Shown here: positions 1 to 64,000 of the stretch, in pieces | Numbering within the stretch: position 1 is the first letter of the stretch | Layout of the letters: the number at the start of each line of letters is the position of its first letter | Source of the DNA: Candidatus Woesearchaeota archaeon | GTDB lineage: Archaea > Nanobdellota > Nanobdellia > Woesearchaeales > ARS49 | Direction: 5' to 3' | Length of the DNA: 64,000 nucleotides | NCBI GenBank assembly: GCA_017609645.1 | Contig: JAFCDQ010000001.1 | Coordinates: 62,001-126,000, forward strand | Notes under the pieces: model-generated | What the model was told of the DNA's origin: nothing | What the model saw: only the letters and a program-made list of their open reading frames with translations | Database searches by the model: none | Translations under genes and position numbers: made by a program

Positions 1-1
1 A

Positions 2-757
2 GAACTAGAACAAAAAATAACTAAACTAAAAAAAATAAAAGAAATCAAAGAAATAATAAAAGAAACAGACGAAAACAAAGACAAGGCTAAATTATTTGAA
101 AAAGAAATTCAGACATTAGAAAAAGAAAAAGAACAATTAAACAAAGAAAAAGAACAAAAAGAAAAAGAACAAAATAAATTAGAAAAAAGCGACGAATACA
201 AAGAATACAACAAATCAAAAGAAAAACTAGAAGAACTGCAAAAAAAAGAAAACAACCTGAAAAGCAAAATAGTAAACTTATTCTCACCATTGCAAAAAGC
301 TTTGCGGAAATATTCAAAAATAAGCCTGAATCCTGCACTTATTGACAATTACTTAACTAATACATATACTGCATTAATGCAGGATGAAGAGAATAAAATA
401 AGTGAAATATTACAAAAAATTGACTTGAAAGCATTGGACATCAAAGAAAAAGAGAAAAAAGTGCAAAAAGCAATAAACGCAGTAAACAAAGAAGAACTTG
501 AAAAAATAAAAAAAGAAAATGAAGAAATAAAAAAAGAAATTCTTACGATAAAAGAAGAATTAAACAAAATAGACATTACCGAAAAGATTGAAACAAAACA
601 AAAAGAAATCAAAGAAATTTTATCAGAAATTGAAGAAAAAAATAACGAAATAACAAAGAAAAAAGAATTCTTAGAAAAAAGAAAGAAAACTGATGATAAA
701 GAACAAATACAAGAAGCTTATTCAGAACTAACTAAAGAAAAAATAATCATCGTTTAG
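2..757 (+). CDS. Coiled-coil protein, 5' end outside window
   Basis: The frame is open from the first complete codon at base 2 to a TAG at 755-757, so the real start lies before the window; a TTG at 290 is just an internal codon. The visible 251 residues are almost all Lys/Glu/Gln/Ile/Leu, forming two long predicted coiled coils separated near residues 93-125 by a less charged stretch (LFSPLQKALRKYSKISLNPA) that could be a hinge or small helical domain. No signal peptide or membrane segment is visible. The last 11 bases overlap the convergent epimerase gene. I do not recognise a family; structural or nucleoid roles are possible but not shown. Confidence 0.8.
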   Translation, partial: ELEQKITKLKKIKEIKEIIKETDENKDKAKLFEKEIQTLEKEKEQLNKEKEQKEKEQNKLEKSDEYKEYNKSKEKLEELQKKENNLKSKIVNLFSPLQKALRKYSKISLNPALIDNYLTNTYTALMQDEENKISEILQKIDLKALDIKEKEKKVQKAINAVNKEELEKIKKENEEIKKEILTIKEELNKIDITEKIETKQKEIKEILSEIEEKNNEITKKKEFLEKRKKTDDKEQIQEAYSELTKEKIIIV

Positions 758-1376
758 CTTTCTTTAACTTTTTAATTGCAATAGCAGGATCTTTCTCCTT
801 CCAAATAGCATGACCTACAACAACAGAACTAGGCTTATATTTCTTAACTAAAGGCAGAGTAACCTCATTAACTCCGCCATCAAGAATAACTTTCGCCTTA
901 GGATTAATCTTTCTCACATCCCTAATCTTCTGCAAAGCCTCTGCAATAATAGGCTGACCTCCAAAACCAGGGTGAACAGACAAAATAAGAACTAATTTAA
1001 CTTTCTTCAAATGCTTTTTCACAGAACTAACTCTTGTTCCAGGCAACAAAGCAATACCTGGCTCCATCTTTTTGCTTTTGATTATTTCAATAACCCTATC
1101 AGGATTTTTTGTAGCTTCAACATGAAAAATAAATTCTTTTGCGCCTATTTGAGCAAAACTCAGCACATATTGTTCTGGCTTAAAGCACATCAAATGAATC
1201 TGAAGTTTTAATTTTGTATGAAATCTTATGAAATGCTTAGGCATCACAGTAATATTAGGGGCGAAACGGCCGTCAACAATATCAAGCTGAACTTTCTTAA
1301 CAACACCTTCTAAAGCCCTGATTTTTTTTCTAAGTTCACGGCTCTCTCGGGCAAGAATTGCAGGTATTATTTCCAT
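747..1376 (-). CDS. rpe: Ribulose-phosphate 3-epimerase family protein
   Basis: TIM-barrel epimerase of 209 aa, slightly shorter than the usual 215-230. Known family chemistry is interconversion of ribulose 5-phosphate and xylulose 5-phosphate, or of related ketohexose phosphates (AlsE type). Visible motifs are LDIVDGRFAPN (residues 31-41), HLM (61-63), HVE (85-87), HPGFGGQ (135-141) and LDGG (165-168). Metal ligands D32, H61 and D166 are present, but the position that is normally the first His ligand is Q30. It is the last gene of a minus-strand operon, its start overlapping rpiB by 10 bp. Substrate cannot be told from the sequence; the kinase/aldolase neighbours leave a hexose-phosphate route open. 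Confidence 0.9.
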   Translation of the reverse strand: MEIIPAILARESRELRKKIRALEGVVKKVQLDIVDGRFAPNITVMPKHFIRFHTKLKLQIHLMCFKPEQYVLSFAQIGAKEFIFHVEATKNPDRVIEIIKSKKMEPGIALLPGTRVSSVKKHLKKVKLVLILSVHPGFGGQPIIAEALQKIRDVRKINPKAKVILDGGVNEVTLPLVKKYKPSSVVVGHAIWKEKDPAIAIKKLKKAKR

Positions 1377-1792
1377 TTTTCTAATTTATTAATTTGTTTA
1401 ATACGGCGCTTATGCCTTTGCGCAGAACTAAAAGGAGAAGAAAGCCACTTTTTAATAATTTTCAATGCCTTATCAGTAGTCAATGACCAAGCAGAAAGAC
1501 AAAGAACATTGGCATTTTCATCATTTCTACTGCTCTTAGCGTCTTTAATTGAGTTGCATAAAGCAGCTCTAATGCCTTTACATTTATTCGCTGCAATAGA
1601 TACACCAATACCAGACCCGCAGATTAGAATACCTTTATCAGTTTTTTTTAGTTTTTTACAGAGTTTTTTTGTAATTAAAGGATAATCATCACCTGCTTTA
1701 AATTTTGGTGTTAGATCAATCAGATTTTTCATTTTTTTAATTATAGCTTGTTTAAGCTTAAAACCAGCATGGTCCGCAGCAATGTAAATCAT
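1367..1792 (-). CDS. rpiB: RpiB/LacAB-type sugar-phosphate isomerase
   Basis: A 141-aa protein of the RpiB/LacA/LacB family, which isomerises aldose and ketose phosphates (ribose 5-phosphate or galactose 6-phosphate). The N-terminal IAADHAGFKLK carries the conserved Asp-His pair, ICGSGIGVSIAANK carries the catalytic Cys and phosphate loop, and RNDENANVLCLSAW matches the conserved C-terminal motif. It overlaps the aldolase gene upstream by 4 bp (ATGA) and the epimerase downstream by 10 bp, so it is translationally coupled. Family membership is secure; the choice between ribose-5-phosphate isomerase and a LacA-like activity is not. Single-chain RpiB is more common in bacteria, so transfer is possible. 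Confidence 0.92.
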   Translation of the reverse strand: MIYIAADHAGFKLKQAIIKKMKNLIDLTPKFKAGDDYPLITKKLCKKLKKTDKGILICGSGIGVSIAANKCKGIRAALCNSIKDAKSSRNDENANVLCLSAWSLTTDKALKIIKKWLSSPFSSAQRHKRRIKQINKLEKWK

Positions 1793-2673
1793 CTTGTCTT
1801 CCTCACAATCTTATTTAATTTCTTAAGATTAGATTTAGCAATTTTCTTAATCCACTTCAACCTTTTCTTAGGATTTTTGAATGACAATGCATGCTTCCAA
1901 ATAGCTCTTCCTGCAAGAAATCCAGAACAACCATTCTTCATGGCAATTTTCAAATCTTTAGAAAAAGTCTTAAAATCAACTCCTGCACTTAACAAAACCC
2001 AAGGTAAAGTTTGAGCTGATAATATTTTACAAAATTGTTTGTAAAATAAGGCTTCATTATGATTTCTCTTTTTCTTTAATTCATGAATGGCCTGGAGTTT
2101 AAGGATATTCACATTATATACTTTTTTTGAGAACTCTTTAACTGCGCTGATAATTAACATAGGCTTTTGCAATTCAAATGCTAATAATTTATCATTAACA
2201 GGATAAACAATAATCTCTAAAAGAAAAGGAATTTTCTGTTTTTTACAATCCTTGCCAACTTTTTTTACTAAATTTCTTTGATGAGTCAATGTTTTTTTGC
2301 TTGACAAAGGATTATAATGCAAATTAAGCTTAACAGCATCTGCGCCAAGTTTTTTAGCTTTTGCTACGCTGAATCCTTTTTGTAGTTGAGTTAATTTTTC
2401 ATGTTTGACTTGTTTAACAGGACTTTTTTCCAAACAAAATAATAAAGCAGTATGCTGCTTTACTAAATCTGCGAAAGGCAGACAGTAAACAGGGTCTATT
2501 AATACAGCGCTAGCATTCGGAGCTAAAGTTTCAATAATTTCTTTTTTCACTTCTCTAACTAATGATTTATTTACTGTGCTATGAGATTTTTTTAACATCC
2601 TGACAAAACTAGTTCTTTGATCAACAGCAACCATATTGAATTTACCATATTTCTTTAATTTAGTTAAGCTCAC
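1789..2673 (-). CDS. LacD/YihT-type class I sugar-bisphosphate aldolase
   Basis: A 294-aa TIM-barrel aldolase resembling tagatose-1,6-bisphosphate aldolase LacD and sulfofructose-1-phosphate aldolase YihT. Seen: AVDQR near the N-terminus (residues 16-20), GADAVKLNLHYNP (110-122), LLEIIVYP (151-158), ILKLQ with the likely Schiff-base Lys192, PWVLLSAGVDF (224-234) and the phosphate-binding AGRAIWKHAL (254-263). The family cleaves ketohexose bisphosphates to dihydroxyacetone phosphate plus an aldehyde. It overlaps pfkB by 4 bp upstream and rpiB by 4 bp downstream. With a PfkB kinase in front it could form a two-step route from fructose- or tagatose-6-phosphate to triose phosphates; substrate specificity is inference. 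Confidence 0.85.
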   Translation of the reverse strand: MSLTKLKKYGKFNMVAVDQRTSFVRMLKKSHSTVNKSLVREVKKEIIETLAPNASAVLIDPVYCLPFADLVKQHTALLFCLEKSPVKQVKHEKLTQLQKGFSVAKAKKLGADAVKLNLHYNPLSSKKTLTHQRNLVKKVGKDCKKQKIPFLLEIIVYPVNDKLLAFELQKPMLIISAVKEFSKKVYNVNILKLQAIHELKKKRNHNEALFYKQFCKILSAQTLPWVLLSAGVDFKTFSKDLKIAMKNGCSGFLAGRAIWKHALSFKNPKKRLKWIKKIAKSNLKKLNKIVRKTR

Positions 2674-3632
2674 ACTTTCACCACTCGGGATTTTTGAGAA
2701 AGAATTCTTTGTAACTGATTTTTGTTTAGAAGTTTGTCTTTAGCGCCAATTTCAGAAATAATACTGCAAGCCTGAGCATGACCCCATTGCAGACATGTTT
2801 TCAAATCTTTTTTTTGGATGATGCCTGCTAAAAAAGCAGAAGCAAAACTATCACCTGCTCCTGTTGTTTCTATGATTTTAGTTTTCTTAGGAATAAGTTT
2901 AAGCATTTCAATTCCATTGTAAGAATAAGCACCTTTAGGACCATTAGTGATGACTACTACAGGAATTATTTTTTGCAATTTTTTAATTAACTTAGGAATA
3001 TCTGCCTTTGATTTTAATAGAAATTGAGCTTCTTCTTTATTTAAAATTAATAAATCACAATATTTTAATGCAGGCATTAAGTGCTTAATTCCTTTCATAC
3101 AAAAATAAGTGCTAGGATTAAAGGCAAATTTTGTTTGTTTTTTGTTTTTTAATATTTTTAATAAAGTCGCCCAGCTTTTGCCCATCATAGAACTACTGTA
3201 AAACCATTTTGCTTTTAGTGGTTTTTTCACATCTTTATATTCTAAGTCATTGTTTATTCCTTTGTATGTTAGGATTGTCCTGTTTTTATTAAATCCAATC
3301 AATATGACACTATAGCCTGACTCTCCTGGCTTTTCTTTGCCTAAGAAACTGATTTTTTCTTTTTTTGTTAGTTCTTTTATGATTTTGCCATTATGCCCTT
3401 TTCCTATCAATCCAACCCAGCCTGTCTTTAATCCTAATCTTGAGAAGCAGAAAGCAGCATTATGAGCTCCGCCACCTGTGCTGACATATAAGTTGTTTAT
3501 GAGTATTTTGGCGCCAATAGGAAGACAGACATCTTCATGGCCATGAATACGCTCTACATCAATTTGCTTGGATTTAGAGCTTATGAATACATCTATAGTT
3601 GCTGAACCTATTGTAATAATATCAAAACCCAT
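2670..3632 (-). CDS. PfkB-family sugar kinase
   Basis: A 320-aa ribokinase-fold kinase. The N-terminal substrate motif is GGGAHNAAFCFSRLG (residues 72-86) and the C-terminal ATP/anion-hole motif is TTGAGDSFASAFLAG, whose Asp is the catalytic base. NPSTYF, ILNKEEAQFL and VVVITNGPKGAYSY are also typical of the family. It is the first gene of a four-gene operon with 4-10 bp overlaps (kinase, aldolase, isomerase, epimerase). LacC, 6-phosphofructokinase and ribokinase all lie in this family; the adjacent bisphosphate aldolase favours a ketohexose-6-phosphate substrate, but this is inferred from context. The ATG lies about 25 bp after a TATA-like element, so the message is probably leaderless. Confidence 0.88.
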   Translation of the reverse strand: MGFDIITIGSATIDVFISSKSKQIDVERIHGHEDVCLPIGAKILINNLYVSTGGGAHNAAFCFSRLGLKTGWVGLIGKGHNGKIIKELTKKEKISFLGKEKPGESGYSVILIGFNKNRTILTYKGINNDLEYKDVKKPLKAKWFYSSSMMGKSWATLLKILKNKKQTKFAFNPSTYFCMKGIKHLMPALKYCDLLILNKEEAQFLLKSKADIPKLIKKLQKIIPVVVITNGPKGAYSYNGIEMLKLIPKKTKIIETTGAGDSFASAFLAGIIQKKDLKTCLQWGHAQACSIISEIGAKDKLLNKNQLQRILSQKSRVVKV

Positions 3633-3649
3633 TTGAAGCCTCTTTTTAA

Positions 3650-3659
3650 GTATTTAAGG
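3650..3659 (-). promoter_or_regulatory. TATA-like element of the sugar-phosphate operon
   Basis: On the minus strand a CTTAAATACTT-type A+T element lies 18-27 bp before the pfkB ATG at 3632, the spacing expected for a leaderless archaeal transcript. A second candidate, the reverse complement of TTTAAATAAGC, lies at 3668-3678. The spacer also holds the divergent promoter of the gene at 3772. Confidence 0.45.
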
Positions 3660-3683
3660 CTAGAGCGTTTAAATAAGCTTTTT

Positions 3684-3720
3684 AGCATTTCGGAGTGGTG
3701 AAAAACGAAAGGTTTATATA
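3684..3720 (+). promoter_or_regulatory. Shared palindrome (18-mer) plus BRE/TATA, copy A
   Basis: The 18-mer AGCATTTCGGAGTGGTGA (3684-3701) is the weakest of six related elements with consensus ACTACTNTNNNATRGTGA. It ends 11 bp before TTTATATA (3713-3720), which is preceded by the BRE-like CGAAAG. The gene starts at 3772 with a Shine-Dalgarno GAGGT at 3757-3761, so this transcript has a short leader, unlike most others in the set. Confidence 0.55.
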
Positions 3721-3771
3721 CGAGTTAGTATTACTTACTGTTAAATAGTAAATAATGAGGTTATAAGAAAA

Positions 3772-4566
3772 ATGTATGAAAAACTTGCAGAATCATTGTA
3801 TAACTTTGAAATTAGTTGGCATACTTTAGTTAATTATTCTAAACAAACTGATATTGATACTAATGAGAAAAAAATAATCAAAGATATTGTTGAATCCGAA
3901 GGTCATAATGTAACTGATACAGTTTCAAATTTAGAAAACAGAATTGAAATAATTCATAAAACTGCAGAAAAACTTAGAGAAATAGTTGATGCAACTGATA
4001 AGAAAAAAGATTTACTATATGAAGGCTATAATGAAATCTCTAAATTCTTATATGAAACTGCAGGACCTGCAGGAGATGACATACTTACAAAACCAACATT
4101 AGGAAATAATTTACTGGTTGCAAAAGAAAATTTAATTGATGATTTAATAGAAGATGAACTTACGCTTCATACTCAAGCAAGTATAAATGATGCGAGAACT
4201 ATGGTTGGAACTCCTGCTCAATATCAAGAAAAAGTATTTGATCATCTTACAGGAATTTTAAAAGACGTAAAAGACAAAGGTGAAGATCCTTTAGCAAATG
4301 AAGAATTCATGCAATTTGCTTCATTATATGGTATGGGAAGTCTTGGTCGAAAAAGTCCATATGAAGCAAGATTAGCAACTACATTAAAATTATATGAAGA
4401 TGAACACATAGACCATGATCTGTTCATAAGACTTCACAAAACTTTAAACAGCATTACTAACGGAATGGATAAATTACAAAAACATTATTTAAGCAAAATA
4501 AAACTTAATGGCATACAAGAAATGCAGAAAAATGCTGAAGATTTACTAAAAAGATTAGGGCACTAA
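3772..4566 (+). CDS. Hypothetical helical protein
   Basis: A 264-aa acidic protein predicted almost entirely alpha-helical, with no signal peptide, membrane segment or Cys cluster. I do not recognise a family. GAGGT lies 10 bp before the ATG and a strong CGAAAGG-TTTATATA promoter lies about 50 bp upstream. The promoter belongs to the palindrome-containing set described here, which links it to other orphan and surface genes. Its last 12 bases overlap the convergent membrane gene at 4555-5520. Function unknown; the sequence looks like a normal, intact coding region. Confidence 0.8.
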   Translation: MYEKLAESLYNFEISWHTLVNYSKQTDIDTNEKKIIKDIVESEGHNVTDTVSNLENRIEIIHKTAEKLREIVDATDKKKDLLYEGYNEISKFLYETAGPAGDDILTKPTLGNNLLVAKENLIDDLIEDELTLHTQASINDARTMVGTPAQYQEKVFDHLTGILKDVKDKGEDPLANEEFMQFASLYGMGSLGRKSPYEARLATTLKLYEDEHIDHDLFIRLHKTLNSITNGMDKLQKHYLSKIKLNGIQEMQKNAEDLLKRLGH

Positions 4567-5520
4567 AGCAATAATTTCTTCTTTCTTTTTTGTTAAAAAT
4601 ATAATTAATTGTTCTTTTGTTTTATCTAAATCAAAAGCAGGATCAGTAACATCAATAGCAGCACGATCAACTAATAATTTATAACAATCATCCATTTTTT
4701 CAATAACATCCTTAAGCAAATCAACACCAATTTTTGAATAAAGATCTTTTACTGATTTTATGGCAGTTAGTAAATGATGAGAAAGACCGGGAAGCTCTTT
4801 TTTAAAAACATTTTTTTCAGGAATATTTTTAATTATATCTGCGAAATCAGCACAAACTTGAGCTGCCTGCTTTGCAAAATCTACGGCTATTTCTTCATTC
4901 TTTTTTTTCGTTTCTTCATCATCATCTTTTTTAGGATCTTTAGGATCTTTAGGATCTTTAGGATCTTTAGGATCTTTAGGATCTTTCATCTTCTTTAACT
5001 CATCTCTTCTCAACCAAATTAACAAGAAAACAAACAAAGCAATCAGCACAATAATTAGAGCATAATCAAAAACTTCTTTAGCAGACTTGCCAATATTCTT
5101 TCCAACAGGCATAGTTCTAACAAACATAGCAATAACAAAAATAGCTAAAATAATGATAACAATCCATTTAAGCCATTTGAATTTTGTTTTATCTCCATTT
5201 TTTTTCTCTTTGAAAAGCAAACTTATAGCAGGAATAAAAATAATCAAACCTAATAATAATATTAAAGCCCAAGCTAAACCGCCTGACAACAAAACTTCAA
5301 GATTTAAACCAAAAGAAAACTGAAGCACAAGAGCTAAAATAACTCCTAATACTGCTGCCATTATCCTTCTAATACGCAAAACTTTATCTTCTTTATTTCT
5401 TAGCCAAGTTTCAGGCATAGGAATAATGCTTACCAGAAAAATAAGAATTGAAGCGTAAACAACACTGTCAACAATAACAGGAAGTATAGGACTTGCATAA
5501 TATAAAGCTCTAAGAGTCAT
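4555..5520 (-). CDS. Multi-pass membrane protein with Lys-Asp-Pro linker
   Basis: A 321-aa protein with about five hydrophobic helices (near residues 8-33, 51-72, 79-101, 115-135 and 148-167), then a positively charged stop (LRRDELKK), six tandem KDP units, an acidic/basic patch and a helical C-terminal domain of about 120 residues that is probably cytoplasmic. The KDP units come from six perfect 9-bp repeats at 4933-4986. No catalytic motif is visible and I do not recognise the family. It lies among orphan surface genes, convergent with the 3772 gene and divergent from the 5654-9463 operon. The linker looks like a flexible spacer prone to length change. Confidence 0.75.
   Translation of the reverse strand: MTLRALYYASPILPVIVDSVVYASILIFLVSIIPMPETWLRNKEDKVLRIRRIMAAVLGVILALVLQFSFGLNLEVLLSGGLAWALILLLGLIIFIPAISLLFKEKKNGDKTKFKWLKWIVIIILAIFVIAMFVRTMPVGKNIGKSAKEVFDYALIIVLIALFVFLLIWLRRDELKKMKDPKDPKDPKDPKDPKDPKKDDDEETKKKNEEIAVDFAKQAAQVCADFADIIKNIPEKNVFKKELPGLSHHLLTAIKSVKDLYSKIGVDLLKDVIEKMDDCYKLLVDRAAIDVTDPAFDLDKTKEQLIIFLTKKKEEIIALVP
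4933..4986 (+). repeat. Six perfect 9-bp tandem repeats (AGGATCTTT)
   Basis: Six identical in-frame AGGATCTTT units lie inside the 4555-5520 gene and encode KDP repeats on the minus strand. Perfect identity including third codon positions indicates recent slippage-type expansion rather than old selected repeats. Confidence 0.97.
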
Positions 5521-5571
5521 TAAATGAAAATTGAAGAAAAATGTGTTAAAAATCTTTCTATTTAAAAGATT

Positions 5572-5610
5572 GCTACTTTAGAATAGTGAAGCTCGCGAAA
5601 GATTTATAAA
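5572..5610 (+). promoter_or_regulatory. Shared palindrome (18-mer) plus BRE/TATA, copy B
   Basis: GCTACTTTAGAATAGTGA (5572-5589) matches the shared consensus ACTACTNTNNNATRGTGA closely and ends 13 bp before TTTATAAA (5603-5610), which is preceded by CGAAAGA. It drives the 5654-9463 operon. Because it sits between divergent genes it may also affect the membrane gene ending at 5520. Confidence 0.65.
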
Positions 5611-5653
5611 TAAAAGCCAGTTCTCAGCCAATATTAGCGGGGCGGAGTATTGA

Positions 5654-7444
5654 ATGGCAAATAATTACAAAATTACTAAAACAAAAGAAAAGAAATATGA
5701 AGATTTAATGAATTACATTGCAAGAGAAAAACTAGATCTATGGGATATCTTAACTTATGTCAGAGGTGATGATGGAAGCGAAATACTAACAAACAATCAT
5801 TTTAAAACAAAAAAAGCAGAACAACACGGCAAATTTGAAACTGAACTTCGAAAACATAAAAACAGAACAGAATTTCTAGAATATTACATTCCAACATTAT
5901 TAAAAGAAGTCAAAACAAAAGGAGAGAAACAAACTGATTCTTTAAGTGCAGCAGTTGATATTGCTCTTGGAATTTATGAAGGTCATTTAAACAAAGGTAG
6001 AAATAAAATACATGATTTAAGAAGATATGCAGTAGGCGACAGAGAAATCGTAGAAGAAGATAAAAAAGATTTACTATTCCTTCCTGAAAACATCAGATGG
6101 GATAAAATTGAACATAAAGAAGAATTTCTACAAAAAAGCTTGAAATTATACCATCAAACACTAGAAAATAAACTTGCTGATAAAAAAGAACAAGAAAAAA
6201 GATTCCATCAAACATTAAAATATCTTGATGACTGGAAAGTGTTCAGTGACAATAAAAAATTAATAAGAAGCTGTTTTAACAATGACTGCACAATAAAAAA
6301 GAATCTGAAGTTAAAGGAAATTAATCAAGAAAAATTAGTTGATACAAGCTATAAAGCTTTACTTGATTTATGCACCAAACAATTCAACTGGAAATATGAT
6401 TTCTGGAAAATAGCAAACGGCGAAATAAATAAAGGCGTAGAAATACAACAGAAAAAACTAGAAAAAATCCATCAAAACCCAGAAGAAAAAGTGCAATTAT
6501 TAGATGATATTTTAACTCATACATTTATCAGTACAAGAACAACTTCTCTTGATTCAACTTTATTGTTAAGACATGATGTTTTAGTAGCTGCTGATTATGT
6601 ACTGGCATGGCAAAGAAACTCTTACGGCGCTACTTCAAATGCAGGCAAAGCAATACAAACATTAAGAAAAAAATTACTAGGTAGAAAAGCCCTGCCAAAA
6701 GGACAAGGCACATTAGAAAGTTTCACAAAAAGTTATATGAAATCTTATCAAAAATTATTAAACAAAACATCACTTTCTCAAATAAGAATAGCAAAGCAAA
6801 ATAATGCAATTCTAGCAAAATTAGGAAAATGGAAATTTGCAGGAGAAAGTAAGAGTTATTTCAAACAATTTAATATGGATTATGAAGGATTACTAAAGAA
6901 AGCAGGAAAAGGCTTAGTAAACGGAACTGTAGCAGGAGTTAAATATACTGCATCTAAAGCTAAAGCGTTAGGAAAAGCAGGATTAAAAGGAGTTTCACAA
7001 GTAAAGCATATTAAAAATATCAAGAAAATTCCTGTGAAAAAAGCAGGAAAAGGATTGTTAAAAGCAATTGGATGGACATTAAAAAAAGGAGCAAAATATG
7101 TTTTGCTGCCAGCAGGAATAGCAACAAGCGGATACTTTGTTTATGCTTTAGCAAACGGAGATGCTAAGTTGATCCATGAAACACACATAAAAGACCACGA
7201 AGCAGCAAAAGTACAAGAATTAAATCCTAATGATTACAAACATGTAAAAGTTGATGGAAATGAAGTACGTGTTCACTCAGGATTTAAATATATCAAATTT
7301 AAAGTCGACAAAGGACAAGAACCTATTGTTGCACACTCTATAACAAAAAATAGAGAAGAAACCTATCAAAACCTAAAAGCTCTTGATAAAGCTGATGGTA
7401 AAAAAGATTTTAGAATAAGAAAAGCAAACGGAGGAAAAAAATGA
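5654..7444 (+). CDS. Large hypothetical protein with C-terminal hydrophobic segment
   Basis: A 596-aa, Lys-rich, mostly helical protein. Residues 1-390 are polar; residues 400-480 are rich in Lys, Gly and Ala (AGKGLVNGTVAGVKYTAS and similar), followed by one hydrophobic segment (VLLPAGIATSGYFVYALA, about residues 487-505) and a polar 90-residue tail. There is no N-terminal signal. This layout suggests membrane association through the C-terminal third. It is first in an operon with two lipoproteins, overlapping the next gene by 4 bp (ATGA), and is driven by a palindrome-type promoter. I do not recognise a family; an envelope-associated or interaction role is inference from its partners. Confidence 0.8.
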   Translation: MANNYKITKTKEKKYEDLMNYIAREKLDLWDILTYVRGDDGSEILTNNHFKTKKAEQHGKFETELRKHKNRTEFLEYYIPTLLKEVKTKGEKQTDSLSAAVDIALGIYEGHLNKGRNKIHDLRRYAVGDREIVEEDKKDLLFLPENIRWDKIEHKEEFLQKSLKLYHQTLENKLADKKEQEKRFHQTLKYLDDWKVFSDNKKLIRSCFNNDCTIKKNLKLKEINQEKLVDTSYKALLDLCTKQFNWKYDFWKIANGEINKGVEIQQKKLEKIHQNPEEKVQLLDDILTHTFISTRTTSLDSTLLLRHDVLVAADYVLAWQRNSYGATSNAGKAIQTLRKKLLGRKALPKGQGTLESFTKSYMKSYQKLLNKTSLSQIRIAKQNNAILAKLGKWKFAGESKSYFKQFNMDYEGLLKKAGKGLVNGTVAGVKYTASKAKALGKAGLKGVSQVKHIKNIKKIPVKKAGKGLLKAIGWTLKKGAKYVLLPAGIATSGYFVYALANGDAKLIHETHIKDHEAAKVQELNPNDYKHVKVDGNEVRVHSGFKYIKFKVDKGQEPIVAHSITKNREETYQNLKALDKADGKKDFRIRKANGGKK

Positions 7445-8478
7445 AAATAAACAAAATCCAAAATAAAAAGAGAGGCTTAATTAAAGGTGCTTTAACTTTG
7501 ACAGCATTAACTTTACTATTTTTTGCTGGTTGTAAAGATACAAAACAATCAAAAAATAAAGTTCCACAACCAAAACCTGCAATAGTTAGAGAAGCAAAAG
7601 ACTTGCAAAGAACACATGGAACAGAACCAATACATTATGTCAAAGGTCTTAATGAAGAAAAATACAGATTTCCAGAATGCATGAGATTCAGTGAAGATAT
7701 AGCACAGAAAGTATTGCCTCAAAAAGGCCTAAATGTAAAAATAGGATCAAGAGAAATATTGGAATTCCCTAATTATGAAGTGCTTCAAAGAGCATGGCAA
7801 GCATTAAATGGTTCCGGATATGATAGATTCACAGCATATGAATTCCATACTTGGTATAAAGGCATATTAGATGGTGATGCTGGAAACAGATACTTCAAAT
7901 TGAAAAGAGAAAATAATAATGGAGCAAAAATCAAAGCAATTGAAATCCCAGAAAGATTTGCGGTTACAGAAAAAGAAAAAATCATAGACAGTTTAAAAGA
8001 TTATTTTAATGACGCGCACTTTCTTGAAAAACAAAAAGATTTCAGTGAAGCTTTGCCAATTTATTTTAGAATTAAAGATGAAAAAAGACAGGAATATGTT
8101 GAACATACTATGAGTTTTAAAATAGAAGTTGGAGAAGGAAGCTATATTGAACTTATTAGAAATTTTGACAAAGAATGCGACTGGTTCTATAAAAAACATG
8201 GAATAACCGCAGGAAATCTGCAAAAATTACATATGTATGAAGTGTTAAATGAGATAAGAGAAGCAGTCTCAAAAAAAGATAAAGCACATTACCCCGATAA
8301 AGGGCCAGAAGAAAGTGTGCCAAACTGCATGACAAGCAAGATAATCAGATTAATTAGAGACAGAGAAGGAAATGTTGCAAAAGGCTTAAAAGAAAAAGGC
8401 GAAAACATCAACATGAAACTCTATGAATCTGAAGTGAAAGAAAAGAAAGCTTCTTACAATGAGAAAATCGATCGTTAA
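7441..8478 (+). CDS. Putative lipoprotein
   Basis: A 345-aa exported protein. The N-terminus has basic residues (KINKIQNKKR), a hydrophobic core (GALTLTALTLLFFAG) and a lipobox-like FAGC with the modified Cys near residue 31, followed by a Lys/Pro-rich tether. The mature part is charged and mixed alpha/beta with four further Cys residues, which could form disulfides outside the cell. It overlaps the 596-aa gene by 4 bp and the next lipoprotein by 20 bp. It and the following gene share a layout (short signal, lipobox, Pro-rich tether) and may be distant paralogues. Family unknown. Confidence 0.82.
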   Translation: MKINKIQNKKRGLIKGALTLTALTLLFFAGCKDTKQSKNKVPQPKPAIVREAKDLQRTHGTEPIHYVKGLNEEKYRFPECMRFSEDIAQKVLPQKGLNVKIGSREILEFPNYEVLQRAWQALNGSGYDRFTAYEFHTWYKGILDGDAGNRYFKLKRENNNGAKIKAIEIPERFAVTEKEKIIDSLKDYFNDAHFLEKQKDFSEALPIYFRIKDEKRQEYVEHTMSFKIEVGEGSYIELIRNFDKECDWFYKKHGITAGNLQKLHMYEVLNEIREAVSKKDKAHYPDKGPEESVPNCMTSKIIRLIRDREGNVAKGLKEKGENINMKLYESEVKEKKASYNEKIDR

Positions 8479-9463
8479 ATATATTTTACTGCCATTCGTG
8501 GCAGCTTATTTCATTCTTAGTGGGGGCGGATGTAAAGATAGTTCTAACACTCCGCCAAAACCAATTATTCAAAAAACATTAGAAGATAAAGTTAAAAAAC
8601 AAAGTAAAGACAAATGGTTTGTTGTAAAAGATGTGGATGAAATAGACGATAATTTAGCAAACAATCTAGAAGAAGAAATAGAAGCAAAAGCAAATATCAA
8701 AGTATGGGATCCTTTTGAAAAGAAATACTTTAAATTTGAAACTAAACAAGACCTTGACAATTTAATACATTGGGGAAGACTCTTATACCAAGAAACAAAA
8801 GAACATAAAAAAGGACAAGTGGCAATACTTGATAATTTTGTTTTCGCATGGTTTAATTATGTAAGAAATGAAAATGATCTAATCAATAGAAGAACCAATC
8901 TAAGAATAGAAAATCATGACTATATAATTAGCGATAAGTGTTATCAAAACTTACTGAAAAATGATGATCTTTGGTGTCCAAATCCAGAAGGTAAAAGAAA
9001 AAGAAAAGATTTAGTAGAAAAATTCTGGAATAATTCTATTTATAGAAAAAGAATGCCAAAAATAGAGAAATCAAGCCTAGGAAAGCTATGCTCAACAGAA
9101 AGACTAAAACAAGTAAGTGAAACTGATTTTGTCGAATTAAGGAAATACTCAGACGGCACTGCAATCATATACATTCAATATTATGAGCCTAAAGTAAAAT
9201 ACAGACTAGAAGAAAGCAGACCTATAGTAAAAATAGAATATAAAATCAAAGATTGCTCATTCTTCAAAAACAAGACTGCATTAGAAAATGCTATTGATAA
9301 GATAGAATGCGTAAAAACACCGCAAGGAAGTCATTCACAATTATATCTAGTAGCTCGACAAATCAAAGAACCAACAGCAAAGAATGGCACAAGTCATTAT
9401 CAAATAAATAACAAAGCATTCAAAAAATTTCTTTCTGACCCAAACATAAGAAAAGTAAGATAG
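8459..9463 (+). CDS. Putative lipoprotein
   Basis: A 334-aa exported protein, third gene of the operon, starting 20 bp inside the previous gene. The N-terminus MRKSIVKYILLPFVAAYF is a typical signal, ending in the lipobox SGGGC (Cys near residue 25) and a Pro-containing tether. The mature domain is charged, with scattered Cys residues that may pair. No enzymatic motif is visible and the family is not recognised. Translational coupling to the preceding gene suggests equal amounts of the two lipoproteins, perhaps in one surface complex with the 596-aa protein. Confidence 0.82.
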   Translation: MRKSIVKYILLPFVAAYFILSGGGCKDSSNTPPKPIIQKTLEDKVKKQSKDKWFVVKDVDEIDDNLANNLEEEIEAKANIKVWDPFEKKYFKFETKQDLDNLIHWGRLLYQETKEHKKGQVAILDNFVFAWFNYVRNENDLINRRTNLRIENHDYIISDKCYQNLLKNDDLWCPNPEGKRKRKDLVEKFWNNSIYRKRMPKIEKSSLGKLCSTERLKQVSETDFVELRKYSDGTAIIYIQYYEPKVKYRLEESRPIVKIEYKIKDCSFFKNKTALENAIDKIECVKTPQGSHSQLYLVARQIKEPTAKNGTSHYQINNKAFKKFLSDPNIRKVR

Positions 9464-9697
9464 TCAAATCCCGGTCTGTCTTAAACCTGCAACAATAAGA
9501 ACTCCAATAGATAAAACTGCAGCAATTGCTGCAAGAATAGAACTATTAGTTATCTTTAAACCAGAATCATCTTTTTGATCAACAGTTGCTGCGGCTGTAG
9601 TATCAGACTTGAAATTAGCACTTCCAATCAGGCCGACAGCAATAATAAAAACTGAGAATAACAATAAAGCAAATATTGGAAAATCATTAAACCTCAT
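9464..9697 (-). CDS. Small two-helix membrane protein
   Basis: A 77-aa protein starting MRFNDF with two hydrophobic helices (about residues 7-27 and 52-72) joined by a polar loop rich in Thr, Ala and Asp. A longer frame to 9757 exists, but a minus-strand TATA (reverse complement of GATATAAAAAGG, about 9720-9731) lies 23-34 bp before the ATG at 9697, so the shorter, leaderless start is preferred. This layout resembles small envelope proteins common in DPANN archaea, some related to pilin-like or PilX-type proteins, but I cannot assign one. It is convergent with the lipoprotein operon, with no gap. Confidence 0.6.
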   Translation of the reverse strand: MRFNDFPIFALLLFSVFIIAVGLIGSANFKSDTTAAATVDQKDDSGLKITNSSILAAIAAVLSIGVLIVAGLRQTGI

Positions 9698-9789
9698 TTC
9701 AAAATAGAATAAAGCCAGGGGATATAAAAAGGTTTTGTAGTATTTTATTGTTAGCAATATTTAAATAGAAAACAACATTAGAAAATAAA

Positions 9790-10533
9790 ATGGCAGAAAA
9801 AAGAGGAAATAAAGACATTCAACTTTGGAAAAAGCCAAAGAATGTAACAATAATAGAAGGATTTCCTGGATTTGGGCTGGTAGCCACAATCACAACAGGA
9901 TACTTGATAGAACATCTTAAATGCGAACAAATAGGCAGTGTATATTTTGAGGATGCCGCACCAACATTAGCAGTTCATAAAAACAAAATGATAGATCCAA
10001 TTGGCATCTATTACAATAAAGCAAAAAATCTAATCATAATACATGCTATAACAAGCGCACAAGGCCTTGAATGGAAAGCAGCACAAGCAATATTAGACAT
10101 AGCAAACCAATTAACTGCTAAAGAAATAATCAGCATAGAAGGAGTCGGAAGCAAAGAAAAAAGCGAAAGAGGATTCCATTACACTCAAAATCAAAAAGCA
10201 AGCAAAAGATTACAAAAATTAGGAATAGATGAATTAGGAGAAGGAATTATCGTCGGTGTAACAAGCGCTTTGATGTTAAGATTAAAGAGAAACAAGATGC
10301 CAATGACCTGCTTATTTGCAGAAACACATTCACAGCTGCCTGATAGTCGAGCAGCAGCAAAAGTAATTGAAATGCTCGACGGTTATTTAGGATTAAAAGT
10401 AGACTTTAAACCATTGTTAAAAGAAGCAGCAGAGTTTGAGAAAAAACTAAAAGGAATCGCAACAGACTTTCAAAAAACAGAAAAACAACAAGGGAAAAAA
10501 TGTTCTGGCAAGCATTTTGGCTATATTAGATAA
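9790..10533 (+). CDS. PAC2 family protein (proteasome assembly chaperone-like)
   Basis: A 247-aa protein of the archaeal PAC2/PbaA-like family. Diagnostic features are the N-terminal IIEGFPGFGLVATITTGYLI, the central LIIIHAIT and IISIEGVGS strands, and GIIVGVTSALMLRLKRNKMPMTCLFAETHSQLPDSRAAAKVIEML. Family members act as chaperones that bind conserved C-terminal motifs, including those of proteasome subunits or proteasome-activating ATPases; a Cdc48-type unfoldase is encoded at 43.7 kb. The ATG lies about 20 bp after TATTTAAATAG (9763-9773), so it is nearly leaderless. The C-terminal 40 residues are charged. Family assignment is firm; the client is unknown. Confidence 0.88.
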   Translation: MAEKRGNKDIQLWKKPKNVTIIEGFPGFGLVATITTGYLIEHLKCEQIGSVYFEDAAPTLAVHKNKMIDPIGIYYNKAKNLIIIHAITSAQGLEWKAAQAILDIANQLTAKEIISIEGVGSKEKSERGFHYTQNQKASKRLQKLGIDELGEGIIVGVTSALMLRLKRNKMPMTCLFAETHSQLPDSRAAAKVIEMLDGYLGLKVDFKPLLKEAAEFEKKLKGIATDFQKTEKQQGKKCSGKHFGYIR

Positions 10534-10948
10534 ATAAACTCACTTTTTCTTAATTTTCTTTCTAATTAAAGAATTCTTAAACTTCAGCGAATCTTGAAAA
10601 CTCACTATTGTGAAAAATGAGTTAAAACTGCTGGTGCCTAACTCACTTTTATGTATCAAAAGTCACAGGTCTTATTATGAAAATGTGTAAAAACTCACTA
10701 TTTCTGCTTTATTTCCTTAAAATCCCCTAATCTTTATGTGAAAAGTGAGTTTTCAGTTTTTTTCAAAAAATATTTTTTGATTTAAACTCTCACTTTTTGA
10801 AAATCATTCTTTTAAAATTCCGACAAGATTAAAGTATATAGAATAAAAGATATATTATAAGCTATAGTTCTGAATATTGCATAATGAATGAAAACATTTA
10901 AAAAGGATTGCCAGTTTTTTAATAATTATCGTCGGTGGTGAAGACAAA
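10534..10948 (+). repeat. Repeat-rich spacer A (CTCACTTTT elements)
   Basis: This 415-bp spacer has no credible gene. It contains AACTCACTTTTT (10537-10548), AACTCACTATT (10599-10609) facing AAAATGAGTT (10614-10623) as an inverted pair, AACTCACTTTT (10640-10650), AACTCACTATTT (10692-10703), AAAAGTGAGTTTT (10741-10753) and TCTCACTTTTT (10788-10798): seven copies, five in one orientation. ATTCCGACAA (10817-10826) matches the TTGTCGGAA motif of spacer B. The last 100 bp is A+T-rich with TATA-like runs and a GGTGGTGA Shine-Dalgarno for the gene at 10949. Confidence 0.8.
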
Positions 10949-11311
10949 ATGGTACAAGCTAAATATTATATTGATTTACAAGGTAAAGATTTACCAAAAA
11001 TTATGCCAAAACTAATCCAAGGTATAGAAAATGCAATCAGCACATATCATGCAACAATAACACTTTCTGCGCAATATAATAACAGAAAACAGATTAAAAA
11101 ATTAAGAAAAGGCTTTGTAGAAGAAGATTTCAGGGATTTAAAGGAAACGCCTGAGGGCATTGAATTAACTATCGAGAGCGCTTTTGTCAAAGATGCTGTG
11201 AAAGCTATTTCTGGATCATATAAAGTAACCAAAAAAACTACAAAATATTTTTTAACAGCAGATGAAAACGGAGTCACAAAAGCATTACCTGAAACAGAAA
11301 AAAAAGCTTAG
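10949..11311 (+). CDS. Hypothetical protein within the repeat locus
   Basis: A 120-aa protein with a predicted mixed alpha/beta fold: strand (QAKYYIDL), helix (KIMPKLIQGIENAISTYHAT), strand, helix and two further strands (GIELTIES, KTTKYFLTA). There is no signal or membrane segment. A strong Shine-Dalgarno GGTGGTGA lies about 8 bp before the ATG. It sits between two repeat-rich spacers and in front of three DNA-binding-type genes, which hints at a role at the same locus, but I do not recognise a family and see no nucleic-acid-binding motif. Confidence 0.7.
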   Translation: MVQAKYYIDLQGKDLPKIMPKLIQGIENAISTYHATITLSAQYNNRKQIKKLRKGFVEEDFRDLKETPEGIELTIESAFVKDAVKAISGSYKVTKKTTKYFLTADENGVTKALPETEKKA

Positions 11312-11805
11312 TTTAATTTGTCAGGAATAATCCCCTAATTTAATTAAACTTTAAGGGTTTTATGAATTTTGATGTTGACCCAGGGTTGTTGAAGGGATGT
11401 GGCTTGAAGTCATTTGTCGGAATTAACAGAAAAAGTGGGTGATTATCCCGACGGAGTTCGGAAAATTCCAGAAATGCTGATTTTTTAGGTTTTATGAAAA
11501 TAGTGAGTTGAGAGATGTTGTCGGAAAAATAAACGAAACCTCGCTGCAATACTTAAAGTGTACAAAGAAAACAGCCAAAAAGCTTGCCCTAAGTGTTAGG
11601 AAAAAGAAAAGTCTTCTTAGAAAGAAAATATGAAAGAATTTAGCTTTATCATAGACATTGAAAAAAGACGAGAAAAATAGAAGATTAAAACCTTTAATCA
11701 AAAATAAAAAGTTTTAACTGTCGAAAAAATACGAAAATATTGTCGGAAAAAACACAAAAAATAAAAAACATAAAAGTATTCTAAACAACAAAGAGGTGAA
11801 ATCAA
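11312..11805 (+). repeat. Repeat-bearing spacer B (TTGTCGGAA elements)
   Basis: A 494-bp spacer without a credible gene. TTTGTCGGAATT (11412-11423), GTTGTCGGAAAAAT (11517-11530) and ATTGTCGGAAAAAAC (11739-11753) are direct repeats; CTGTCGAAAAAAT (about 11718-11730) is a degenerate copy and TATCCCGACGGA (about 11444-11455) a partial inverted one. One AGTGAGTTGAG element (about 11502-11512) links it to spacers A and D. AATCCCCTAATT (11329-11340) repeats a 10-bp core of spacer A (10721-10730). The last copies sit just upstream of the start at 11806, which has the Shine-Dalgarno GAGGTGA. Confidence 0.75.
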
Positions 11806-12309
11806 ATGAAAATCCAATTCAAACAACAAGAACCAATCGATAACAGCACAGAAGAGCTAGCAAAAACATTACTCACAAGATTTGGCTTAGTTCCTCGAAA
11901 AAAAGACGCTACAGCAAAATTTCACACACTAGTTCTAGAGCTATATGAAAGAAAAAAACAAGCAAACAGAGAGAGAAAACCAGAACTAGCAGTTATGCCT
12001 GTAGAAGAAATGGGCCTGTTTTCAGGTATCAAAAGACAGACTATGTATGACCATCTGCGAAGATGGCTAGATCTTCAGATATTGAAAAAAACAAGCTTTG
12101 TAGCAAATGGAAAAGTCGTAATAGGATATGAGCTAAATGGCAATAACCTAGAAGGTGCTTTTAGAAAGGCAGAATACGTCGTGAAAAACCACTTAGAACA
12201 AAGCTTTAAACTAATAGAAGAACTTCAGAATGAGATAAAAAAAGAAAAAATAAAAGCTAGCCAAACCAGTGCGTCAGGGGCACGTCCAAACCGACAATAT
12301 TCCCCTTAG
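11806..12309 (+). CDS. Putative winged-helix DNA-binding protein
   Basis: A 167-aa basic protein. Residues about 15-60 are helical; ELAVMPVEEMGLFSGIKRQT followed by MYDHLRRWLDLQILKKTS reads as a helix-turn-helix (recognition helix KRQTMYDHLRRWL, about residues 72-84), then a beta-wing (FVANGKVVIGYEL, about 94-106). The C-terminus is a long charged helix (KAEYVVKNHLEQSFKLIEELQNEIKKEKIK). Shine-Dalgarno GAGGTGA precedes the ATG. TTGTCGGAA repeats lie directly upstream, suggesting self-regulation. The end overlaps the convergent 12257 gene by 53 bp, an unusually long antisense overlap. Confidence 0.72.
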   Translation: MKIQFKQQEPIDNSTEELAKTLLTRFGLVPRKKDATAKFHTLVLELYERKKQANRERKPELAVMPVEEMGLFSGIKRQTMYDHLRRWLDLQILKKTSFVANGKVVIGYELNGNNLEGAFRKAEYVVKNHLEQSFKLIEELQNEIKKEKIKASQTSASGARPNRQYSP

Positions 12310-12781
12310 CTTGCTTTTCCTTAAAAACAGGATCAATCTTAAGCAAACAAGTTCTACCTACAAAACGCTTAATTATAGGAATGCCTTTGCTAACCATCCC
12401 AGAAACCGCAGAAGTAGCCATTTCTCGAGTTAAACCAGATTTCCTGGCAATTTGCTCATAAGTAACAAAAGCAAACTTCTCATTAAGCTCGTAAACAACC
12501 CTAAAAATCTCTTTTTCACGAGAACTTAGAGGAGCAACAGAAAATTTTTGAACAGATTTGCCCTTAATCAAAAGAGTTAATTCATCTACTCTTTCCTGTA
12601 ATTTATCAACTTTTAGAGCTAACTGATTAACAACTTCAAAACTACCCTGGATCTCAGAAGTGTTGTCGTTAATAGCAGATCTATGATCATCTAATTCGCA
12701 CTGAATAGACGATAAAACACCACTAAGTTTGTCCTTAAACACATCACTTATGTTGTCAAATAAAAGTTCTTGTTTCCCCAT
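12257..12781 (-). CDS. Coiled-coil plus winged-helix-like DNA-binding protein
   Basis: A 174-aa protein: an N-terminal helical segment, a coiled coil (IQGSFEVVNQLALKVDKLQE and following heptads, about residues 44-75), then a winged-helix-like domain (about 85-160) with LSSREKEIFRVVYEL, the HTH-like TYEQIARKSGLTREMATSAV and a wing around IIKRFVGRTCLLKI. The ATG at 12781 is preferred over a GTG at 12790, with AGGGGTGG upstream as ribosome binding site. It lies 41 bp downstream of the 12823 gene on the same strand, so they may be co-transcribed. It overlaps the end of the 11806 gene on the other strand. A ROS/MarR-like regulator or replication-associated protein would fit. Confidence 0.72.
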   Translation of the reverse strand: MGKQELLFDNISDVFKDKLSGVLSSIQCELDDHRSAINDNTSEIQGSFEVVNQLALKVDKLQERVDELTLLIKGKSVQKFSVAPLSSREKEIFRVVYELNEKFAFVTYEQIARKSGLTREMATSAVSGMVSKGIPIIKRFVGRTCLLKIDPVFKEKQAKGNIVGLDVPLTHWFG

Positions 12782-12822
12782 TATTACCACCCCTTTGAAA
12801 AGATATAGAAAGAGGAGGAGGT

Positions 12823-13443
12823 TTAAAAGTTTTTTTGTTCACTGAGGGGAAAGCTGTCTTCTGAAGCTAAATACACCTTAATTTTGCCTCTAGAGATGAT
12901 ATTAAGCATGCCCTCATGCTCTAATTCCTCCAAAATCCGATAGAAGGAGCTCTTAGAACACAATCCCTGCTCTTCAACAATCATTTCCCTAAGCTGCAAA
13001 GCACTCACTTTGCTATACTTGTTAACTAAACTAAGTACTAAATTCTTAATGTAATCCTTGCTGCTTCTGGCAATTTTCTTAAGAACTTTTTCACGAATAT
13101 TTGAAACCCGCTCAGGCTGTTGAATTTGAGGTCTAGAAGGCTTGTAATCAAGAAGATTGACTTTTTGCTCAATCATCCTCAAGCGATCCATCACATTATC
13201 AAAGCTGTAATATGAATCAACCAAGGCCTTGAATTCTTCCCTTGTTTTAGGTATTTTATCGACGCTAAACTTCAATTCAGCAATCTCACTTCCCTGCCTT
13301 TTAAGCGTCTCATCTTGTTCACGGATGAAATCCAAAAGATGCTGATTGAAGCGATAGAAGTAGTAAAGCCATTCATGAACCACTGAAAAATCTTCACGAA
13401 CCTTATCAAAACCTTGCTGAACAACTCTTTTTTTCAAGAACAT
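12823..13443 (-). CDS. Coiled-coil plus winged-helix-like DNA-binding protein
   Basis: A 206-aa protein: N-terminal helices (VHEWLYYFYRFNQHLLDFIR), a coiled coil (about residues 43-100), a linker, then a C-terminal winged-helix-like domain (about 125-200) with LVNKYSKVSALQLREMIVEE and the recognition segment LCSKSSFYRILEELEHEGML followed by a short wing (NIISRGKIKVYLA). Its ATG at 13443 lies about 25 bp after a minus-strand TATA (CTTTTTATATTG, about 13464-13475). The ATTCCCAA repeats begin 8 bp upstream of that TATA, so self-regulation or repeat binding by this protein is a direct hypothesis. Family not recognised. Confidence 0.74.
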   Translation of the reverse strand: MFLKKRVVQQGFDKVREDFSVVHEWLYYFYRFNQHLLDFIREQDETLKRQGSEIAELKFSVDKIPKTREEFKALVDSYYSFDNVMDRLRMIEQKVNLLDYKPSRPQIQQPERVSNIREKVLKKIARSSKDYIKNLVLSLVNKYSKVSALQLREMIVEEQGLCSKSSFYRILEELEHEGMLNIISRGKIKVYLASEDSFPLSEQKNF

Positions 13444-13483
13444 AACCCAAGTAAACTAAGTGCAATATAAAAAGCTTTCTACT

Positions 13484-13747
13484 TTTGGGATGTTCCCAGG
13501 ACATTCCCAATACGTTCCTGGGACTATACAGAGACTGGGAATTTGGGACTATCCGACAGGAATATAGTGGGAATAAGACATTCCCAAAGCTAAAATAGGA
13601 CATTCCCAAGGCAAAGTTGGGAATATCAGAAAATTTTAAATAAAGTAAGTGTTTTTTATCAAATATTGGCTTAAATTGGGTTGTAATTTGCCAATATCGC
13701 ACCTCATTCCCAAGGGGAATATTGGGAATGAGATTTGGGAATGACAT
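13484..13747 (+). repeat. Iteron-like cluster of ATTCCCAA / TTGGGAAT
   Basis: About twelve full or near copies of an ATTCCCAA box in both orientations in 264 bp: TTTGGGA/GTTCCCAG (13484-13499), ACATTCCCAA (13501-13510), GTTCCTGGGA (13514-13523), CTGGGAAT (13535-13542), GTGGGAAT (13567-13574), ACATTCCCAAA (13578-13588), ACATTCCCAAG (13600-13610), GTTGGGAAT (13616-13624), an 11-bp perfect inverted repeat CTCATTCCCAA (13703-13713) / TTGGGAATGAG (13722-13732), and TTTGGGAATGA (13734-13744). It lies upstream of the winged-helix gene starting at 13443. Confidence 0.9.
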
Positions 13748-14238
13748 CAAAGTAAAGAAAAAAGAAACAAATCGATGCAAGGATATGATGTTTAAGATTT
13801 GATATAAAATATCAAATTTTTTCAAATATTGCACCCCTAGAGCAGGGAAATGGACTAAAATAATAGGGTTGTAAAAAGGGCAGATTTTTGAATAAATCAC
13901 AGAGATTATGTGAAAATGCCCGAATACTCTAGAAAAAGTGAGAGTTGTGACAAGGCAGGATTTTGGGGCTGAAGAATGAAAAAAGCACTGAAAAACAAGA
14001 GATTATGTGAAAAACCCAAAAAACAATGAAAAAAGTGAGTGAATTGAATATAGTTGATTTGAAGTGTGAGACAAAAAAGAAATAGCCCCCTAGAAAGTGA
14101 GTTTAGACCAAGGAAGTGAGACAAAAAAGCAATAATTGATTGTTTTATCGACGAAAAAACAAAATAAATTTAAAAGAAACATTTAAAAAAGAAAAGCTAA
14201 TATCAGCTAAAAGTAAACAAAACAAATGGTGCCTAACT
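13748..14238 (+). repeat. Repeat-rich spacer D (AAGTGAG elements, A+T palindrome)
   Basis: No credible gene. ATTTGATAT (13797-13805) and ATATCAAAT (13809-13817) form a perfect 9-bp-arm palindrome in an A+T-rich stretch. Five AAGTGAG-type elements all face one way: 13933-13944, 14029-14041, 14062-14072, 14093-14104, 14112-14120; two are part of the 14-bp direct repeat GTGAGACAAAAAAG (14066-14079 and 14116-14129, 50 bp apart). AGAGATTATGTGAAAA occurs twice (about 13900 and 13998). The orientation is opposite to most CTCACTTTT elements of spacer A. The end holds the TATA-like ACATTTAAAAAAG and GGTG of rpoL. Confidence 0.78.
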
Positions 14239-14514
14239 ATGGAAATAAAAATTCTTGAAGATAAAAAAAACAAACTAATATTTGAAATGAAAGGAGAAGA
14301 TCATACAATCGCGAATCTTCTTAGAAAAGAACTATGGTCTGATAGTCATGTAAAAGGGGCTGCTTATAACATAGAACATCCTCTAGTAGGAGTTCCTAAA
14401 TTTGTTCTACAAACAGATGGCGAAGATCCAAGAAAAGTGCTAAAAACAGCAACAAAAAGAATACAAAAGCAGCTTGCCAAAACTAAGGATGAAATAAAAG
14501 CAAAGGTAAGATGA
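14239..14514 (+). CDS. rpoL: DNA-directed RNA polymerase subunit L
   Basis: A 91-aa homologue of eukaryotic Rpb11/Rpc19, which pairs with subunit D to form the assembly platform of archaeal RNA polymerase. Diagnostic is the alpha-like dimerisation motif GEDHTIANLLRKELW (residues about 18-32), followed by HVKGAAYNIEHPLVGVPKFVLQT and a basic C-terminal helix. The frame is open upstream to a TTG at 14140, but the family length and the N-terminus MEIKILED point to the ATG at 14239. The next gene starts 4 bp after the stop. Assignment is firm. Confidence 0.96.
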   Translation: MEIKILEDKKNKLIFEMKGEDHTIANLLRKELWSDSHVKGAAYNIEHPLVGVPKFVLQTDGEDPRKVLKTATKRIQKQLAKTKDEIKAKVR

Positions 14515-14518
14515 TTCT

Positions 14519-14941
14519 ATGTTTGTCCGCACAAAGAAAATAAAAAATAAAGAGTATGCTTATTTAGTTGAAAATGAATGGACTTCTAAAGGAACAAGAC
14601 AGAAAGTAAAGAAATATTTAGGCAAAGTCATAAAACCTGTTAGAGCCAGTCCTAATGATTATAAAATAGATGAAAAAAAGAAATATGAAACCGCAATCAA
14701 AGCCCTAATAAAACACGAACTAGAGAATCATAATGTCAAAGAAACAAAAAATATGGTGGTGGCAATGAATGAAGGATTCTTATGCCCAGAAACATTACAA
14801 CAACTTCTAACAATAAAAGCAGACCAAGAAGGCAGACCTGATAAAGAAGGAGAAAAACTCGCAACAGCATTATTAGAAGCAGGTTTGAATTTAGCAGGAG
14901 CAGAATTCGGAAAATTATTTGAAATCTGGCGAAAAAAGTAG
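14519..14941 (+). CDS. Conserved hypothetical protein, transposase-like N-terminus
   Basis: A 140-aa protein, 4 bp after rpoL and 39 bp before uppS, so probably co-transcribed. The first 45 residues (MFVRTKKIKNKEYAYLVEN then TRQKVKKYLGKV) resemble the small N-terminal beta domain found in IS1634/IS4-type transposases and in stand-alone archaeal proteins. The remainder is helical (YETAIKALIKHEL, LATALLEAGLNLAGAEFGKLFEIW). There is no DDE catalytic core and there are no terminal inverted repeats, so it is not an active element; a domesticated or ancestral nucleic-acid-binding protein is possible. Function unknown. Confidence 0.75.
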   Translation: MFVRTKKIKNKEYAYLVENEWTSKGTRQKVKKYLGKVIKPVRASPNDYKIDEKKKYETAIKALIKHELENHNVKETKNMVVAMNEGFLCPETLQQLLTIKADQEGRPDKEGEKLATALLEAGLNLAGAEFGKLFEIWRKK

Positions 14942-14980
14942 TTCATAACATTTTTATAAAAATAAACAAGACGTGAAATC

Positions 14981-15691
14981 ATGAAAGAAGGGCCGACACA
15001 CATTGGAGTGATATTAGATGGAAATAGAAGATACGCAAAAAAACTCGGCCTTAACGCCTGGAAAGGACATGAAAAAGGAGCAGAAAAATTCAAAGAATTC
15101 CTAGATTGGTGCGAAGAACTAGGAATAACGGAAGTTACAGCATACTGCTTTTCAATTCAAAATTTTAATCGCGCAAAAGATGAAATAGACTTCTTAATGG
15201 GCTTATTCAAAAAAGCAACACTAGAAACACTGAAAGAAGAACACTTCAAAACACTGAAAGAAAAAGACGTTAAGATTACATTCATTGGAAGAAGGGAGCT
15301 TCTTTCAAAAGAACTCCAAGCACTGTTAAAAGAAATGGAAGAAAAAACAAAAGACTACAAAACATACAGAATCAATATCGCAATGGCATACGGCGGAAGA
15401 GAAGAAATAACAGATGCCTGCAAAAAGATTGCTGAAAAAGTTGCAAAAGGAGAGATAAAAGCTGAAGAAATTGATGAAAAAATGATTACAGAACATTTAC
15501 AATTACCGCATAACCCAGACATCATGCTTAGAACAAGTGGAGAGAAAAGAACAAGCAATTTCCTGCCATGGCAAAGCACTTACAGTGAATGGTTCTTTAT
15601 AGACAAAACCTGGCCAGAAATCACTAAAGAAGACCTAAAGCAAATAATTGAAGAATACAAGACAAAAAGAGAAAGAAGATTCGGCAACTAA
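14981..15691 (+). CDS. uppS: cis-Prenyltransferase (undecaprenyl/dolichyl diphosphate synthase)
   Basis: A 236-aa member of the UppS/Rer2 family that elongates farnesyl or geranylgeranyl diphosphate with isopentenyl diphosphate in cis to make the lipid carrier for glycan assembly. Seen: VILDGNRRYAKKLG with the catalytic Asp (about residues 11-24), GHEKGAEKFKEFLDWC, TAYCFSIQNFNRAKDEI, and the C-terminal RTSGEKRTSNFLPWQSTYSEWFF motif. Length is typical. In archaea the product would be a dolichol-type carrier, agreeing with the GT2 and ArnT/PMT-like glycosyltransferases elsewhere in the window. Confidence 0.95.
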   Translation: MKEGPTHIGVILDGNRRYAKKLGLNAWKGHEKGAEKFKEFLDWCEELGITEVTAYCFSIQNFNRAKDEIDFLMGLFKKATLETLKEEHFKTLKEKDVKITFIGRRELLSKELQALLKEMEEKTKDYKTYRINIAMAYGGREEITDACKKIAEKVAKGEIKAEEIDEKMITEHLQLPHNPDIMLRTSGEKRTSNFLPWQSTYSEWFFIDKTWPEITKEDLKQIIEEYKTKRERRFGN

Positions 15692-15695
15692 GACA

Positions 15696-15767
15696 AAAGA
15701 TTTAAAAGTAAAGCTTTGATTTTGATATAAATCCCAATAACTTAACCACTTAGGTGGGAGGGCGATA
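15696..15767 (+). promoter_or_regulatory. Promoter and structured leader of the uL1-uL10-P1 operon
   Basis: AAAAGATTTAAAAG at about 15694-15707 is a BRE/TATA match, placing the transcript start near 15730. The leader of about 38 nt contains CCAC (15746-15749) and GTGG (15754-15757) flanking a 4-nt loop, followed by GGGAGGG (15756-15762), which is also the Shine-Dalgarno. A competing TCCCA (15732-15736) could pair with TGGGA (15755-15759). uL1 is known to repress its own mRNA in archaea by binding an rRNA-like hairpin; whether this leader is that site is unproven. Confidence 0.45.
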
Positions 15768-16427
15768 ATGAATAAAGAAATATTCCTAAAAGCAGTAAAA
15801 GAAGCAAGAAAAGAAGGGAAAAAAAGAAACTTCAAACAGACCTTTGACTTTATCATAAATCTAAAAGATATCAATCTCAAAAAAACAGACGAACAAATAG
15901 AAACCTGGATTCAACTGCCTTTTTCTAAAGGAAAACCAATAAAAATTGCAGGCCTTATAGGGCCAGAACTAAAAGAAGCAGCAACAGGAGTTTGCGATAC
16001 AATCGTCACGCATTCTGACTTTCCAGTATATGCAAAAGATCCAAAAAGAACAAAGAAACTAGCAGAAAGCCATGATTTCTTCATAGGACAAGCAAACATA
16101 ATGCCAGATATAGCTAAAACATTTGGAAGAATATTAGGCACAAGAGGAAAAATGCCAAATCCAAAAGCAGGCTGTGTTGTGCCGCCAAATGCAAACCTAA
16201 AAGTTCTTGTTGAAAAAATGAAAAAAACAATCAAACTCAAAGCAAAAATACAGCCTACACTGAAATCAATGGTAGGAAGCGAAGACATGAAAGACGAAGA
16301 AATCACTGAAAATCTACTTGCTATTTACAATCACATAATCCATTTGCTGCCAAAAGAAAAGCACAACATCAAAAACATGCTAATCAAAACAACAATGGGC
16401 AAAGCAATCCAAATTGCTGAGAAGTAA
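15768..16427 (+). CDS. rpl1: Large ribosomal subunit protein uL1
   Basis: A 219-aa archaeal L1, of typical length, binding 23S rRNA helices 76-78 at the E-site stalk and, in studied archaea, its own mRNA. The sequence shows FDFIINLKDINLKKTDEQIE, FFIGQANIMPDIAKTFGRIL, the signature LGTRGKMPNPKAG (about residues 124-136) and the C-terminal VGSEDMKDEEITENLLAIY. It opens the uL1-uL10-P1 stalk operon, the standard archaeal order, after a leader with possible secondary structure. Assignment is firm. Confidence 0.97.
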   Translation: MNKEIFLKAVKEARKEGKKRNFKQTFDFIINLKDINLKKTDEQIETWIQLPFSKGKPIKIAGLIGPELKEAATGVCDTIVTHSDFPVYAKDPKRTKKLAESHDFFIGQANIMPDIAKTFGRILGTRGKMPNPKAGCVVPPNANLKVLVEKMKKTIKLKAKIQPTLKSMVGSEDMKDEEITENLLAIYNHIIHLLPKEKHNIKNMLIKTTMGKAIQIAEK

Positions 16428-16434
16428 AAATAAA

Positions 16435-17289
16435 ATGAAGAAAAAAATAAACGAAAAAACATGCAAAGCAGCTCAATCTAAGAAAGATAAAGTCAAGAGA
16501 ATCAAAGAGCTAGCAAAAGAATTCCCAATCATAGGCATCCTAAATCTAGAAACACTTCCATGCGCACAATTACAACAAATGAGAGCCAAATTAAGAGGCA
16601 AAGTAGAGATATTCATGACAAGGAAACTACTAATGAACAGAGCATTGACAGAAACAAAACTACCTGGTATTGAAAAATTACAAGCATGCATGATAGGAGT
16701 TCCTGCATTAATATTCACAAAAGAAAATCCATTTTCAATATACAAAACAATCAAAAAAAGCAAAAGTCCTGCACCTGCAAAACCTGGACAAAAAGCACCA
16801 AGAGATATAGTACTGCCTGCAGGACCAACACCATTTGCACCAGGTCCAATCATCAGTGAATTTGCAGCAGTAGGAATAATTGCAGGAGTAGAAGGCGGAA
16901 AAGTAGCAATCAAAAAAGAAACTACAATTGTGAGAGAAGGACAAGAAATCAATACAAAAATCGCAGGAATATTATCAAAACTGAGTATCATGCCAATGGA
17001 AATTGGTTTAGATTTAGTAGCTGTGTATGAAAAAGGAACAGTGTATGGCAAAAACGTCCTAGATATAGATGAAAAACAATTCATGACAGATATAACACAA
17101 GCTGCAACTTATGCTCTAAATCTTGCTGTAGAAGCAGGAATATTCACAAAAGAAACAACACAATTAATGGTAGAGAAAGCAGCAAGAGAAGCATTATCTT
17201 TGGCAGAGGAAGCAGACATCATGACAAAAGATACAATACCAAAGATACTTGCAAAAGCAGAAGCACAAGCCTCTGCACTCGAAAAATAA
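16435..17289 (+). CDS. rplP0: Large ribosomal subunit protein uL10 (P0)
   Basis: A 284-aa stalk base protein that binds 23S rRNA and carries P1/L12 dimers recruiting translation GTPases. The N-terminal rRNA-binding domain includes FPIIGILNLETLPCAQLQQM and MTRKLLMNRAL; the archaeal/eukaryotic insert follows (DIVLPAGPTPFAPGPIISEF to NTKIAGILSKLSIMPMEIGL); the C-terminal helical spine carries P1-binding helices. The frame is open back to a TTG at 16414 inside rpl1, but the ATG at 16435, just after the rpl1 stop, fits the family. The protein ends after the helices and lacks the usual acidic GLF-type tail, a shorter form. Confidence 0.95.
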   Translation: MKKKINEKTCKAAQSKKDKVKRIKELAKEFPIIGILNLETLPCAQLQQMRAKLRGKVEIFMTRKLLMNRALTETKLPGIEKLQACMIGVPALIFTKENPFSIYKTIKKSKSPAPAKPGQKAPRDIVLPAGPTPFAPGPIISEFAAVGIIAGVEGGKVAIKKETTIVREGQEINTKIAGILSKLSIMPMEIGLDLVAVYEKGTVYGKNVLDIDEKQFMTDITQAATYALNLAVEAGIFTKETTQLMVEKAAREALSLAEEADIMTKDTIPKILAKAEAQASALEK

Positions 17290-17316
17290 TAATGTTTAAG
17301 ATAGGAGGAAAATAAA

Positions 17317-17622
17317 ATGACAAATGAATATGTGTACGCGGCATTGCTTATCCACAAAGCTGGAAAGAAAATAGATGAGGCTACTGTCAAAAAAGTGCTT
17401 GAAGCAGCTGGCGTAACAGCAGATGATGCAAGAATAAAAGCATTAATAGCTAGCTTAGAAGGAGTAAAGATAGACGAAGCAATAGAAAAAGCAGCACAAG
17501 CTCCAGTCGCAGCAGCACCAGCAGCAGTAGAAGCTCCAAAAGCAGCTAAAGAAGATAAAAAGAAAGATGACAAGAAAAGCGAAGAACAAGCAGCTGCAGG
17601 ACTAGGCTCTTTATTTGGCTAA
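17317..17622 (+). CDS. rpl12: Ribosomal stalk protein P1 (archaeal L12)
   Basis: A 101-aa acidic stalk protein. It has the N-terminal dimerisation domain ([20 protein letters not shown], then [20 protein letters not shown]), an Ala/Pro hinge, a Lys/Asp/Glu segment and the conserved C-terminal AGLGSLFG that contacts translation factors. A strong TAGGAGG Shine-Dalgarno lies about 8 bp before the ATG, consistent with the need for several copies per ribosome. It is the third gene of the stalk operon. Assignment is firm. Confidence 0.97.
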
Positions 17623-17664
17623 ACCAAATTTTTATTTTTTTAACAATGAAAATAGGGGAAATGA

Positions 17665-18561
17665 ATGCTGACACCGGAAGAAAAACAAAATATAAGTAAA
17701 AAAACAAATGAGCTCAAGAAAGACGTCAAAGAGATCAGACAGAGCTTAAACCAGTTAAACGAACATAAAGAAACCCTATTTGAAGAAAGAAACAAAATAG
17801 GCAAAGATATTTCTGAATCAATAAAAGAAATTAAAAAAATCAAAAAAGAAAGAAATGCACTAACAGACGGAGTCAAAGAACTAAAAGAAAAAAGAAAACA
17901 CTTAAATGACGAAATAAACAAAAAAAGATTAGAATACCAAAAAGCAACAAAAGAACGAAGAGACGTAGAAAGAAAATTTGGCATAACCGAAAGTCCTAAT
18001 AAAATAAAAGAACAGATAGATAAATTGCAGTATAAAGTAGAAACAGACTGCGTCAGCTTTGATAAAGAAAAGAAAATAATGAAAACAATCAGAAATCTAG
18101 AGAAAAAATATGAAACAACAAAAGAAATAAGCACAGTATGGGAACAAACAAGCAAACTTAGCAAAGAAATCAAGAAAATAAAGAAAGAAGCAGATCAACT
18201 TCATAGAATAATACAACAAAGAGCGCGCAAAAGCCAAGAAAAACACGAGTCTGCGCTTAAATTAAGCAAAATCATAGAAGAACAAAAGAACAAAGAAGAA
18301 GAACTAAATAAAAAAATAGGAGACAGAAAAGAAGAAATAGGCAAAATCACACCAGGATTGACAGATAAATTAAAAGAACTGGCAAAACATGATGAAAAAA
18401 TACAAGTAAACAAGAAAGAATCTAGAGTAAAACAAGAAAAACAAAAGAAAAAGAAACTAAGCGAAAGACAGCATGAAGTTCAGGCAAAATTAAAAAATGG
18501 TGAGAAATTAACCACAGAGGACTTATTAGTAATGCAGACAATTCCAGAAGAAAAAGAATAA
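17665..18561 (+). CDS. Archaeal coiled-coil protein (COG1340-like)
   Basis: A 298-aa protein made of long Lys/Glu-rich coiled coils with breaks near residues 110-130 (ERKFGITESPNKIKEQIDKL then YKVETDCVSFDKEKKIMKTI) and near residue 230. The motif with two basic-rich coils around a KxxKLEYKxET-like segment is typical of the COG1340 family found across archaea, often beside ribosomal genes. It follows the stalk operon by 42 bp, with GGGG about 6 bp before its ATG. The molecular role of the family is not established to my knowledge; location suggests ribosome or translation association. Family assignment is by recall of pattern, not a search. Confidence 0.7.
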   Translation: MLTPEEKQNISKKTNELKKDVKEIRQSLNQLNEHKETLFEERNKIGKDISESIKEIKKIKKERNALTDGVKELKEKRKHLNDEINKKRLEYQKATKERRDVERKFGITESPNKIKEQIDKLQYKVETDCVSFDKEKKIMKTIRNLEKKYETTKEISTVWEQTSKLSKEIKKIKKEADQLHRIIQQRARKSQEKHESALKLSKIIEEQKNKEEELNKKIGDRKEEIGKITPGLTDKLKELAKHDEKIQVNKKESRVKQEKQKKKKLSERQHEVQAKLKNGEKLTTEDLLVMQTIPEEKE

Positions 18562-18563
18562 TT

Positions 18564-19298
18564 CTAACCAATAGAATTCCAATCAAAATCTCTTCCAGAA
18601 TAACCTAATTTAGCGGAATTTTTAATAGCCATCAACAGCCTTTTCTTATTTTCCTTATGGGTCATACCATATAATTTTTTAGCAAGAACAATATCTCCCT
18701 TGCAAAAATCTTTCATTGCTTCTTTCTCTAAATCATCAAAATAATTAAATTCTGTTTTTGGGATAATTTCACCAAAAGCTTTTTTTACAATATTAACTGA
18801 TTTGTAAAAATCACCAAAAGTACCTGTAAATTCATCAGTTGCATTATCAAGATAAGCTCTAACTTTTTCTTCCGCCATAAAAGAAGGAGTAAACAATTCA
18901 ATAACGTCTTCAATAGGCATCAAATTATTATTTTCTGACTCTTCCGCATCCTTAAAGAAATCTTCATTTTCTTTAAAAGAATTATTTGCTAAGATATTTT
19001 CTTGTTCTTCTAAAATATTTTCGATATCTGCATCTGATAATTCAACAATTAGAGGGACATAAATATGTTTTTGATTTTCATAAAAAGAATTAAGTTCTCT
19101 GGGCGCTAATATCAAATACCCATTATCAAAATCATAATCAAAAGAGATGTAATAAAGACTAAATTCAACTTGGTTTCTATCTTCAATACTAAATGAAAAG
19201 GGCTGCCCTTCATTCTTACATCTATGTGGCAAAAAAATAAAATTGTTAGTGAAAATCTCTTGTGGTTGCCTAGGTAGAGGCTTATTCATCTTATTCAT
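18564..19298 (-). CDS. Hypothetical acidic protein
   Basis: A 244-aa protein starting MNKMNKPLPRQ. The N-terminal half is beta-rich (FTNNFIFLPHR, VEFSLYYISFDYDFDNGYLI, HIYVPLIVEL), followed by an acidic linker (about residues 95-130) and a helical C-terminal domain. An ATG at 19322 also exists, but it overlaps the TATA box (19322-19329); the ATG at 19298 lies 24-31 bp downstream of it, so a leaderless start is preferred. The stop is 3 bp from the convergent coiled-coil gene. Its promoter carries the shared palindrome, whose upstream end touches the neighbouring regulator gene. No family is recognised. Confidence 0.72.
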   Translation of the reverse strand: MNKMNKPLPRQPQEIFTNNFIFLPHRCKNEGQPFSFSIEDRNQVEFSLYYISFDYDFDNGYLILAPRELNSFYENQKHIYVPLIVELSDADIENILEEQENILANNSFKENEDFFKDAEESENNNLMPIEDVIELFTPSFMAEEKVRAYLDNATDEFTGTFGDFYKSVNIVKKAFGEIIPKTEFNYFDDLEKEAMKDFCKGDIVLAKKLYGMTHKENKKRLLMAIKNSAKLGYSGRDFDWNSIG

Positions 19299-19321
19299 TT
19301 TTATATTTGGAAAGAAAGACA

Positions 19322-19358
19322 TATTTAAATCTTTTGGTCAGTACTATCTCCAAGTAGT
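19322..19358 (-). promoter_or_regulatory. Shared palindrome (18-mer) plus BRE/TATA, copy F
   Basis: On the minus strand ACTACTTGGAGATAGTAC (19358-19341) is followed after 11 bp by TTTAAATA (19329-19322), preceded by the BRE-like CAAAAGA. It matches the consensus ACTACTNTNNNATRGTGA except at the last bases. It serves the gene ending at 18564 and abuts the stop codon of the DNA-binding protein gene at 19358. Confidence 0.6.
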
Positions 19359-19669
19359 TATTTCTTACTCTCAAAAAATGCTTTAACCCTAGGATCACCT
19401 TTAGGTTTTGCTTTAGGACCTAAGGAATAAAATATCTTTTCAGCAGTAGAACCCCAGCTGAAATTGCCCTGCACTTTCTTAATTTCAACTTTGAATTCTT
19501 CAGTCTTAACGCCTTGTCTAAGATTGTAATAGATATTTTCCCTAGAGGTCTTTGGAAAGATTTCACAGTATATTTTATGAAGTGCGTAACCACACGCACT
19601 GTTTTTGAAGAAAATGATTTCTATAAGATTTTGTCTTACATTGCTTCCAATAGGACGTCCTCGTTTCAT
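19358..19669 (-). CDS. Small DNA-binding protein, AT-hook-like plus winged helix
   Basis: A 103-aa basic protein beginning MKRGRPIGSNVRQN, where KRGRP is an AT-hook-like minor-groove motif. It continues with an apparent winged-helix/PadR-like domain: LIEIIFFKNSACGYALHKIY, the helix TSRENIYYNLRQGVKTEEF and a wing ending GNFSWGSTAEKIFYSLG. I recall similar small proteins as conserved in Woesearchaeota/Pacearchaeota. The ATG lies 24-31 bp after a minus-strand TTTATATA (19700-19693), so it is leaderless. It is flanked on both sides by copies of the shared palindrome (19341-19358 and 19720-19737), making it a natural candidate for the factor that reads them; this is inference. Confidence 0.75.
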   Translation of the reverse strand: MKRGRPIGSNVRQNLIEIIFFKNSACGYALHKIYCEIFPKTSRENIYYNLRQGVKTEEFKVEIKKVQGNFSWGSTAEKIFYSLGPKAKPKGDPRVKAFFESKK

Positions 19670-19719
19670 GATATATTAAGAATTATTTTCTATATATAAA
19701 GATTATGAGTGATATTTTC

Positions 19720-19756
19720 ACTACTTTGTGATAGTGGTGAACGAAAGATTTATAAA
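19720..19756 (+). promoter_or_regulatory. Shared palindrome (18-mer) plus BRE/TATA, copy C
   Basis: ACTACTTTGTGATAGTGG (19720-19737) lies within the larger imperfect palindrome TCACTAC...TAGTGGTGA (19718-19740) and ends 11 bp before TTTATAAA (19749-19756), preceded by CGAAAGA. The gene ATG at 19780 is 24-31 bp after the TATA, so it is leaderless. The element lies between this gene and the divergent DNA-binding protein gene (start 19669). Confidence 0.68.
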
Positions 19757-19779
19757 GAACCATAGGGCTTAAGAATAAA

Positions 19780-20427
19780 ATGAAAACAAAACTTGAAAAA
19801 CTAGGAATTGACTATAATGAAGATCAAACTGACATTCAATATCATATAAAAATTGATGAAAATCAAGTAAGTAACTCAAAGAAAGCTAAAAAGCATTTTA
19901 CTAAAATTGTTAACAGTCTTGCTAAAGATCTGAAAAAACAATATTTTGATTTCTCTTCAAAAAAATTAAATATTTCTATAGATGAACAATATCTTCAACA
20001 ATTTAAAACCACAGTTAATGAACTTTCTACAAAAGCAAAAAAACAAAGTGAAAAAAAGATAAACGGTGATGCGATAGTATTTTACAGCTCATTAATTGCT
20101 GGAGGAATCGCAGGAGCCGCAACCGGACTTATTTTAGGTCATCATGTTTCATTAGAAATAGTTAAAGGGCCTATAGAAAACATGGTCGAAGCTAACTATA
20201 ATTCTATTTTATTAGATTTTGCCCTATGTGAAGCACTAGGCGCAATTCCTATTTTAGGCGCTGCACTTTCTGGCCCAATAGGCGCAGGGGTTCTAGGAGC
20301 ACCATCCATGGCTATAAAATATTCTTATAATAAGATAAGATATCCCCTTGCTAATAACGTGAATGAATATGAAAGTTTGGATAAAGCTTTAGAAACAATT
20401 GAAGCTGAAACCATAAAAGATAAATAA
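19780..20427 (+). CDS. Hypothetical membrane protein with glycine-zipper segments
   Basis: A 215-aa protein. Residues 1-100 are polar and Lys-rich with no signal. Two hydrophobic, Gly/Ala-rich segments follow: IVFYSSLIAGGIAGAATGLIL (split here as about residues 104-124) and LGAIPILGAALSGPIGAGVL (about 158-177), with small-residue spacing typical of glycine zippers that pack or insert in membranes. The tail is polar. Similar layouts occur in pore-forming toxins, membrane-lytic proteins and simple envelope proteins, and cannot be distinguished here. It is leaderless, with a palindrome-type promoter. No family is recognised. Confidence 0.75.
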   Translation: MKTKLEKLGIDYNEDQTDIQYHIKIDENQVSNSKKAKKHFTKIVNSLAKDLKKQYFDFSSKKLNISIDEQYLQQFKTTVNELSTKAKKQSEKKINGDAIVFYSSLIAGGIAGAATGLILGHHVSLEIVKGPIENMVEANYNSILLDFALCEALGAIPILGAALSGPIGAGVLGAPSMAIKYSYNKIRYPLANNVNEYESLDKALETIEAETIKDK

Positions 20428-20465
20428 ACGCCAATTTTATAAATAACCCACTAATTCTGCTTTTT

Positions 20466-21407
20466 ATGGTTACAGAACAAAAGAAACAGGAATTTGAGAA
20501 ACAACAGTATAGAGTAGTTGGGAATCATTCAGTTGTAAAAGTATGCAGCTGGACAAAACAATGTCTGCGGGGAAAAGGAACTTGCTATAAGAATACCTTT
20601 TACGGCATAAAAACATGGCTATGTGTAGAAATGAGCCCAACAACTGTTTGCAACCATAGATGCCAATTCTGCTGGAGAGACACAACCGATGCTTGCAGTG
20701 TAGAATGGAAAGGGCAAGTAGATGATCCTAAACTCATTGTAGATGGCTGCATAAAAGAATGGAGAGATTTACTATATGGATTTGGCGGCTCTGAAACAGT
20801 AGACAGAGAAAAATATGCAGAAGTAGACAAGCCATTACACTTTGCAATTAGTTTAACTGGTGAGCCTACTCTTTATCCAAAACTTCCTGAACTAATAAAA
20901 GAAATACATAGCAGAGGAATGACTAGTTTCTTAGTCTCAAATGGGACTGTCCCGGGAATGCTGCAAAAGTTATTAAATGAAGGAGCGCAGCCAACACAAC
21001 TATATATCTCATTAACAGGCGGGGACAAAGAAACATATGAGACGATCGCAAGACCATTATTAAAAAATACCTGGGAAAAAATAATGGAAACAATGAAATT
21101 ACTTAAGCAGTTTGATAGAAGTGTAGTTAGAATAACTGCTGTAAAAGATTTGAACATGCATAATGTTAAAGGATATGCTGAAATAATTAATGATGCGCAG
21201 CCTGATTTTATAGAAATAAAAGGCTACATGAACATAGGGCATGCAATGAAAAGATTAAAAGTAGAAAACATGCCAACACATTCTGAGATTAAGGACTTTT
21301 CCAAAAAATTAGCTGAATTGACAGGATATCATTATGCTGATGAAAGAGAACAATCAAGAGTTGTATTGCTTGTCAAAGATTTAAACAAAGAATTAAAAAT
21401 AATCTAA
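20466..21407 (+). CDS. taw1: tRNA 4-demethylwyosine synthase Taw1
   Basis: A 313-aa radical-SAM enzyme that condenses N1-methylguanosine-37 of tRNA-Phe with pyruvate carbons to form the tricyclic base of wyosine, a reading-frame-keeping modification. The radical-SAM cluster motif is CNHRCQFCW (C62, C66, C69). Additional conserved cysteines C27, C40 and C53 match the second iron-sulfur cluster of the family. FAISLTGEPTLYPKLPELI and FIEIKGYMNIGHAMKRL are signatures. A TATA (TTTTATAAAT, about 20434) precedes a nearly leaderless start. The stop overlaps the convergent MFS gene by 4 bp. Assignment is firm. Confidence 0.96.
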   Translation: MVTEQKKQEFEKQQYRVVGNHSVVKVCSWTKQCLRGKGTCYKNTFYGIKTWLCVEMSPTTVCNHRCQFCWRDTTDACSVEWKGQVDDPKLIVDGCIKEWRDLLYGFGGSETVDREKYAEVDKPLHFAISLTGEPTLYPKLPELIKEIHSRGMTSFLVSNGTVPGMLQKLLNEGAQPTQLYISLTGGDKETYETIARPLLKNTWEKIMETMKLLKQFDRSVVRITAVKDLNMHNVKGYAEIINDAQPDFIEIKGYMNIGHAMKRLKVENMPTHSEIKDFSKKLAELTGYHYADEREQSRVVLLVKDLNKELKII

Positions 21408-22675
21408 CGACTTTTTTTCTTTTTCAACAAATTAGGAGCAATCATCTCATGAAAAACAATACCTAAAGAATATTCCTTCTTCGTATGCATCTCAGGCAGG
21501 GACATGAAAAACAAAGTAGCGAGAGCACGCAAAATAAAACTGATTGCAAAAACAAGAGGAATGCCTGCAAGAACAAAAACAACATTATCTGCAATAAAAC
21601 CTCCCACAATAGGCGCAATAACTAAAGGAATACTAACAAAAAAATTATATTCAGCAATCTGAATAGCAGTTTTTCTCTTATCCGCATAATCAAGCAACAA
21701 ATTAAGCACACTGAGGTCAACACCTGCCCAAGCAGCACCGCTAAGAATCAAAATAGGAAAAGCCAAAAACAAAGTCTTATGAGTTACGAACAAGAAAAAT
21801 AAAGGCACGAATGCTGTGGCGAAAATACACAGAATAGCAATATTCCTAGAACCAAAACGATCAATAATCCTGCCAAAATGAGGTGCTAACAAAACACGAG
21901 TCAAAGTGCTTATTCCAATAACAAAACCGTACAAAGCATAACTCATACTCAAGTTTTGCAACATATAAACAGCAAACAAAGGAGAAGAGATCATATACGC
22001 AAAATTAAAGAAAATAACAACAAAAACAAACCTTTTCAACAAAGGATTTAAAGTAAAAAATTCCTTTAAAGAATGATGCTCATGGTCACGATACTTAGGT
22101 TCTCTAACCCTCAAAAATTGAGCACTTCCTACTGAACCAATTATGGCACCAAAACCAAACAATAAGAAAAAACCAATCAAATTGCCTTTTGGGAATTGCT
22201 TAAGAAAAACACCTGCGCCAGCAGCAAAAATCATACCAATAAAACCCATAATCCTCAAACGAACACTAGTAAAACGCCCTCTAATCCTCTGCGGTACAAC
22301 ATCTGCAATAAGACTCCAAAAAGCAGGACTAGCCAAAGCACCAGAAAAACGAGCAATAAAATAAAACAAAATAATCCAAAACAAAGGCTGCTTAAAAAAA
22401 ATAGGCGCAAGAAGAATAACAAACCAAAATAGTCTACCAATCAAAGAAGCAAACAACGTAATCTTTGTCCTTCTAAAAAATTCAACTAATTTAGCAGCAG
22501 GAAACTCAGCAATCATCAAAGACAAAAAAGGAATCGCGCCAATCAAACCAATAATAGTATTAGAAGCGCCAAGCTCAAGAGCAAACGCAACTAAATACGT
22601 AAAAGTACAAGCATTAAAAACAGCCCATAAAGCTGCTTCACAAAACAAAACTTTCTGATTCTTAGTATATTTCAT
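21404..22675 (-). CDS. MFS transporter
   Basis: A 423-aa major facilitator superfamily protein with about 12 hydrophobic helices. The N-terminal half shows the loop 2-3 region as EFFRRTKITLFASLIGRLFW, and PQRIRGRFTSVRLR is typical of the loop between helices 4 and 5; LAPHFGRIIDRFGSRNIAIL is the equivalent loop of the second half. The ATG overlaps the stop of the phosphoesterase gene by 4 bp, so the two are coupled. Substrate is unknown; it is unrelated in detail to the MFS protein at 49263. Convergent with taw1 (4-bp overlap). Confidence 0.88.
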   Translation of the reverse strand: MKYTKNQKVLFCEAALWAVFNACTFTYLVAFALELGASNTIIGLIGAIPFLSLMIAEFPAAKLVEFFRRTKITLFASLIGRLFWFVILLAPIFFKQPLFWIILFYFIARFSGALASPAFWSLIADVVPQRIRGRFTSVRLRIMGFIGMIFAAGAGVFLKQFPKGNLIGFFLLFGFGAIIGSVGSAQFLRVREPKYRDHEHHSLKEFFTLNPLLKRFVFVVIFFNFAYMISSPLFAVYMLQNLSMSYALYGFVIGISTLTRVLLAPHFGRIIDRFGSRNIAILCIFATAFVPLFFLFVTHKTLFLAFPILILSGAAWAGVDLSVLNLLLDYADKRKTAIQIAEYNFFVSIPLVIAPIVGGFIADNVVFVLAGIPLVFAISFILRALATLFFMSLPEMHTKKEYSLGIVFHEMIAPNLLKKKKSR

Positions 22676-23274
22676 ACTGTAAAAATCCTCCCGCTTGTCC
22701 CAGGATTAACAATAACACAATTATTTAATTTATCTTTTTTACCCTCTGTCTCATGCAAATGACCGCTAATAGCAAGAATGACATTTTTATTAGACTTAAT
22801 GCACTGCGTGATTGATTTATTACCTGCATGCATCTTAGAATAAGCCAAATAATCCACTTTAGTATTATAGGGAGGAGCATGAGTAATAAGAACGATCTTT
22901 TTGTTTTTTAATTTTTGTTTATTTTTCTTTATGAATTTCTCAAATTCCTTATCAGTAAAAGAAAAACCTCCTCCACCCCATCCAATCAGCAAGATATTTT
23001 TGAAAGGAACAATTTTTTTATGGATGAATCTAATATTTTTAAAATCCCTGCACAATTTCTGAATACGTAACCTAGATTCATGATTACCATGAACAAGAAA
23101 AACAGGCTTTCCAAGAGAATTAATTTTCTTCAAAATTTTATTGATGTTGTGCTCAAATAAAGTAAAATCGCCTGCGCAAACAATTAAATCTGGATTAGAC
23201 TTCTTCACCTTCTCTTTCAAAACCTTTAACGCAGATGCACTGCCATGTGAATCAACAAAAGCTAATAACTTCAT
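22672..23274 (-). CDS. Calcineurin-like metallophosphoesterase
   Basis: A 200-aa phosphoesterase with all family motifs: FVDSHG (Asp-x-His), CAGDFTLF, VHGNHES, ITHAPPYNT and SGHLHET, which bind two metal ions. It resembles archaeal COG2129/YfcE-type proteins; the natural phosphoester is unknown. The frame extends to an ATG at 23283, but the ATG at 23274 gives the standard MKLLAFVDSHG start and lies about 25 bp after a minus-strand TATA (TTTATAATAT, about 23296-23309). It is coupled to the MFS gene downstream through a 4-bp overlap. Confidence 0.92.
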   Translation of the reverse strand: MKLLAFVDSHGSASALKVLKEKVKKSNPDLIVCAGDFTLFEHNINKILKKINSLGKPVFLVHGNHESRLRIQKLCRDFKNIRFIHKKIVPFKNILLIGWGGGGFSFTDKEFEKFIKKNKQKLKNKKIVLITHAPPYNTKVDYLAYSKMHAGNKSITQCIKSNKNVILAISGHLHETEGKKDKLNNCVIVNPGTSGRIFTV

Positions 23275-23313
23275 AATAATCACTACAGCTAAAGTATATT
23301 ATAAATTTATTGC

Positions 23314-24156
23314 TTACCAACCAAAAGCAATCTGACTAATCATCCTATAAGTTTCAAAATTATTCAAAACAAAAGTTTCTACAAGACAAGCAATAACCAA
23401 AACACCAACAGCAAGAAGCAACAACAAAGCATTATACTTGAGAATCCTGCGCATCTCCTTAGAAAAGAATTTTTCTTTACAAATACCATCAGACATAATA
23501 GTTCCACTAACTGTGCCAATAATATAAGTCAAAGCCTCTAGAAACATATGAGGAAAAACACTAAGCAAAATTAAAATCAAAATTATTATTGAACTGCCTC
23601 CCAAAGTAACAGCAGCAGTCTTAGCAAGAGTGCCAAAAACAGTGCCCCACACACTAGCATTCCAAGCTATGAATAATATAGCTCCATTACCTGCAATTAA
23701 AGAAATTATGAAACATAAAAATAAAACCTGAAGATTCCACGTGAATAAATGCCAAAATAAACCTCCTGTGAATGTAGCTCCGCCAGCAAGAACTGCTAAT
23801 TGCTGCTTAAATAAATGAGAAGTTGCAAGCGTTGGAAGAGCTATAGAAAAGAAAACAAAAGTGAAAAAAATACCGAAAAACAAGAAAATATAAATCTTGA
23901 TCATAGGAAAATTAACTTTCAAAACATTCCAAAACGAAACCTGCTTTGTCTGAGTAAGCTCAGCACTAGAAGTAAGATTATACAAACTCGGCACAAACAA
24001 CAAAGAAGCAATTCCAATCGCAATCAATGCAGGACTCTCAGGAAAAATCATAATCGCTAAGAAAATACCAATAATGGTGTAACCAATTCCTAAAAGAAAA
24101 GAAAAACTAGGCCGTTTAAGCAAGAATTCAGGAGGATATAACTTATCAAACACCAT
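23314..24156 (-). CDS. SpoIIM/DUF95-like integral membrane protein
   Basis: A 280-aa protein with about seven hydrophobic helices. The C-terminal half carries SpoIIM-family features: WNASVWGTVFGTLAKTAAVT, then SVFPHMFLEALTYIIGTVSG, where the Pro-His and Glu lie in a membrane helix. Bacterial SpoIIM acts in sporulation membrane migration, but archaeal members do not sporulate and their role is unknown. Such genes are common in Woesearchaeota/Pacearchaeota. It starts MVFDKLYPPEFLLKRPSFSF, a typical N-terminus for this archaeal group. It is 39 bp upstream of the phosphoesterase promoter region on the same strand. Confidence 0.82.
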   Translation of the reverse strand: MVFDKLYPPEFLLKRPSFSFLLGIGYTIIGIFLAIMIFPESPALIAIGIASLLFVPSLYNLTSSAELTQTKQVSFWNVLKVNFPMIKIYIFLFFGIFFTFVFFSIALPTLATSHLFKQQLAVLAGGATFTGGLFWHLFTWNLQVLFLCFIISLIAGNGAILFIAWNASVWGTVFGTLAKTAAVTLGGSSIIILILILLSVFPHMFLEALTYIIGTVSGTIMSDGICKEKFFSKEMRRILKYNALLLLLAVGVLVIACLVETFVLNNFETYRMISQIAFGW

Positions 24157-24211
24157 AAACAGGATAATATCGTTTATTTATTTAAAAAAATGGGTTTATT
24201 CAATAGTGGTG

Positions 24212-25378
24212 TCAAGAAAAACACAAATAATCCTCTAGAACTATAAGGTCAAGATCTTTAATATTATTTGCAAGATAAAGCCTGCCCTGGCCAATCTCAA
24301 CAATTTTCTCTGCCAATGGTTTGCCTTTTTTATCTAAATTAATTCCAACTAATGATATTGTGATGTCATTAGCCTTTGCCTGAGAAATTGCTTTTAGAGT
24401 TTGCTTTTCAGGATTTGAACCAATATTTGGAAGAGCGTCAGTCAGTATAAGTAGATGTTTGCTATTATTAGTATTTTCAAACAACTCAATAGCTTTCTTA
24501 ATCATTTCGCTAAAATCAGTTTGCGAACTAGCACTGATTTGAGTAATAGTTTCCAGCAATAACTGAAAATCAGAACAAACATTCACACTGCTTAAAACAT
24601 CTTGATTAAAAACAACCAAACCCACATCATCTTTTTCCTCAATAGCCTTGTATGCAAGAGCAACACCTGCACGCTTAGCCATAGCAATTTTCTCACCACG
24701 CATACTAGCACTAGCATCGACAGCATAAACAATAGAAACTTGGCCTTTGCTTTTTCTGACTTTTGATCTCAAGTCTTCAATCTTAATATTCTTATGAGCA
24801 CGCTTAAGCGCAGATCTTACTGACTTTCTTACAGCAATATCCTTATAAGAATCACCTTTCTTAAAATTACGAAAATCAACAATGCTGCCTGCACCAATCA
24901 AAGATTTTTTCTTTGATGGGAGAATTCCTTTTTCTGAAAGTTTGTCAAGCTCTTGCACAGCAAGCATAACAGAAGCAAGCTCAACACCCTTAACATTAAT
25001 ATCACCATGCTTATCAAGCAAATCGTTTTCTTTCAAAGCATCAATCTTATTCTCGATAGCCTGCTTTAAATCTTTCCTGAACTCAGGAATTTTCACATTC
25101 TTCTCAAGAAAACTATCAGAATATCCTGTGAGCAGCCTTAAAATTTTAGGCCCAAACAATTGTTTTGCAGAAGCATAATTTTTCACAATATGCTCATACA
25201 AAAGATCAGGCGTAAAATTTGCAATTCCCTGATTAAAAGCTTCATTCAACAACTGACCTTGCTCTGTAGTTGTTTTTTCTTTCTTAGCAATAGAAGAAAG
25301 AGTCTGACTTCCTAAACTTGTTGATTTTTCAGTCGAAGAAGGCTCAGCAGCCTGAATACGCTTCAGGCTAAAGATCAC
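24212..25378 (-). CDS. VWA-domain protein (ChlD/CoxE-like partner of MoxR ATPase)
   Basis: A von Willebrand A-type protein of about 388 aa. The MIDAS metal site is clear: YAVDASASMRGEK (DxSxS), SQTDFSEM (Thr) and LTDALPNIGS (Asp). The N-terminal half is helical. The start is uncertain: the frame runs back to 25462 inside the ATPase gene, but three consecutive in-frame GTG codons (25384-25376) overlap the ATPase stop and give a normal cytoplasmic N-terminus. In MoxR/VWA and magnesium-chelatase I/D pairs the VWA subunit works with the AAA+ ring to remodel or load a client. No cobaltochelatase large subunit is seen here, so the client is unknown. Confidence 0.82.
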   Translation of the reverse strand: MIFSLKRIQAAEPSSTEKSTSLGSQTLSSIAKKEKTTTEQGQLLNEAFNQGIANFTPDLLYEHIVKNYASAKQLFGPKILRLLTGYSDSFLEKNVKIPEFRKDLKQAIENKIDALKENDLLDKHGDINVKGVELASVMLAVQELDKLSEKGILPSKKKSLIGAGSIVDFRNFKKGDSYKDIAVRKSVRSALKRAHKNIKIEDLRSKVRKSKGQVSIVYAVDASASMRGEKIAMAKRAGVALAYKAIEEKDDVGLVVFNQDVLSSVNVCSDFQLLLETITQISASSQTDFSEMIKKAIELFENTNNSKHLLILTDALPNIGSNPEKQTLKAISQAKANDITISLVGINLDKKGKPLAEKIVEIGQGRLYLANNIKDLDLIVLEDYLCFS

Positions 25379-26384
25379 CACCACCGTGCAGGTTTTTACT
25401 TTTAGAAAAATTATTAAACAAAGCTGAAAGAAACTCTTCATTACTTTGAAGATATTTAACACTAGGCTTTAACTCAATTCTGTGCGAAAGAACACTAAGT
25501 ATTGCCTCATTTAAATCAGAAACATTCACTTTTTTTCTATTTGCCAAATAAGCATTAGCTTGCGCTCTTTCAAATAAACCCATACTTGCTCGTACACCAG
25601 GTTTTTTAAGAACATCTTTATGTTCTCTGACAAGTCTTACAAAATCAATTGCTGCTGTAAGCAAATTTTTAGGAAAATCAATATCAAGTTTTTCAGATTT
25701 AGTTAAGACAATTTCAGATTCTATTTTATTAGTTTCAGGATAAGTCATATGAACGACATCAAATCTGTCGAGAAAAACATCTGACAACTTTTCTGTAGCT
25801 GCAGTTTCCTCAGGATTCATCGTTCCTATGAATATGAAATTTGCTGGAAAATCAATATTATAAGGACCAATCGTAGCAGACTTTTCTTCTAAAACTTGAA
25901 GCAAGCTATTTTGAATCTTTTCAGGACATCTGTTGAGTTCGTCAAAGAAAAGAACTCCTTGGTTTGCTTTGAAAATCTTTCCTGGACTGAAAGCTTCAAT
26001 ACTTTGCGGACCAAATTTAAGAGCTGCTGCAGGGTCAATATCCCCTACTAAATCCTCGGCAGTAAGATCAGGAGAACCCTGAACTCTGATAAATCGTTCA
26101 GAACCTTTGAAAAGTTTAGCAGCAGGTTTTTTCTTTAAACAAGCAGGGCATAATGGCTTACTTGGAGAACAATGAAAAGAACAATTAAGAAGTTTAATGT
26201 CTGGGAGGAGACTGGCTATACTTTTAGCAATAGTGGTCTTACCAACACCAGGAGGGCCAACAATAATAACATGCCTGCCCATCAATAACGCGCTTTTAAT
26301 TTCCTTTTTAGCACGAGCCTGGCCTAGAATAGTGCTAAAACACTCTTTCTCTTTCACGAATAATTTTCTAAAATGCTCTTTCAT
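25368..26384 (-). CDS. MoxR/ChlI-type AAA+ ATPase with zinc-knuckle insert
   Basis: A 338-aa AAA+ ATPase. Walker A is GPPGVGKTT (residues 43-51), Walker B GVLFFDELNR, sensor 1 FIFIGTMNPEE, and arginine-finger region KLSDVFLDRFDVVHM. RVQGSPDLTAEDLVGDIDP is the insert motif shared with magnesium-chelatase ChlI. Between Walker A and this lies a four-Cys insert (C68, C72, C79, C82) expected to bind zinc. It is the first gene of a two-gene operon with a VWA protein that starts at its stop codon. A TATA (minus strand, near 26410-26420) precedes the ATG. Likely a chaperone-like remodeller; chelatase function is not supported by context. Confidence 0.9.
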   Translation of the reverse strand: MKEHFRKLFVKEKECFSTILGQARAKKEIKSALLMGRHVIIVGPPGVGKTTIAKSIASLLPDIKLLNCSFHCSPSKPLCPACLKKKPAAKLFKGSERFIRVQGSPDLTAEDLVGDIDPAAALKFGPQSIEAFSPGKIFKANQGVLFFDELNRCPEKIQNSLLQVLEEKSATIGPYNIDFPANFIFIGTMNPEETAATEKLSDVFLDRFDVVHMTYPETNKIESEIVLTKSEKLDIDFPKNLLTAAIDFVRLVREHKDVLKKPGVRASMGLFERAQANAYLANRKKVNVSDLNEAILSVLSHRIELKPSVKYLQSNEEFLSALFNNFSKSKNLHGGGDL

Positions 26385-26475
26385 AAGTCAGTTTAGAAAG
26401 TTAAGGTTATTTATAAAGATTTAGAAAGAGTTAAAATGGCAAAATAAGGTAAAATTACTAAAAAAAGAAAAAAAT

Positions 26476-26598
26476 TTAATGCATTAAAGTAAAAACAAGC
26501 AGCAAGAAAAAAACAAAACTCAACAATCCTGCAATACTTTTCTGCATCTTAGGTTCTTTCTGTTTCATCGCATTGATATGTCTTCTATCATAATTCAT
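26476..26598 (-). CDS. Small single-helix membrane protein (40 aa)
   Basis: A 40-aa open frame, MNYDRRHINAMKQKEPKMQK then a hydrophobic helix (IAGLLSFVFFLLLVFTLM) ending in His. A good Shine-Dalgarno (GGTGA, 5 bp before the ATG) and a second AGAGGT further up support translation. It lies 49 bp downstream of the 26648-26977 membrane protein gene on the same strand, so the two may be co-transcribed. The N-terminus is basic, so the C-terminus probably faces out. No family can be assigned at this length. Confidence 0.55.
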   Translation of the reverse strand: MNYDRRHINAMKQKEPKMQKSIAGLLSFVFFLLLVFTLMH

Positions 26599-26647
26599 AG
26601 TCTTCACCAAACTACTGTTTACCTCTTTTTTTAAAAAACTTCGTTTT

Positions 26648-26977
26648 TTAATTCTTAGCTAAAATCCAAATAGTTCTAAGTGCAACAAGCAAAGCAGCAG
26701 GGAATACAAAAGCTACAATATTGCTCAAAATAGTCACAACCACAGTGCCAAGAGGCAACAAACTAGTTGCGGCATTTGCACAAATAATCAAAGCCAAAGC
26801 TGCTAACAGGAATTCAGCAGTCTCTCTTGCGGTCACATTTAACAATCCAACAATCAAACCAAGCACTACAAGCACCCAAACCATAGTTGGAGTCTGCAGA
26901 GCACGAATAAAACCAGCAAGAATTGCGATTAAAATACCTGCAAGAAAAGACCAATGTCCTAAACCATTCATTTTCAT
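26648..26977 (-). CDS. Small membrane protein, three to four helices
   Basis: A 109-aa very hydrophobic protein with helices at about residues 7-25, 32-47, 53-70 and 76-104. ATG codons at 26977 and 26971 are both possible; a TATA (TTATTATAAAAAAC, minus strand, about 26991-27004) 20-30 bp upstream suggests a leaderless start at one of them. Similar small multi-helix proteins are frequent in DPANN genomes. No transport or catalytic motif is visible and the function is unknown. It is followed on the same strand by the 40-aa membrane protein gene. Confidence 0.7.
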   Translation of the reverse strand: MKMNGLGHWSFLAGILIAILAGFIRALQTPTMVWVLVVLGLIVGLLNVTARETAEFLLAALALIICANAATSLLPLGTVVVTILSNIVAFVFPAALLVALRTIWILAKN

Positions 26978-27052
26978 AACACCCCTTAGAGTTTTTTATA
27001 ATAAGATAGATTGTATATTAAAAAAGGTTTGCAATTCCTACAAAGGAATAAA

Positions 27053-27517
27053 TCAAATCAAACCATTAAAAATATTAATGCCGCCTTGGACAACAGACAA
27101 AACAATAAGGCCTGCTGTTATTACGCCTAAAGACACTGCTAAGAAAGATTTCCATTTATTCATTCCAAAAAACCAAGCAGCAACAGTTCCAGTATAAGCT
27201 CCTGTGAACGGTAAAGGAATTGCAACCAACAAGAAAAGACCAACATAACCAAACTTCTCAATCTTTTTATGAGCTTTTTTTCTTGTGCGTTCCATGAACT
27301 TATCAAAAGCAGAACGATAATGATCATAATGCATAAAACGATGATGAATAACTTTAAGAAAAAACATAAGAATAGGAAAAATAAGAATGTTTGCGATGAC
27401 ACAAATAAAAAAAGCAGGCCAAACAGGAATTTCATTAAACAAAGCAAAAGGCAAACCTGCACGCAATTCACCAATAGGTGTTAAAGAAATCAGAAAAGCG
27501 AAAATATAAGGGTTCAT
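27053..27517 (-). CDS. Small multidrug-export-like membrane protein (PF06695 type)
   Basis: A 154-aa membrane protein of the COG2426 family. The N-terminal LTPIGELRAGLPFALF and the later IPLPFTGAYTGTVAAWFFGM are the two family signatures; helices lie at about residues 5-20, 32-55, 88-108 and 123-150. Annotation as a drug exporter is by family name only; transport by this family has little direct support. The ATG at 27517 overlaps the stop of the preceding small secreted protein gene by 4 bp (ATGA), so an alternative start at 27529 is less likely. Confidence 0.82.
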   Translation of the reverse strand: MNPYIFAFLISLTPIGELRAGLPFALFNEIPVWPAFFICVIANILIFPILMFFLKVIHHRFMHYDHYRSAFDKFMERTRKKAHKKIEKFGYVGLFLLVAIPLPFTGAYTGTVAAWFFGMNKWKSFLAVSLGVITAGLIVLSVVQGGINIFNGLI

Positions 27518-27741
27518 CTTCCAAAACACTGCTCATAAAGCAACATCTCACAAGTTTTGTCACCAAACTCACAATAAAAACGACCATGACCTGTATAAAA
27601 TACTCCGCAAGCATCATCAGTAACATAAGCAGCAGTAATCTGATTGCCTTGATCTTCACCTACTGGCATAGAAAAAACAAACAAGAAAAATACAAATACT
27701 AAAGCGATGATTGTTAATACATTTGTTATACCTTTTATCAT
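27514..27741 (-). CDS. Small exported Cys-containing protein
   Basis: A 75-aa protein with a hydrophobic N-terminal helix (ITNVLTIIALVFVFFLFVFS, residues 5-24) and a short extracellular part carrying four Cys (DDACG, FYCEF, KTCEM, EQCFG), which could form two disulfides. A minus-strand TATA (TTTATATAG, about 27764-27772) precedes it by about 25 bp, so it is probably leaderless. It is coupled to the downstream PF06695-type protein by a 4-bp overlap, suggesting a joint membrane function. No known family is recognised. Confidence 0.7.
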   Translation of the reverse strand: MIKGITNVLTIIALVFVFFLFVFSMPVGEDQGNQITAAYVTDDACGVFYTGHGRFYCEFGDKTCEMLLYEQCFGR

Positions 27742-27801
27742 AGAGAGAAATAATAAGTATTACTATATAAATTTTATTAAGTTTCTAAGGCTAAACTAGA
27801 G

Positions 27802-27850
27802 TGCGCCTGATTGGCGCAGAATTATAATATGTACCTAAGATTTATATACA
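27802..27850 (+). promoter_or_regulatory. Palindrome and TATA upstream of the repeat lipoprotein
   Basis: TGCGCC (27802-27807) and GGCGCA (27813-27818) form a perfect 6-bp-arm, G+C-rich palindrome in an A+T-rich spacer, 20 bp before AGATTTATATAC (27839-27850). The start codon at 27892 has the Shine-Dalgarno AGGTGAT. The palindrome differs from the ACTACT set and looks like a separate operator. Confidence 0.5.
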
Positions 27851-28073
27851 ATAAAAGTATAGATTTATTAAATCAAAAAAAAGGTGATATAATGAAAAAA
27901 ATATTTAATATTTTACTGATATTATCGCTGCTATTAGTAGTAGTTGGTTGCACTCAAGGAGTAGGAGAAGCTAGAAGAATGCGTCCTTTATCTCAAGACG
28001 CGATACCAGAACGCTATGCTCCAACAACACTTGAATCTCCTTCAACAATAAAATCGCTTCCAACTCCTCCAAT

Positions 28074-28293
28074 AAAAAAGTGTGCTTGTAATGATATTTG
28101 TTCTTTAACTGAATCACAAAAAACCATAATTGTTTGTAACAATAGAGAATATGAAGCTGAAGTTCTAGTAATTTCTGAAACAAGCCAAAGCACTAAATTA
28201 CACAAATATTGCAGACGGATCCCGCATCATCATCAAATATATCGACATAAAAAAGAACATCGTTCATTTTGTTCTGCAACCTACAATAAAACC
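28074..28293 (+). repeat. Direct repeat, copy 1 (carries the 8-bp deletion)
   Basis: Nearly identical to 28312-28539 at a 238-bp offset: over the first 126 bp there is one mismatch, then an 8-bp gap at 28199/28200, then about 90 bp with roughly six mismatches clustered near 28230. With the 8 bp restored the unit is 246 bp (82 codons). Confidence 0.95.
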
Positions 28294-28311
28294 ACTGCCA
28301 CCTCCACCACT

Positions 28312-28539
28312 AAAAAAGTGTGATTGTAATGATATTTGTTCTTTAACTGAATCACAAAAAACCATAATTGTTTGTAACAATAGAGAATATGAAGCTGAAG
28401 TTCTAGTAATTTCTGAAACAAGCCAAAGCACTAAATTCGGTGAGAACACAAATATTGCAGACGGATCCCGCATTTTCATTAAGTATATTGACATAAAAAA
28501 GAACATCGTTCATTTTGTTCTGCAACCTACAATACAACC
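28312..28539 (+). repeat. Direct repeat, copy 2 (full length)
   Basis: Second copy of the module in the lipoprotein gene, containing CGGTGAGA at 28438-28445 that copy 1 lacks. It reads in frame into the third, diverged module that ends at 28831. Confidence 0.95.
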
Positions 28540-28847
28540 TTTACCGCCTGCACCTAAACAATGCAAACTAAATGACTTGCATGCCATACTTACAGTAGGT
28601 GACAGAGAAATTTATAGAGTAGGAAAAACAGAATATGACGTAAATCTTTTAGCAATAGGCATGGGAAGTACTGCAAAATTCAGAGTAAATGGCGAAATTC
28701 TAGATACTTTAGAACAAGGAGATGGTACTAAACTGGCTGACGGCTCAATATTTTTTGTGACGGAAGTGCACCAAATTAGTAAAGATATAGAAAAACCTTT
28801 GGCAGCATTTTTAATAGTCAACAGCAATTAATTTATTTTTTTTCTTT

Positions 28848-30098
28848 TTAATTTTTAATCAAACTTATATTTACCACTCTTTCTTTTACATATTTTTCTT
28901 TGAATAAATGTTTAATTAAAGATTCTGGAGTTTGGAATTCTCTTTTGATTTTGGTGTGAATGTGATCATCTTTATTGAAAGTCTTCTTATATTTAGCCTT
29001 GAAAATCTTAACAGCAGCTTTAATCTTTAAAGGAGGACCTTTATGAACAGCAACATCAGACAACTTTTTTTCTTCGGGTTTGAACCAAAACAAAGCATTA
29101 TCTTTTTTATCCCAAAACCAATCCGCATCGATAACGCCAAAATCAAATTTTTTGAGATTGTATTTAATAAAATCAAAAACCTGCAATAACTTACCGCCAG
29201 CAACAGCTTCCTTTACTTTAACAGGCTTAGCCTGGACAATAACATACCCGTCAGCTTTAAGTTTAGCAACATTAATGATTTTGGGAGTAAAAAAATCAAC
29301 ATCAGGTTTTTTTAAAAAAGCTTTAGCAGCTTTCAAAAATCTATCAAACTTTTCTTGAGAAAGAGCCGCTGCAGCATTTCTATTCTCATCAATAGGATCA
29401 ACCAAAACCAAAGGACCCTGAATCTTAGATTTATTCAACAACATCAAAGCTTTACCTTTAAGCTTATTATAATGATCAATAACAATCTTCTTCTTAATAT
29501 TCCATTTAACAGCTGCCTTGAGAAGATTCAAAAAACCCTTAAAGTAAATAACAAGAATATCAACAACATGACCTGAAAAACCAGTAATATAACTCTCAGC
29601 ACCATAAACCCTATTCGCTTTGCAAAACTGTTTGAACAAACGAATATCATCCTTTAACTTTTTACTGTTCCCATTAACCCACGCAACATGCAAAGCAGAA
29701 AAATCAGTGACATTCTTAGCTTGCTCTGATTTGTTAATAGCAAGAACAGGAACAATCTCAAACTTAATACCATTCTTTTTAACCCAAAAATAATCACGAG
29801 AACCATGAATCTTTTCTGGTTTCCACGACTTCAAAGCAGAAGCTAACAATTTGCTCAAATCATCATCCTTATGTTTTAAAGCAAATTTAACAAAAATATC
29901 AACATCATAATCACCCGCAAGCCAAGTGCCTTTAGCAAAACTACCCCCAAAAACTGCTTTAGCACTAATTTTCTTATTTTTTAAATTTTCATTAAGCTTT
30001 TTCAAAAAAGACTTAGCAGTATCCAAAGCCTGCTTAACCTCTACCTGATCAGGCCTAATCTTCTCCAAAACTTTATCCAAAACCATCTTAACAGCCAT
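28848..30098 (-). CDS. cca: CCA-adding enzyme, archaeal class I
   Basis: A 416-aa tRNA nucleotidyltransferase that builds or repairs the 3' CCA end; neither tRNA gene in the window encodes CCA, so it is needed here. Motifs: AVFGGSFAKGTWLAGDYDVD, where GGSFAKGTW and the DxD of DYDVDIFV form the nucleotidyltransferase active site, and KFEIVPVLAI supplies the third carboxylate. VYGAESYITGFSGHVVDILV and LVLVDPIDENRNAAAALS belong to the archaeal-type central and tail domains. Length is slightly below the usual 430-450. Convergent with the pseudogene, 16 bp away. Assignment is firm. Confidence 0.96.
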   Translation of the reverse strand: MAVKMVLDKVLEKIRPDQVEVKQALDTAKSFLKKLNENLKNKKISAKAVFGGSFAKGTWLAGDYDVDIFVKFALKHKDDDLSKLLASALKSWKPEKIHGSRDYFWVKKNGIKFEIVPVLAINKSEQAKNVTDFSALHVAWVNGNSKKLKDDIRLFKQFCKANRVYGAESYITGFSGHVVDILVIYFKGFLNLLKAAVKWNIKKKIVIDHYNKLKGKALMLLNKSKIQGPLVLVDPIDENRNAAAALSQEKFDRFLKAAKAFLKKPDVDFFTPKIINVAKLKADGYVIVQAKPVKVKEAVAGGKLLQVFDFIKYNLKKFDFGVIDADWFWDKKDNALFWFKPEEKKLSDVAVHKGPPLKIKAAVKIFKAKYKKTFNKDDHIHTKIKREFQTPESLIKHLFKEKYVKERVVNISLIKN

Positions 30099-30165
30099 AA
30101 TATGGTAAAAAACAAAAGCTTTTTTAAAAACTTTTGACTATATAGTATAAAAAAGAGGTTTACGA

Positions 30166-31362
30166 ATGAATGATGCATTAGCTATAATCACTGCAGTAGC
30201 AGTTTTATTATTTGTAGGAGTAGTAAGCTCCTGGATTGCATCAAAATTAAAAATACCAGATGTTCTATTATTGCTGCTTATTGGTATATTATTCGGAGTT
30301 ACAACATACAAAGGCCAACCCTTAATTGACTTCCCCGAACTATTCTTAACAAGCATGGCAATTCTTGCTTTAGCAGTAATTGTATTTGACTCAACAGCAA
30401 GATGGCGCATTAAAGAATTAGATGCTTTAGCTATGAAAGCATTGAAACTAACAATAATGACAATGGTATTGCACCTTGTACTCTTTCCAATCGCAGCACA
30501 CTACATCTTAGGAATTCCAATATGGTTATCAATATTATTTGCAACAATGATATGCGGAACAGGACCAGAAGTACTGCTTCCATTAGGCACAAAGAAAAAT
30601 AAACCATTATCCTTATTAAAATTAGAAAGCCTGTTCAATACGCCATTAACAGTAATCTTTCCATTCATAGTCATAGAATTAATGCAAAACGTGCAAGGAC
30701 AATGGATGACAAGCCTAATAGAACAACTAGTTCCATTCATAATGAAATTCATCGTCGGACTAGGAGCAGGAGTATTTGTAGGAATAATATTATTCAAAAT
30801 CATGCAAAAAGCATATACTGATATTTATTCAAGCCTTGCAGTAATTATCGCAGCACTTCTATCATATGTTCTTGCTGAAAATCTAGGAGGAAGCGGAGTA
30901 TTAGCAGTTACAGCATTAGGACTATTCTTTGGAAAAACACTAGAAAAACAAAGACAAACATTACTCAGCGTAGAAACAGTAATAGCAAAAGCATTATTCA
31001 TCTTTGTATTCATACTCTTAGGATTAATCGTCCATATACCATTAACAAAACAATTCTTAATACAAAGCCTGCTAATATTCTTATCATACTTAATAATCCG
31101 CTTCTTAGGAGTTATGCTAAGCATGAGAAAAGAACACAATTTCAAAGAAAAAATCTTCTTAACCTTGAACTCACCAAAAGGAATCGCCACAGCAACAGTT
31201 GTGTTTATCTTAGCAGTCTATAACATAGAAGGAATAAGAATCATACTAGACATGACACTGGCAATAGTTTTATATTCAATAGTATTATCCAGCCTCATGA
31301 CATCACTAAGCAAATGGTTTACTACTGAACATTCCAAAAAAAATGAAAAAAATACTTCCTGA
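30166..31362 (+). CDS. CPA2-type monovalent cation/proton antiporter
   Basis: A 398-aa membrane protein with about 12 helices, resembling KefB/NapA-type Na+(K+)/H+ antiporters. Helix 2-3 contains SWIASKLKIPDVLLLLLIGILFG, as in the family. The tail after the last helix is short, with no KTN/RCK nucleotide-binding domain, so regulation like that of KefC is unlikely. GAGG lies about 8 bp before the ATG. The PIN-domain gene starts 20 bp inside its end. Ion specificity cannot be judged from the sequence. Confidence 0.85.
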   Translation: MNDALAIITAVAVLLFVGVVSSWIASKLKIPDVLLLLLIGILFGVTTYKGQPLIDFPELFLTSMAILALAVIVFDSTARWRIKELDALAMKALKLTIMTMVLHLVLFPIAAHYILGIPIWLSILFATMICGTGPEVLLPLGTKKNKPLSLLKLESLFNTPLTVIFPFIVIELMQNVQGQWMTSLIEQLVPFIMKFIVGLGAGVFVGIILFKIMQKAYTDIYSSLAVIIAALLSYVLAENLGGSGVLAVTALGLFFGKTLEKQRQTLLSVETVIAKALFIFVFILLGLIVHIPLTKQFLIQSLLIFLSYLIIRFLGVMLSMRKEHNFKEKIFLTLNSPKGIATATVVFILAVYNIEGIRIILDMTLAIVLYSIVLSSLMTSLSKWFTTEHSKKNEKNTS

Positions 31363-31717
31363 CACTAGTTTTCTTGTGAGCTGTGTAGATTTTAAAATAG
31401 ACTGGGAAACAGAACTCAGAAGAATAATAGACGCCAAATTTGAAATAATCATATTAGACAAAGTCTTCAAGGAAATAAATGCTGTAATAGAAAAAGGAGG
31501 CAAACAAGCAAGAAATGCAAAACTTACTTTTACTATAATTAAAAAAAGAAAATATAAAACCAAAAAAAGTGAAAAAGGACACACAGACAATATTCTTCTT
31601 GAATTAAGTGATAAATATTTGATAGCAACACAAGATGCAGGCTTGAAAAGAAGACTGAAATCAAAGAAAAGACAGCTTATCACAATAAGACAGAAAAAGT
31701 ATTTGAAAATAATTTAA
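31343..31717 (+). CDS. PIN-domain RNase, Fcf1/Utp24-like
   Basis: A 124-aa stand-alone PIN nuclease. The acidic active site is visible: LPDTSFL (Asp7), LDKVFKEIN (Glu), and the distal HTDNILLELS and IATQDAGLKRRL with two Asp. The C-terminal ITIRQKKYLKII is typical of small archaeal proteins of COG1412, relatives of Fcf1/Utp24, rather than of VapC toxins; no VapB-like antitoxin gene lies next to it. A role in rRNA processing or RNA turnover fits the family. It starts 20 bp inside the antiporter gene, so the two are coupled. The stop overlaps the convergent gene by 4 bp. Confidence 0.85.
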   Translation: MKKILPDTSFLVSCVDFKIDWETELRRIIDAKFEIIILDKVFKEINAVIEKGGKQARNAKLTFTIIKKRKYKTKKSEKGHTDNILLELSDKYLIATQDAGLKRRLKSKKRQLITIRQKKYLKII

Positions 31718-32034
31718 ACTTTAATTTTTTCTTCTAAAGACTCTTTTTCAACAGCGTCATCAAGTTCTTCTGATTTCTGCTTTAACTTTTTCTCTTTGTT
31801 AGCCTTGTAAACACCATACCAAGCAAGAAAATAACAAGAATTAAACGCGCCAACAACACTGCCTAAAAAATAACACAAACCTGCGCCTAACTTAGACAAC
31901 TTTCCTTCATTAACTTTCTTAATAGATTCATCAACCTCTTTATCAACTTCCTCAGTAAGGCTAAAATGCTCGCCCCCATACATAGCACTTTTTCTTGCAT
32001 TATTAAACAAATGCAAATACTCTTTGAAGGACAT
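31714..32034 (-). CDS. Hypothetical protein with one hydrophobic segment
   Basis: A 106-aa protein. The N-terminal half is polar and helical; a single hydrophobic stretch (LGAGLCYFLGSVVGAFNSCYFLAWYGVY, about residues 48-75; could also be a hairpin of two short helices) precedes a highly charged C-terminal tail. A TATA-like TTTTAAATACC lies on the minus strand about 25 bp before the ATG. No family is recognised. The neighbours (antiporter, PIN nuclease, rpoE) give no clear functional clue. Confidence 0.62.
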   Translation of the reverse strand: MSFKEYLHLFNNARKSAMYGGEHFSLTEEVDKEVDESIKKVNEGKLSKLGAGLCYFLGSVVGAFNSCYFLAWYGVYKANKEKKLKQKSEELDDAVEKESLEEKIKV

Positions 32035-32097
32035 AAAATTTAGAATAGAATTGGTATTTAAAAGAACTTATGAACTGTAAAATATAAAGAGAAAGCT

Positions 32098-32181
32098 TTA
32101 TAAATGAAAGCTTAACTTTGAGAGAGTAATGAGATGCTAGGGCTTCTACTATGCTACTGGCATTGATGCAGGCTGATACAA
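32098..32181 (+). promoter_or_regulatory. rpoE promoter and leader with short upstream frame
   Basis: TTTATAAAT (32098-32106) is the promoter of the rpoE operon, with the transcript start expected near 32128. An ATG at 32134, very close to that start, opens an 11-codon frame encoding MLGLLLCYWH and stopping at 32164-32166, in the same frame as rpoE (ATG 32182). It could be a leaderless regulatory peptide, or chance. The sequence before rpoE has only a weak Shine-Dalgarno. Confidence 0.4.
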
Positions 32182-32760
32182 ATGTTTTACAAAACACTAA
32201 TAAAAGATCACATAAGAGTCGCTCCACGGCTATTTGACCTAAAAGTCAAAGACGCTGTATTGAAAAGCGCACAACAAAAATACACTGGATTAATAGATCC
32301 ACAATTAGGCATCGTAATAGACATAACAGACGTTAAAAAAACCGGAGAAGGAATCATAATTCCAGGAGACGGTGCAAGCTATTATGATTCAACAGTTGAA
32401 GCACTCACATTTTTACCAGAAATGCAAGAAGTCGTCGTAGGAAATATCAGAGACATAGCAGACTTTGGCGCATTTATCACAATGGGTCCACTAGACGGCA
32501 TGATTCATGTCAGCCAAACAATGGATGACTTTGTAAGCTTTGCAAAAGACAAAGTTCTTTCAGGCAGAGACACAAAAAGAACACTAAGAATAGGCGACAC
32601 CTGCAAAGCAAGAATAATCGCAATAAGCTTTAAAGACTTAAGCAATCCAAAAATCGGACTAACAATGAGACAGCCAGGACTAGGAAAAAAAGAATGGCTA
32701 ACCGAAGAAGAAAAACCAAAAAAAGCTGCGACAAAAAAAGAAGAACCTAAAAAGAAATAA
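32182..32760 (+). CDS. rpoE: DNA-directed RNA polymerase subunit E' (Rpb7-like)
   Basis: A 192-aa homologue of Rpb7, which with RpoF forms the stalk of archaeal RNA polymerase, aiding promoter opening and RNA binding. The N-terminal tip domain begins MFYKTLIKDHIRVAPRLF; the C-terminal S1/OB domain spans about residues 80-165 with EVVVGNIRDIADFGAFITMG and DGMIHVSQ. A Lys/Glu-rich extension of about 20 residues follows. It is followed by spt4, eS24 and eS31 on the same strand with gaps of 0-9 bp, the usual archaeal order. Assignment is firm. Confidence 0.97.
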   Translation: MFYKTLIKDHIRVAPRLFDLKVKDAVLKSAQQKYTGLIDPQLGIVIDITDVKKTGEGIIIPGDGASYYDSTVEALTFLPEMQEVVVGNIRDIADFGAFITMGPLDGMIHVSQTMDDFVSFAKDKVLSGRDTKRTLRIGDTCKARIIAISFKDLSNPKIGLTMRQPGLGKKEWLTEEEKPKKAATKKEEPKKK

Positions 32761-32769
32761 GGAAATAAA

Positions 32770-32958
32770 ATGGCAAAGAAAAAAGCATGCAAACATGACA
32801 AACTCTTAACAGAGACAGAACAATGCCCTTTATGCAAAGGCTCAAGCTTAGTATTAAATTGGAAAGGAAGGATTCATATTATAGATTATGAAAAAAGCGA
32901 AATCGCCAAGAAAATAGGCATCACCGCAAACGGAGAATACGCAATAAAGGTGAATTAA
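32770..32958 (+). CDS. spt4: Transcription elongation factor Spt4 (RpoE'')
   Basis: A 62-aa zinc-ribbon protein that pairs with Spt5 on RNA polymerase and raises processivity. Seen: N-terminal ACKHDKLL and EQCPLCKGSS as zinc ligands (the first knuckle is C-x-H rather than C-x2-C, a small variation), then LVLNWKGRIHIIDYEKSEIA and GEYAIKVN, the family C-terminus. It lies 9 bp after rpoE and 3 bp before the eS24 gene. Length is typical. Assignment is firm. Confidence 0.95.
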   Translation: MAKKKACKHDKLLTETEQCPLCKGSSLVLNWKGRIHIIDYEKSEIAKKIGITANGEYAIKVN

Positions 32959-32961
32959 ACA

Positions 32962-33243
32962 ATGGAACTGACAATAACAGAAGAAAAAGCAAATCCTTAC
33001 TTAAAAAGAAAAGAGTTAAAGGGCAAGATTGTGTTTATAGGAGTAACACCAAGCAATGTAGATGTAGGGAAAAAAATAGCAGGACTAACAAAATCAGATG
33101 AAAAATTAGTCTTAGTAAAACACATATACACACAATTCGGAAGCCAAAAAGCAACATTTACAGCTTATGTTTATGAAACTGAAGAAATGAAAACAAAAAT
33201 CGAGCCGAAGAAGAAAGAGAAAAAGAAAAAAGGTGCACAATAA
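32962..33243 (+). CDS. rps24e: Small ribosomal subunit protein eS24
   Basis: A 93-aa archaeal S24e, with the conserved N-terminus MELTITEEKANPYLKRKELK, the strand KLVLVKHIYTQFGSQKATFT with GS-x-KA, and a basic C-terminal tail. It lies in the rpoE-spt4-eS24-eS31 order seen in many archaea. It overlaps the start of the eS31 gene by one base (TAATG). Assignment is firm. Confidence 0.96.
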   Translation: MELTITEEKANPYLKRKELKGKIVFIGVTPSNVDVGKKIAGLTKSDEKLVLVKHIYTQFGSQKATFTAYVYETEEMKTKIEPKKKEKKKKGAQ

Positions 33244-33446
33244 TGGCAGTGAAAAAAGGAAAAAAGGAAAAAAAGAAAAAAGTTGAAAAAAAGATTCACA
33301 CTAAATATGAAAAGAAAGGGGATAAATTAGAGCGAAAAAATCCTTTCTGTCCAAAATGCGGAGCAGGCTATTTCATGGCAGCACACCACAATAGAAAAAC
33401 CTGTGGAAAATGCCACTATACAGAATTCATAAAAAAAGAAAAATAA
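33243..33446 (+). CDS. rps27ae: Small ribosomal subunit protein eS31 (S27ae)
   Basis: A 67-aa zinc-ribbon ribosomal protein. A long Lys-rich N-terminal tail is followed by FCPKCGAGYFMAAHHNRKTC and GKCHYTEF: two Cys pairs form the zinc site. The domain is the part fused to ubiquitin in eukaryotes, here without ubiquitin as in other archaea. It is the last gene of the rpoE operon; its stop is followed by a 407-bp spacer with strong secondary structure. Assignment is firm. Confidence 0.97.
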   Translation: MAVKKGKKEKKKKVEKKIHTKYEKKGDKLERKNPFCPKCGAGYFMAAHHNRKTCGKCHYTEFIKKEK

Positions 33447-33853
33447 AACTATTTCTAAATGTCAAGAACCACCAGGCAATAGACTGGCGACATGTTTGAA
33501 TATGATGCTACTCATTGAGTGATTCTTGATGCTCAATATTCCCTCAAATCAGGTGGTTCTCGAGCACAACAAATTCCACCTCGACTATCAATAATAGATT
33601 GGGGAATATTGTTGTTTTTATAAATGGAAAAGGAGAAAGGTTCAAGGCATTTAGCAAGGTTTCGGGTATGGCGCTCATCCTTGAACTAAACCAAGATGCT
33701 GTTGAGAGGCGCCCTGCGTTCAACAACATCTCTCCTATTCATTAATACTCTCCATCTTATTTCATAAATAATATAATGAAGTGCATATAACTAACTAGCG
33801 AGTATACAATACGAAAAATACGATTTTAAAGGGTTGCATACGAAAGAAAGGGG
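33447..33853. ncRNA. Structured spacer, possible non-coding RNA(s)
   Basis: No credible protein gene. Inverted repeats: ATGTC (33459-33463)/GACAT (33489-33493) with inner CCAG/CTGG; AGAACCACC (33465-33473)/GGTGGTTCT (33552-33560), perfect; a competing AGGTGG (33551-33556)/CCACCT (33576-33581); ACTC/GAGT (33510-33520); GTTCAAGG (33640-33647)/CCTTGAAC (33679-33686), perfect; GATGCTGTTGA (33695-33705)/TCAACAACATC (33720-33730), one mismatch. TTTTTATAAAT (33615-33625) reads as a TATA on both strands and could drive a plus-strand RNA of about 90 nt from near 33640 and a minus-strand RNA of about 140 nt. I could not match it to RNase P, SRP or box C/D RNA. Confidence 0.5.
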
Positions 33854-35050
33854 TCAGAAAAGAGTGTTTATGAAAGTTTTAGCCTGCTCTTTAATCTCTT
33901 CCTCTTCTTCAATTATTTTGTTGTTCATCAGAATTTTGCCATTACAAACCGTATGCATAATACACTCAGGATTTGCAGAATAAACTAAATTAGAAATTAA
34001 ATTATGATTAGGAAATAAACTGATATTTTTCAAATCAACAAGAATAAAATCAGCTAATTTACCTTCTTTTATTTTACCAGCATTAATGTTGAAAGTCTTA
34101 GCAGCTTGCTCAGTAGCAATATTATGAATTTGATTTGCAGGGAGCAAAGTTGGATTTAGATTATTAGCTTTTTGCAATAAAGCAGCAAACTTCATTTCTT
34201 CAAACATATTTAAATTATTATTAGAAGCACTACCGTCAGTTCCTAGCAAAACATTTACATTATTAAGTTTTTGAAAATTTAAAATTCCAGAAGCAAGCTT
34301 AGCATTAGAAACAGGATTGTATATTACATTTGTTTTAGTTTTAGCAAGAATTTCAATTTCTTTGTCATCAAACCAAACACCATGAGCTGCAAATACATTT
34401 TTATTTAAGAAATTGAAACTGTTAAGATATTCAACAGGCCTTTTTTTATGTTTTTTAAAACAATCATCAACCTCTTTCTTAGTTTCTGACAAATGAATAT
34501 GAATGGGCCTGTTATTTTTTTCAGCTAATTCTTTGATTTTAATTAAATTTTCCTTGTTAACTGTGTAAATAGCATGAGGACCATAAGCAAACTTTATGAG
34601 TTCAGAATCTTTTGGAAGTTTTGGAATAGGGAGGCCGTCAATAAAAACAGAAGCAAAACAAGCCCTAACTTTCATCTCATCAATAGCCTTCTTAGCAGAA
34701 TCAAGATGCCAATACATATCATTAAAAAAAGTAGTTCCTGACTTAATCATCTCAAGAATTGCTAATTTAGTTCCTAAATAAACGCCTTTTTCCTTGAATT
34801 TTTCTTCAACAGGCCAAACTTTACTTAACCAATCCTGTAAAGGGAGATCATCAGCATAACCTTTAAGCAAAGACATAGCAGCATGAGTATGGCAGTTAAA
34901 GAAGGAGGGGAGGATAGCTTTGTTTTTACCGTCTATTTTATATTCAGCTTTACATTTTATATTATCAGAGATTTCTGTGAAAGAATTATCTTCTATGTAA
35001 ATGTCTTTTCGCTTGTTGTTTAATAAAACCTCCTTGATAAGTATGCTCAT
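33854..35050 (-). CDS. Amidohydrolase, MtaD/SAH-deaminase-like
   Basis: A 398-aa metal-dependent deaminase of the TrzA/MtaD group. Ligand motifs: SFFNCHTHAAMSLLKGYADD (HxH and the family loop), IHIHLSET, FAAHGVWFDDKE and LGTDGSASNNNLNMFEE. In archaea the close relatives deaminate 5'-deoxyadenosine, S-adenosylhomocysteine or methylthioadenosine, recycling products of radical-SAM and methyl-transfer reactions; Taw1 in this window would release 5'-deoxyadenosine. Length is a little below the usual 420-430. It lies just upstream of a tRNA gene on the same strand (tRNA transcribed first). Exact substrate is inferred. Confidence 0.88.
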   Translation of the reverse strand: MSILIKEVLLNNKRKDIYIEDNSFTEISDNIKCKAEYKIDGKNKAILPSFFNCHTHAAMSLLKGYADDLPLQDWLSKVWPVEEKFKEKGVYLGTKLAILEMIKSGTTFFNDMYWHLDSAKKAIDEMKVRACFASVFIDGLPIPKLPKDSELIKFAYGPHAIYTVNKENLIKIKELAEKNNRPIHIHLSETKKEVDDCFKKHKKRPVEYLNSFNFLNKNVFAAHGVWFDDKEIEILAKTKTNVIYNPVSNAKLASGILNFQKLNNVNVLLGTDGSASNNNLNMFEEMKFAALLQKANNLNPTLLPANQIHNIATEQAAKTFNINAGKIKEGKLADFILVDLKNISLFPNHNLISNLVYSANPECIMHTVCNGKILMNNKIIEEEEEIKEQAKTFINTLF

Positions 35051-35058
35051 TTTAAAAA

Positions 35059-35131
35059 AGCCTCTGGAGGGACTTGCACCCCCGACCTGCGGATTACAAA
35101 TCCGCCACTATGGCTACTAAGCTACAGAGGC
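35059..35131 (-). tRNA. tRNA-Thr (anticodon UGU), unusual D/T loops
   Basis: Reading the minus strand from 35131: acceptor GCCTCTG pairs with CAGAGGC, the anticodon arm is GCGGA-TTTGTAA-TCCGC giving anticodon UGU, and the discriminator base is U, as in archaeal tRNA-Thr. There is no intron and no encoded CCA. T8, A14, G15 and A21 are normal, but the D-loop has G18-C19 instead of G18-G19, and the T-loop is TGCAAGT with G at position 55 instead of U. The two changes could compensate as C19-G55 and G18-C56 pairs. Confidence 0.9.
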
Positions 35132-35200
35132 ATAAAGAGTAAAATTATAGAAACATTTTAAAAAGCTTTTGGCAAAATTAGAGTAAATAAAGGTGAGAAC

Positions 35201-35809
35201 ATGAAAATAATATTAATCGGAGCAGCAGGAAGCGGTAAAGGCACACAAGCTAAGCTCATAGCAGAAAAATATAACTTGACACATATCAGTATGGGAGACT
35301 TGCTAAGAGAGGCTGCAAAAGAAGATACAGAACAAGGAAGACAAATGAAAGAAATACTCAAAACAGGACAATTATTCACAAAAGAACTAACACTAAATCT
35401 AATAAAGAAAAAAGTCAATAACAACTTTGAAAACATGGTATTTGACGGTTATCCAAGAAGCCTAGAACAAGCTGAAGCATTAGATGAAGTCTGTGAGCCA
35501 GACTTAGTAATAATCATAGACCTGCCAGATGACGTGGCAGTAGAAAGACTCTCAAACAGAAGACAATGCAAAGCATGCGGAGCAATCACAACAAATGAAC
35601 ATGAAAAATGTCCAAACTGTGAAGGAGAATTGTATCAAAGAAATGATGACCAGCCAGAAGCAATAAAGAAAAGACTAGAACTATTCCATGAAGAAACAGA
35701 ACCATTAAAAGAATACTACAAACCAAGAGACATGGTATATGAAGTAGACGGAACAGCAACAAGAGAAGAAATCTTTGAAAAAATCTGCCAAATCATAGAT
35801 TCTGCCTGA
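35201..35809 (+). CDS. adk: Adenylate kinase, zinc-LID type
   Basis: A 202-aa adenylate kinase (ATP + AMP to 2 ADP). P-loop GAAGSGKGTQ (residues 7-16), AMP site HISMGDLLRE and FDGYPRSLEQAEALDE, and a LID with two Cys pairs (QCKACGAITTNEHEKCPNCE) that binds zinc. This is the bacterial/eukaryotic-type enzyme, not the trimeric archaeal AdkA, so transfer from bacteria at some time is likely, as in many DPANN lineages. Shine-Dalgarno GGTGA lies 6 bp before the ATG. The stop overlaps the convergent truD by 17 bp. Confidence 0.96.
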   Translation: MKIILIGAAGSGKGTQAKLIAEKYNLTHISMGDLLREAAKEDTEQGRQMKEILKTGQLFTKELTLNLIKKKVNNNFENMVFDGYPRSLEQAEALDEVCEPDLVIIIDLPDDVAVERLSNRRQCKACGAITTNEHEKCPNCEGELYQRNDDQPEAIKKRLELFHEETEPLKEYYKPRDMVYEVDGTATREEIFEKICQIIDSA

Positions 35810-36695
35810 TAAACTCAGTAGCATAAGAACCTTTGCGCAAAAAAAACTCAATTTTTAATTTTTTCTTACCTTTATAACATTCATCATCCTCTAATTTGCC
35901 TACTTTTAAATTATGAGATTTAGCCCAAACATCTCTAAAAGTTCCTTCAGAACTTAAATCAGGCAAAGCATTAATAATAAAATCTCTAGGACTAATATCA
36001 ACCTGTTTAATACCTTCTTGAGTATATTTATCTAAATCCTCAGAAGCAAAACCAACAATCGGCATTTCAGTATAAGGATTATACTCAGGGCTATCTTGAA
36101 TAAACAACTCAACAGCATTATTCCACAAAAAAGATTGAAAAGCATGAATATACAAAGAAAGAATCTTTTTAGGCATAGTAGTAAGAGCTGCAACATAATT
36201 GCTAGCGTCAACGTCAAGCTTAAGAAGTTCTGTTGCTTTCTTAAAATCTGATTTAACAATAGCTCTTCCAATCTCGGCATTATTTTCAGAAAAACGCTGT
36301 TCACCAAATAAATTAACAAATTCTTCTTTAAAATCAGGCAGTTTAGAAATATTCCTCATAATAATGATAAATTCATTTCCTTTAAGCATACCAAGAGAAA
36401 CAGGATGATCTAAAGTGCCTGCAAATTCAAGAGAAATCTTATCAAATTTAGTCTTTTTTAACTTATGATTTTTAACAGAAATTAACTGCCTAGTTATTGC
36501 CCTGCGATCTTTATTGCCAGCAAAAGAAAAATCAGTGAAGCTTAAATTATTCTCTTTAGCAATTACTTTAATAGCAGCTAAAGTTGTGTAATCATCTTTA
36601 TTAAGCCAATAACAAAAAAACTTACCTGGCTTAAACTCAATATCAGTCACTTCATTAACAACAAAATCTGCAGGGATATGCTTAATTACATACAT
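35793..36695 (-). CDS. truD: tRNA pseudouridine synthase TruD (Pus7 family)
   Basis: A 300-aa member of the TruD/Pus7 family, which makes pseudouridine-13 in tRNA and other sites. Seen: FSFAGNKDRRAITRQ, with the conserved Asp expected to be catalytic, HPVSLGMLKGNEFIIIMRN, and FVNLFGEQRFSENNAEIGRA. LSLYIHAFQSFLWNNAVELF is the conserved helix after the insert. The protein is shorter than most archaeal members (about 400 aa), so the TRUD insertion domain is reduced. Convergent with adk. Confidence 0.94.
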   Translation of the reverse strand: MYVIKHIPADFVVNEVTDIEFKPGKFFCYWLNKDDYTTLAAIKVIAKENNLSFTDFSFAGNKDRRAITRQLISVKNHKLKKTKFDKISLEFAGTLDHPVSLGMLKGNEFIIIMRNISKLPDFKEEFVNLFGEQRFSENNAEIGRAIVKSDFKKATELLKLDVDASNYVAALTTMPKKILSLYIHAFQSFLWNNAVELFIQDSPEYNPYTEMPIVGFASEDLDKYTQEGIKQVDISPRDFIINALPDLSSEGTFRDVWAKSHNLKVGKLEDDECYKGKKKLKIEFFLRKGSYATEFIRQNL

Positions 36696-36753
36696 AATCA
36701 GAGAGGAGAAAGCGAAAGGTTAAAAAGATTATCAACAACCCGCAAGTAATTAA

Positions 36754-36851
36754 GCACCCGTAGCTCAGCTTGGATAGAGCACTTGCCTCCTAACTCAATG
36801 CATAATTGGGAAGAAAGCAAGGGGTCGAGGGTTCGAATCCCTTCGGGTGCG
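36754..36851 (+). tRNA. tRNA-Arg (anticodon CCU) with 23-nt intron
   Basis: Acceptor GCACCCG pairs with CGGGTGC (36844-36850), discriminator G at 36851. D-loop with G18G19 and T-loop TTCGAAT are normal. The anticodon stem CTTGC pairs with GCAAG (36817-36821), and the loop CTCCTA...A gives CCU at 36789-36791. An intron at 36793-36815 sits between positions 37 and 38, the standard archaeal site, and can fold towards a bulge-helix-bulge substrate for the splicing endonuclease. The mature tRNA is 75 nt without CCA. The next gene ends one base after it on the other strand. Confidence 0.96.
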
Positions 36852-37763
36852 TTAAAATAAGCCTAAAGAAAGCTTCACAATATCAGAAACCTTATCTAAA
36901 TCATAGAAAGCTAAATTATTAAATCTAAGCGCGGCAAATTTACCAAGTTCATTAACATCAGCTTGAGGAATTAATTCATCTACAATAGAAAGCAAAGATT
37001 CAAATTTCTTTTTATTTTTTTCAACTTTTTCCACAATACTGCCAAACTCAAGATCCCTAATATTTTCAATCTCATTAGCAGGAAAAGCATTCAAAGCTTT
37101 TGAATTAAATTTTGCAATCTTAACACCAAAATCATTATCCTTAAACTGTCTATCAAAATCAAAAGCCTTAACAAAATACCTCTTGCCAGATTCGTCATCA
37201 AAAGGCACAATCATAATATTATAATCATGTAAATCACCTAAAAATAATCTCTGAGAAAATTCATCTAATCTAATCATTTTTTCCATAAAATGTGTATCAT
37301 TCAAGAAAAAATCTTTATCTTCTTCAGATAAATCACCAAAAATAAGACCTTCAACATTTTGTTCATATATAGCTTTGGGGTTCACTAAAAATCCCTGCTT
37401 AAAATGAGATAACATATTATATAATTCAAGACCAATAATTCTTAATGGATCAAACTTTTTCACATAAAAACGATTTTGCGAACCAAAAATATTAAAATCA
37501 ATTCTCAAAGGCACAGTAGTAGATCCGTTCATCTCATATATGCCATTAACTTCAAGATTTTTTTTAAATTGGAAAAGTTCTGCTATAATTTTCTTAGACA
37601 TATTGTCTTTACTAAAAGAGACATCTGGCTCAAAATCAAGTTTAATAGGCGCATTCTTAACAGAAGATTCCTGAGAATAGCTGTCACTCTTTAAATCCTC
37701 ATAAGAAGGCAATTTTTTATACAATGAATGCTGCTTGCTGTAAGTAATAATATCTTTGCTCAT
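36852..37763 (-). CDS. Orphan protein with kinase-like motifs
   Basis: A 303-aa protein of unknown family. Several short motifs line up in protein-kinase-like order: RFYVKKFDPLRIIGLELYNM (a candidate VAVK Lys followed by a helix Glu), RLFLGDLHDYNIMIVPFDD (like the catalytic loop GDLHxxNIM of choline-kinase and Rio-type folds), then VKAFDFDRQF (like the metal-binding DFG/DxD segment). No clear Gly-rich loop is seen; the N-terminal 80 residues are polar. So it may be an atypical kinase or phosphotransferase, or a degenerate relative. The ATG is 25-32 bp after TTTATAAA, leaderless, with the shared palindrome upstream. Confidence 0.68.
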   Translation of the reverse strand: MSKDIITYSKQHSLYKKLPSYEDLKSDSYSQESSVKNAPIKLDFEPDVSFSKDNMSKKIIAELFQFKKNLEVNGIYEMNGSTTVPLRIDFNIFGSQNRFYVKKFDPLRIIGLELYNMLSHFKQGFLVNPKAIYEQNVEGLIFGDLSEEDKDFFLNDTHFMEKMIRLDEFSQRLFLGDLHDYNIMIVPFDDESGKRYFVKAFDFDRQFKDNDFGVKIAKFNSKALNAFPANEIENIRDLEFGSIVEKVEKNKKKFESLLSIVDELIPQADVNELGKFAALRFNNLAFYDLDKVSDIVKLSLGLF

Positions 37764-37787
37764 AATACCTTACAAAAGAATTCTCCC

Positions 37788-37824
37788 TTTATAAATCTTT
37801 CTATAATCACCATCTCAGAGTAGT
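37788..37824 (-). promoter_or_regulatory. Shared palindrome (18-mer) plus BRE/TATA, copy D
   Basis: On the minus strand ACTACTCTGAGATGGTGA (37824-37807) ends 11 bp before TTTATAAA (37795-37788), which is preceded by GAAAGA. It serves the kinase-like gene whose ATG is at 37763. Confidence 0.68.
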
Positions 37825-37876
37825 TACTTTTTATCGGGAACAAACTTTAAATAACCCAGAAAGAATACACAATAAA

Positions 37877-38305
37877 ATGGCAAAAAAAGAGATGCACCAC
37901 GGAGTTTCTTTTATTCCAGGTATTGGAGAGAAACAAGGCAGTTGGTATTTTCCACTAAAATTCTTATTTACAACCTTGTGCGCAGCAATAATAATATTCG
38001 CACTAGGCTCAGTAACAGATTTCCAAGAATTAACAAAAGCAGCAAAAGTCTTAATGGTATTATTAATAGTTGTTGTAGCAATATTATATTTAGTAGCAGC
38101 GATACTTATATTCATAGAATGGTGGAAAAACACAAGAGCCATAGTAGACCAAGAAACAGCAAAAGCACAAATATTATTCTTAGAATCCTACAAGAAAGCA
38201 AAACTACAAAAACCAGGAGCAGCATTATACGATGAAACAGAATGGCTGCAGGATATAATCAGAAACTTAAAAAACAAAAATATTGAGAAAACTAAGAAAA
38301 AATAA
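37877..38305 (+). CDS. Hypothetical two-helix membrane protein
   Basis: A 142-aa protein. After a 24-residue polar start it has two hydrophobic helices (about residues 26-46 and 58-85) ending in EWWKN, followed by a helical, Lys-rich cytoplasmic tail of about 55 residues. A TATA-like TTTAAATAAC (about 37847-37856) lies 20-30 bp before the ATG, consistent with a leaderless start. No family is recognised. It ends 6 bp from the convergent glycosyltransferase gene. Confidence 0.7.
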   Translation: MAKKEMHHGVSFIPGIGEKQGSWYFPLKFLFTTLCAAIIIFALGSVTDFQELTKAAKVLMVLLIVVVAILYLVAAILIFIEWWKNTRAIVDQETAKAQILFLESYKKAKLQKPGAALYDETEWLQDIIRNLKNKNIEKTKKK

Positions 38306-38311
38306 ATTTTT

Positions 38312-39550
38312 TTACCATTTTCTTTTACTTTTAAAAATCTCTTTTCTAACACTATCAATCCAATTGCCCGCAGTAAAATAAGGCATTACAATAAAATAAG
38401 CTACAGCAGGCAAAATAGACCTGCTTATTTTTTCTTTAAAGAACTTATGAGCATACACCACTAAACACAAACCCAATACAAAAGCAAGAACCACTGGAAT
38501 ATAAATCTGAAGATTCTTAGCCAAAAAAAATTCTTTCAAAGGGGGCAAAGACATAAAATTATTAGTAAAATAATGAGGAATAGTCAAACTCCTGCTAATA
38601 AAAGTAAACAAACTTTCTACAAGATTAACTGCGATAATCATAAAATAAAGAGAAGTCAAACCAATAGCTAAAACATTAACAGGAAGTTGAAACAAACCAA
38701 AAACGCCCTGCTTAGCAGAGAAAAACAAACGTCTATACTGCCAATGATTAAACAAATAACCCCTATACCACCTAATCCTCTGCCTCCAAAGAGTTGAAAC
38801 AGTAGGCGGAGCTACAGTATAACCAACTGCGTCAGGAGCCATTAGCACTTTGTATTTGTTTGCTTTTAATCTCAAAGCAATCTCTAAATCCTCAGTAATA
38901 TTATCTTTATTAGGATCAAAACCACCTAATTTTTTTATTAAAGGAGTCCTAAAAACACTAAAAGCACCATGAGTAATAGACAAAGTGCCAAAATTATGCA
39001 TAATACGCCTTAACATATTACTAATAATATACTCAAAAAACTGCATCTTTTGCAAAATATTCTCAGGCTTATCAACAACAACTCTGCTAATAACAGCGCC
39101 AACTTTTTTATCAGTAAAATAATGCAAAGCTTTTTTGAAAGCATCAGATTTAATTCTGGAATCAGCATCAACAACAACAAAAAAATCAGAATCAATTTTA
39201 TTTAAAGCCTTATTAATCGCAGCGCCCTTGCCTGAATTAACATCAGAAATCATTGAGAAATCATACTCAGGATTGTTTTTAATAAAATCTTTAACTAAAA
39301 CAAGACCCTTATCAGTGCTACCATCATTAGAAGCAATAATTTTTAATTTTTCCTTAGGATAATCCACCTGCTTTAAAGAATTAAGAGTCTTGAGTATTGT
39401 TTTTTCTTCATTAAAAAAAGGAACAATAACAGCAATTGAAGGCAAATCCTTTTCATACTCTTTAGATTCCTCACTAACAAGAAAGTGAAGCCAAATAATA
39501 GTCAACCAGATCCCTAAAAAAGAGACCACCCACAACATATACTGTAACAT
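38312..39550 (-). CDS. Membrane-bound family 2 glycosyltransferase
   Basis: A 412-aa processive-type GT2 enzyme. One N-terminal helix, a cytoplasmic GT-A domain and about four C-terminal helices. Motifs: IAVIVPFFNEEKTI, IIASNDGSTD, VVVDADSRI (DxD-like), NITEDLEIALRL (TED base) and RQRIRWYRG (QxxRW). This set is typical of BcsA/NodC/IcaA-like polymerases and of poly-GlcNAc synthases. It may make a surface glycan or a lipid-linked sugar, using UDP-sugars. The ATG follows a TATA-like CTTTTAAAAAG by about 25 bp. Confidence 0.92.
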   Translation of the reverse strand: MLQYMLWVVSFLGIWLTIIWLHFLVSEESKEYEKDLPSIAVIVPFFNEEKTILKTLNSLKQVDYPKEKLKIIASNDGSTDKGLVLVKDFIKNNPEYDFSMISDVNSGKGAAINKALNKIDSDFFVVVDADSRIKSDAFKKALHYFTDKKVGAVISRVVVDKPENILQKMQFFEYIISNMLRRIMHNFGTLSITHGAFSVFRTPLIKKLGGFDPNKDNITEDLEIALRLKANKYKVLMAPDAVGYTVAPPTVSTLWRQRIRWYRGYLFNHWQYRRLFFSAKQGVFGLFQLPVNVLAIGLTSLYFMIIAVNLVESLFTFISRSLTIPHYFTNNFMSLPPLKEFFLAKNLQIYIPVVLAFVLGLCLVVYAHKFFKEKISRSILPAVAYFIVMPYFTAGNWIDSVRKEIFKSKRKW

Positions 39551-39601
39551 ATGAATAACACAACAATAATTCTTTTTAAAAGTTACGTCTAACTAGAAAA
39601 A

Positions 39602-40312
39602 ATGGCAAGAGACAAAGGAGTCTGGCTAATCGCAGGCTTTTCCATCATAATCTATCTTCTTTTAATCATAATAGGATATTTACGCGGAGTAACCGCATTC
39701 ACAGCAGAATGCGTGATATTTATTTGCTTAACTATCTTTTATTATGTAATTTATGAAAAAGTAAACCTAACACCTGTAATATTCACATTGTTATCAATCG
39801 GCCACATCACACACGCACTAGGAATCTTTGGTTTTTATAATATTTCACCATTACCAATAGGCTGGGAAAGAATAACACACTTCTTTGGAATGATGCCATT
39901 CGCAATGTTTTTCTTTAATTATTTTAAACACAAATGGGATATTAAAATAATAACAAGAAAAAATCTAATAATGATTATAGTAGTATTCTTTGCAGCAATG
40001 GGAGTAGGACAAATAGCAGAAGCATCAGAATTCTGGGGTTATTTAAATTTTGGCGAGGGAAAAGGGGCATTTATGTTTGGACATGGAGACGGCGTAATGA
40101 CGGCAGAAGGAAAAGAAATAATGGACATCCAAGGAGGAGGATGGATAAACTCAGGATGGGACATCACATGGAACATGATAGGAATAATATTTGGCATGTT
40201 TATCATGATATTATTTCAATGGTTTATTCGGCCGAAAAAAGAAGAACTTGATTTACATGAATTAGAAAGATTATATTTACAAGATAAAAAAGGATATTCT
40301 CAGAAATTTTAA
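39602..40312 (+). CDS. DUF2238/YjdF-like membrane protein
   Basis: A 236-aa protein with about six to seven hydrophobic helices. The pattern GHITHALGIFGFY, ERITHFFGMMPFAM and VGQIAEASEFWGYLNFGEG (conserved His, then Glu-x-x-Glu) and the later GWDITWNMIGIIFGM recall the YjdF/DUF2238 family, whose function is unknown; the His/Glu pattern suggests metal or proton handling in the membrane. Its polar C-terminal tail of 35 residues faces the cytoplasm by the positive-inside rule. The stop codon is 1 bp from the convergent gatE stop. Confidence 0.72.
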   Translation: MARDKGVWLIAGFSIIIYLLLIIIGYLRGVTAFTAECVIFICLTIFYYVIYEKVNLTPVIFTLLSIGHITHALGIFGFYNISPLPIGWERITHFFGMMPFAMFFFNYFKHKWDIKIITRKNLIMIIVVFFAAMGVGQIAEASEFWGYLNFGEGKGAFMFGHGDGVMTAEGKEIMDIQGGGWINSGWDITWNMIGIIFGMFIMILFQWFIRPKKEELDLHELERLYLQDKKGYSQKF

Positions 40313-40313
40313 A

Positions 40314-42140
40314 TTATTTTACTAACTTCTTTAAAATTTTCATAACAGTCTCACCAGAAGCTTTTCCTCTAAGTTCTTTCATAACCAAACCCATCAAAGC
40401 ATTAAAAGGAGCACCTTTGTTCTTATTAACTATTTGTTTGATTGTTTTTTCAACATCTGCATCAGAAGTCAAATAAAAATTCTTGATAATTTTTTTAACA
40501 GACTTATTTTCTTTGAAAATCTTAATAATACTGGCCTTATCGATCTTGCCTTTATCTAACTCAGTGAAAACAATTTCAAAATCCTCATCACTTGGAGAAA
40601 TTTCAACATTAAATTCCCTTCTAACAATCCTATCAATCGTCGCCAAAGTCTCAGCCAAGAAAGCAGGCTTAATATTCTTAAATTTCTTAATAAATTTATC
40701 AAACAAAAATGTACGGGCAGATTTTGCCAAAAGTTCTGCTAAATCTTTGCTTAATCCAAGCTTAACAAAACGAGCTACCTTATCTTCAATAAGTTCTGGA
40801 AGCTTAATTTTTGCTAATAAATTCTTATCAACAAGAATAGGTGGAACATCTGTCTCAGGATAAAGTCTTGCTGCACCAGGCATAGGTCTAAGAAAAACAG
40901 AAGTAGCGTCAGGCTTAGCATCACGCACTTCATTAGGCACACCAACAAAACAATAATTAGCACGATCAACAACAGCACGCAAAGCATTACTAACTTTTTG
41001 CTCTTGCGCAGCACACAAAACAAAAGCATCTTTATCAGAAACTTTTAATTTATTTTTTAAGTTACTAATTTCTTTATCTGAAAAACCATATTTAGTTAAT
41101 TCTTCATCAGAATGAAAAATACCGCCAACACCTGCCTTAATTTTAGCATAATCAGAAAACTCAGAACCTAAACGCCTAGACAACTGAACTTCTCTACCTA
41201 AAAATCCATCAAAACCATCAAGCTTAACTGCAAGAACTTTACCCTTACTTGTTAAAGTCTTATTAACCACACCGCAATTTGTTGTTAAAAACAAACCAGA
41301 AACATTCACAAACTTAGGATTTAACTTCTTAACAGTTCTTTTCCTTAAGTCATCTTTAATTTTTAACAAATTCTTCTGACGATCTGCTTCAAATTTAACC
41401 AAACTCGTAATTAGCTTTAAATCCTGAGCACCTTTAAGCTCAACTCTTGTACCACCAGGAATACTAACATTAATATCTTGTCTTATCGTGCCTATACCTC
41501 TCTTACATTTGCCAGTAGCTCTTAATAACATACCAAGTTTTTCAGCAACTTCAGCACAATGTTCAGGAGAGTGCATATCAGGACCAGTAGCAATCTCAAA
41601 CAAAGGAATGCCTAACCTGTCTAATCTGTAAGTCACTTTATCAGCTTCTCTTTTCATAGGCCTTGCACTATCTTCCTCAACAAAAATAGTAGGAATAGAA
41701 ACAACTCCTTCACTTGTTTCTAATTGACCATTTAAACCAACAAGAGCTGTTCTTTGAAAACCCGCAGCATTACTGCCATCAACAACAGTCTTTCTCATAA
41801 CCTGAACTTCATCAACAACAATTGCTTTGAGTAACTTGCACACTTGCAAGGCAGTATTGAAAACATCTTTATTTAATTCATTAGGCGGCGCTTCATCAAG
41901 ATCTATAAGACAAACATTATCATTATAACATTCATAAATGAATTTTTTACCTTTTTGAGCTTCATAAGCCGCAGCAATATCAATCTCACCAGTTTCTCCA
42001 ACAACAGCCCTAATTTTTCTTTCAACAATATAATCACGCACACGCTCTTGAATCATAGCAGGACAATTACAAAAAAGCTTTTTACCCTCTAATTGTTGAT
42101 GGATTTCAATCCCGCAAGTAAGTTTATGCTCTTTTTTCAT
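40314..42140 (-). CDS. gatE: Glu-tRNA(Gln) amidotransferase subunit E
   Basis: A 608-aa archaeal-specific GatB paralogue. With GatD it converts Glu-tRNA(Gln) to Gln-tRNA(Gln), so this organism makes glutaminyl-tRNA by the indirect route. Seen: LTCGIEIHQQLEGKKLFCNC, the kinase-like cradle with DEAPPNE, IRQDINVSIPGGTRVELKGA, the AspRS-like insertion (VKLDGFDGFLG), and a C-terminal YqeY-like helical domain (NKGAPFNALMGLVMKELRGK). Three bp separate it from gatD. Assignment is firm. Confidence 0.97.
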   Translation of the reverse strand: MKKEHKLTCGIEIHQQLEGKKLFCNCPAMIQERVRDYIVERKIRAVVGETGEIDIAAAYEAQKGKKFIYECYNDNVCLIDLDEAPPNELNKDVFNTALQVCKLLKAIVVDEVQVMRKTVVDGSNAAGFQRTALVGLNGQLETSEGVVSIPTIFVEEDSARPMKREADKVTYRLDRLGIPLFEIATGPDMHSPEHCAEVAEKLGMLLRATGKCKRGIGTIRQDINVSIPGGTRVELKGAQDLKLITSLVKFEADRQKNLLKIKDDLRKRTVKKLNPKFVNVSGLFLTTNCGVVNKTLTSKGKVLAVKLDGFDGFLGREVQLSRRLGSEFSDYAKIKAGVGGIFHSDEELTKYGFSDKEISNLKNKLKVSDKDAFVLCAAQEQKVSNALRAVVDRANYCFVGVPNEVRDAKPDATSVFLRPMPGAARLYPETDVPPILVDKNLLAKIKLPELIEDKVARFVKLGLSKDLAELLAKSARTFLFDKFIKKFKNIKPAFLAETLATIDRIVRREFNVEISPSDEDFEIVFTELDKGKIDKASIIKIFKENKSVKKIIKNFYLTSDADVEKTIKQIVNKNKGAPFNALMGLVMKELRGKASGETVMKILKKLVK

Positions 42141-42143
42141 GTT

Positions 42144-43415
42144 TTAATCAAGGAAATCCTCAGGAATTTCCCTTTTACTTATTTCACCATGCATATTTTG
42201 CTGCATTAAAGCTTTAATTTTATCCATATTCTTTGTTTTAGTGAGTATGTACATTAATTTAACATAAGCAACTTCAGGGAGCATATCTTTAACAAAAATC
42301 GCTCCTGCTTTCATAGAAAGTTTTCTTAAATTAGTATAAACAAAAGGATGAGTGCTGCCGTAAAGAGTTTGAGAAGTAATAATAACAGGAATATTATTTT
42401 TAACTGCTTTTTTAATTTCAGGAATTAAAGAAAGTTCATTATTCGTCGGAACATGGCCTAATGCTGTAGCAGCAATAACAATTCCTTTTACATTTTTTGT
42501 ATCAAACTTATCAGGCATACCTGGATAAACATAAATTAATCTTACATTTTTATCAATATTAGCGACAGAGAATTTTTCTTTAGATTTTTGACAAGTACAC
42601 TTCTTTAACATCTCAATTTTACCGTCAGAAAAAACTTTTGCAAGAGGTTTAGTGTTTATTGGACGAAAAGTATCTCTTCTAGATGTGTGCATCTTCCTAA
42701 CTTTCACGCCGTTAATTAAATAACAAAAATCATCATTAATACTTCCATGCAAACAAGAAACAACACAACCACTTTTTAATTTAGAAGCTGCAATTACTGA
42801 ACATATAAGATTCATAAAAGCGTCACTGCTTCCTCGGTCTATGCTTCTTTGAGAACCTGTAATAATAACTGGTTTATTGAGATTTTCTAATAAAAATGAA
42901 AGAGCAGCGGATGTGAAATGCAACGTATCTGTTCCGTGCGTGAGAACAACACCATCACAAGACTTTAATTCTTTTTCAATCTCTTTAGCAATCTTAACCC
43001 AATCCTTAGGAAGCATATCTTCTGACATAATAGAAGAAATCTTTCTAGCCTTAATATTAGCAAAATAAGATAATTCAGGACACATAGCAACAAAATCATC
43101 AGCATCATAATCAGCATAAACAGCGCCAGTAGTATAATCAATCCTGCTGCTAATAGTACCTCCTGTACTGAGAATTGCAACAGTTGGCAGTTTAGGATTT
43201 TTAGGACTTTTTTTAGAAGATTTGGGTTTTACAGTTTTTGCAGTTTTGATAAGTTGAATTTTCTTAATATCTTTTTTACTCAAACCAATATTATAACCAG
43301 ACTTAATCTTAATAACAACAATATCTTTAGACAAAATATCAGGACAAGGCAATAAAATACCCTCAAAAATTCCTTTTTTTGAATGAACTTTAACAAAATC
43401 TCCTGCTTTAGGCAT
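42144..43415 (-). CDS. gatD: Glu-tRNA(Gln) amidotransferase subunit D
   Basis: A 423-aa glutaminase subunit that releases ammonia for GatE. The N-terminal 70 residues form the small beta domain specific to GatD (GDFVKVHSKKGIFEGILLPC). The L-asparaginase-like domain follows: AILSTGGTISS with the nucleophile Thr, and VVLTHGTDTLHFTSAAL with the second Thr-Asp. ITGSQRSIDRGSSDAFMNL and IPVIITSQTLYG are further family motifs. It is directly upstream of gatE. Assignment is firm. Confidence 0.97.
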   Translation of the reverse strand: MPKAGDFVKVHSKKGIFEGILLPCPDILSKDIVVIKIKSGYNIGLSKKDIKKIQLIKTAKTVKPKSSKKSPKNPKLPTVAILSTGGTISSRIDYTTGAVYADYDADDFVAMCPELSYFANIKARKISSIMSEDMLPKDWVKIAKEIEKELKSCDGVVLTHGTDTLHFTSAALSFLLENLNKPVIITGSQRSIDRGSSDAFMNLICSVIAASKLKSGCVVSCLHGSINDDFCYLINGVKVRKMHTSRRDTFRPINTKPLAKVFSDGKIEMLKKCTCQKSKEKFSVANIDKNVRLIYVYPGMPDKFDTKNVKGIVIAATALGHVPTNNELSLIPEIKKAVKNNIPVIITSQTLYGSTHPFVYTNLRKLSMKAGAIFVKDMLPEVAYVKLMYILTKTKNMDKIKALMQQNMHGEISKREIPEDFLD

Positions 43416-43465
43416 AAAGACAGAGAAATTAATATTATATAAAAAGGCTTTGGTAAGGTTAAAGA

Positions 43466-43657
43466 TTATCTTCGCCTATAATTATTTGCACCTAAAGAAT
43501 TACTTATTGGAACATAACATAAAGAAGTTTTATTAATAGGACTTTTGCCTTGAATTGAATCAACACTCTCCTTAGTTTCATCTGATAAATTTTTTATTAC
43601 TTTTACAAGTTCTTCTGCTAGTTCTTTTTTACTCATTCTATTATAATTTTTTGACAT
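43466..43657 (-). CDS. Small hypothetical protein downstream of cdc48
   Basis: A 63-aa basic protein: a helical N-terminal part (MSKNYNRMSKKELAEELVKV then IKNLSDETKESVDSI) and a C-terminal tail ending NNYRRR. The ATG at 43657 overlaps the region just after the cdc48 stop (43662); the Shine-Dalgarno GGTGA lies within the cdc48 stop codon region, so translation is probably coupled. The first 30 residues recall a short Rho-N/SAP-like helical motif, weakly. Function unknown; a Cdc48-linked role is only suggested by position. Confidence 0.6.
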   Translation of the reverse strand: MSKNYNRMSKKELAEELVKVIKNLSDETKESVDSIQGKSPINKTSLCYVPISNSLGANNYRRR

Positions 43658-43661
43658 TTTC

Positions 43662-45938
<2,277 letters not shown>

Positions 45939-46004
45939 TTACTCACTGCTAAGATAATGCTTATAAATTTTATGGAAAATAACAAAAATTCGCTGTTCGG
46001 AAAT

Positions 46005-46111
46005 ATCTGCTGGCTAAAGCCCGCAGTTTTACGTTCTTCACTAAACCGCGAATTTTTGAATATGAAATTTCGCACTAAAGTGCGAGGTTTTAAACCCTGC
46101 GAAATTTCATA
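46005..46111. repeat. REP-like cruciform cluster
   Basis: Three nested hairpins between cdc48 and the 46120 gene. CTGC-TGGC-TAAA-GCC-CGCAG (about 46007-46025) is an imperfect hairpin; CGCAC-TAAA-GTGCG (46071-46084) and GGTTTTAAACC (46086-46096) are perfect; TATGAAATTTCGCA (46061-46074) and TGCGAAATTTCATA (46098-46111) are a 14-bp perfect inverted repeat around the last two, giving a three-way-junction fold. Two of the hairpins share a CTAAAG loop, as in REP-type palindromes. It could act as terminator for the 46120 gene. Confidence 0.75.
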
Positions 46112-46119
46112 AAAAGAAA

Positions 46120-46536
46120 TTATTTTTGCTGCTCAACCTTAACCTTAGGCAGCTGAATTGGAGGAGGCAAATTAACCTCTCTAGCAAGGAAAAGAGCCTC
46201 AATATTGCACTTAGTGACAATTGAATTAATAATATTATTCAACATTGCATCAGGCATCTTTTTTTCTTTTTTCCATTTCTCAACAACATCAGTAATAACA
46301 TCAGGCTTGTCAAAATAAGTCAAATTACCCTCAATCAAAATATTAGCAATCTTAGGCTCGTAATCCGCAGTAAACTTAAACTCAACCTTTAAAACAGTCT
46401 GCTTAGCTGTGCCAAGAAATAAATCAGACTTATTAACTTCAACAACAGAAATGTTATGATTCACACTAATCTTACCTTTAGGAGGATTCTTTGTCTCAAC
46501 ACCTAATTTTGTAAATTTCAAACCTAAAATAGTCAT
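46120..46536 (-). CDS. Conserved hypothetical protein, possibly SecB-like fold
   Basis: A 138-aa protein with alternating long strands (GKISVNHNISVVEVNKSDLF, VLKVEFKFTADYE, IANILIEGNLTYF) and a C-terminal helical part (VVEKWKKEKKMPDAMLNNII, then NSIVTKCNIEALFLAREVNL) ending PPPIQLPKVKVEQQK. Strand order, length and the LPPPIxLP ending recall small SecB-like proteins seen in DPANN archaea; I offer this tentatively. No signal or membrane segment. If it is SecB-like it would bind unfolded proteins, consistent with the nearby Cdc48 gene. A cruciform element follows its stop. Confidence 0.68.
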   Translation of the reverse strand: MTILGLKFTKLGVETKNPPKGKISVNHNISVVEVNKSDLFLGTAKQTVLKVEFKFTADYEPKIANILIEGNLTYFDKPDVITDVVEKWKKEKKMPDAMLNNIINSIVTKCNIEALFLAREVNLPPPIQLPKVKVEQQK

Positions 46537-46646
46537 TTTACATCACCAAGCTCTGGGAGAAAGAAGCTATATATAAATTATTCGAAAAATTAGCTATTTT
46601 TTAGTGATTGTAATTAATTAAATATATAGGTCATAAAATATAGAAT

Positions 46647-47603
46647 ATGCTTGATTTTTTACAACAACCAATCGTATTTAACATATTAGTTTTACTAGCC
46701 AGTGTTTTTATCTTATTCAAGTCAGCAGATTATCTAATTGTAGGAATAAGCAATTATGCACGCAAACTAGGACTTAGCGACGCAATAATGGGCCTGCTTG
46801 TAGTGGCATTTGCAGCAAGCTTACCAGAAATGATAGCAGCTATAGCAGGATTTGCAGAAGACGTGGCAGTCGGATTTGGAGCAATACTAGGAAGCAATAT
46901 GGTGCATGCAGGATTGGCTTTAGGATTTCTTGCTTTGTTTGCTAAGAAAATTCCAATAGGAAAAAGTATTTTTCAAAAAAATAAAATTTTGATATGGCTA
47001 TTATTAATGCTGCCATTTGTTTTATTGATTATTGACGGAGAATTAGGAAGAATAGATGGAGTGATTTTAATTTTAGCATTTTTATTATATATTGGCCGCT
47101 TAATATATTTAGAAGGTAAAACAGGAAAAGTCAAAAAAAGAGTTAAAATAAAATTATTTTGGAAAGATGTAATAATATTTTTAGGAGCACTAGTAGCACT
47201 AATACTAGCAGGCAGATACTTAGTATTTAGTTCTATAAATTTAGCACATGAATTTGGAGTGCCAGCATATTTTATTTCTTTGACGGTAATCGCAATTGGA
47301 GCTACGATTCCAGATTTAGCTGTAGAAATAAAATCTGTTCTGAAAAAACATTCACACATAGGATTAGGAGACTTAATAGGAAGCTTAATGATAGAATTAT
47401 TATTATTTTTTGGAATAGTTGCTTTGATTAATCCAATAACTGTAAATTTAATGACTGTATTGAATGCATTAATCTTTTTGATAATATCAATAACAGCAAT
47501 AATGATATTTATGAGAGGGAAAGCAATAACATGGAAACATGGATTGTTTTTATTAGCACTTTATGCAGTTTTTATAATTATTGAGATTGTTAAAGTTGTT
47601 TGA
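46647..47603 (+). CDS. Na+/Ca2+ exchanger-like cation antiporter
   Basis: A 318-aa member of the YrbG/CaxA family with about ten hydrophobic helices in two inverted halves. The first ion-binding repeat reads FAASLPEMIAAIAGF then FGAILGSNMVHAGLALGFLA; the second reads AIGATIPDLAVEIKSVL then LGDLIGSLMIELLLFFGIVA. In the second repeat the usual Pro-Glu is Pro-Asp, which may alter ion choice. TATA-like TAATTAAATATATAG lies about 25 bp before the ATG. Ion specificity is not established by sequence. Confidence 0.9.
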   Translation: MLDFLQQPIVFNILVLLASVFILFKSADYLIVGISNYARKLGLSDAIMGLLVVAFAASLPEMIAAIAGFAEDVAVGFGAILGSNMVHAGLALGFLALFAKKIPIGKSIFQKNKILIWLLLMLPFVLLIIDGELGRIDGVILILAFLLYIGRLIYLEGKTGKVKKRVKIKLFWKDVIIFLGALVALILAGRYLVFSSINLAHEFGVPAYFISLTVIAIGATIPDLAVEIKSVLKKHSHIGLGDLIGSLMIELLLFFGIVALINPITVNLMTVLNALIFLIISITAIMIFMRGKAITWKHGLFLLALYAVFIIIEIVKVV

Positions 47604-47606
47604 ATT

Positions 47607-48353
47607 TTAAAAAAAGATTAATTTTAGCGCAGAAACAATTACTATTATAGAGAACAATGTTTTAACAAAATAATTACCTTTTTTAATAGCAACATGAGCC
47701 CCTAAATAACCTCCAACAATCATTCCTGCTAAAATAAAAAGTCCATAAACATAATTTATCAATCCATAAACTGCAAATATTATTGTAGAGACTACAACAT
47801 TTAAGAACCAAGGAATTTTTTCAGTAGCATTAGCTTCAATATAAGTCAAGCCAAAAGTAAAAATAAGCAAAAAAACAGCAATTATGCCTGCTCCTGCACC
47901 AAAAAAACCATCATAAATCGCCACACCAAAATAAATTATAAATCCAAAAATTTTATAGTATTTTGATACAATTTTTCTTTTTAATCCTAGTTCTCTTTTT
48001 AAGAAAGTAAAAGGCAATATAATTAAGATTAAAATTCCCATCACTTTAGAAAGCAAATCTTCATTAAATTCAATCAAAATCTTTGCTCCAATTACACTTC
48101 CAATAACACTAATAATAGTAAGAGGTAAAACATATTTCAAAAGTATTTGCTTAGCTTTAGCAAATTTGAAAATTGAAGATGCTGCGCCACCTACGCAGCC
48201 AAATCTATTAGTCGCTACAGCAATACTAGGAGGCAAGCCTAAAAAAGTTAAAGCAGGTATGGAAATCAAACTTCCTCCTCCACCTAACATTCCGCCTATA
48301 AAACTAGCAAAAACACCTACTAAAAAAATAAGCAAAGCAGCAACTAAATCCAT
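47607..48353 (-). CDS. TauE/SafE-family membrane exporter
   Basis: A 248-aa protein with about eight helices. The paired family motifs are visible: FIGGMLGGGGSLISIPALTF with ATNRFGCVGGAASSIF in the first half, and GFFGAGAGIIAVFLLIF with ANATEKIPWFLNVVVSTIIF in the second. Members export sulfite, sulfoacetate or other small anions; no substrate can be chosen here. It is convergent with the cation exchanger (3 bp apart). Length is typical. Confidence 0.92.
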   Translation of the reverse strand: MDLVAALLIFLVGVFASFIGGMLGGGGSLISIPALTFLGLPPSIAVATNRFGCVGGAASSIFKFAKAKQILLKYVLPLTIISVIGSVIGAKILIEFNEDLLSKVMGILILIILPFTFLKRELGLKRKIVSKYYKIFGFIIYFGVAIYDGFFGAGAGIIAVFLLIFTFGLTYIEANATEKIPWFLNVVVSTIIFAVYGLINYVYGLFILAGMIVGGYLGAHVAIKKGNYFVKTLFSIIVIVSALKLIFF

Positions 48354-48435
48354 AAGCCAATACTATTTAATTTTTATTTAAGCTTTTGCATAATTAAGAG
48401 AAAAGTTATTAAAGCAAATAACATAATTAAAGAAC

Positions 48436-49227
48436 ATGAAACTAGTTGATGTGCATTGTCATTTGACACATGAGAAATTTGCTAAAGATCTGGATAAAGT
48501 AATTGCTAATGCAAAGAAAAAAGATGTTAAGGTAATAATATGTTCTGGAATAAATCCTGCTGACAACAAAAAAGTACTTGAGATTGCTAAGAAGTATGAT
48601 ATTGTCAAAGCTTCACTTGGAATTTATCCAATAGATGCACTAGGATTAGCACCAGATGAAACAGGACTGCCAAGACACAAAGGCAAAATAGATTTGGAAG
48701 AAGAATTTAAGTTTTTTAAGAAGAATAAGAAAAACTTTGTAGCAATAGGAGAAGTTGGATTAGATTATTATTGGATAAAAGAAGAAAAAGTTCATGCTAA
48801 AATGAGAGAAAATTTTGAAAAAATTGTAAAATTCTGTGAGAAAGAAAAAGTTCCTATAGTAGTGCATACACGCAAAGCAGAAAAAGATTGTTTAGATATT
48901 CTTGAGAAATCTAAGTTGAAGAAAGTTGTATTGCATAGTTTTCAAGGCAATAAAAAATTAATAAAAAGAGCTAGCGAGTTAGGATATAGTTTTTCAATAC
49001 CTTGTATAATAGATAAACTAATGCACTTTCAAATGCTAGTTGAAATGGTTGATATTAATCAGCTGCTTACTGAAACAGATGCGCCCTGGCTAGGACCTGT
49101 GCCCGGAGAGAGAAATGTTCCATCAAATGTTAAATTAACTGTTGAAAGAATTGCAAAAATAAAAGGAATAACAACAGAAGAATGTGCAAATAATATATTT
49201 ATGAATTATCAGAAGATGTTCTTGTGA
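48436..49227 (+). CDS. tatD: TatD-family metal-dependent DNase
   Basis: A 263-aa TIM-barrel hydrolase. Metal ligands: DVHCHL (H7, H9), GEVGLDYYW (Glu), VVHTRKAEKD (His), LHSFQGNKKL (His) and LTETDAPWLGPVPG (Asp). The family includes 3'-5' exonucleases and deoxyribonucleases acting in DNA repair and quality control. A TATA-like element (AATAACATAATTAAAG) precedes the ATG by roughly 15 bp, so it is close to leaderless. Assignment to the family is firm; exact substrate is not known. Confidence 0.94.
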   Translation: MKLVDVHCHLTHEKFAKDLDKVIANAKKKDVKVIICSGINPADNKKVLEIAKKYDIVKASLGIYPIDALGLAPDETGLPRHKGKIDLEEEFKFFKKNKKNFVAIGEVGLDYYWIKEEKVHAKMRENFEKIVKFCEKEKVPIVVHTRKAEKDCLDILEKSKLKKVVLHSFQGNKKLIKRASELGYSFSIPCIIDKLMHFQMLVEMVDINQLLTETDAPWLGPVPGERNVPSNVKLTVERIAKIKGITTEECANNIFMNYQKMFL

Positions 49228-49262
49228 GAAGATTTATATATTTTAGTAGATGAATTTAGAGA

Positions 49263-50450
49263 ATGAGTGAATATGCAAGAAACATTCCTTTAATGTATAT
49301 AATATCCGCATTATCTTGGTGTAGATTTGCTATACCAATACTAGCATTATTCTTCATAGCGTCTAAAGTTCCATTAGAACAATTCACAATAATCATGGCT
49401 ATATTTTCTCTTTCTATATTATTATTAGAAATTCCTTCTGGAATCATAGCAGACCTAATAGGAAAGAAAAGAACAATGTTAATAGCAAAAATATTGTATA
49501 TTGTAGAGATTTATTTGATAGCATTTTATAATGGATTCTGGATATTCTTAATAGCAAAAATAATCAGTGGAATAGGAGTAAGCTTTTGGTCAGGAGCAGA
49601 CCAAGCTTTGATTTATGATACTTTGAAAAGAATGAAGAAAGAAAAAGATCATAAAAAAATAATAGGAAATTATTTCACAATACAAAATGTCACAAAAGCA
49701 TTTGTTTTTATTATAGGAGGATTTTTGTTTGCAATGAATTACAAATTACCTGCAATAATGACTTTGCCATTTATTGTTTTGTCATTCATACTTATGTTTT
49801 TTATCAAAGAACCATATGTAAGCGGGAAAAAATTAGGAGTAGTAACTTCATTTAAACATCTAAAAGAAAGCTTAAGTTATTCCTGGAAACATTCATATGT
49901 AAAATACTTAATATTATATTCTCTGCCTGTTGCAACAACCATGTGGGTCATGCTCTCAATATCCTCGGCATATCTTGCAGAAATCTCAATTCCAGTTTAT
50001 ATGATAGGAATAATAGCATTCATAGCGTCGATGCTAACTGCATACATATCAAAAAAAGCATATAAAATAGAAGAAAAACTAGGAGAAAGAATATCACTAA
50101 TAGCAATACAAATCACAGCAATATTAGGGATTTTCCTAATGTCTTTAATGATTCCTTATTTAGGAGTATTATTTTATTTACTAATACCAGTTACACAAGG
50201 ATTTTTTATGATCATAATTAATAACTACCTCAATGAACACATAGAAACAAGCCACAGAGCAACAATAATCTCAATAAGAGTTATGTTTAGCAACTTAGGA
50301 GTATTTATCTTATTCCCCTTAGTAGGCTACATGATAAAATACAAAACAATGCACTTCTCATTCTTAATATTTGGAATAATAATGTTAGCTTATATGCTGT
50401 TGTTACTTATTTATTCAAGAAAATTGAAAATAAGTCAGATAAATCATTAA
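49263..50450 (+). CDS. MFS transporter
   Basis: A 395-aa major facilitator protein with about 12 helices. EIPSGIIADLIGKKRTMLIA is the classic motif A between helices 2 and 3, and FWSGADQALIYDTLKRMKKE follows helix 4, a pattern common in small archaeal/bacterial drug-exporter-like MFS proteins. In the second half HIETSHRATIISIRVMFSNL is the matching loop. It lies 35 bp after tatD and overlaps the convergent glyS stop by 4 bp. Substrate unknown. Confidence 0.88.
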   Translation: MSEYARNIPLMYIISALSWCRFAIPILALFFIASKVPLEQFTIIMAIFSLSILLLEIPSGIIADLIGKKRTMLIAKILYIVEIYLIAFYNGFWIFLIAKIISGIGVSFWSGADQALIYDTLKRMKKEKDHKKIIGNYFTIQNVTKAFVFIIGGFLFAMNYKLPAIMTLPFIVLSFILMFFIKEPYVSGKKLGVVTSFKHLKESLSYSWKHSYVKYLILYSLPVATTMWVMLSISSAYLAEISIPVYMIGIIAFIASMLTAYISKKAYKIEEKLGERISLIAIQITAILGIFLMSLMIPYLGVLFYLLIPVTQGFFMIIINNYLNEHIETSHRATIISIRVMFSNLGVFILFPLVGYMIKYKTMHFSFLIFGIIMLAYMLLLLIYSRKLKISQINH

Positions 50451-51937
50451 AGCTCTTTAAAACTGGCGCCCATAAGCAACTTGTAAAGAATATCTCTTAA
50501 ATCTTTTATTTTAACACGCTTTTGCTCTGCTGTATCTCTATCTCGAATGGTTACATCATTGTTTTTTAAACTGTCAAAGTCAACTGTAATGCATAAAGGA
50601 ACACCAATCTCGTCAAGTCTTGCATATCTTTTTCCTATACTGCCTGATTTATCAAACATCACTTCGTAACAAACTTTTAGTTCGTTGTATATTTCTTTAG
50701 CTTTTTTAACAAGATCTTCTTTGTTAGATAATAATGGAAAAATACCTGCGTGCAAAGGAGCAAGATTAGGATGCAAAGACAAGAAAACACGATCTTTATC
50801 TTTCTTAAAAGCATTTTCTAAAATAGCATAAAAAGTTCTATTAGTACCAATAGAAATCTCCCAAACATGAGGAATAAATTTCTTATTAGTTTTATCGTCA
50901 ATAACCTGCATATCCTGCTTGCTTGCTTTCATATGGCCTTTAAGATCATAATCTGTTCGATAATTGTTTGCAATTAATTCAAGCCAGCCTAAACTAGTCT
51001 TAACATCAAAATCAAAAGCTTCTTTAGCATAAAAAGCTCTTTCTTCATCATCTAATTCGCGAAAACGCATGTTTTCTTTCTTTAAACCATACACTTCATA
51101 CAATTGCTGAGTACGAGCGAGATAATATGCTATAAGCTTACCAGAAACAATTTTTTTAGAAACTAAATCCTTGCATTTAATTGGAGAAGCTTTTTTTTCT
51201 TTAGCTCTCTGAAGCATAACCTCATAATCCTTAACAGCATCCCAATTATCAATATTATTAATCTCTTTAGGATTAAAGAAAACTTCAGATTCCATCTGCA
51301 TGAACTCAACACTTCTTAACAAGGTTTGTCTTGGAGAAATTTCATTCCTATATGCTAATCCTGCTTGAGAAATACCTTTTGGAAGTTTGATTCGCATTGT
51401 TTTGTAAAGTCTTGCAAAATCTAAAAAAATATTTTGACAAGTTTCAGGCCTTAAATAAAGATCAGACTTGCCCACATTAGCAATAATCTTAACCATTAAA
51501 CTAGATTTCTCAACATCAGACAACAAACCCTTACATTTTTTATTTTGACAGACAATATGATTATCTCTTAATGCCTTGGTTAGTACTGATTCAGACATAG
51601 CTTCTTTAAAATCTCTTTTTGTAATTTCTGTAAGTAATTGATCAGCACGATAAACCGCACCACACTTCTTGCATTTAGTAATAGGATCATTAAAACTATC
51701 TAAATGACCACTAGCCTTGAAAACAGAAGCAGGCATAGTCAAAGCACCATCTATTTCCAAGAAATCTTCCTTCTGAACTAAGGCATTACGCCAGACATCA
51801 ACAACTTTTCTTTTGATTGCAGCACCATAAGGACCAAAATCAAAAAAACCAGCAGGATAATCTGCATAAATCTCGCTCGTAGGAAAGAATAAACCTCTTC
51901 TTAAAGCCAAATTAACAATATCTTCATAAGTGGCCAT
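50447..51937 (-). CDS. glyS: Glycyl-tRNA synthetase (class II, alpha2 type)
   Basis: A 496-aa GlyRS. It begins MATYEDIVNLALRRGLFFPT and SEIYADYPAGFFDFGPYGAA, the family N-terminus. A zinc-type knuckle (ITKCKKCGAVYRADQLL and HIVCQNKKCKGLL) is present; motif 2 includes GISQAGLAYRNEISPRQTLL and motif 3 the HVWEISIGTNRTFYAILENA region. The anticodon-binding domain follows with PNLAPLHAGIFPLL and DEIGVPLCITVDFDSL. It is shorter than bacterial alpha2 forms only in its inserts. Convergent with the MFS gene. Assignment is firm. Confidence 0.97.
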   Translation of the reverse strand: MATYEDIVNLALRRGLFFPTSEIYADYPAGFFDFGPYGAAIKRKVVDVWRNALVQKEDFLEIDGALTMPASVFKASGHLDSFNDPITKCKKCGAVYRADQLLTEITKRDFKEAMSESVLTKALRDNHIVCQNKKCKGLLSDVEKSSLMVKIIANVGKSDLYLRPETCQNIFLDFARLYKTMRIKLPKGISQAGLAYRNEISPRQTLLRSVEFMQMESEVFFNPKEINNIDNWDAVKDYEVMLQRAKEKKASPIKCKDLVSKKIVSGKLIAYYLARTQQLYEVYGLKKENMRFRELDDEERAFYAKEAFDFDVKTSLGWLELIANNYRTDYDLKGHMKASKQDMQVIDDKTNKKFIPHVWEISIGTNRTFYAILENAFKKDKDRVFLSLHPNLAPLHAGIFPLLSNKEDLVKKAKEIYNELKVCYEVMFDKSGSIGKRYARLDEIGVPLCITVDFDSLKNNDVTIRDRDTAEQKRVKIKDLRDILYKLLMGASFKEL

Positions 51938-51981
51938 ACAGCTTTAGATAAGGTTATTGTTTAAATAGTTTTTGCAAGAAA

Positions 51982-53013
51982 TTATTTGTTAGACTCCTTA
52001 TAAAGACTTTCTTTTAACTTCTCAATATGCTTTTTAGCATCTTCAACTGAATTCTTATCATTTTTAGGAATTAAAGCACAATACTTAATTCCATCTTTCT
52101 TTAATCTTGAAATTATAGAATCATTTTTAACATGCAAAGAACCAATCCTTACATAAATAACAGCGTCTTTATATTTTTTACTTAAAGTTGAAATAACTTC
52201 ATAAAAAATATTTTCTCTCTTTTTCTGCAATCCATTAATCTTATCTAACAATAAATATAAAGTAGGACTTTGAATCATTAATTTTTTAGGTTTATCTTTA
52301 ACCGAACTATATAAATCACTAAAAGCAACAATATATTTAGCACATTCTTTAGTTAATTTCATATCATCAGCACCATAAACATGAAGATCTTTCTTAATTA
52401 CAATTTCTAAACTTGTCAAAGGCAATGTCTCTTCACCTTTTTGTGAACCTTCTGACAATAAAACATCACCTTCTTTAGCGTGTTCTGTAAGAAAAACACA
52501 AATTTCACCAATATGCTTACTATGAGTTTCACCAAGCAAAACAACTTTTGCTTTCTCAAGAGCTGTATTAGAAGAATGAATTGAATAAATTTTAAAAATT
52601 GAATTAATATTTTCGTCACTTGTTTTTTCATCATCAAATTCTTTTTCTGACTTTAACTCAGGAAGCTCAATTCCCCCAACAACATCAGAACCTGCAGCAT
52701 CTGCACCAACAATAATACCACCTCTCCCTTTACCTTTACTTGGACCAATGTAATCAGGCTCCTGAATATTTTTCTCTAAAACACCTGCATGTTTCATCGA
52801 TTCAGAATCAGGCAAATATTCAGCGTTAGGATCAGACGCATTCTTAAGTTCAGGAAGCTTAAGGAGTTGCTTATTCTCTTCATCTGTCTGTTTTTGAGTT
52901 GTTTGCTTTTCTTTAGGCACAGAAATATCATAATCTTTAGCTACATCTTTAGCTAAAACAGTCACTAAAGCAGCTAAACAAGCACCTATTCCTAATAATT
53001 TTTTAAATCCCAT
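51982..53013 (-). CDS. Exported protein with ChaN/TraB-like domain
   Basis: A 343-aa protein. The N-terminus (FKKLLGIGACLAALVTVLA) is a signal or anchor, followed by about 120 low-complexity polar residues. The C-terminal domain (about residues 155-325) opens with KVVLLGETHSKHIGEICVFL and DVLLSEGSQKGEE and includes DAVIYVRIGSLHVKNDSIIS, a pattern (LGETH...H, then Gly-x-x-His) resembling the ChaN/TraB/EreA-type fold, which includes haem-binding and metallo-hydrolase members. The ATG is 26-33 bp after TTTATAAA, leaderless, with the shared palindrome upstream. Family link is by motif only. Confidence 0.7.
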   Translation of the reverse strand: MGFKKLLGIGACLAALVTVLAKDVAKDYDISVPKEKQTTQKQTDEENKQLLKLPELKNASDPNAEYLPDSESMKHAGVLEKNIQEPDYIGPSKGKGRGGIIVGADAAGSDVVGGIELPELKSEKEFDDEKTSDENINSIFKIYSIHSSNTALEKAKVVLLGETHSKHIGEICVFLTEHAKEGDVLLSEGSQKGEETLPLTSLEIVIKKDLHVYGADDMKLTKECAKYIVAFSDLYSSVKDKPKKLMIQSPTLYLLLDKINGLQKKRENIFYEVISTLSKKYKDAVIYVRIGSLHVKNDSIISRLKKDGIKYCALIPKNDKNSVEDAKKHIEKLKESLYKESNK

Positions 53014-53038
53014 TTTTTAATTATAATAGTTTTAATGC

Positions 53039-53076
53039 TTTATAAATCTTTTGGCCATTCACCATATTATAGTGGT
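53039..53076 (-). promoter_or_regulatory. Shared palindrome (18-mer) plus BRE/TATA, copy E
   Basis: On the minus strand ACCACTATAATATGGTGA (53076-53059) ends 12 bp before TTTATAAA (53046-53039), preceded by CAAAAGA. It serves the ChaN/TraB-like gene (ATG 53013) and lies in the short gap after the rfcL stop at 53081. Confidence 0.66.
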
Positions 53077-53080
53077 AAAA

Positions 53081-54259
53081 TTACTTAGCTTTTAACCAGT
53101 CTACTTCCTCTGCTGTAAGATCGAGAGAAGCTAAGTCATAATCATTATTAGCCCACAATTTGATATGACAAAGCATTTCATTTGCTTTGCGCTCAGAACA
53201 ATGAATCTTGCTAGCGAGTTTTTGAGCAACACCTCTGCGAAGTTCTTTATTTTTCTTAGCACGCCAATATTTAAGAATTCTTTTAGGAGGCTGATATCTA
53301 GTAAAACCAGGTTTTTTACTTTGTTTGGAAACAGCAATACCTGCTGTAATCAAATTATGAGCATAACTTAAATAACGCCAATGCTGCCATCTACGAATTC
53401 TTCCAATAAAAACATCTGCCCTACTAAGCTTATCAAAAGCATCAGCAAGTTCCTGACCTTCATATTCTAAAGGAAGATTTTCCTCAATCCACAACATACT
53501 AGCACTAATATCTTCCTCAACATTCTCTAAAGCAGAAAGGGCAACACTAGGATCAGAAGATTTTAAAATTTTAACAAGAGCATTAAACATAGTCTCAATC
53601 TTAGCACGATCACTAATACTATCAACACCATCTTTATTCAACTGATTAGAAATTATGAGCAATTGAAGATCAGTAATAGCAGCACGAACATCGCCACCTG
53701 CTCTTCGAGCAATACTTTTGACAACAGTTTCATCAGCACTAATTTTTTCTTCTTTCAAAATATTATTAAGCAATTTGTTGATGCTCAAATAATTAGGAGA
53801 CTTCCACATAATTAAATTACAAACAGATCTTAAAGAACTGAACTTAGAATCCCAAGGATTATTAGCAGTGCAAATCACAGGAAAAGAACTTTTCTTAATC
53901 AAAGCAACAAGAGCAGCAATGCCTCCACGATCTTCTCTGCCTGCCAAACCATCAACTTCATCAACAAGAATCACCTTACTCTTAGCAAACAAAGACATCT
54001 GCTTAATAGCATTACCCACTTTCTCATTAATCATATCTGCATTACGAAAATCACTAGCATTAACCTCAATCAACTCAAGCCCTTTTTCTTTAGCAATAGC
54101 ATGAACACTAGAAGTCTTTCCACAACCAGAAGGCCCATACAACAATAAAGCATTCTTTTTTTGAGATTTGAATTTATCCAAAAAATCAACAACCTGAGAA
54201 ATACTAGAATGAATCAAATCAGCAGATTTTTTAGGCGAATGTTTTTGAGTCCAAAGCAT
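53081..54259 (-). CDS. rfcL: Replication factor C large subunit
   Basis: A 392-aa clamp-loader subunit that, with RfcS, loads PCNA onto primed DNA. Starts MLWTQKHSPKKSADLIHS; Walker A LLYGPSGCGKTSSVHAI; Walker B VILVDEVDGLAGREDRGG; ITDLQLLIISNQ and the lid helices follow. It is shorter than typical archaeal RfcL (about 450-500 aa) because the Lys-rich C-terminal tail and PIP box are missing. The ATG at 54259 is preferred over a TTG one codon earlier. Divergent from valS. Assignment is firm. Confidence 0.95.
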   Translation of the reverse strand: MLWTQKHSPKKSADLIHSSISQVVDFLDKFKSQKKNALLLYGPSGCGKTSSVHAIAKEKGLELIEVNASDFRNADMINEKVGNAIKQMSLFAKSKVILVDEVDGLAGREDRGGIAALVALIKKSSFPVICTANNPWDSKFSSLRSVCNLIMWKSPNYLSINKLLNNILKEEKISADETVVKSIARRAGGDVRAAITDLQLLIISNQLNKDGVDSISDRAKIETMFNALVKILKSSDPSVALSALENVEEDISASMLWIEENLPLEYEGQELADAFDKLSRADVFIGRIRRWQHWRYLSYAHNLITAGIAVSKQSKKPGFTRYQPPKRILKYWRAKKNKELRRGVAQKLASKIHCSERKANEMLCHIKLWANNDYDLASLDLTAEEVDWLKAK

Positions 54260-54360
54260 CAATTTTCAGAAATATATCTAATTTAAATAATTAATGATTT
54301 ATTTAAAAAAGCCAAAATATTGTCGAAATCTTTAAAAAGAAACTTTCAGCTAATAAGGGT

Positions 54361-56724
54361 ATGGCAGAGCCAAAAATCAAAGAAAAGAAATGGAAAAAAG
54401 AACTAGAAGAACCTATATATACTAGCTGGAAGAAAAAAGAGCCATATTTCTTTAATGAAAAAAGCAAAAAAACAGTATATAGCATAGATACTCCGCCACC
54501 ATATGTAAACACACCAGTACACATAGGGCAAGTAACTACTTATGTTCTCATGGACATGTTTGCCAGATACAAAAGAATGACTGGACATGAAGTTTTATTT
54601 CCACTAGGCCTTGACAGAAATGGACTTCCAATAGAAATGGCGGCTGAAAAAGAATTCAAAGTCAGACTAACAGAAGTTCCAAGAAAAAAAGCAATAGAAT
54701 ACTGCCATAAAATATTAGAAAAAGCAACCTTGGCAAGCGTTGATTCATTTGTAAAATGCGGAATAGGATTTAACTCATGGAAAAAAGGAGAATATATAGG
54801 AACTGTCTATGAAACAGACAGTGCAAAGTATAGAAGTTTAACACAACACACATTTATCAAAATGTGGAAAAAAGGATTAATCTACGAAGATGAAAGAGTA
54901 AATAATTACTGCCCTGGATGCAAAACAACAATCGCAGACGCAGAAGTAATATATACAGATTTACCAGGAAAATTTCACGATATTAAATTTAAAGTAAAAG
55001 AGACTGGTGAGAATATTATTATCGGAACAACAAGACCTGAATTAATATGCACACTAGGAATGATAATCTTTAATCCTGCAGATGAAAGATATAAACATTT
55101 AGCAGGCAAAACAGCAATTTCTCCAATATTTGAAAAAGAAGTTCCAATTAAGGCGCACCCATATGCAGACATGGAAAAAGGAACAGGAATAATGATGATG
55201 TGTAGTTTTGGAGACTTAACAGATATTCGCTTTTTTAGAGAAGAAAATCTGCCAGAAATAGTAGCAATAGACAAAGACGGCAAAATGAATGAACACGCAG
55301 GATTTCTAAAAGGATTAACAGTAAAAGAAGCCCGCAAGAAAATAGTTGAAGAATTAGAAAAGAAAAAATTATTAGTTAAACAAACACCGTGCCAACACAG
55401 AACACCAATATGTGAAAGATCAAAAGATCCGATAGAATTCATAGCAATGCCAGAATTCTATGTCAAACAATTAAATTTCAAAACAGACATGAAAAAACTA
55501 GCTAAAAAACTTAATTTTTATGACAAAAAAAGCAAACAAATACTGCTTGATTGGATGGACAGCGTTAAAATTGACTGGCCAATAAGCAGACGCAGATTTT
55601 ACGCAACAGAAATACCAATATGGCACTGCAAAAAATGCGGAAAAGTAGTGCTGCCTCCTGAAAAACCAATCAAATACTATCAACCATGGAAAGAAAAATG
55701 CCCTGTAAAATGCAAATGCGGTTCAACAGATTTAATAGGTGAGACAAGAGTATTTGACACATGGTTTGATTCAAGCATAACTCCATTAAACATAATGAAC
55801 TGGGCTAGAAGTAAATTTTACGATAAGAATAAACCATGCACTCTACGCCCTCAAGGAAAAGAAATCGTGCGTACTTGGCTATATTACACATTATTGAAAT
55901 GCTATCAACTAACAGGAGATTGTGTTTTTAACGATGTCTGGGTAAATTATCACATAGTTGACGAGAAAGGGAAAAAAATGAGCAAAAGCCAAGGAAACAT
56001 AATAGATCCAAAAGAAATATTAGATAAATTTGGAGCAGAACCATTTAGATTATGGAGTGCAGTTGAAGGAAATATTACTAAGACTGATTTTAGATGCTCA
56101 TTTGACAGAATTGAGGGTGCGTGCAAAACTCTAACTAAATTATGGAATGTAGCAAGATTTATCTCAATGTTTCCAAATGCTAAGAAGCCAACAAAATTAT
56201 GTGAATTAGACAAATGGATAATAAATGAAATAAATGACTTGATAAAAACCTCAACTGAAGCTTATGAAAAATATGACGTTCACAATCCAGTCATAAAGAT
56301 AAAACACTTTTTATGGGAAACATTTGCATCACATTACTTAGAATTAGTTAAGAATAGAGCATATAATGACGATAAATTCAGCAAAGAAGAAGAAAAAAGT
56401 GCACACTATACATTACATTATGCTTTACAAAGAATTTTAGAATTATTAGCTCCTGTTTTGCCCATGATAACACACAAATTATATTCAGATTTATATGGGA
56501 AAGAAATACATTCACAAGAATTTCCAAAAGCTGAGAAGAAATTGAAGATTGAATTTACTACAGCTGCTTTAATTTCATTAAACCAAGCAATATGGAAAGT
56601 GAAAAAAGATGCTGGAAAGAGCTTAAGAGATGAAAAAGATTCTTTTGAAATAAACAAGCAATTTAAGAAAATAGAAAAAGACATGATGGCTACACACAAT
56701 CTTAAAGAAATAAAATATAATTAA
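54361..56724 (+). CDS. valS: Valyl-tRNA synthetase
   Basis: A 787-aa class Ia synthetase, archaeal type. The HIGH-like signature is DTPPPYVNTPVHIGQ, followed by VLFPLGLDRNGLPIEMAAEK; the editing domain has GTTRPELICTLGMIIFNP; zinc-binding Cys groups occur at NNYCPGCKTTIADAE, WHCKKCGKVV and CPVKCKCG; RVFDTWFDSSITPLNIMNW and the KMSKS loop GKKMSKSQGNIIDPKEIL close the core. The anticodon domain is short and there is no C-terminal coiled coil, as usual in archaea. ValS is preferred over IleS from the DTPPPYV and NGLPIE patterns. Leaderless-like TATA near 54330. Confidence 0.93.
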   Translation: MAEPKIKEKKWKKELEEPIYTSWKKKEPYFFNEKSKKTVYSIDTPPPYVNTPVHIGQVTTYVLMDMFARYKRMTGHEVLFPLGLDRNGLPIEMAAEKEFKVRLTEVPRKKAIEYCHKILEKATLASVDSFVKCGIGFNSWKKGEYIGTVYETDSAKYRSLTQHTFIKMWKKGLIYEDERVNNYCPGCKTTIADAEVIYTDLPGKFHDIKFKVKETGENIIIGTTRPELICTLGMIIFNPADERYKHLAGKTAISPIFEKEVPIKAHPYADMEKGTGIMMMCSFGDLTDIRFFREENLPEIVAIDKDGKMNEHAGFLKGLTVKEARKKIVEELEKKKLLVKQTPCQHRTPICERSKDPIEFIAMPEFYVKQLNFKTDMKKLAKKLNFYDKKSKQILLDWMDSVKIDWPISRRRFYATEIPIWHCKKCGKVVLPPEKPIKYYQPWKEKCPVKCKCGSTDLIGETRVFDTWFDSSITPLNIMNWARSKFYDKNKPCTLRPQGKEIVRTWLYYTLLKCYQLTGDCVFNDVWVNYHIVDEKGKKMSKSQGNIIDPKEILDKFGAEPFRLWSAVEGNITKTDFRCSFDRIEGACKTLTKLWNVARFISMFPNAKKPTKLCELDKWIINEINDLIKTSTEAYEKYDVHNPVIKIKHFLWETFASHYLELVKNRAYNDDKFSKEEEKSAHYTLHYALQRILELLAPVLPMITHKLYSDLYGKEIHSQEFPKAEKKLKIEFTTAALISLNQAIWKVKKDAGKSLRDEKDSFEINKQFKKIEKDMMATHNLKEIKYN

Positions 56725-56736
56725 GGCAGAGGTTTT

Positions 56737-57147
56737 ATGAATACATTACTTTTCTGGATTTTGCTTATTGGTTTGTTGTTAATTCTTTTCCAGTTAATTA
56801 TTCATGGCATATTAGCTTTTTTGGAAACAAAAGGTCGTCCTCAATTAACGCCCGATATGGTTCCTGAATTATTAAAGAAAGAAAAAAGTAAATTGGGAAT
56901 TTCAGAAAAAATAATAAAATGTAGATTTACAAAAAAAAAGAACTCTCGTATTTCTTTAGAGAATGGAATTTATTATATTAACTTCGGAACAAAAGCACGA
57001 GATTTAACTGTAAAACATGAAGTATTTCATGTTTATCGAGAAAAACCAGAACATATTAATAGAAAGGGTATATGGTTAACAATAAGATACTTTTTTTGGT
57101 ATGAAAATAGAGCTAAACTCTATACTGTTTTTAATATAAAAATATAG
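56737..57147 (+). CDS. Membrane-anchored protein with HExxH zinc motif
   Basis: A 136-aa protein with an N-terminal helix (LLFWILLIGLLLILFQLIIH, residues 4-23) and a soluble domain containing LTVKHEVFHVYREKP. HEVFH is a metallopeptidase-type zinc signature, and the downstream residues could supply the third ligand, although none is obvious. The size resembles small stand-alone or ImmA/IrrE-like HExxH proteins. It lies 12 bp after valS with GGCAGAGG before the ATG, so it may be co-transcribed. Protease activity is inferred from one motif only. Confidence 0.6.
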   Translation: MNTLLFWILLIGLLLILFQLIIHGILAFLETKGRPQLTPDMVPELLKKEKSKLGISEKIIKCRFTKKKNSRISLENGIYYINFGTKARDLTVKHEVFHVYREKPEHINRKGIWLTIRYFFWYENRAKLYTVFNIKI

Positions 57148-57148
57148 G

Positions 57149-57634
57149 TTAATTCATTTTACGTTCTCGTCTCAAGTAATCACCAATATCATAAATTCTC
57201 TTGAAACAAATGCCCAGGCCAGAAGGTTTTCTTATTAATTTACCATAACCAAGAGGTTCATTCTTAAGATTAAGAACAATAGCTATCTGATGTTTTTCTA
57301 CAGTTGATTTGTAAATAGCAGAACCCTGAATATCACGACCACAAACAAACAACCATTCACCTTTTTTGCTTATTTTGATAAAAGGAACTTTAGCATCACG
57401 AATTTTTTCCATCAAAAAAACAGAAGGGGCAAAAATATTTCTCTCATTATTTCCTAAAGAAATGCCAATAAACTTCAAACCAGACTGTTTAACTTGACTG
57501 GCGAATTTAATAAAAAATTTCCTAGCACGATCATCATCCTTAGGCTTTAAGAAAAAACCATCCTGAATCTTCAAAACATTATCAAAATTAACCAAACCTT
57601 CTGCCTTAAATTGTTTTAAAAATTTCTTCAACAT
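57149..57634 (-). CDS. PUA-domain RNA-binding protein, Nip7-like
   Basis: A 161-aa protein whose second half is a PUA domain: FAPSVFLMEKIRDAKVPFIK, then KKGEWLFVCGRDIQGSAIYK and IVLNLKNEPLGYGKLI. The preceding alpha/beta part (FLKPKDDDRARKFFIKFA, GLKFIGISLGNN) resembles Nip7/pre-PUA proteins of ribosome biogenesis. The ATG at 57634 sits 1 bp after the methyltransferase stop; a longer frame to 57712 would overlap that gene and is less likely. Its position behind an RNA methyltransferase suggests a joint role in tRNA or rRNA modification. Confidence 0.85.
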   Translation of the reverse strand: MLKKFLKQFKAEGLVNFDNVLKIQDGFFLKPKDDDRARKFFIKFASQVKQSGLKFIGISLGNNERNIFAPSVFLMEKIRDAKVPFIKISKKGEWLFVCGRDIQGSAIYKSTVEKHQIAIVLNLKNEPLGYGKLIRKPSGLGICFKRIYDIGDYLRRERKMN

Positions 57635-57635
57635 T

Positions 57636-58511
57636 TTATTTAACCTTAAATTTAGCAATAAAAAAAGCCTGAGTTTTATGCTCATCAGGCCAAAATCTTG
57701 CGCATTTAGCAATATTTTTATCTAATTCTTCTCCAAATACATTTGTTAATGCAGGAGAACCAACATCAACTTTCATAAGCTTAATATCAAAATCATCAAT
57801 CAATTTTTGAATTAAAAGCTCATTTTCTTCTGGTTCAAGAGTACAAGTAGTATAAACAATCACAGTATTTTTATTAGCAAAAGATTCAATAACAGACTGC
57901 ATAATATTATACTGACGATAAGCATTTTTCTTAATACCGTCCATATCAGTTTTTTCAAACCACTCATCATCAACAACATAATTACCCGAACAAGGAGCAT
58001 CAACTAAAATCTTATCAAACTCACCAAACTCATTACTAGCATGAGTAATATCTCTTAAAAAAACAGCAGCATTCTGCACATTACAACGCTCCAGATTAGA
58101 CCTTAATGATAACAGTCTGCGAGATTTATTATCAAAAGCAACAACCACGCCTTGATTTTTCATCATTTGAGAAATTTGAGTAGTTTTACCACCAGGAGCT
58201 GCACAACAATCCAAAACAAACTCATTAGACTTCGGATTAAGAATTTCAACTGCTATTTGAGAAGCGCGTTCTTGCAAATAAAAATAACCTAACAAATACT
58301 CAGGGATAGCTCCAAGAGAAAAATTAGCCTTAGCTTTATACGCATAAGAAAGATGAGGCAGTTTTGTCAATTGAATTTTAGCTTTTTTCAAGCGAGCAAT
58401 CAAATCTGTTTCTTTAATATTAAGAGTATTAACTCTAATTACAACAGGCAGCTGAACAGGAACAACTTTATGACCAAGAAGTTCATAACGTTTTTTTAAA
58501 TCTTTTTCCAT
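57636..58511 (-). CDS. RNA m5C methyltransferase (NOP2/NSUN family)
   Basis: A 291-aa SAM-dependent cytosine-C5 RNA methyltransferase. SAM site FVLDCCAAPGGKTTQISQMM; catalytic Cys residues in VDAPCSGN (motif IV) and VYTTCTLEPEENE (motif VI), the two-Cys mechanism of this family. The N-terminal RNA-recognition part (VVIRVNTLNIKETDLIARLK) is short. The paralogues act on tRNA (Trm4-type C48/C49) or rRNA; length and the adjacent PUA protein fit a tRNA- or rRNA-modifying enzyme. It overlaps cysS by 16 bp upstream. Confidence 0.94.
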   Translation of the reverse strand: MEKDLKKRYELLGHKVVPVQLPVVIRVNTLNIKETDLIARLKKAKIQLTKLPHLSYAYKAKANFSLGAIPEYLLGYFYLQERASQIAVEILNPKSNEFVLDCCAAPGGKTTQISQMMKNQGVVVAFDNKSRRLLSLRSNLERCNVQNAAVFLRDITHASNEFGEFDKILVDAPCSGNYVVDDEWFEKTDMDGIKKNAYRQYNIMQSVIESFANKNTVIVYTTCTLEPEENELLIQKLIDDFDIKLMKVDVGSPALTNVFGEELDKNIAKCARFWPDEHKTQAFFIAKFKVK

Positions 58512-59887
58512 CTTACTCCACTACAAGAATCTTCTAAAATAATCCCTTTCTTTTTTAAATCCTTCCTAATTTTATCAGCAAGCTTGAAATTCTTATCTTT
58601 TCTAGCTTTTTCACGCTGCTTAATAAGATCGGCAAGTTCTTTAGATAATTTTTCTTTCTCTCTTAACAAACCAAGAACAGAATCAAACTCCTTCATTAAA
58701 TTAAGAGCTTCTTTAGCATTCTTTTTGCCAAAATCATTTTTTTCAATTAATCTGTTGGTATCGTGAATAAAATCAAACATAACAGCCAAAGCTTTGCTAA
58801 TATCTAAATCATCAGAAACAGCGCTCTTGAACTTTTTACTATATTTAACAACAATATCAGAAAACTTACTATTATTCTTGCCCTCAATACTTTCAAGACG
58901 CTCCACAAAATCCCAAATTCTCTGAAGACTATTCTTAGCGGCTTCAAGACCTTTAAGTGTAAAATTTAACTGCTGACGATAATGCGTTGCCAGCAGAAGG
59001 TAACGAACAGCAAAAGAATCATAATCCTTCTCTAACAAATCTCTTAAAGTATAAAAATTACCAAGACTTTTGCTCATTTTCTTGCCTTCAACAAGCAACC
59101 ACTCATTATGAATCCAATACTTCACAAATTTCTTATCAAAAGCACCTTCAGATTGAGCAATCTCATTCTCATGATGAGGAAAAATAAGATCAACACCACC
59201 TGTATGAACATCAAAACTCTTTCCCAGATATTTAGTAGACATAGCACTACACTCAATATGCCAACCAGGACGGCCTTTTCCAATATCAGTATCCCAAAAA
59301 ACATTACCATCATCTTTAGTGTAAGCTTTCCACAAAGCAAAATCCCTTACATTTTCTTTAGAATATTCATCTGCTCTAATTCCAGAAGCTCCTGCGAGAA
59401 GCTGTTCTTTATCTAAATGAGCAAGCTTGCCATATTTTTTGAATTTATTAATAGAATAATAAATACAATCATCCTTGCCCTTGTAAGCAATGCCTTTTTT
59501 CAAAAGAATCTTAATAATCTTAACCATTTCAGAGATATGCTCAGTAGCTCTTGGATAAATATCTGCAGGAAGAATATTTAATGCTTTAAGGTCTTCAAAA
59601 AACCCTTTAATAAACGGCTTTGTAAAAGCATCCAGTTTTTTCTTTTCTTTTTTAGAATCTCTAATTGTCTTATCATCCACATCAGTAAGATTCATGATAA
59701 GTTTAACTTTATAGCCAAGGTATAGCAGAGTTCTATGTAACAAATCAGCAGCAACATATGCGCGATAATTACCAATATGCGGGAAATTATAAACAGTAGG
59801 TCCGCAAGCATACATACGAACTTTTTTGTTTTCCAAAGGCTTGAAAACTTCCTTCTTTCTGGTTAAAGTATTGAATATTTTAAGCAT
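58496..59887 (-). CDS. cysS: Cysteinyl-tRNA synthetase
   Basis: A 463-aa class Ia synthetase. N-terminal MYACGPTVYNFPHIGNYRAY contains the HIGN signature and the first zinc Cys; WHIECSAMSTKYLG and DVHTGGVDLIFPHHENEIAQ give further zinc ligands and the substrate site; KMSKS is GKKMSKSLGNFYTLRDLL. A direct CysRS means the SepRS/SepCysS route is not required. It is the first gene of a three-gene operon (cysS, m5C methyltransferase, PUA protein). Length is typical. Assignment is firm. Confidence 0.97.
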   Translation of the reverse strand: MLKIFNTLTRKKEVFKPLENKKVRMYACGPTVYNFPHIGNYRAYVAADLLHRTLLYLGYKVKLIMNLTDVDDKTIRDSKKEKKKLDAFTKPFIKGFFEDLKALNILPADIYPRATEHISEMVKIIKILLKKGIAYKGKDDCIYYSINKFKKYGKLAHLDKEQLLAGASGIRADEYSKENVRDFALWKAYTKDDGNVFWDTDIGKGRPGWHIECSAMSTKYLGKSFDVHTGGVDLIFPHHENEIAQSEGAFDKKFVKYWIHNEWLLVEGKKMSKSLGNFYTLRDLLEKDYDSFAVRYLLLATHYRQQLNFTLKGLEAAKNSLQRIWDFVERLESIEGKNNSKFSDIVVKYSKKFKSAVSDDLDISKALAVMFDFIHDTNRLIEKNDFGKKNAKEALNLMKEFDSVLGLLREKEKLSKELADLIKQREKARKDKNFKLADKIRKDLKKKGIILEDSCSGVRWKKI

Positions 59888-59925
59888 TAAAGAGAATTAG
59901 AGAACTTAATTTAAATAGTTTATGT

Positions 59926-61692
59926 TCAAATCCTTCTTCTCTTGACATAACGAATAACAGGCGCCAGCTTCTTGATAAGATACTTCAAAGCAGTCTTTTT
60001 TGTGGCAACAAACACAATAAAAGCAACAATGCCAATTACACCAGTATAAATAATAAACAACAAGAACTTGCCAATAGGAAGAGAAGAAAACAAAATAGCC
60101 CTTCTTAATAATTCAGAACCAATTACAAAAGGATTCAAACCCGCAAGTTTAGAAATAATCAAAGGCATACTCTCAACAGGAATAATCAAATTAGAAATAA
60201 AAATCAAAAGAGCTGCAATAGTCACGCCACCAAGAATAGCGGTTTCCTCTGACTTGAACAAATAACCAATAATCATACCTAAAAACGTGAAAAACAAAAT
60301 CACAACAAACAACACAAGCAAAACAGCAAAAATATGAGAAGCAATCTGTGCACCGAAAAACAAACTAGCAATCGCAAGAATCACAACCGACTGCAAAATC
60401 AAAATCACAAAAGAAGTCAACAAAGTAGCAAGGAAAAAACAAACATCAGGAACAGGAGTCATAAAATTACGGAAAGAAGCTGCACCATTCTTCTCCAACA
60501 AAATCAGAGTAGGAACAATCAACAAAGCAGTAAACATCAAAACAAGAATAATTAAAGAAGGGAAAAGATAATTCAAATAAGTTTGTTCAGTTGAAATAGG
60601 CTTAATATTAGTAACAATAGGCTGAGTAATAGCCTCAGGATCCCTCACAACAATTTCATCAATAGCATTCTGAATAATATCAAAAGATTTCTGAATCTCC
60701 ATCAAATTAATCAAAGATTCATCAAGAAGATTCCTAACTGCACCAAGAACACGAACACCTACCTGACGAGAAACATCAGCATTATCTAACTGCTCTTTAG
60801 TAGAAGAAATCTGAGAAACAAGAGCATTAATCTCATCAGAAAATGTTTGGAATTCTTGCGCAGACAATTCCTTAGTCTTAGCAAGCCTATCCTTAAGAAC
60901 AATAATCTTATCAATCGAAGCAAGCAAAGCATCATGAACTCCCGCTCCTGCTAAATTGCCCGCAGCATCAATAAAAGTAGAAGCTTTTTGCAAACCCTCT
61001 CCTCCAATGTTCAAAGCAGTATCAAGCCAATGCTTAACTTTATTCAATCTAGACTGAATAGCGTCAACCTTAAACTCGCCAGAATCAAAGCTAAGATCAA
61101 TCTCACTCAAATCAGCAGCAAGATTAGCAGCATTACGATTAATCACATCATTTTCAGTTGTTAATCTAACAACAATACGACGCTTATCCTTAACTTCCTC
61201 ACTCACAGTATCAATAGTCTTCAAAAGAATCCTAGTAAGATTCTTGCTAAGCTCAACAACCTTAGAGCTAATCTTATCAGTCATCACATTAACAACAGTC
61301 CAAACAAGATTAATACGAGAATAATCAACATAAAACTTCAATTCATTAAAAGGCGGTTTTGCAAGAGTAAAATTCTCAGGAAAAACAATACAAGTATGAA
61401 CCTCATCATCCTTAATAGCATCAACACAATCAATCTCATCATCAAAAATAACAGTAGAAAACTGCTCATTTAAATTGTTTTGAAACGAATCAATAATCTC
61501 ACTCTTTGCAGGAGCATACAAACCAATCTTTAAAGAGTAAGCATTAGAATTATCAAAAGCAAGACCTGCAAGAAAAATAATCAACAAAGGACCAAGAATA
61601 ATAATAATAGAAGAAGCTTTGCTTCTAACTAAAACTCTCAAATTCTTCTGAACAAGCTTAAAAGTGTTCTTTAAATTCTTATCAAAGCTCAT
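59926..61692 (-). CDS. ABC-2-type transporter permease
   Basis: A 588-aa membrane protein. One N-terminal helix (SSIIIILGPLLIIFLAGLAF), a large extracellular region of about 330 residues with coiled-coil stretches, then about five C-terminal helices from YLFPSLIILVLMFTALLIVP to IYTGVIGIVAFIVFVATKK. This ABC2_membrane_3 topology (YhgE/DrrB-like) is used in exporters of lipids, polysaccharides or drugs. The large outer domain is unusual in size and resembles phage-infection-protein-like exporters. It starts 1 bp after the ATPase gene, so the two form one exporter. Substrate unknown. Confidence 0.9.
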   Translation of the reverse strand: MSFDKNLKNTFKLVQKNLRVLVRSKASSIIIILGPLLIIFLAGLAFDNSNAYSLKIGLYAPAKSEIIDSFQNNLNEQFSTVIFDDEIDCVDAIKDDEVHTCIVFPENFTLAKPPFNELKFYVDYSRINLVWTVVNVMTDKISSKVVELSKNLTRILLKTIDTVSEEVKDKRRIVVRLTTENDVINRNAANLAADLSEIDLSFDSGEFKVDAIQSRLNKVKHWLDTALNIGGEGLQKASTFIDAAGNLAGAGVHDALLASIDKIIVLKDRLAKTKELSAQEFQTFSDEINALVSQISSTKEQLDNADVSRQVGVRVLGAVRNLLDESLINLMEIQKSFDIIQNAIDEIVVRDPEAITQPIVTNIKPISTEQTYLNYLFPSLIILVLMFTALLIVPTLILLEKNGAASFRNFMTPVPDVCFFLATLLTSFVILILQSVVILAIASLFFGAQIASHIFAVLLVLFVVILFFTFLGMIIGYLFKSEETAILGGVTIAALLIFISNLIIPVESMPLIISKLAGLNPFVIGSELLRRAILFSSLPIGKFLLFIIYTGVIGIVAFIVFVATKKTALKYLIKKLAPVIRYVKRRRI

Positions 61693-61693
61693 T

Positions 61694-62791
61694 TTATTTA
61701 GTTAACTCCTCAAACACCTCACCAATACTAGGCCTGGCAGCATGCAATAAATTAACAGCCTGCCCATTTTTTCTCAAATACTCAGTCAAAACAGCAAGCA
61801 CAGGTTCGGGCATAGGAGTTGAAATCTTCAAATCATCACCCTCTTTTTTGATTTTATGAATAATCAACTTAGATTGATTTTTAAGGAATTGAATAACATC
61901 CTGATAAGCCTTGCTTGCAGTTTGCAAGAAAATCTCAAAATTCTTAGAATACAATTGTTTAAGCTCTTCGGTCTTGCCTACTCTTGTAATTTTTTTATTA
62001 TGCAACACAGCAATCCTACTACACAAAAGCTCAATCTCTGTAAGAAAATGAGACGCTAAAACAACAGTAGTGCCTTTATCATTAATCTGCTTAATCAAAT
62101 TCCAAAACTGACGCCTTAAAGTAGGATCAAGATCTGCAGTAGGTTCATCAAGAAATAAAATAGGAGGCTTATGAACCAACGCACAAGTAATATCCAAACG
62201 TTTTTGCATACCTCCAGACAAATTTTTTGCCTGAATGTCCTTAGCATCACTCAAGCTAAACTGAGACAACAAAGAATTTACTCTACGCAATAAAGGCATG
62301 CCACTCAATCCATACAAAGAACCAAAATGCATTAAATTTTCTTTAGTAGTTAACCTAGGATAAAAACTAGGAGTTTGAGTAGAGAAACCAACAAGCTGCT
62401 TAATAAGCTCAGGATTATCCTTAATAGAAACCATATTCTTCTTAAGAGTCAAATATTGAACATCTCCTTTATCAGGCTCAAGAAAACCGACCATCAAATT
62501 CAACAAAGTAGTCTTGCCTGCTCCGCTTAAACCGATAATACCAAAAATCTCGCCAGAAATCACTTCAAAAGACGTATCTGCAATAATAATCTTATTCTCA
62601 AAAGCTCTAGAAACATTAGAAACCCTAATCAAAGGCAAAATTTCAAGTTCCTTGAAATGCTTCTTAACATACTCATCAATCAACTTCTTAGGCCAACCCG
62701 CAGCAACTAAAGAATTAATCACATCCTCTTTTTTAGCGCCCTTTATTATAGCCTTTTTAATATGTTCTTCAAGGAAAGATTCATCTAACAT
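61694..62791 (-). CDS. ABC transporter ATP-binding protein
   Basis: A 365-aa ATPase subunit. An N-terminal extension of about 50 residues (LDESFLEEHIKKAIIKGAKK, with a UBA-like DVINSLVAAGWPKKLIDEYV helix bundle) precedes the ABC domain. Walker A GLSGAGKTTLLNL, Q-loop FSTQTPSFYP, signature LSGGMQKRLDI, Walker B ILFLDEPTADLDP and H-loop VVLASHFL are intact. The C-terminal 80 residues match the regulatory tail of DrrA-like exporters. The helical N-terminal extension is less usual. It is coupled to the permease gene downstream. Confidence 0.95.
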   Translation of the reverse strand: MLDESFLEEHIKKAIIKGAKKEDVINSLVAAGWPKKLIDEYVKKHFKELEILPLIRVSNVSRAFENKIIIADTSFEVISGEIFGIIGLSGAGKTTLLNLMVGFLEPDKGDVQYLTLKKNMVSIKDNPELIKQLVGFSTQTPSFYPRLTTKENLMHFGSLYGLSGMPLLRRVNSLLSQFSLSDAKDIQAKNLSGGMQKRLDITCALVHKPPILFLDEPTADLDPTLRRQFWNLIKQINDKGTTVVLASHFLTEIELLCSRIAVLHNKKITRVGKTEELKQLYSKNFEIFLQTASKAYQDVIQFLKNQSKLIIHKIKKEGDDLKISTPMPEPVLAVLTEYLRKNGQAVNLLHAARPSIGEVFEELTK

Positions 62792-62813
62792 AAACCCAAT
62801 ATAAATTGTTTGA

Positions 62814-62846
62814 GTTTAAAAGATAATATCACCATTAGTGAATAGT
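62814..62846 (-). promoter_or_regulatory. Possible weak copy of the shared palindrome, ABC exporter promoter
   Basis: On the minus strand ACTATTCACTAATGGTGA (62846-62829) matches ACTACTNTNNNATRGTGA except at two core positions, but lies only 7 bp from the TATA-like TTTTAAAC (62821-62814). The ATG at 62791 is 23-30 bp from the TATA. Spacing differs from the other six, so membership is uncertain. Confidence 0.35.
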
Positions 62847-62898
62847 ATTCGCCAGGGATTACAAAAATTTAAATTGTTTAAAATTTTATGATAAAAAT

Positions 62899-63354
62899 AT
62901 GGCAGTATGCGACATGTGCGGCAAAGATTCAACTCTTTTTAAAACAGAAATAGAAGAAACAATACTAACTGTATGCTCTGCCTGTGCAAAACATGGCAAA
63001 ATATTGAAAAGAATCAAGCCCGCCATTGAAAAGAAACAGCAACAAATCAAACCGCAAATTCAAAAACCAGAAAGAGAAGAATTTGTAGTAGCCAACTGCG
63101 GAGAGATCATAAGAAAAAAAAGAGAAAAACTAGGAAAAACACAAAAAGAATTCGCATTATTACTAAAGGAAAAAGAAAGCATCATACAAAAAATAGAAAC
63201 AGGCAATTTCACACCATCACTAAAAATAGCAAAAAGATTTGAAAAAATATTAAATGTCAAATTAGTAGAAGAAATAGAAGCAACAGAAGAAACAATACAA
63301 CAGAAAAAAACAGAAGCATTAACAATAGGCGATTTGATTAAGATTAAAAAATGA
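62899..63354 (+). CDS. mbf1: Multiprotein bridging factor 1 (MBF1) family protein
   Basis: A 151-aa archaeal MBF1. N-terminal zinc ribbon (AVCDMCGKDS and LTVCSACAKHGK), linker, then a Cro-type helix-turn-helix (residues about 70-125) with GEIIRKKREKLGKTQKEFAL and SIIQKIETGNFTPSLKIAKR. In eukaryotes MBF1 bridges activators and TBP; in archaea it binds the small ribosomal subunit and affects translation. TATA-like TTTAAATTGTTTAAAAT precedes the ATG by about 25 bp. Its end overlaps the convergent glycosyltransferase gene by 11 bp. Assignment is firm. Confidence 0.95.
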   Translation: MAVCDMCGKDSTLFKTEIEETILTVCSACAKHGKILKRIKPAIEKKQQQIKPQIQKPEREEFVVANCGEIIRKKREKLGKTQKEFALLLKEKESIIQKIETGNFTPSLKIAKRFEKILNVKLVEEIEATEETIQQKKTEALTIGDLIKIKK

Positions 63355-64000
63355 TTCTATGATAAATTTTATACCAACATCTGCCTTGCTGTTTATTGAA
63401 AACACTTTTGAAATTATTATCTAAAAAGTCTATTAATTCATCATTTTTTTGACTGCAAATGTTGTCGTTAGGAGGGCAGATTATGCCTCCGCCGCAATTA
63501 TCTAAGAAAACAAATTCGACTTTTTCTGAATTATTTTTTAGATAATTAAAAAAGTTTGTTGAAATATTACCGTCATAAACAGGATAATAAATTTTATGCA
63601 GCAAATTATCAGAATAAGCTGCGAGAACTGGATTAGAAGTCCAAATCTCACCGCCAATCTCTTTATTATGAAGATAATAGAAATATTCTAATTCAGGCTC
63701 AATAAGAACTGATTTTTCCTGATGAAAATAAAAAACACCCCTAAAACCAACAACAAGAACTGCAAGAATCAATAAAGCAAGAAACAATTTTCTTGTTTTC
63801 TCTTTCTTAAATTTATCCATCAAAAAAACCAAGCCAGCAGAAGCCAGCAGAATCACAAAAGGAAGAAAAACAACAACATAACGATAATCCCTACATCCAA
63901 GATTCATAAAATATATCAACGGCAAAACTGCAGATAAAATAATCAAAATATTTTTCCTAACATTATGGAAAATTCCGACTAAGGCTGCGATAAGAAACTT
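63344..64000 (-). CDS. Membrane glycosyltransferase, C-terminal part (start outside window)
   Basis: The frame is open from the window end at 64000 to a stop at 63344, so only the C-terminal 218 residues are present. Visible are three hydrophobic helices (KNILIILSAVLPLIYFMNLG, YVVVFLPFVILLASAGLVFL, LFLALLILAVLVVGF) and a Cys-containing periplasmic-type domain of about 120 residues with YSDNLLHKIYYPVYD. The RDYRYVVVFLPFVILLA helix is typical of ArnT/PMT and related lipid-linked-sugar transferases (GT-C fold). Which sugar or acceptor cannot be told. The catalytic N-terminal part is not in the window. Confidence 0.75.
   Translation of the reverse strand, partial: KFLIAALVGIFHNVRKNILIILSAVLPLIYFMNLGCRDYRYVVVFLPFVILLASAGLVFLMDKFKKEKTRKLFLALLILAVLVVGFRGVFYFHQEKSVLIEPELEYFYYLHNKEIGGEIWTSNPVLAAYSDNLLHKIYYPVYDGNISTNFFNYLKNNSEKVEFVFLDNCGGGIICPPNDNICSQKNDELIDFLDNNFKSVFNKQQGRCWYKIYHRIIF

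Follow-up and report, generated by a model that had tools for sequence, protein, structure and literature searches.

In the ParR/parC and TubR/tubC partition loci, short repeats in helical phase precede the operon for the centromere-binding protein, and cooperative binding to the repeats goes together with autoregulation. TubR is a winged-helix protein, and both types of loci encode an NTPase (ParM and TubZ, respectively). In archaea, AspA of Sulfolobus pNOB8 is a dimeric winged-helix protein that binds a site preceding its gene and extends over more than 200 bp of DNA; its site is one 23-bp palindrome, and the aspA gene overlaps parB, which in turn overlaps parA (PMC5120986). In the Sulfolobus SegAB system, the sites of the chromosomal DNA-binding protein are palindromes that precede its cassette and may serve as either centromere or operator (PMC5120986). 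WhiP-oriC3 and the Orc1/Cdc6-ORB origins combine an initiator-type gene with A+T-rich DNA that has inverted polar repeats on its flanks, and ORB elements are bound with a defined polarity (PMC4010727, PMC12141716).

Here, we describe a 3.7-kb locus of Candidatus Woesearchaeota, located in a 64-kb window (the whole stretch of DNA analyzed), in which the wH3, P4 and P5 genes are interspersed with four position-specific motif families (Table 1). No description of this locus was found in the literature searched. The locus looks like an undescribed chromosomal control or segregation site, since its DNA-binding genes lie amid repeats, its sequence words are kept in distant genomes, and it is not a replication start.

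The locus shares with the AspA-ParB-ParA system its archaeal host and a winged-helix gene with sites upstream, to which binding is predicted here. However, it has long phased arrays and three unrelated HTH proteins, and contains neither ParB nor ParA. TubR is among the weak fold matches of P5, but unlike ParR/parC and TubR/tubC, the Woesearchaeota locus is chromosomal, has polar flanks, and contains no NTPase gene. Likewise, segB has the ParA-like segA as its partner gene, whereas no such gene is present here. Neither the cassette nor its recurrent neighbors include a ParA/ParM/TubZ-type NTPase and, thus, the locus fails as a standard partition locus. The suggestion of a partition locus in the original prediction is possible by analogy: P5 lies next to repeated, centromere-like sites of its own (M1), but the NTPase is missing from the cassette.

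Genes of the locus and their conservation

The gene coordinates are exact, and so are the spacers of 415, 494 and 795 bp in the original prediction (10534–10948, 11312–11805 and 13444–14238, respectively), and the repeat-dense locus, whose repeats exceed those in shuffled sequences, proved larger than claimed. Three winged-helix-like proteins had been proposed. AlphaFold2 models, made for wH3 and P5, have this fold (pLDDT 85.6 and 83.2); the helix-turn-helix profile matches of P4 are weak. In wH3, the winged helix comes first and the long helix after. As a result, the proposed layout of a coiled coil followed by a C-terminal DNA-binding domain applies to P4 and P5 (as coiled coil, then HTH), but not to wH3.

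Table 1. Features of the locus and its flanking genes (positions in the window).
Feature	Position	Strand	Description
PAC2-family gene	9790..10533	+	left neighbor of wH3, conserved order-wide; context, not component
Left border spacer	10534..10948		outward M4, AAGTGAG on - at 10539, 10642, 10789
M3	10634		GTGCCTAACT; left border spacer
M4, inward	10743	+	single inward copy, left border spacer
M5	10818	-	copy in left border spacer
g120	10949..11311	+	120-aa orphan within left spacer
wH3 upstream spacer	11312..11805	+	M5 TGTCGGAA at 11415, 11519, 11741 (+)
M6	11326		AATAATCCCCTAAT; wH3 upstream spacer
wH3	11806..12309	+	167 aa; winged helix ~39-110, long C-terminal helix 115-156
P4	12257..12781	-	N-terminal coiled-coil-like region, C-terminal HTH
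P5	12823..13443	-	long N-terminal coiled coil (helix 2-62), C-terminal winged helix ~115-193
M1 array	13487..13741		TGGGAC/TGGGAA half-sites and complements, immediately upstream of P5 start
Right border	13933..14120	+	outward M4, AAGTGAG on + at 13936, 14033, 14095, 14114
M2 remnant	14145..14154	+	TTATCGACGA
M3, second copy	14229..14238	+	GTGCCTAACT
RpoL	14239..14514	+	RNA polymerase Rpb11/L subunit; conserved neighbor on right; context

The wH3 and P4 genes are convergent and overlap at their 3' ends; a GTG at 12790 is a possible start of P4. The HTH core of wH3 (RQTMY..L.RW) is invariant in an alignment of relatives, as is the segment C-S-x-S-x-FYR of P5, and wH3 of the window is 59–71% identical to 14 relatives of the same family (alignment A1). 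None of the three proteins has an above-threshold Pfam or NCBIfam family or a convincing PHROGs match, the remaining matches being sub-threshold or coiled-coil noise. Profile searches against PDB likewise yielded coiled-coil noise and no family. The fold of P5 matches Hop2-, BlaI-, F-93- and TubR-like structures, all weakly. The winged helix and C-terminal helix of wH3 match RTP structures weakly and unspecifically, with similar scores for numerous winged helices. A common origin of the three proteins was rejected, as neither P5 and P4 nor wH3 and P5 matched significantly when their profiles were compared.

The three-gene cassette occurs in the same order in all 17 same-family loci examined, with one locus per genome, and these loci keep nearly all motifs. 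Loss of the repeats in relatives would have spoken against the original prediction; the repeats are strongly conserved. No counterpart of g120 was recognized in any of the 17 and, thus, it is probably outside the system. Parts of the locus are found across the whole order, including PAC2-wH3-P4 synteny. A single-copy wH3 is present in 74 of 353 order genomes (50 of the 180 good ones), P4 in 290 (160 of the good ones), and P5 in 177 of 353; the C-terminal part of P4 has matches class-wide (246/378). A same-family genome that is 96% complete (G004) contains none of the three genes, so that at least one lineage does without the locus. In relatives, the conserved locus reaches slightly past the ends given for it here.

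Motif arrays and polar border sites

M1 half-sites (TGGGAC/GTCCCA) in 18 family loci have an 11.0-bp phase that extends to 66 bp, and form arrays of 20–35 phased half-sites spanning 300–400 bp. At 13444–14238, GGGA[CAT] occurs 15 times, compared to 5.0 in dinucleotide-preserving shuffles (maximum 11). M1 travels with P5: the pattern is also found beside P5 in distant genomes, and a P5 paralogue in G042 is preceded, at 65 bp, by an M1 site of its own. In G239, the array is located 3' of P5, suggesting that M1 holds a place in the locus rather than at the P5 promoter; motif positions in G239 and the other complete relatives are those of pattern matches. P5 is inverted in G239, as it is in G195, G196 and G223. 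M2 in relatives is a palindrome, TTTATCGACGATAAA, placed within the M1 array. M2 was also considered as an order-wide operator of P4, which is not convincing by eye.

Similarly, M5 (consensus TGTCGGRA) travels with wH3 into other genomes, with 28 matches upstream of distant wH3 genes (0.7 expected). TGTCGG occurs three times at 11312–11805, compared to 0.08 in shuffles, and the order of the motifs in this spacer is kept in an alignment across genera. The winged-helix gene wH3, thus, adjoins its own repeat array, as WhiP-type genes do. A structured RNA was rejected, since no Rfam match came near the gathering score and the wH3 spacer has no consensus fold; RNAalifold on this spacer alone gave 4 pairs and −1.2 kcal/mol over 741 columns. 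The locus contains 2 of 2 genome-wide copies of AAAAAGTGAGAGTT, 2 of 2 of GGTGCCTAACT, 4 of 6 of TTGTCGGAA, and 7 of 51 of TTGGGAAT.

M4 (AAAAGTGAG) borders the locus on both sides, pointing outward. The two outer spacers contain 10 copies of AGTGAG, whereas 500 dinucleotide-preserving shuffles gave 0.33, and 3 at most; all AAGTGAG (10/10) and AAAAGTGAG (6/6) sites of the 64-kb window fall within the locus. To the right of P5, 18 loci have 61 M4 sites on the plus strand and none on the minus strand. Order-wide, the counts are 39 plus and 0 minus at +500 to +1500, and 24 minus and 5 plus at −2500 to −500, with flat permuted controls. The pattern AAAAGTGAGNGTT has 77 matches in 40 genomes, of which 53 are within ~7 kb of the locus and 49 of these point outward; the reversed pattern, used as a control, gave 14 matches. 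Read in the inward direction, M4 is AACTCTCACTTTTT, a T-tract.

There are 3–7 M4 sites per side over ~1 kb, reaching into neighboring genes, and their polarity does not follow the direction of the genes (19 sites are sense, 9 antisense and 45 intergenic). In six RsmE genes, the Val columns within M4 have no synonymous change, while other Val columns use 3–4 codons. Judged by these sequences, M4 is kept at the DNA level, even inside coding sequence. In the single-contig genome G090 (1.16 Mb), the wH3 locus is the densest window for AAAGTGAG; none is found near P4, which is 588 kb from the wH3 locus, and one stray copy is near orc1. In this genome, the distribution speaks against P4 or Orc1 as the protein that recognizes M4 and, together with the clustering of AAAAGTGAGNGTT, indicates motifs that are locus-specific rather than regulon-like. 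A global regulator was likewise rejected, as the motifs are concentrated at the locus and not upstream of many genes. Non-palindromic polar sites with opposite orientation on two sides are shared with Tus-Ter and RTP-Ter; however, the locus is not at the terminus by skew, and the RTP likeness of wH3 is unspecific.

Alternative explanations

The original prediction also proposed an origin without an adjoining Orc1/Cdc6 gene. The latter part is correct: orc1/cdc6 is at 183.7 kb of C1, ~110 kb from the locus (72.5–76.2 kb), at a distance that is not fixed among genomes, and a search of 14 further genomes with the locus found the gene next to it in none. The expected skew inflection was not seen. 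Coding-corrected skew is flat at the locus in its own genome, without a sign change; in G090, breakpoints are near 450/90 kb (AT) and 635/1040 kb (GC), with none at the locus (788 kb); and in 27 related loci the skews of left and right flanks correlate (r = 0.77–0.82), with the same sign on both flanks in 23 of 27 and an AT paired difference of 2.3±8.1. The position of orc1 and these three skew tests reject an origin as the main reading. A secondary origin with a winged-helix initiator has a precedent in WhiP-oriC3 of Sulfolobus, which shows that archaeal origins need not depend on Orc1 (PMC4010727). Such an origin would fit a winged-helix gene adjoining A+T-rich spacer DNA in which the repeats are ordered, and the inverted, outward M4 flanks, whose binding protein is putative. 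Nevertheless, the lack of a skew switch makes it very unlikely; in contrast to archaeal origins, no ORB-like sequence was recognized by eye, and M4 extends over ~1 kb into genes.

The strongest rival is elaborate autoregulation without a chromosome-level function, in which the arrays would be multi-site operators at the promoters of their own genes, while M4 regulates or insulates neighboring transcripts. In the family, M1 immediately precedes a TATA-like box of the P5 start, which is an operator position, M5 is directly upstream of wH3, and each motif follows its own gene, including the G042 paralogue. However, the number and extent of phased M1 half-sites far exceed the needs of an operator, the G239 array is 3' of P5, and M4 is strictly polar whatever the gene orientation and embedded in coding sequence. 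We consider this explanation unlikely by itself, though a serious competitor. The strict outward polarity of M4 on both sides, with the first site of the window directly after the PAC2 stop codon, would also suit a bound factor that shields the locus by a one-way block to RNA polymerase or to replication forks. This is rather improbable, as M4 is not a general terminator (AAAGTGAG outside the locus does not exceed the expectation from base composition, with an estimated ~46 expected and 30 found in the genome) and also occurs inside the coding region of P4, whose mRNA it would cut short. Repeat arrays next to DNA-binding genes are typical of plasmids, and the distribution of wH3 is patchy, so that a mobile element might be considered, such as a maintenance module captured from a plasmid or virus. 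Vertical synteny across the order, the absence of a recombinase from the conserved cassette, and the lack of wH3 and P5 relatives in IMG/VR viral contigs make this the least probable explanation.

A putative chromosome maintenance site

With the structure of the locus well established, and a self-encoded nucleoprotein site, as originally suggested, well supported, we tentatively favor (probability about 0.4) a single-copy site for chromosome maintenance, centromere-like or organizing, with autoregulation as a by-product. The single locus per genome, the same gene order in 17 of 17 loci, and the PAC2-wH3-P4 synteny argue for such a site, as do the locus-specific motifs, the polarity of M4 and its conservation in RsmE codons, the phasing of M1, the place of the G239 array, and the lack of a skew switch. 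Points against it are the operator position of M1 at the P5 start, the presence of wH3 in only 50 of 180 good genomes, the lack of all three genes in G004, the missing NTPase, and the variable distance from orc1. wH3 would bind M5, and P5, with its long coiled coil and winged helix, may coat the 11-bp-phased M1 array cooperatively. P4 would join the wH3 and P5 complexes, and the border M4 sites could be read directionally by some factor. The likeliest role would be chromosome maintenance through a centromere-like or a loading/organizing activity, rather than replication initiation. In a more specific and doubtful version, DPANN archaea would use the locus as a centromere-like or SMC-loading site, where a complex of dedicated winged-helix proteins would assemble on the phased arrays and M4 would direct an outward translocase or loader along both arms.

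Conservation of M4 inside coding sequence testifies directly to a function of the DNA itself, overlooked by current annotation. For the question of how archaea beyond Sulfolobus mark, organize and segregate their chromosomes, this single-copy site with its own DNA-binding proteins offers a concrete test case, as sequence alone suffices to recognize it in numerous genomes of a major uncultured lineage.

Architecture and conservation of the locus

The locus consists of three unrelated helix-turn-helix or winged-helix genes, wH3, P4 and P5, set among families of position-specific DNA motifs (M1–M5). The gene positions of the original prediction were confirmed, as were its long spacers of 415, 494 and 795 bp. 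The gene order, with wH3 and P4 overlapping tail to tail and followed by P5, is identical in all 17 same-family loci fetched. In the order, PAC2 recurs to the left of wH3; P4, a METTL5-like methylase (named from sequence) and RpoL recur to its right.

Features of the locus
Feature	Coordinates	Strand	Motif	Location	Matches
wH3	11806–12309	+			
P4	12257–12781	−			
P5	12823–13443	−			
M1			half-sites TGGGAC/GTCCCA	upstream of P5	e.g. TGGGACTA, 45 vs. 0.14 expected (18 loci)
M2			palindrome TTTATCGACGATAAA	interspersed in M1	
M3			GTGCCTAA	close to both borders	
M4			AAAAGTGAG(AGTT)	both borders	
M5			TGTCGGGAT/TGTCGGAA	upstream of wH3	TGTCGGGAT, 20 vs. 0.12 expected

P5 is present in 19 and P4 in 18 of 26 same-family genomes, and each in 15 of the 16 of better quality. 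Among 353 genomes of the order, wH3 is found in 74, P5 in 177 and P4 in 290, with weaker P4 matches throughout the class (246 of 378 genomes). This distribution and the recurrent neighbors indicate an old, vertically inherited locus. It was not found in one 96% complete genome of the same family (G004) and, thus, can be lost. Overall, we regard the structure and conservation of the locus as nearly certain. In relatives, several draft contigs (those of L101, L102, L103, L106 and L115) break off a few kb or less from the locus, as would be expected if the repeats hindered assembly.

In the predicted structures, wH3 is a winged helix with a long C-terminal helix, while P5 combines a long coiled coil with a winged helix. 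A coiled coil plus C-terminal winged helix had been proposed for two of the proteins; this layout applies to P5 and, as far as its sequence shows, to P4, but not to wH3, where the helix is C-terminal to the winged helix. Profile comparisons of P5 with P4 and of wH3 with P5 detected no relationship, and the family libraries searched named none of the three proteins. Fold matches of wH3 (including TFE, MarR and RTP) and of P5 (including Hop2, BlaI, TubR and F-93) are generic winged helices with E>0.001.

Motif arrays and their polarity

The repeats exceed dinucleotide-preserving shuffles (AGTGAG, 10 vs. 0.33; GGGA[CAT], 15 vs. 5.0; TGTCGG, 3 vs. 0.08), and the longer motif words are nearly exclusive to the locus within the 1.125-Mb genome. 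Other repeats in the window are a 238-bp unit present 2.2 times (87% matches) at 28045–28575, where a short lipoprotein-like ORF lies, and TTTAGGATC, present 6.3 times without mismatch at 4930–4986, which is translated as a DPK repeat within a membrane protein (4555–5520).

Distances between M1 half-sites peak at 11, 22, 33, 44, 55 and 66 bp on the same strand, and at 6, 17, 28 and 5, 16, 27, 38, 49 bp on opposite strands, giving a period of 11.0 bp. A 16-base M1 pattern has 30 matches in 30 genomes, 23 of which were counted beside P5 or a P5 paralogue, also in genomes without wH3 (G042, G218, G239 and G346). M5 sites occupy ordered positions that align across genera; upstream of wH3 at 35 loci, almost all of which belong to other families, TGTCGGRA occurs 28 times vs. 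0.7 expected, and the reversed word is absent from the same regions. The cognate pairing of M1 with P5 and of M5 with wH3 is considered probable. In G239, a single genome read from pattern matches alone, P5 is flipped with respect to P4, with the M1 array on its 3′ side and M4 sites beyond the array; this suggests that the array's place within the locus outweighs its position at the P5 promoter. A P5 paralogue elsewhere in G042 (C1:379737–380066) is preceded, at a distance of 65 bp, by an M1 pattern of its own (C1:379672); thus, P5-like proteins and their cognate arrays may form a wider family. Three M1 matches cluster tightly at G017:C21:111258–111284, distant from the P5 locus, and are possibly a second target.

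M4 is the most unusual part of the locus. At 18 loci, AAGTGAG occurs 61 times on the plus strand and never on the minus strand within 1200 bp right of P5, and 35 times on the minus and 16 on the plus strand left of wH3. Around wH3 order-wide, AAAGTGAG is found 39 times on the plus and never on the minus strand at +500 to +1500, and 24 times on the minus and five on the plus strand at −2500 to −500; its density drops to ∼0.02 per kb more than 4 kb away, and two permuted control words gave no signal. The 13-mer AAAAGTGAGNGTT has 77 matches in 40 genomes vs. 14 for its reversed control, and 49 of the 53 counted no more than about 7 kb from the locus point outward. In the 1.16-Mb genome G090, wH3 and P4 are 588 kb apart; M4 density peaks at the wH3 locus, and the sites there also point outward. 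M4 extends into adjoining coding sequence: in six RsmE genes (named from sequence), the two M4-encoded Lys-Val pairs are free of synonymous change, in contrast to the 3–4 codons seen at other conserved Val columns. Sites are sense (19), antisense (9) or intergenic (45) and, therefore, tied to the locus rather than to transcription direction. Outside the wH3 locus, at G191:C2:506324–507294, three M4 13-mers flank or lie inside a P5-like paralogue; thus, M4 may accompany P5-like genes as well.

Origin, autoregulation or chromosome maintenance

A replication origin, one of the readings originally proposed, is not supported by the position of orc1/cdc6 or by strand skew. The clear orc1/cdc6 gene lies at C1:183.7 kb, ∼110 kb from the locus, and a search of 14 other genomes that have the locus did not place orc1/cdc6 next to it. 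In the host genome, coding-corrected AT skew stays level over the locus. In the single-contig G090, AT skew breaks at ∼450 kb, near orc1 (468 kb); at the locus (788 kb), AT and GC skew both continue without a break. Since the G090 skew is weak, more weight is given to a pooled test. A bidirectional origin or terminus would flip the skew sign; among 27 loci with both flanks, the AT sign is the same on the two sides in 23, the flanks correlate (AT 0.77, GC 0.82) and they differ by 2.3±8.1 per kb. A rarely used origin at the locus is a remote possibility. In the host genome, coding-corrected AT skew is strongly positive over the first ∼460 kb of C1 and flat thereafter; the transition is a candidate origin or terminus, away from orc1 (184 kb).

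Each protein would bind the motif that travels with its gene, and phased binding would assemble a large complex with polar sites at its borders. AspA, SegB and plasmid centromere proteins bind repeats adjoining their own genes (PMC5120986), the same manner of working. A function in chromosome maintenance is our tentative reading (probability of roughly 0.4); pure autoregulation, the main rival, is somewhat less likely. Unlike partition systems, the cassette contains no NTPase and is, thus, not classed among them. The locus lacks a defining feature of every known family with which it was compared; given a working function, it could be placed as a variant of the partition systems.
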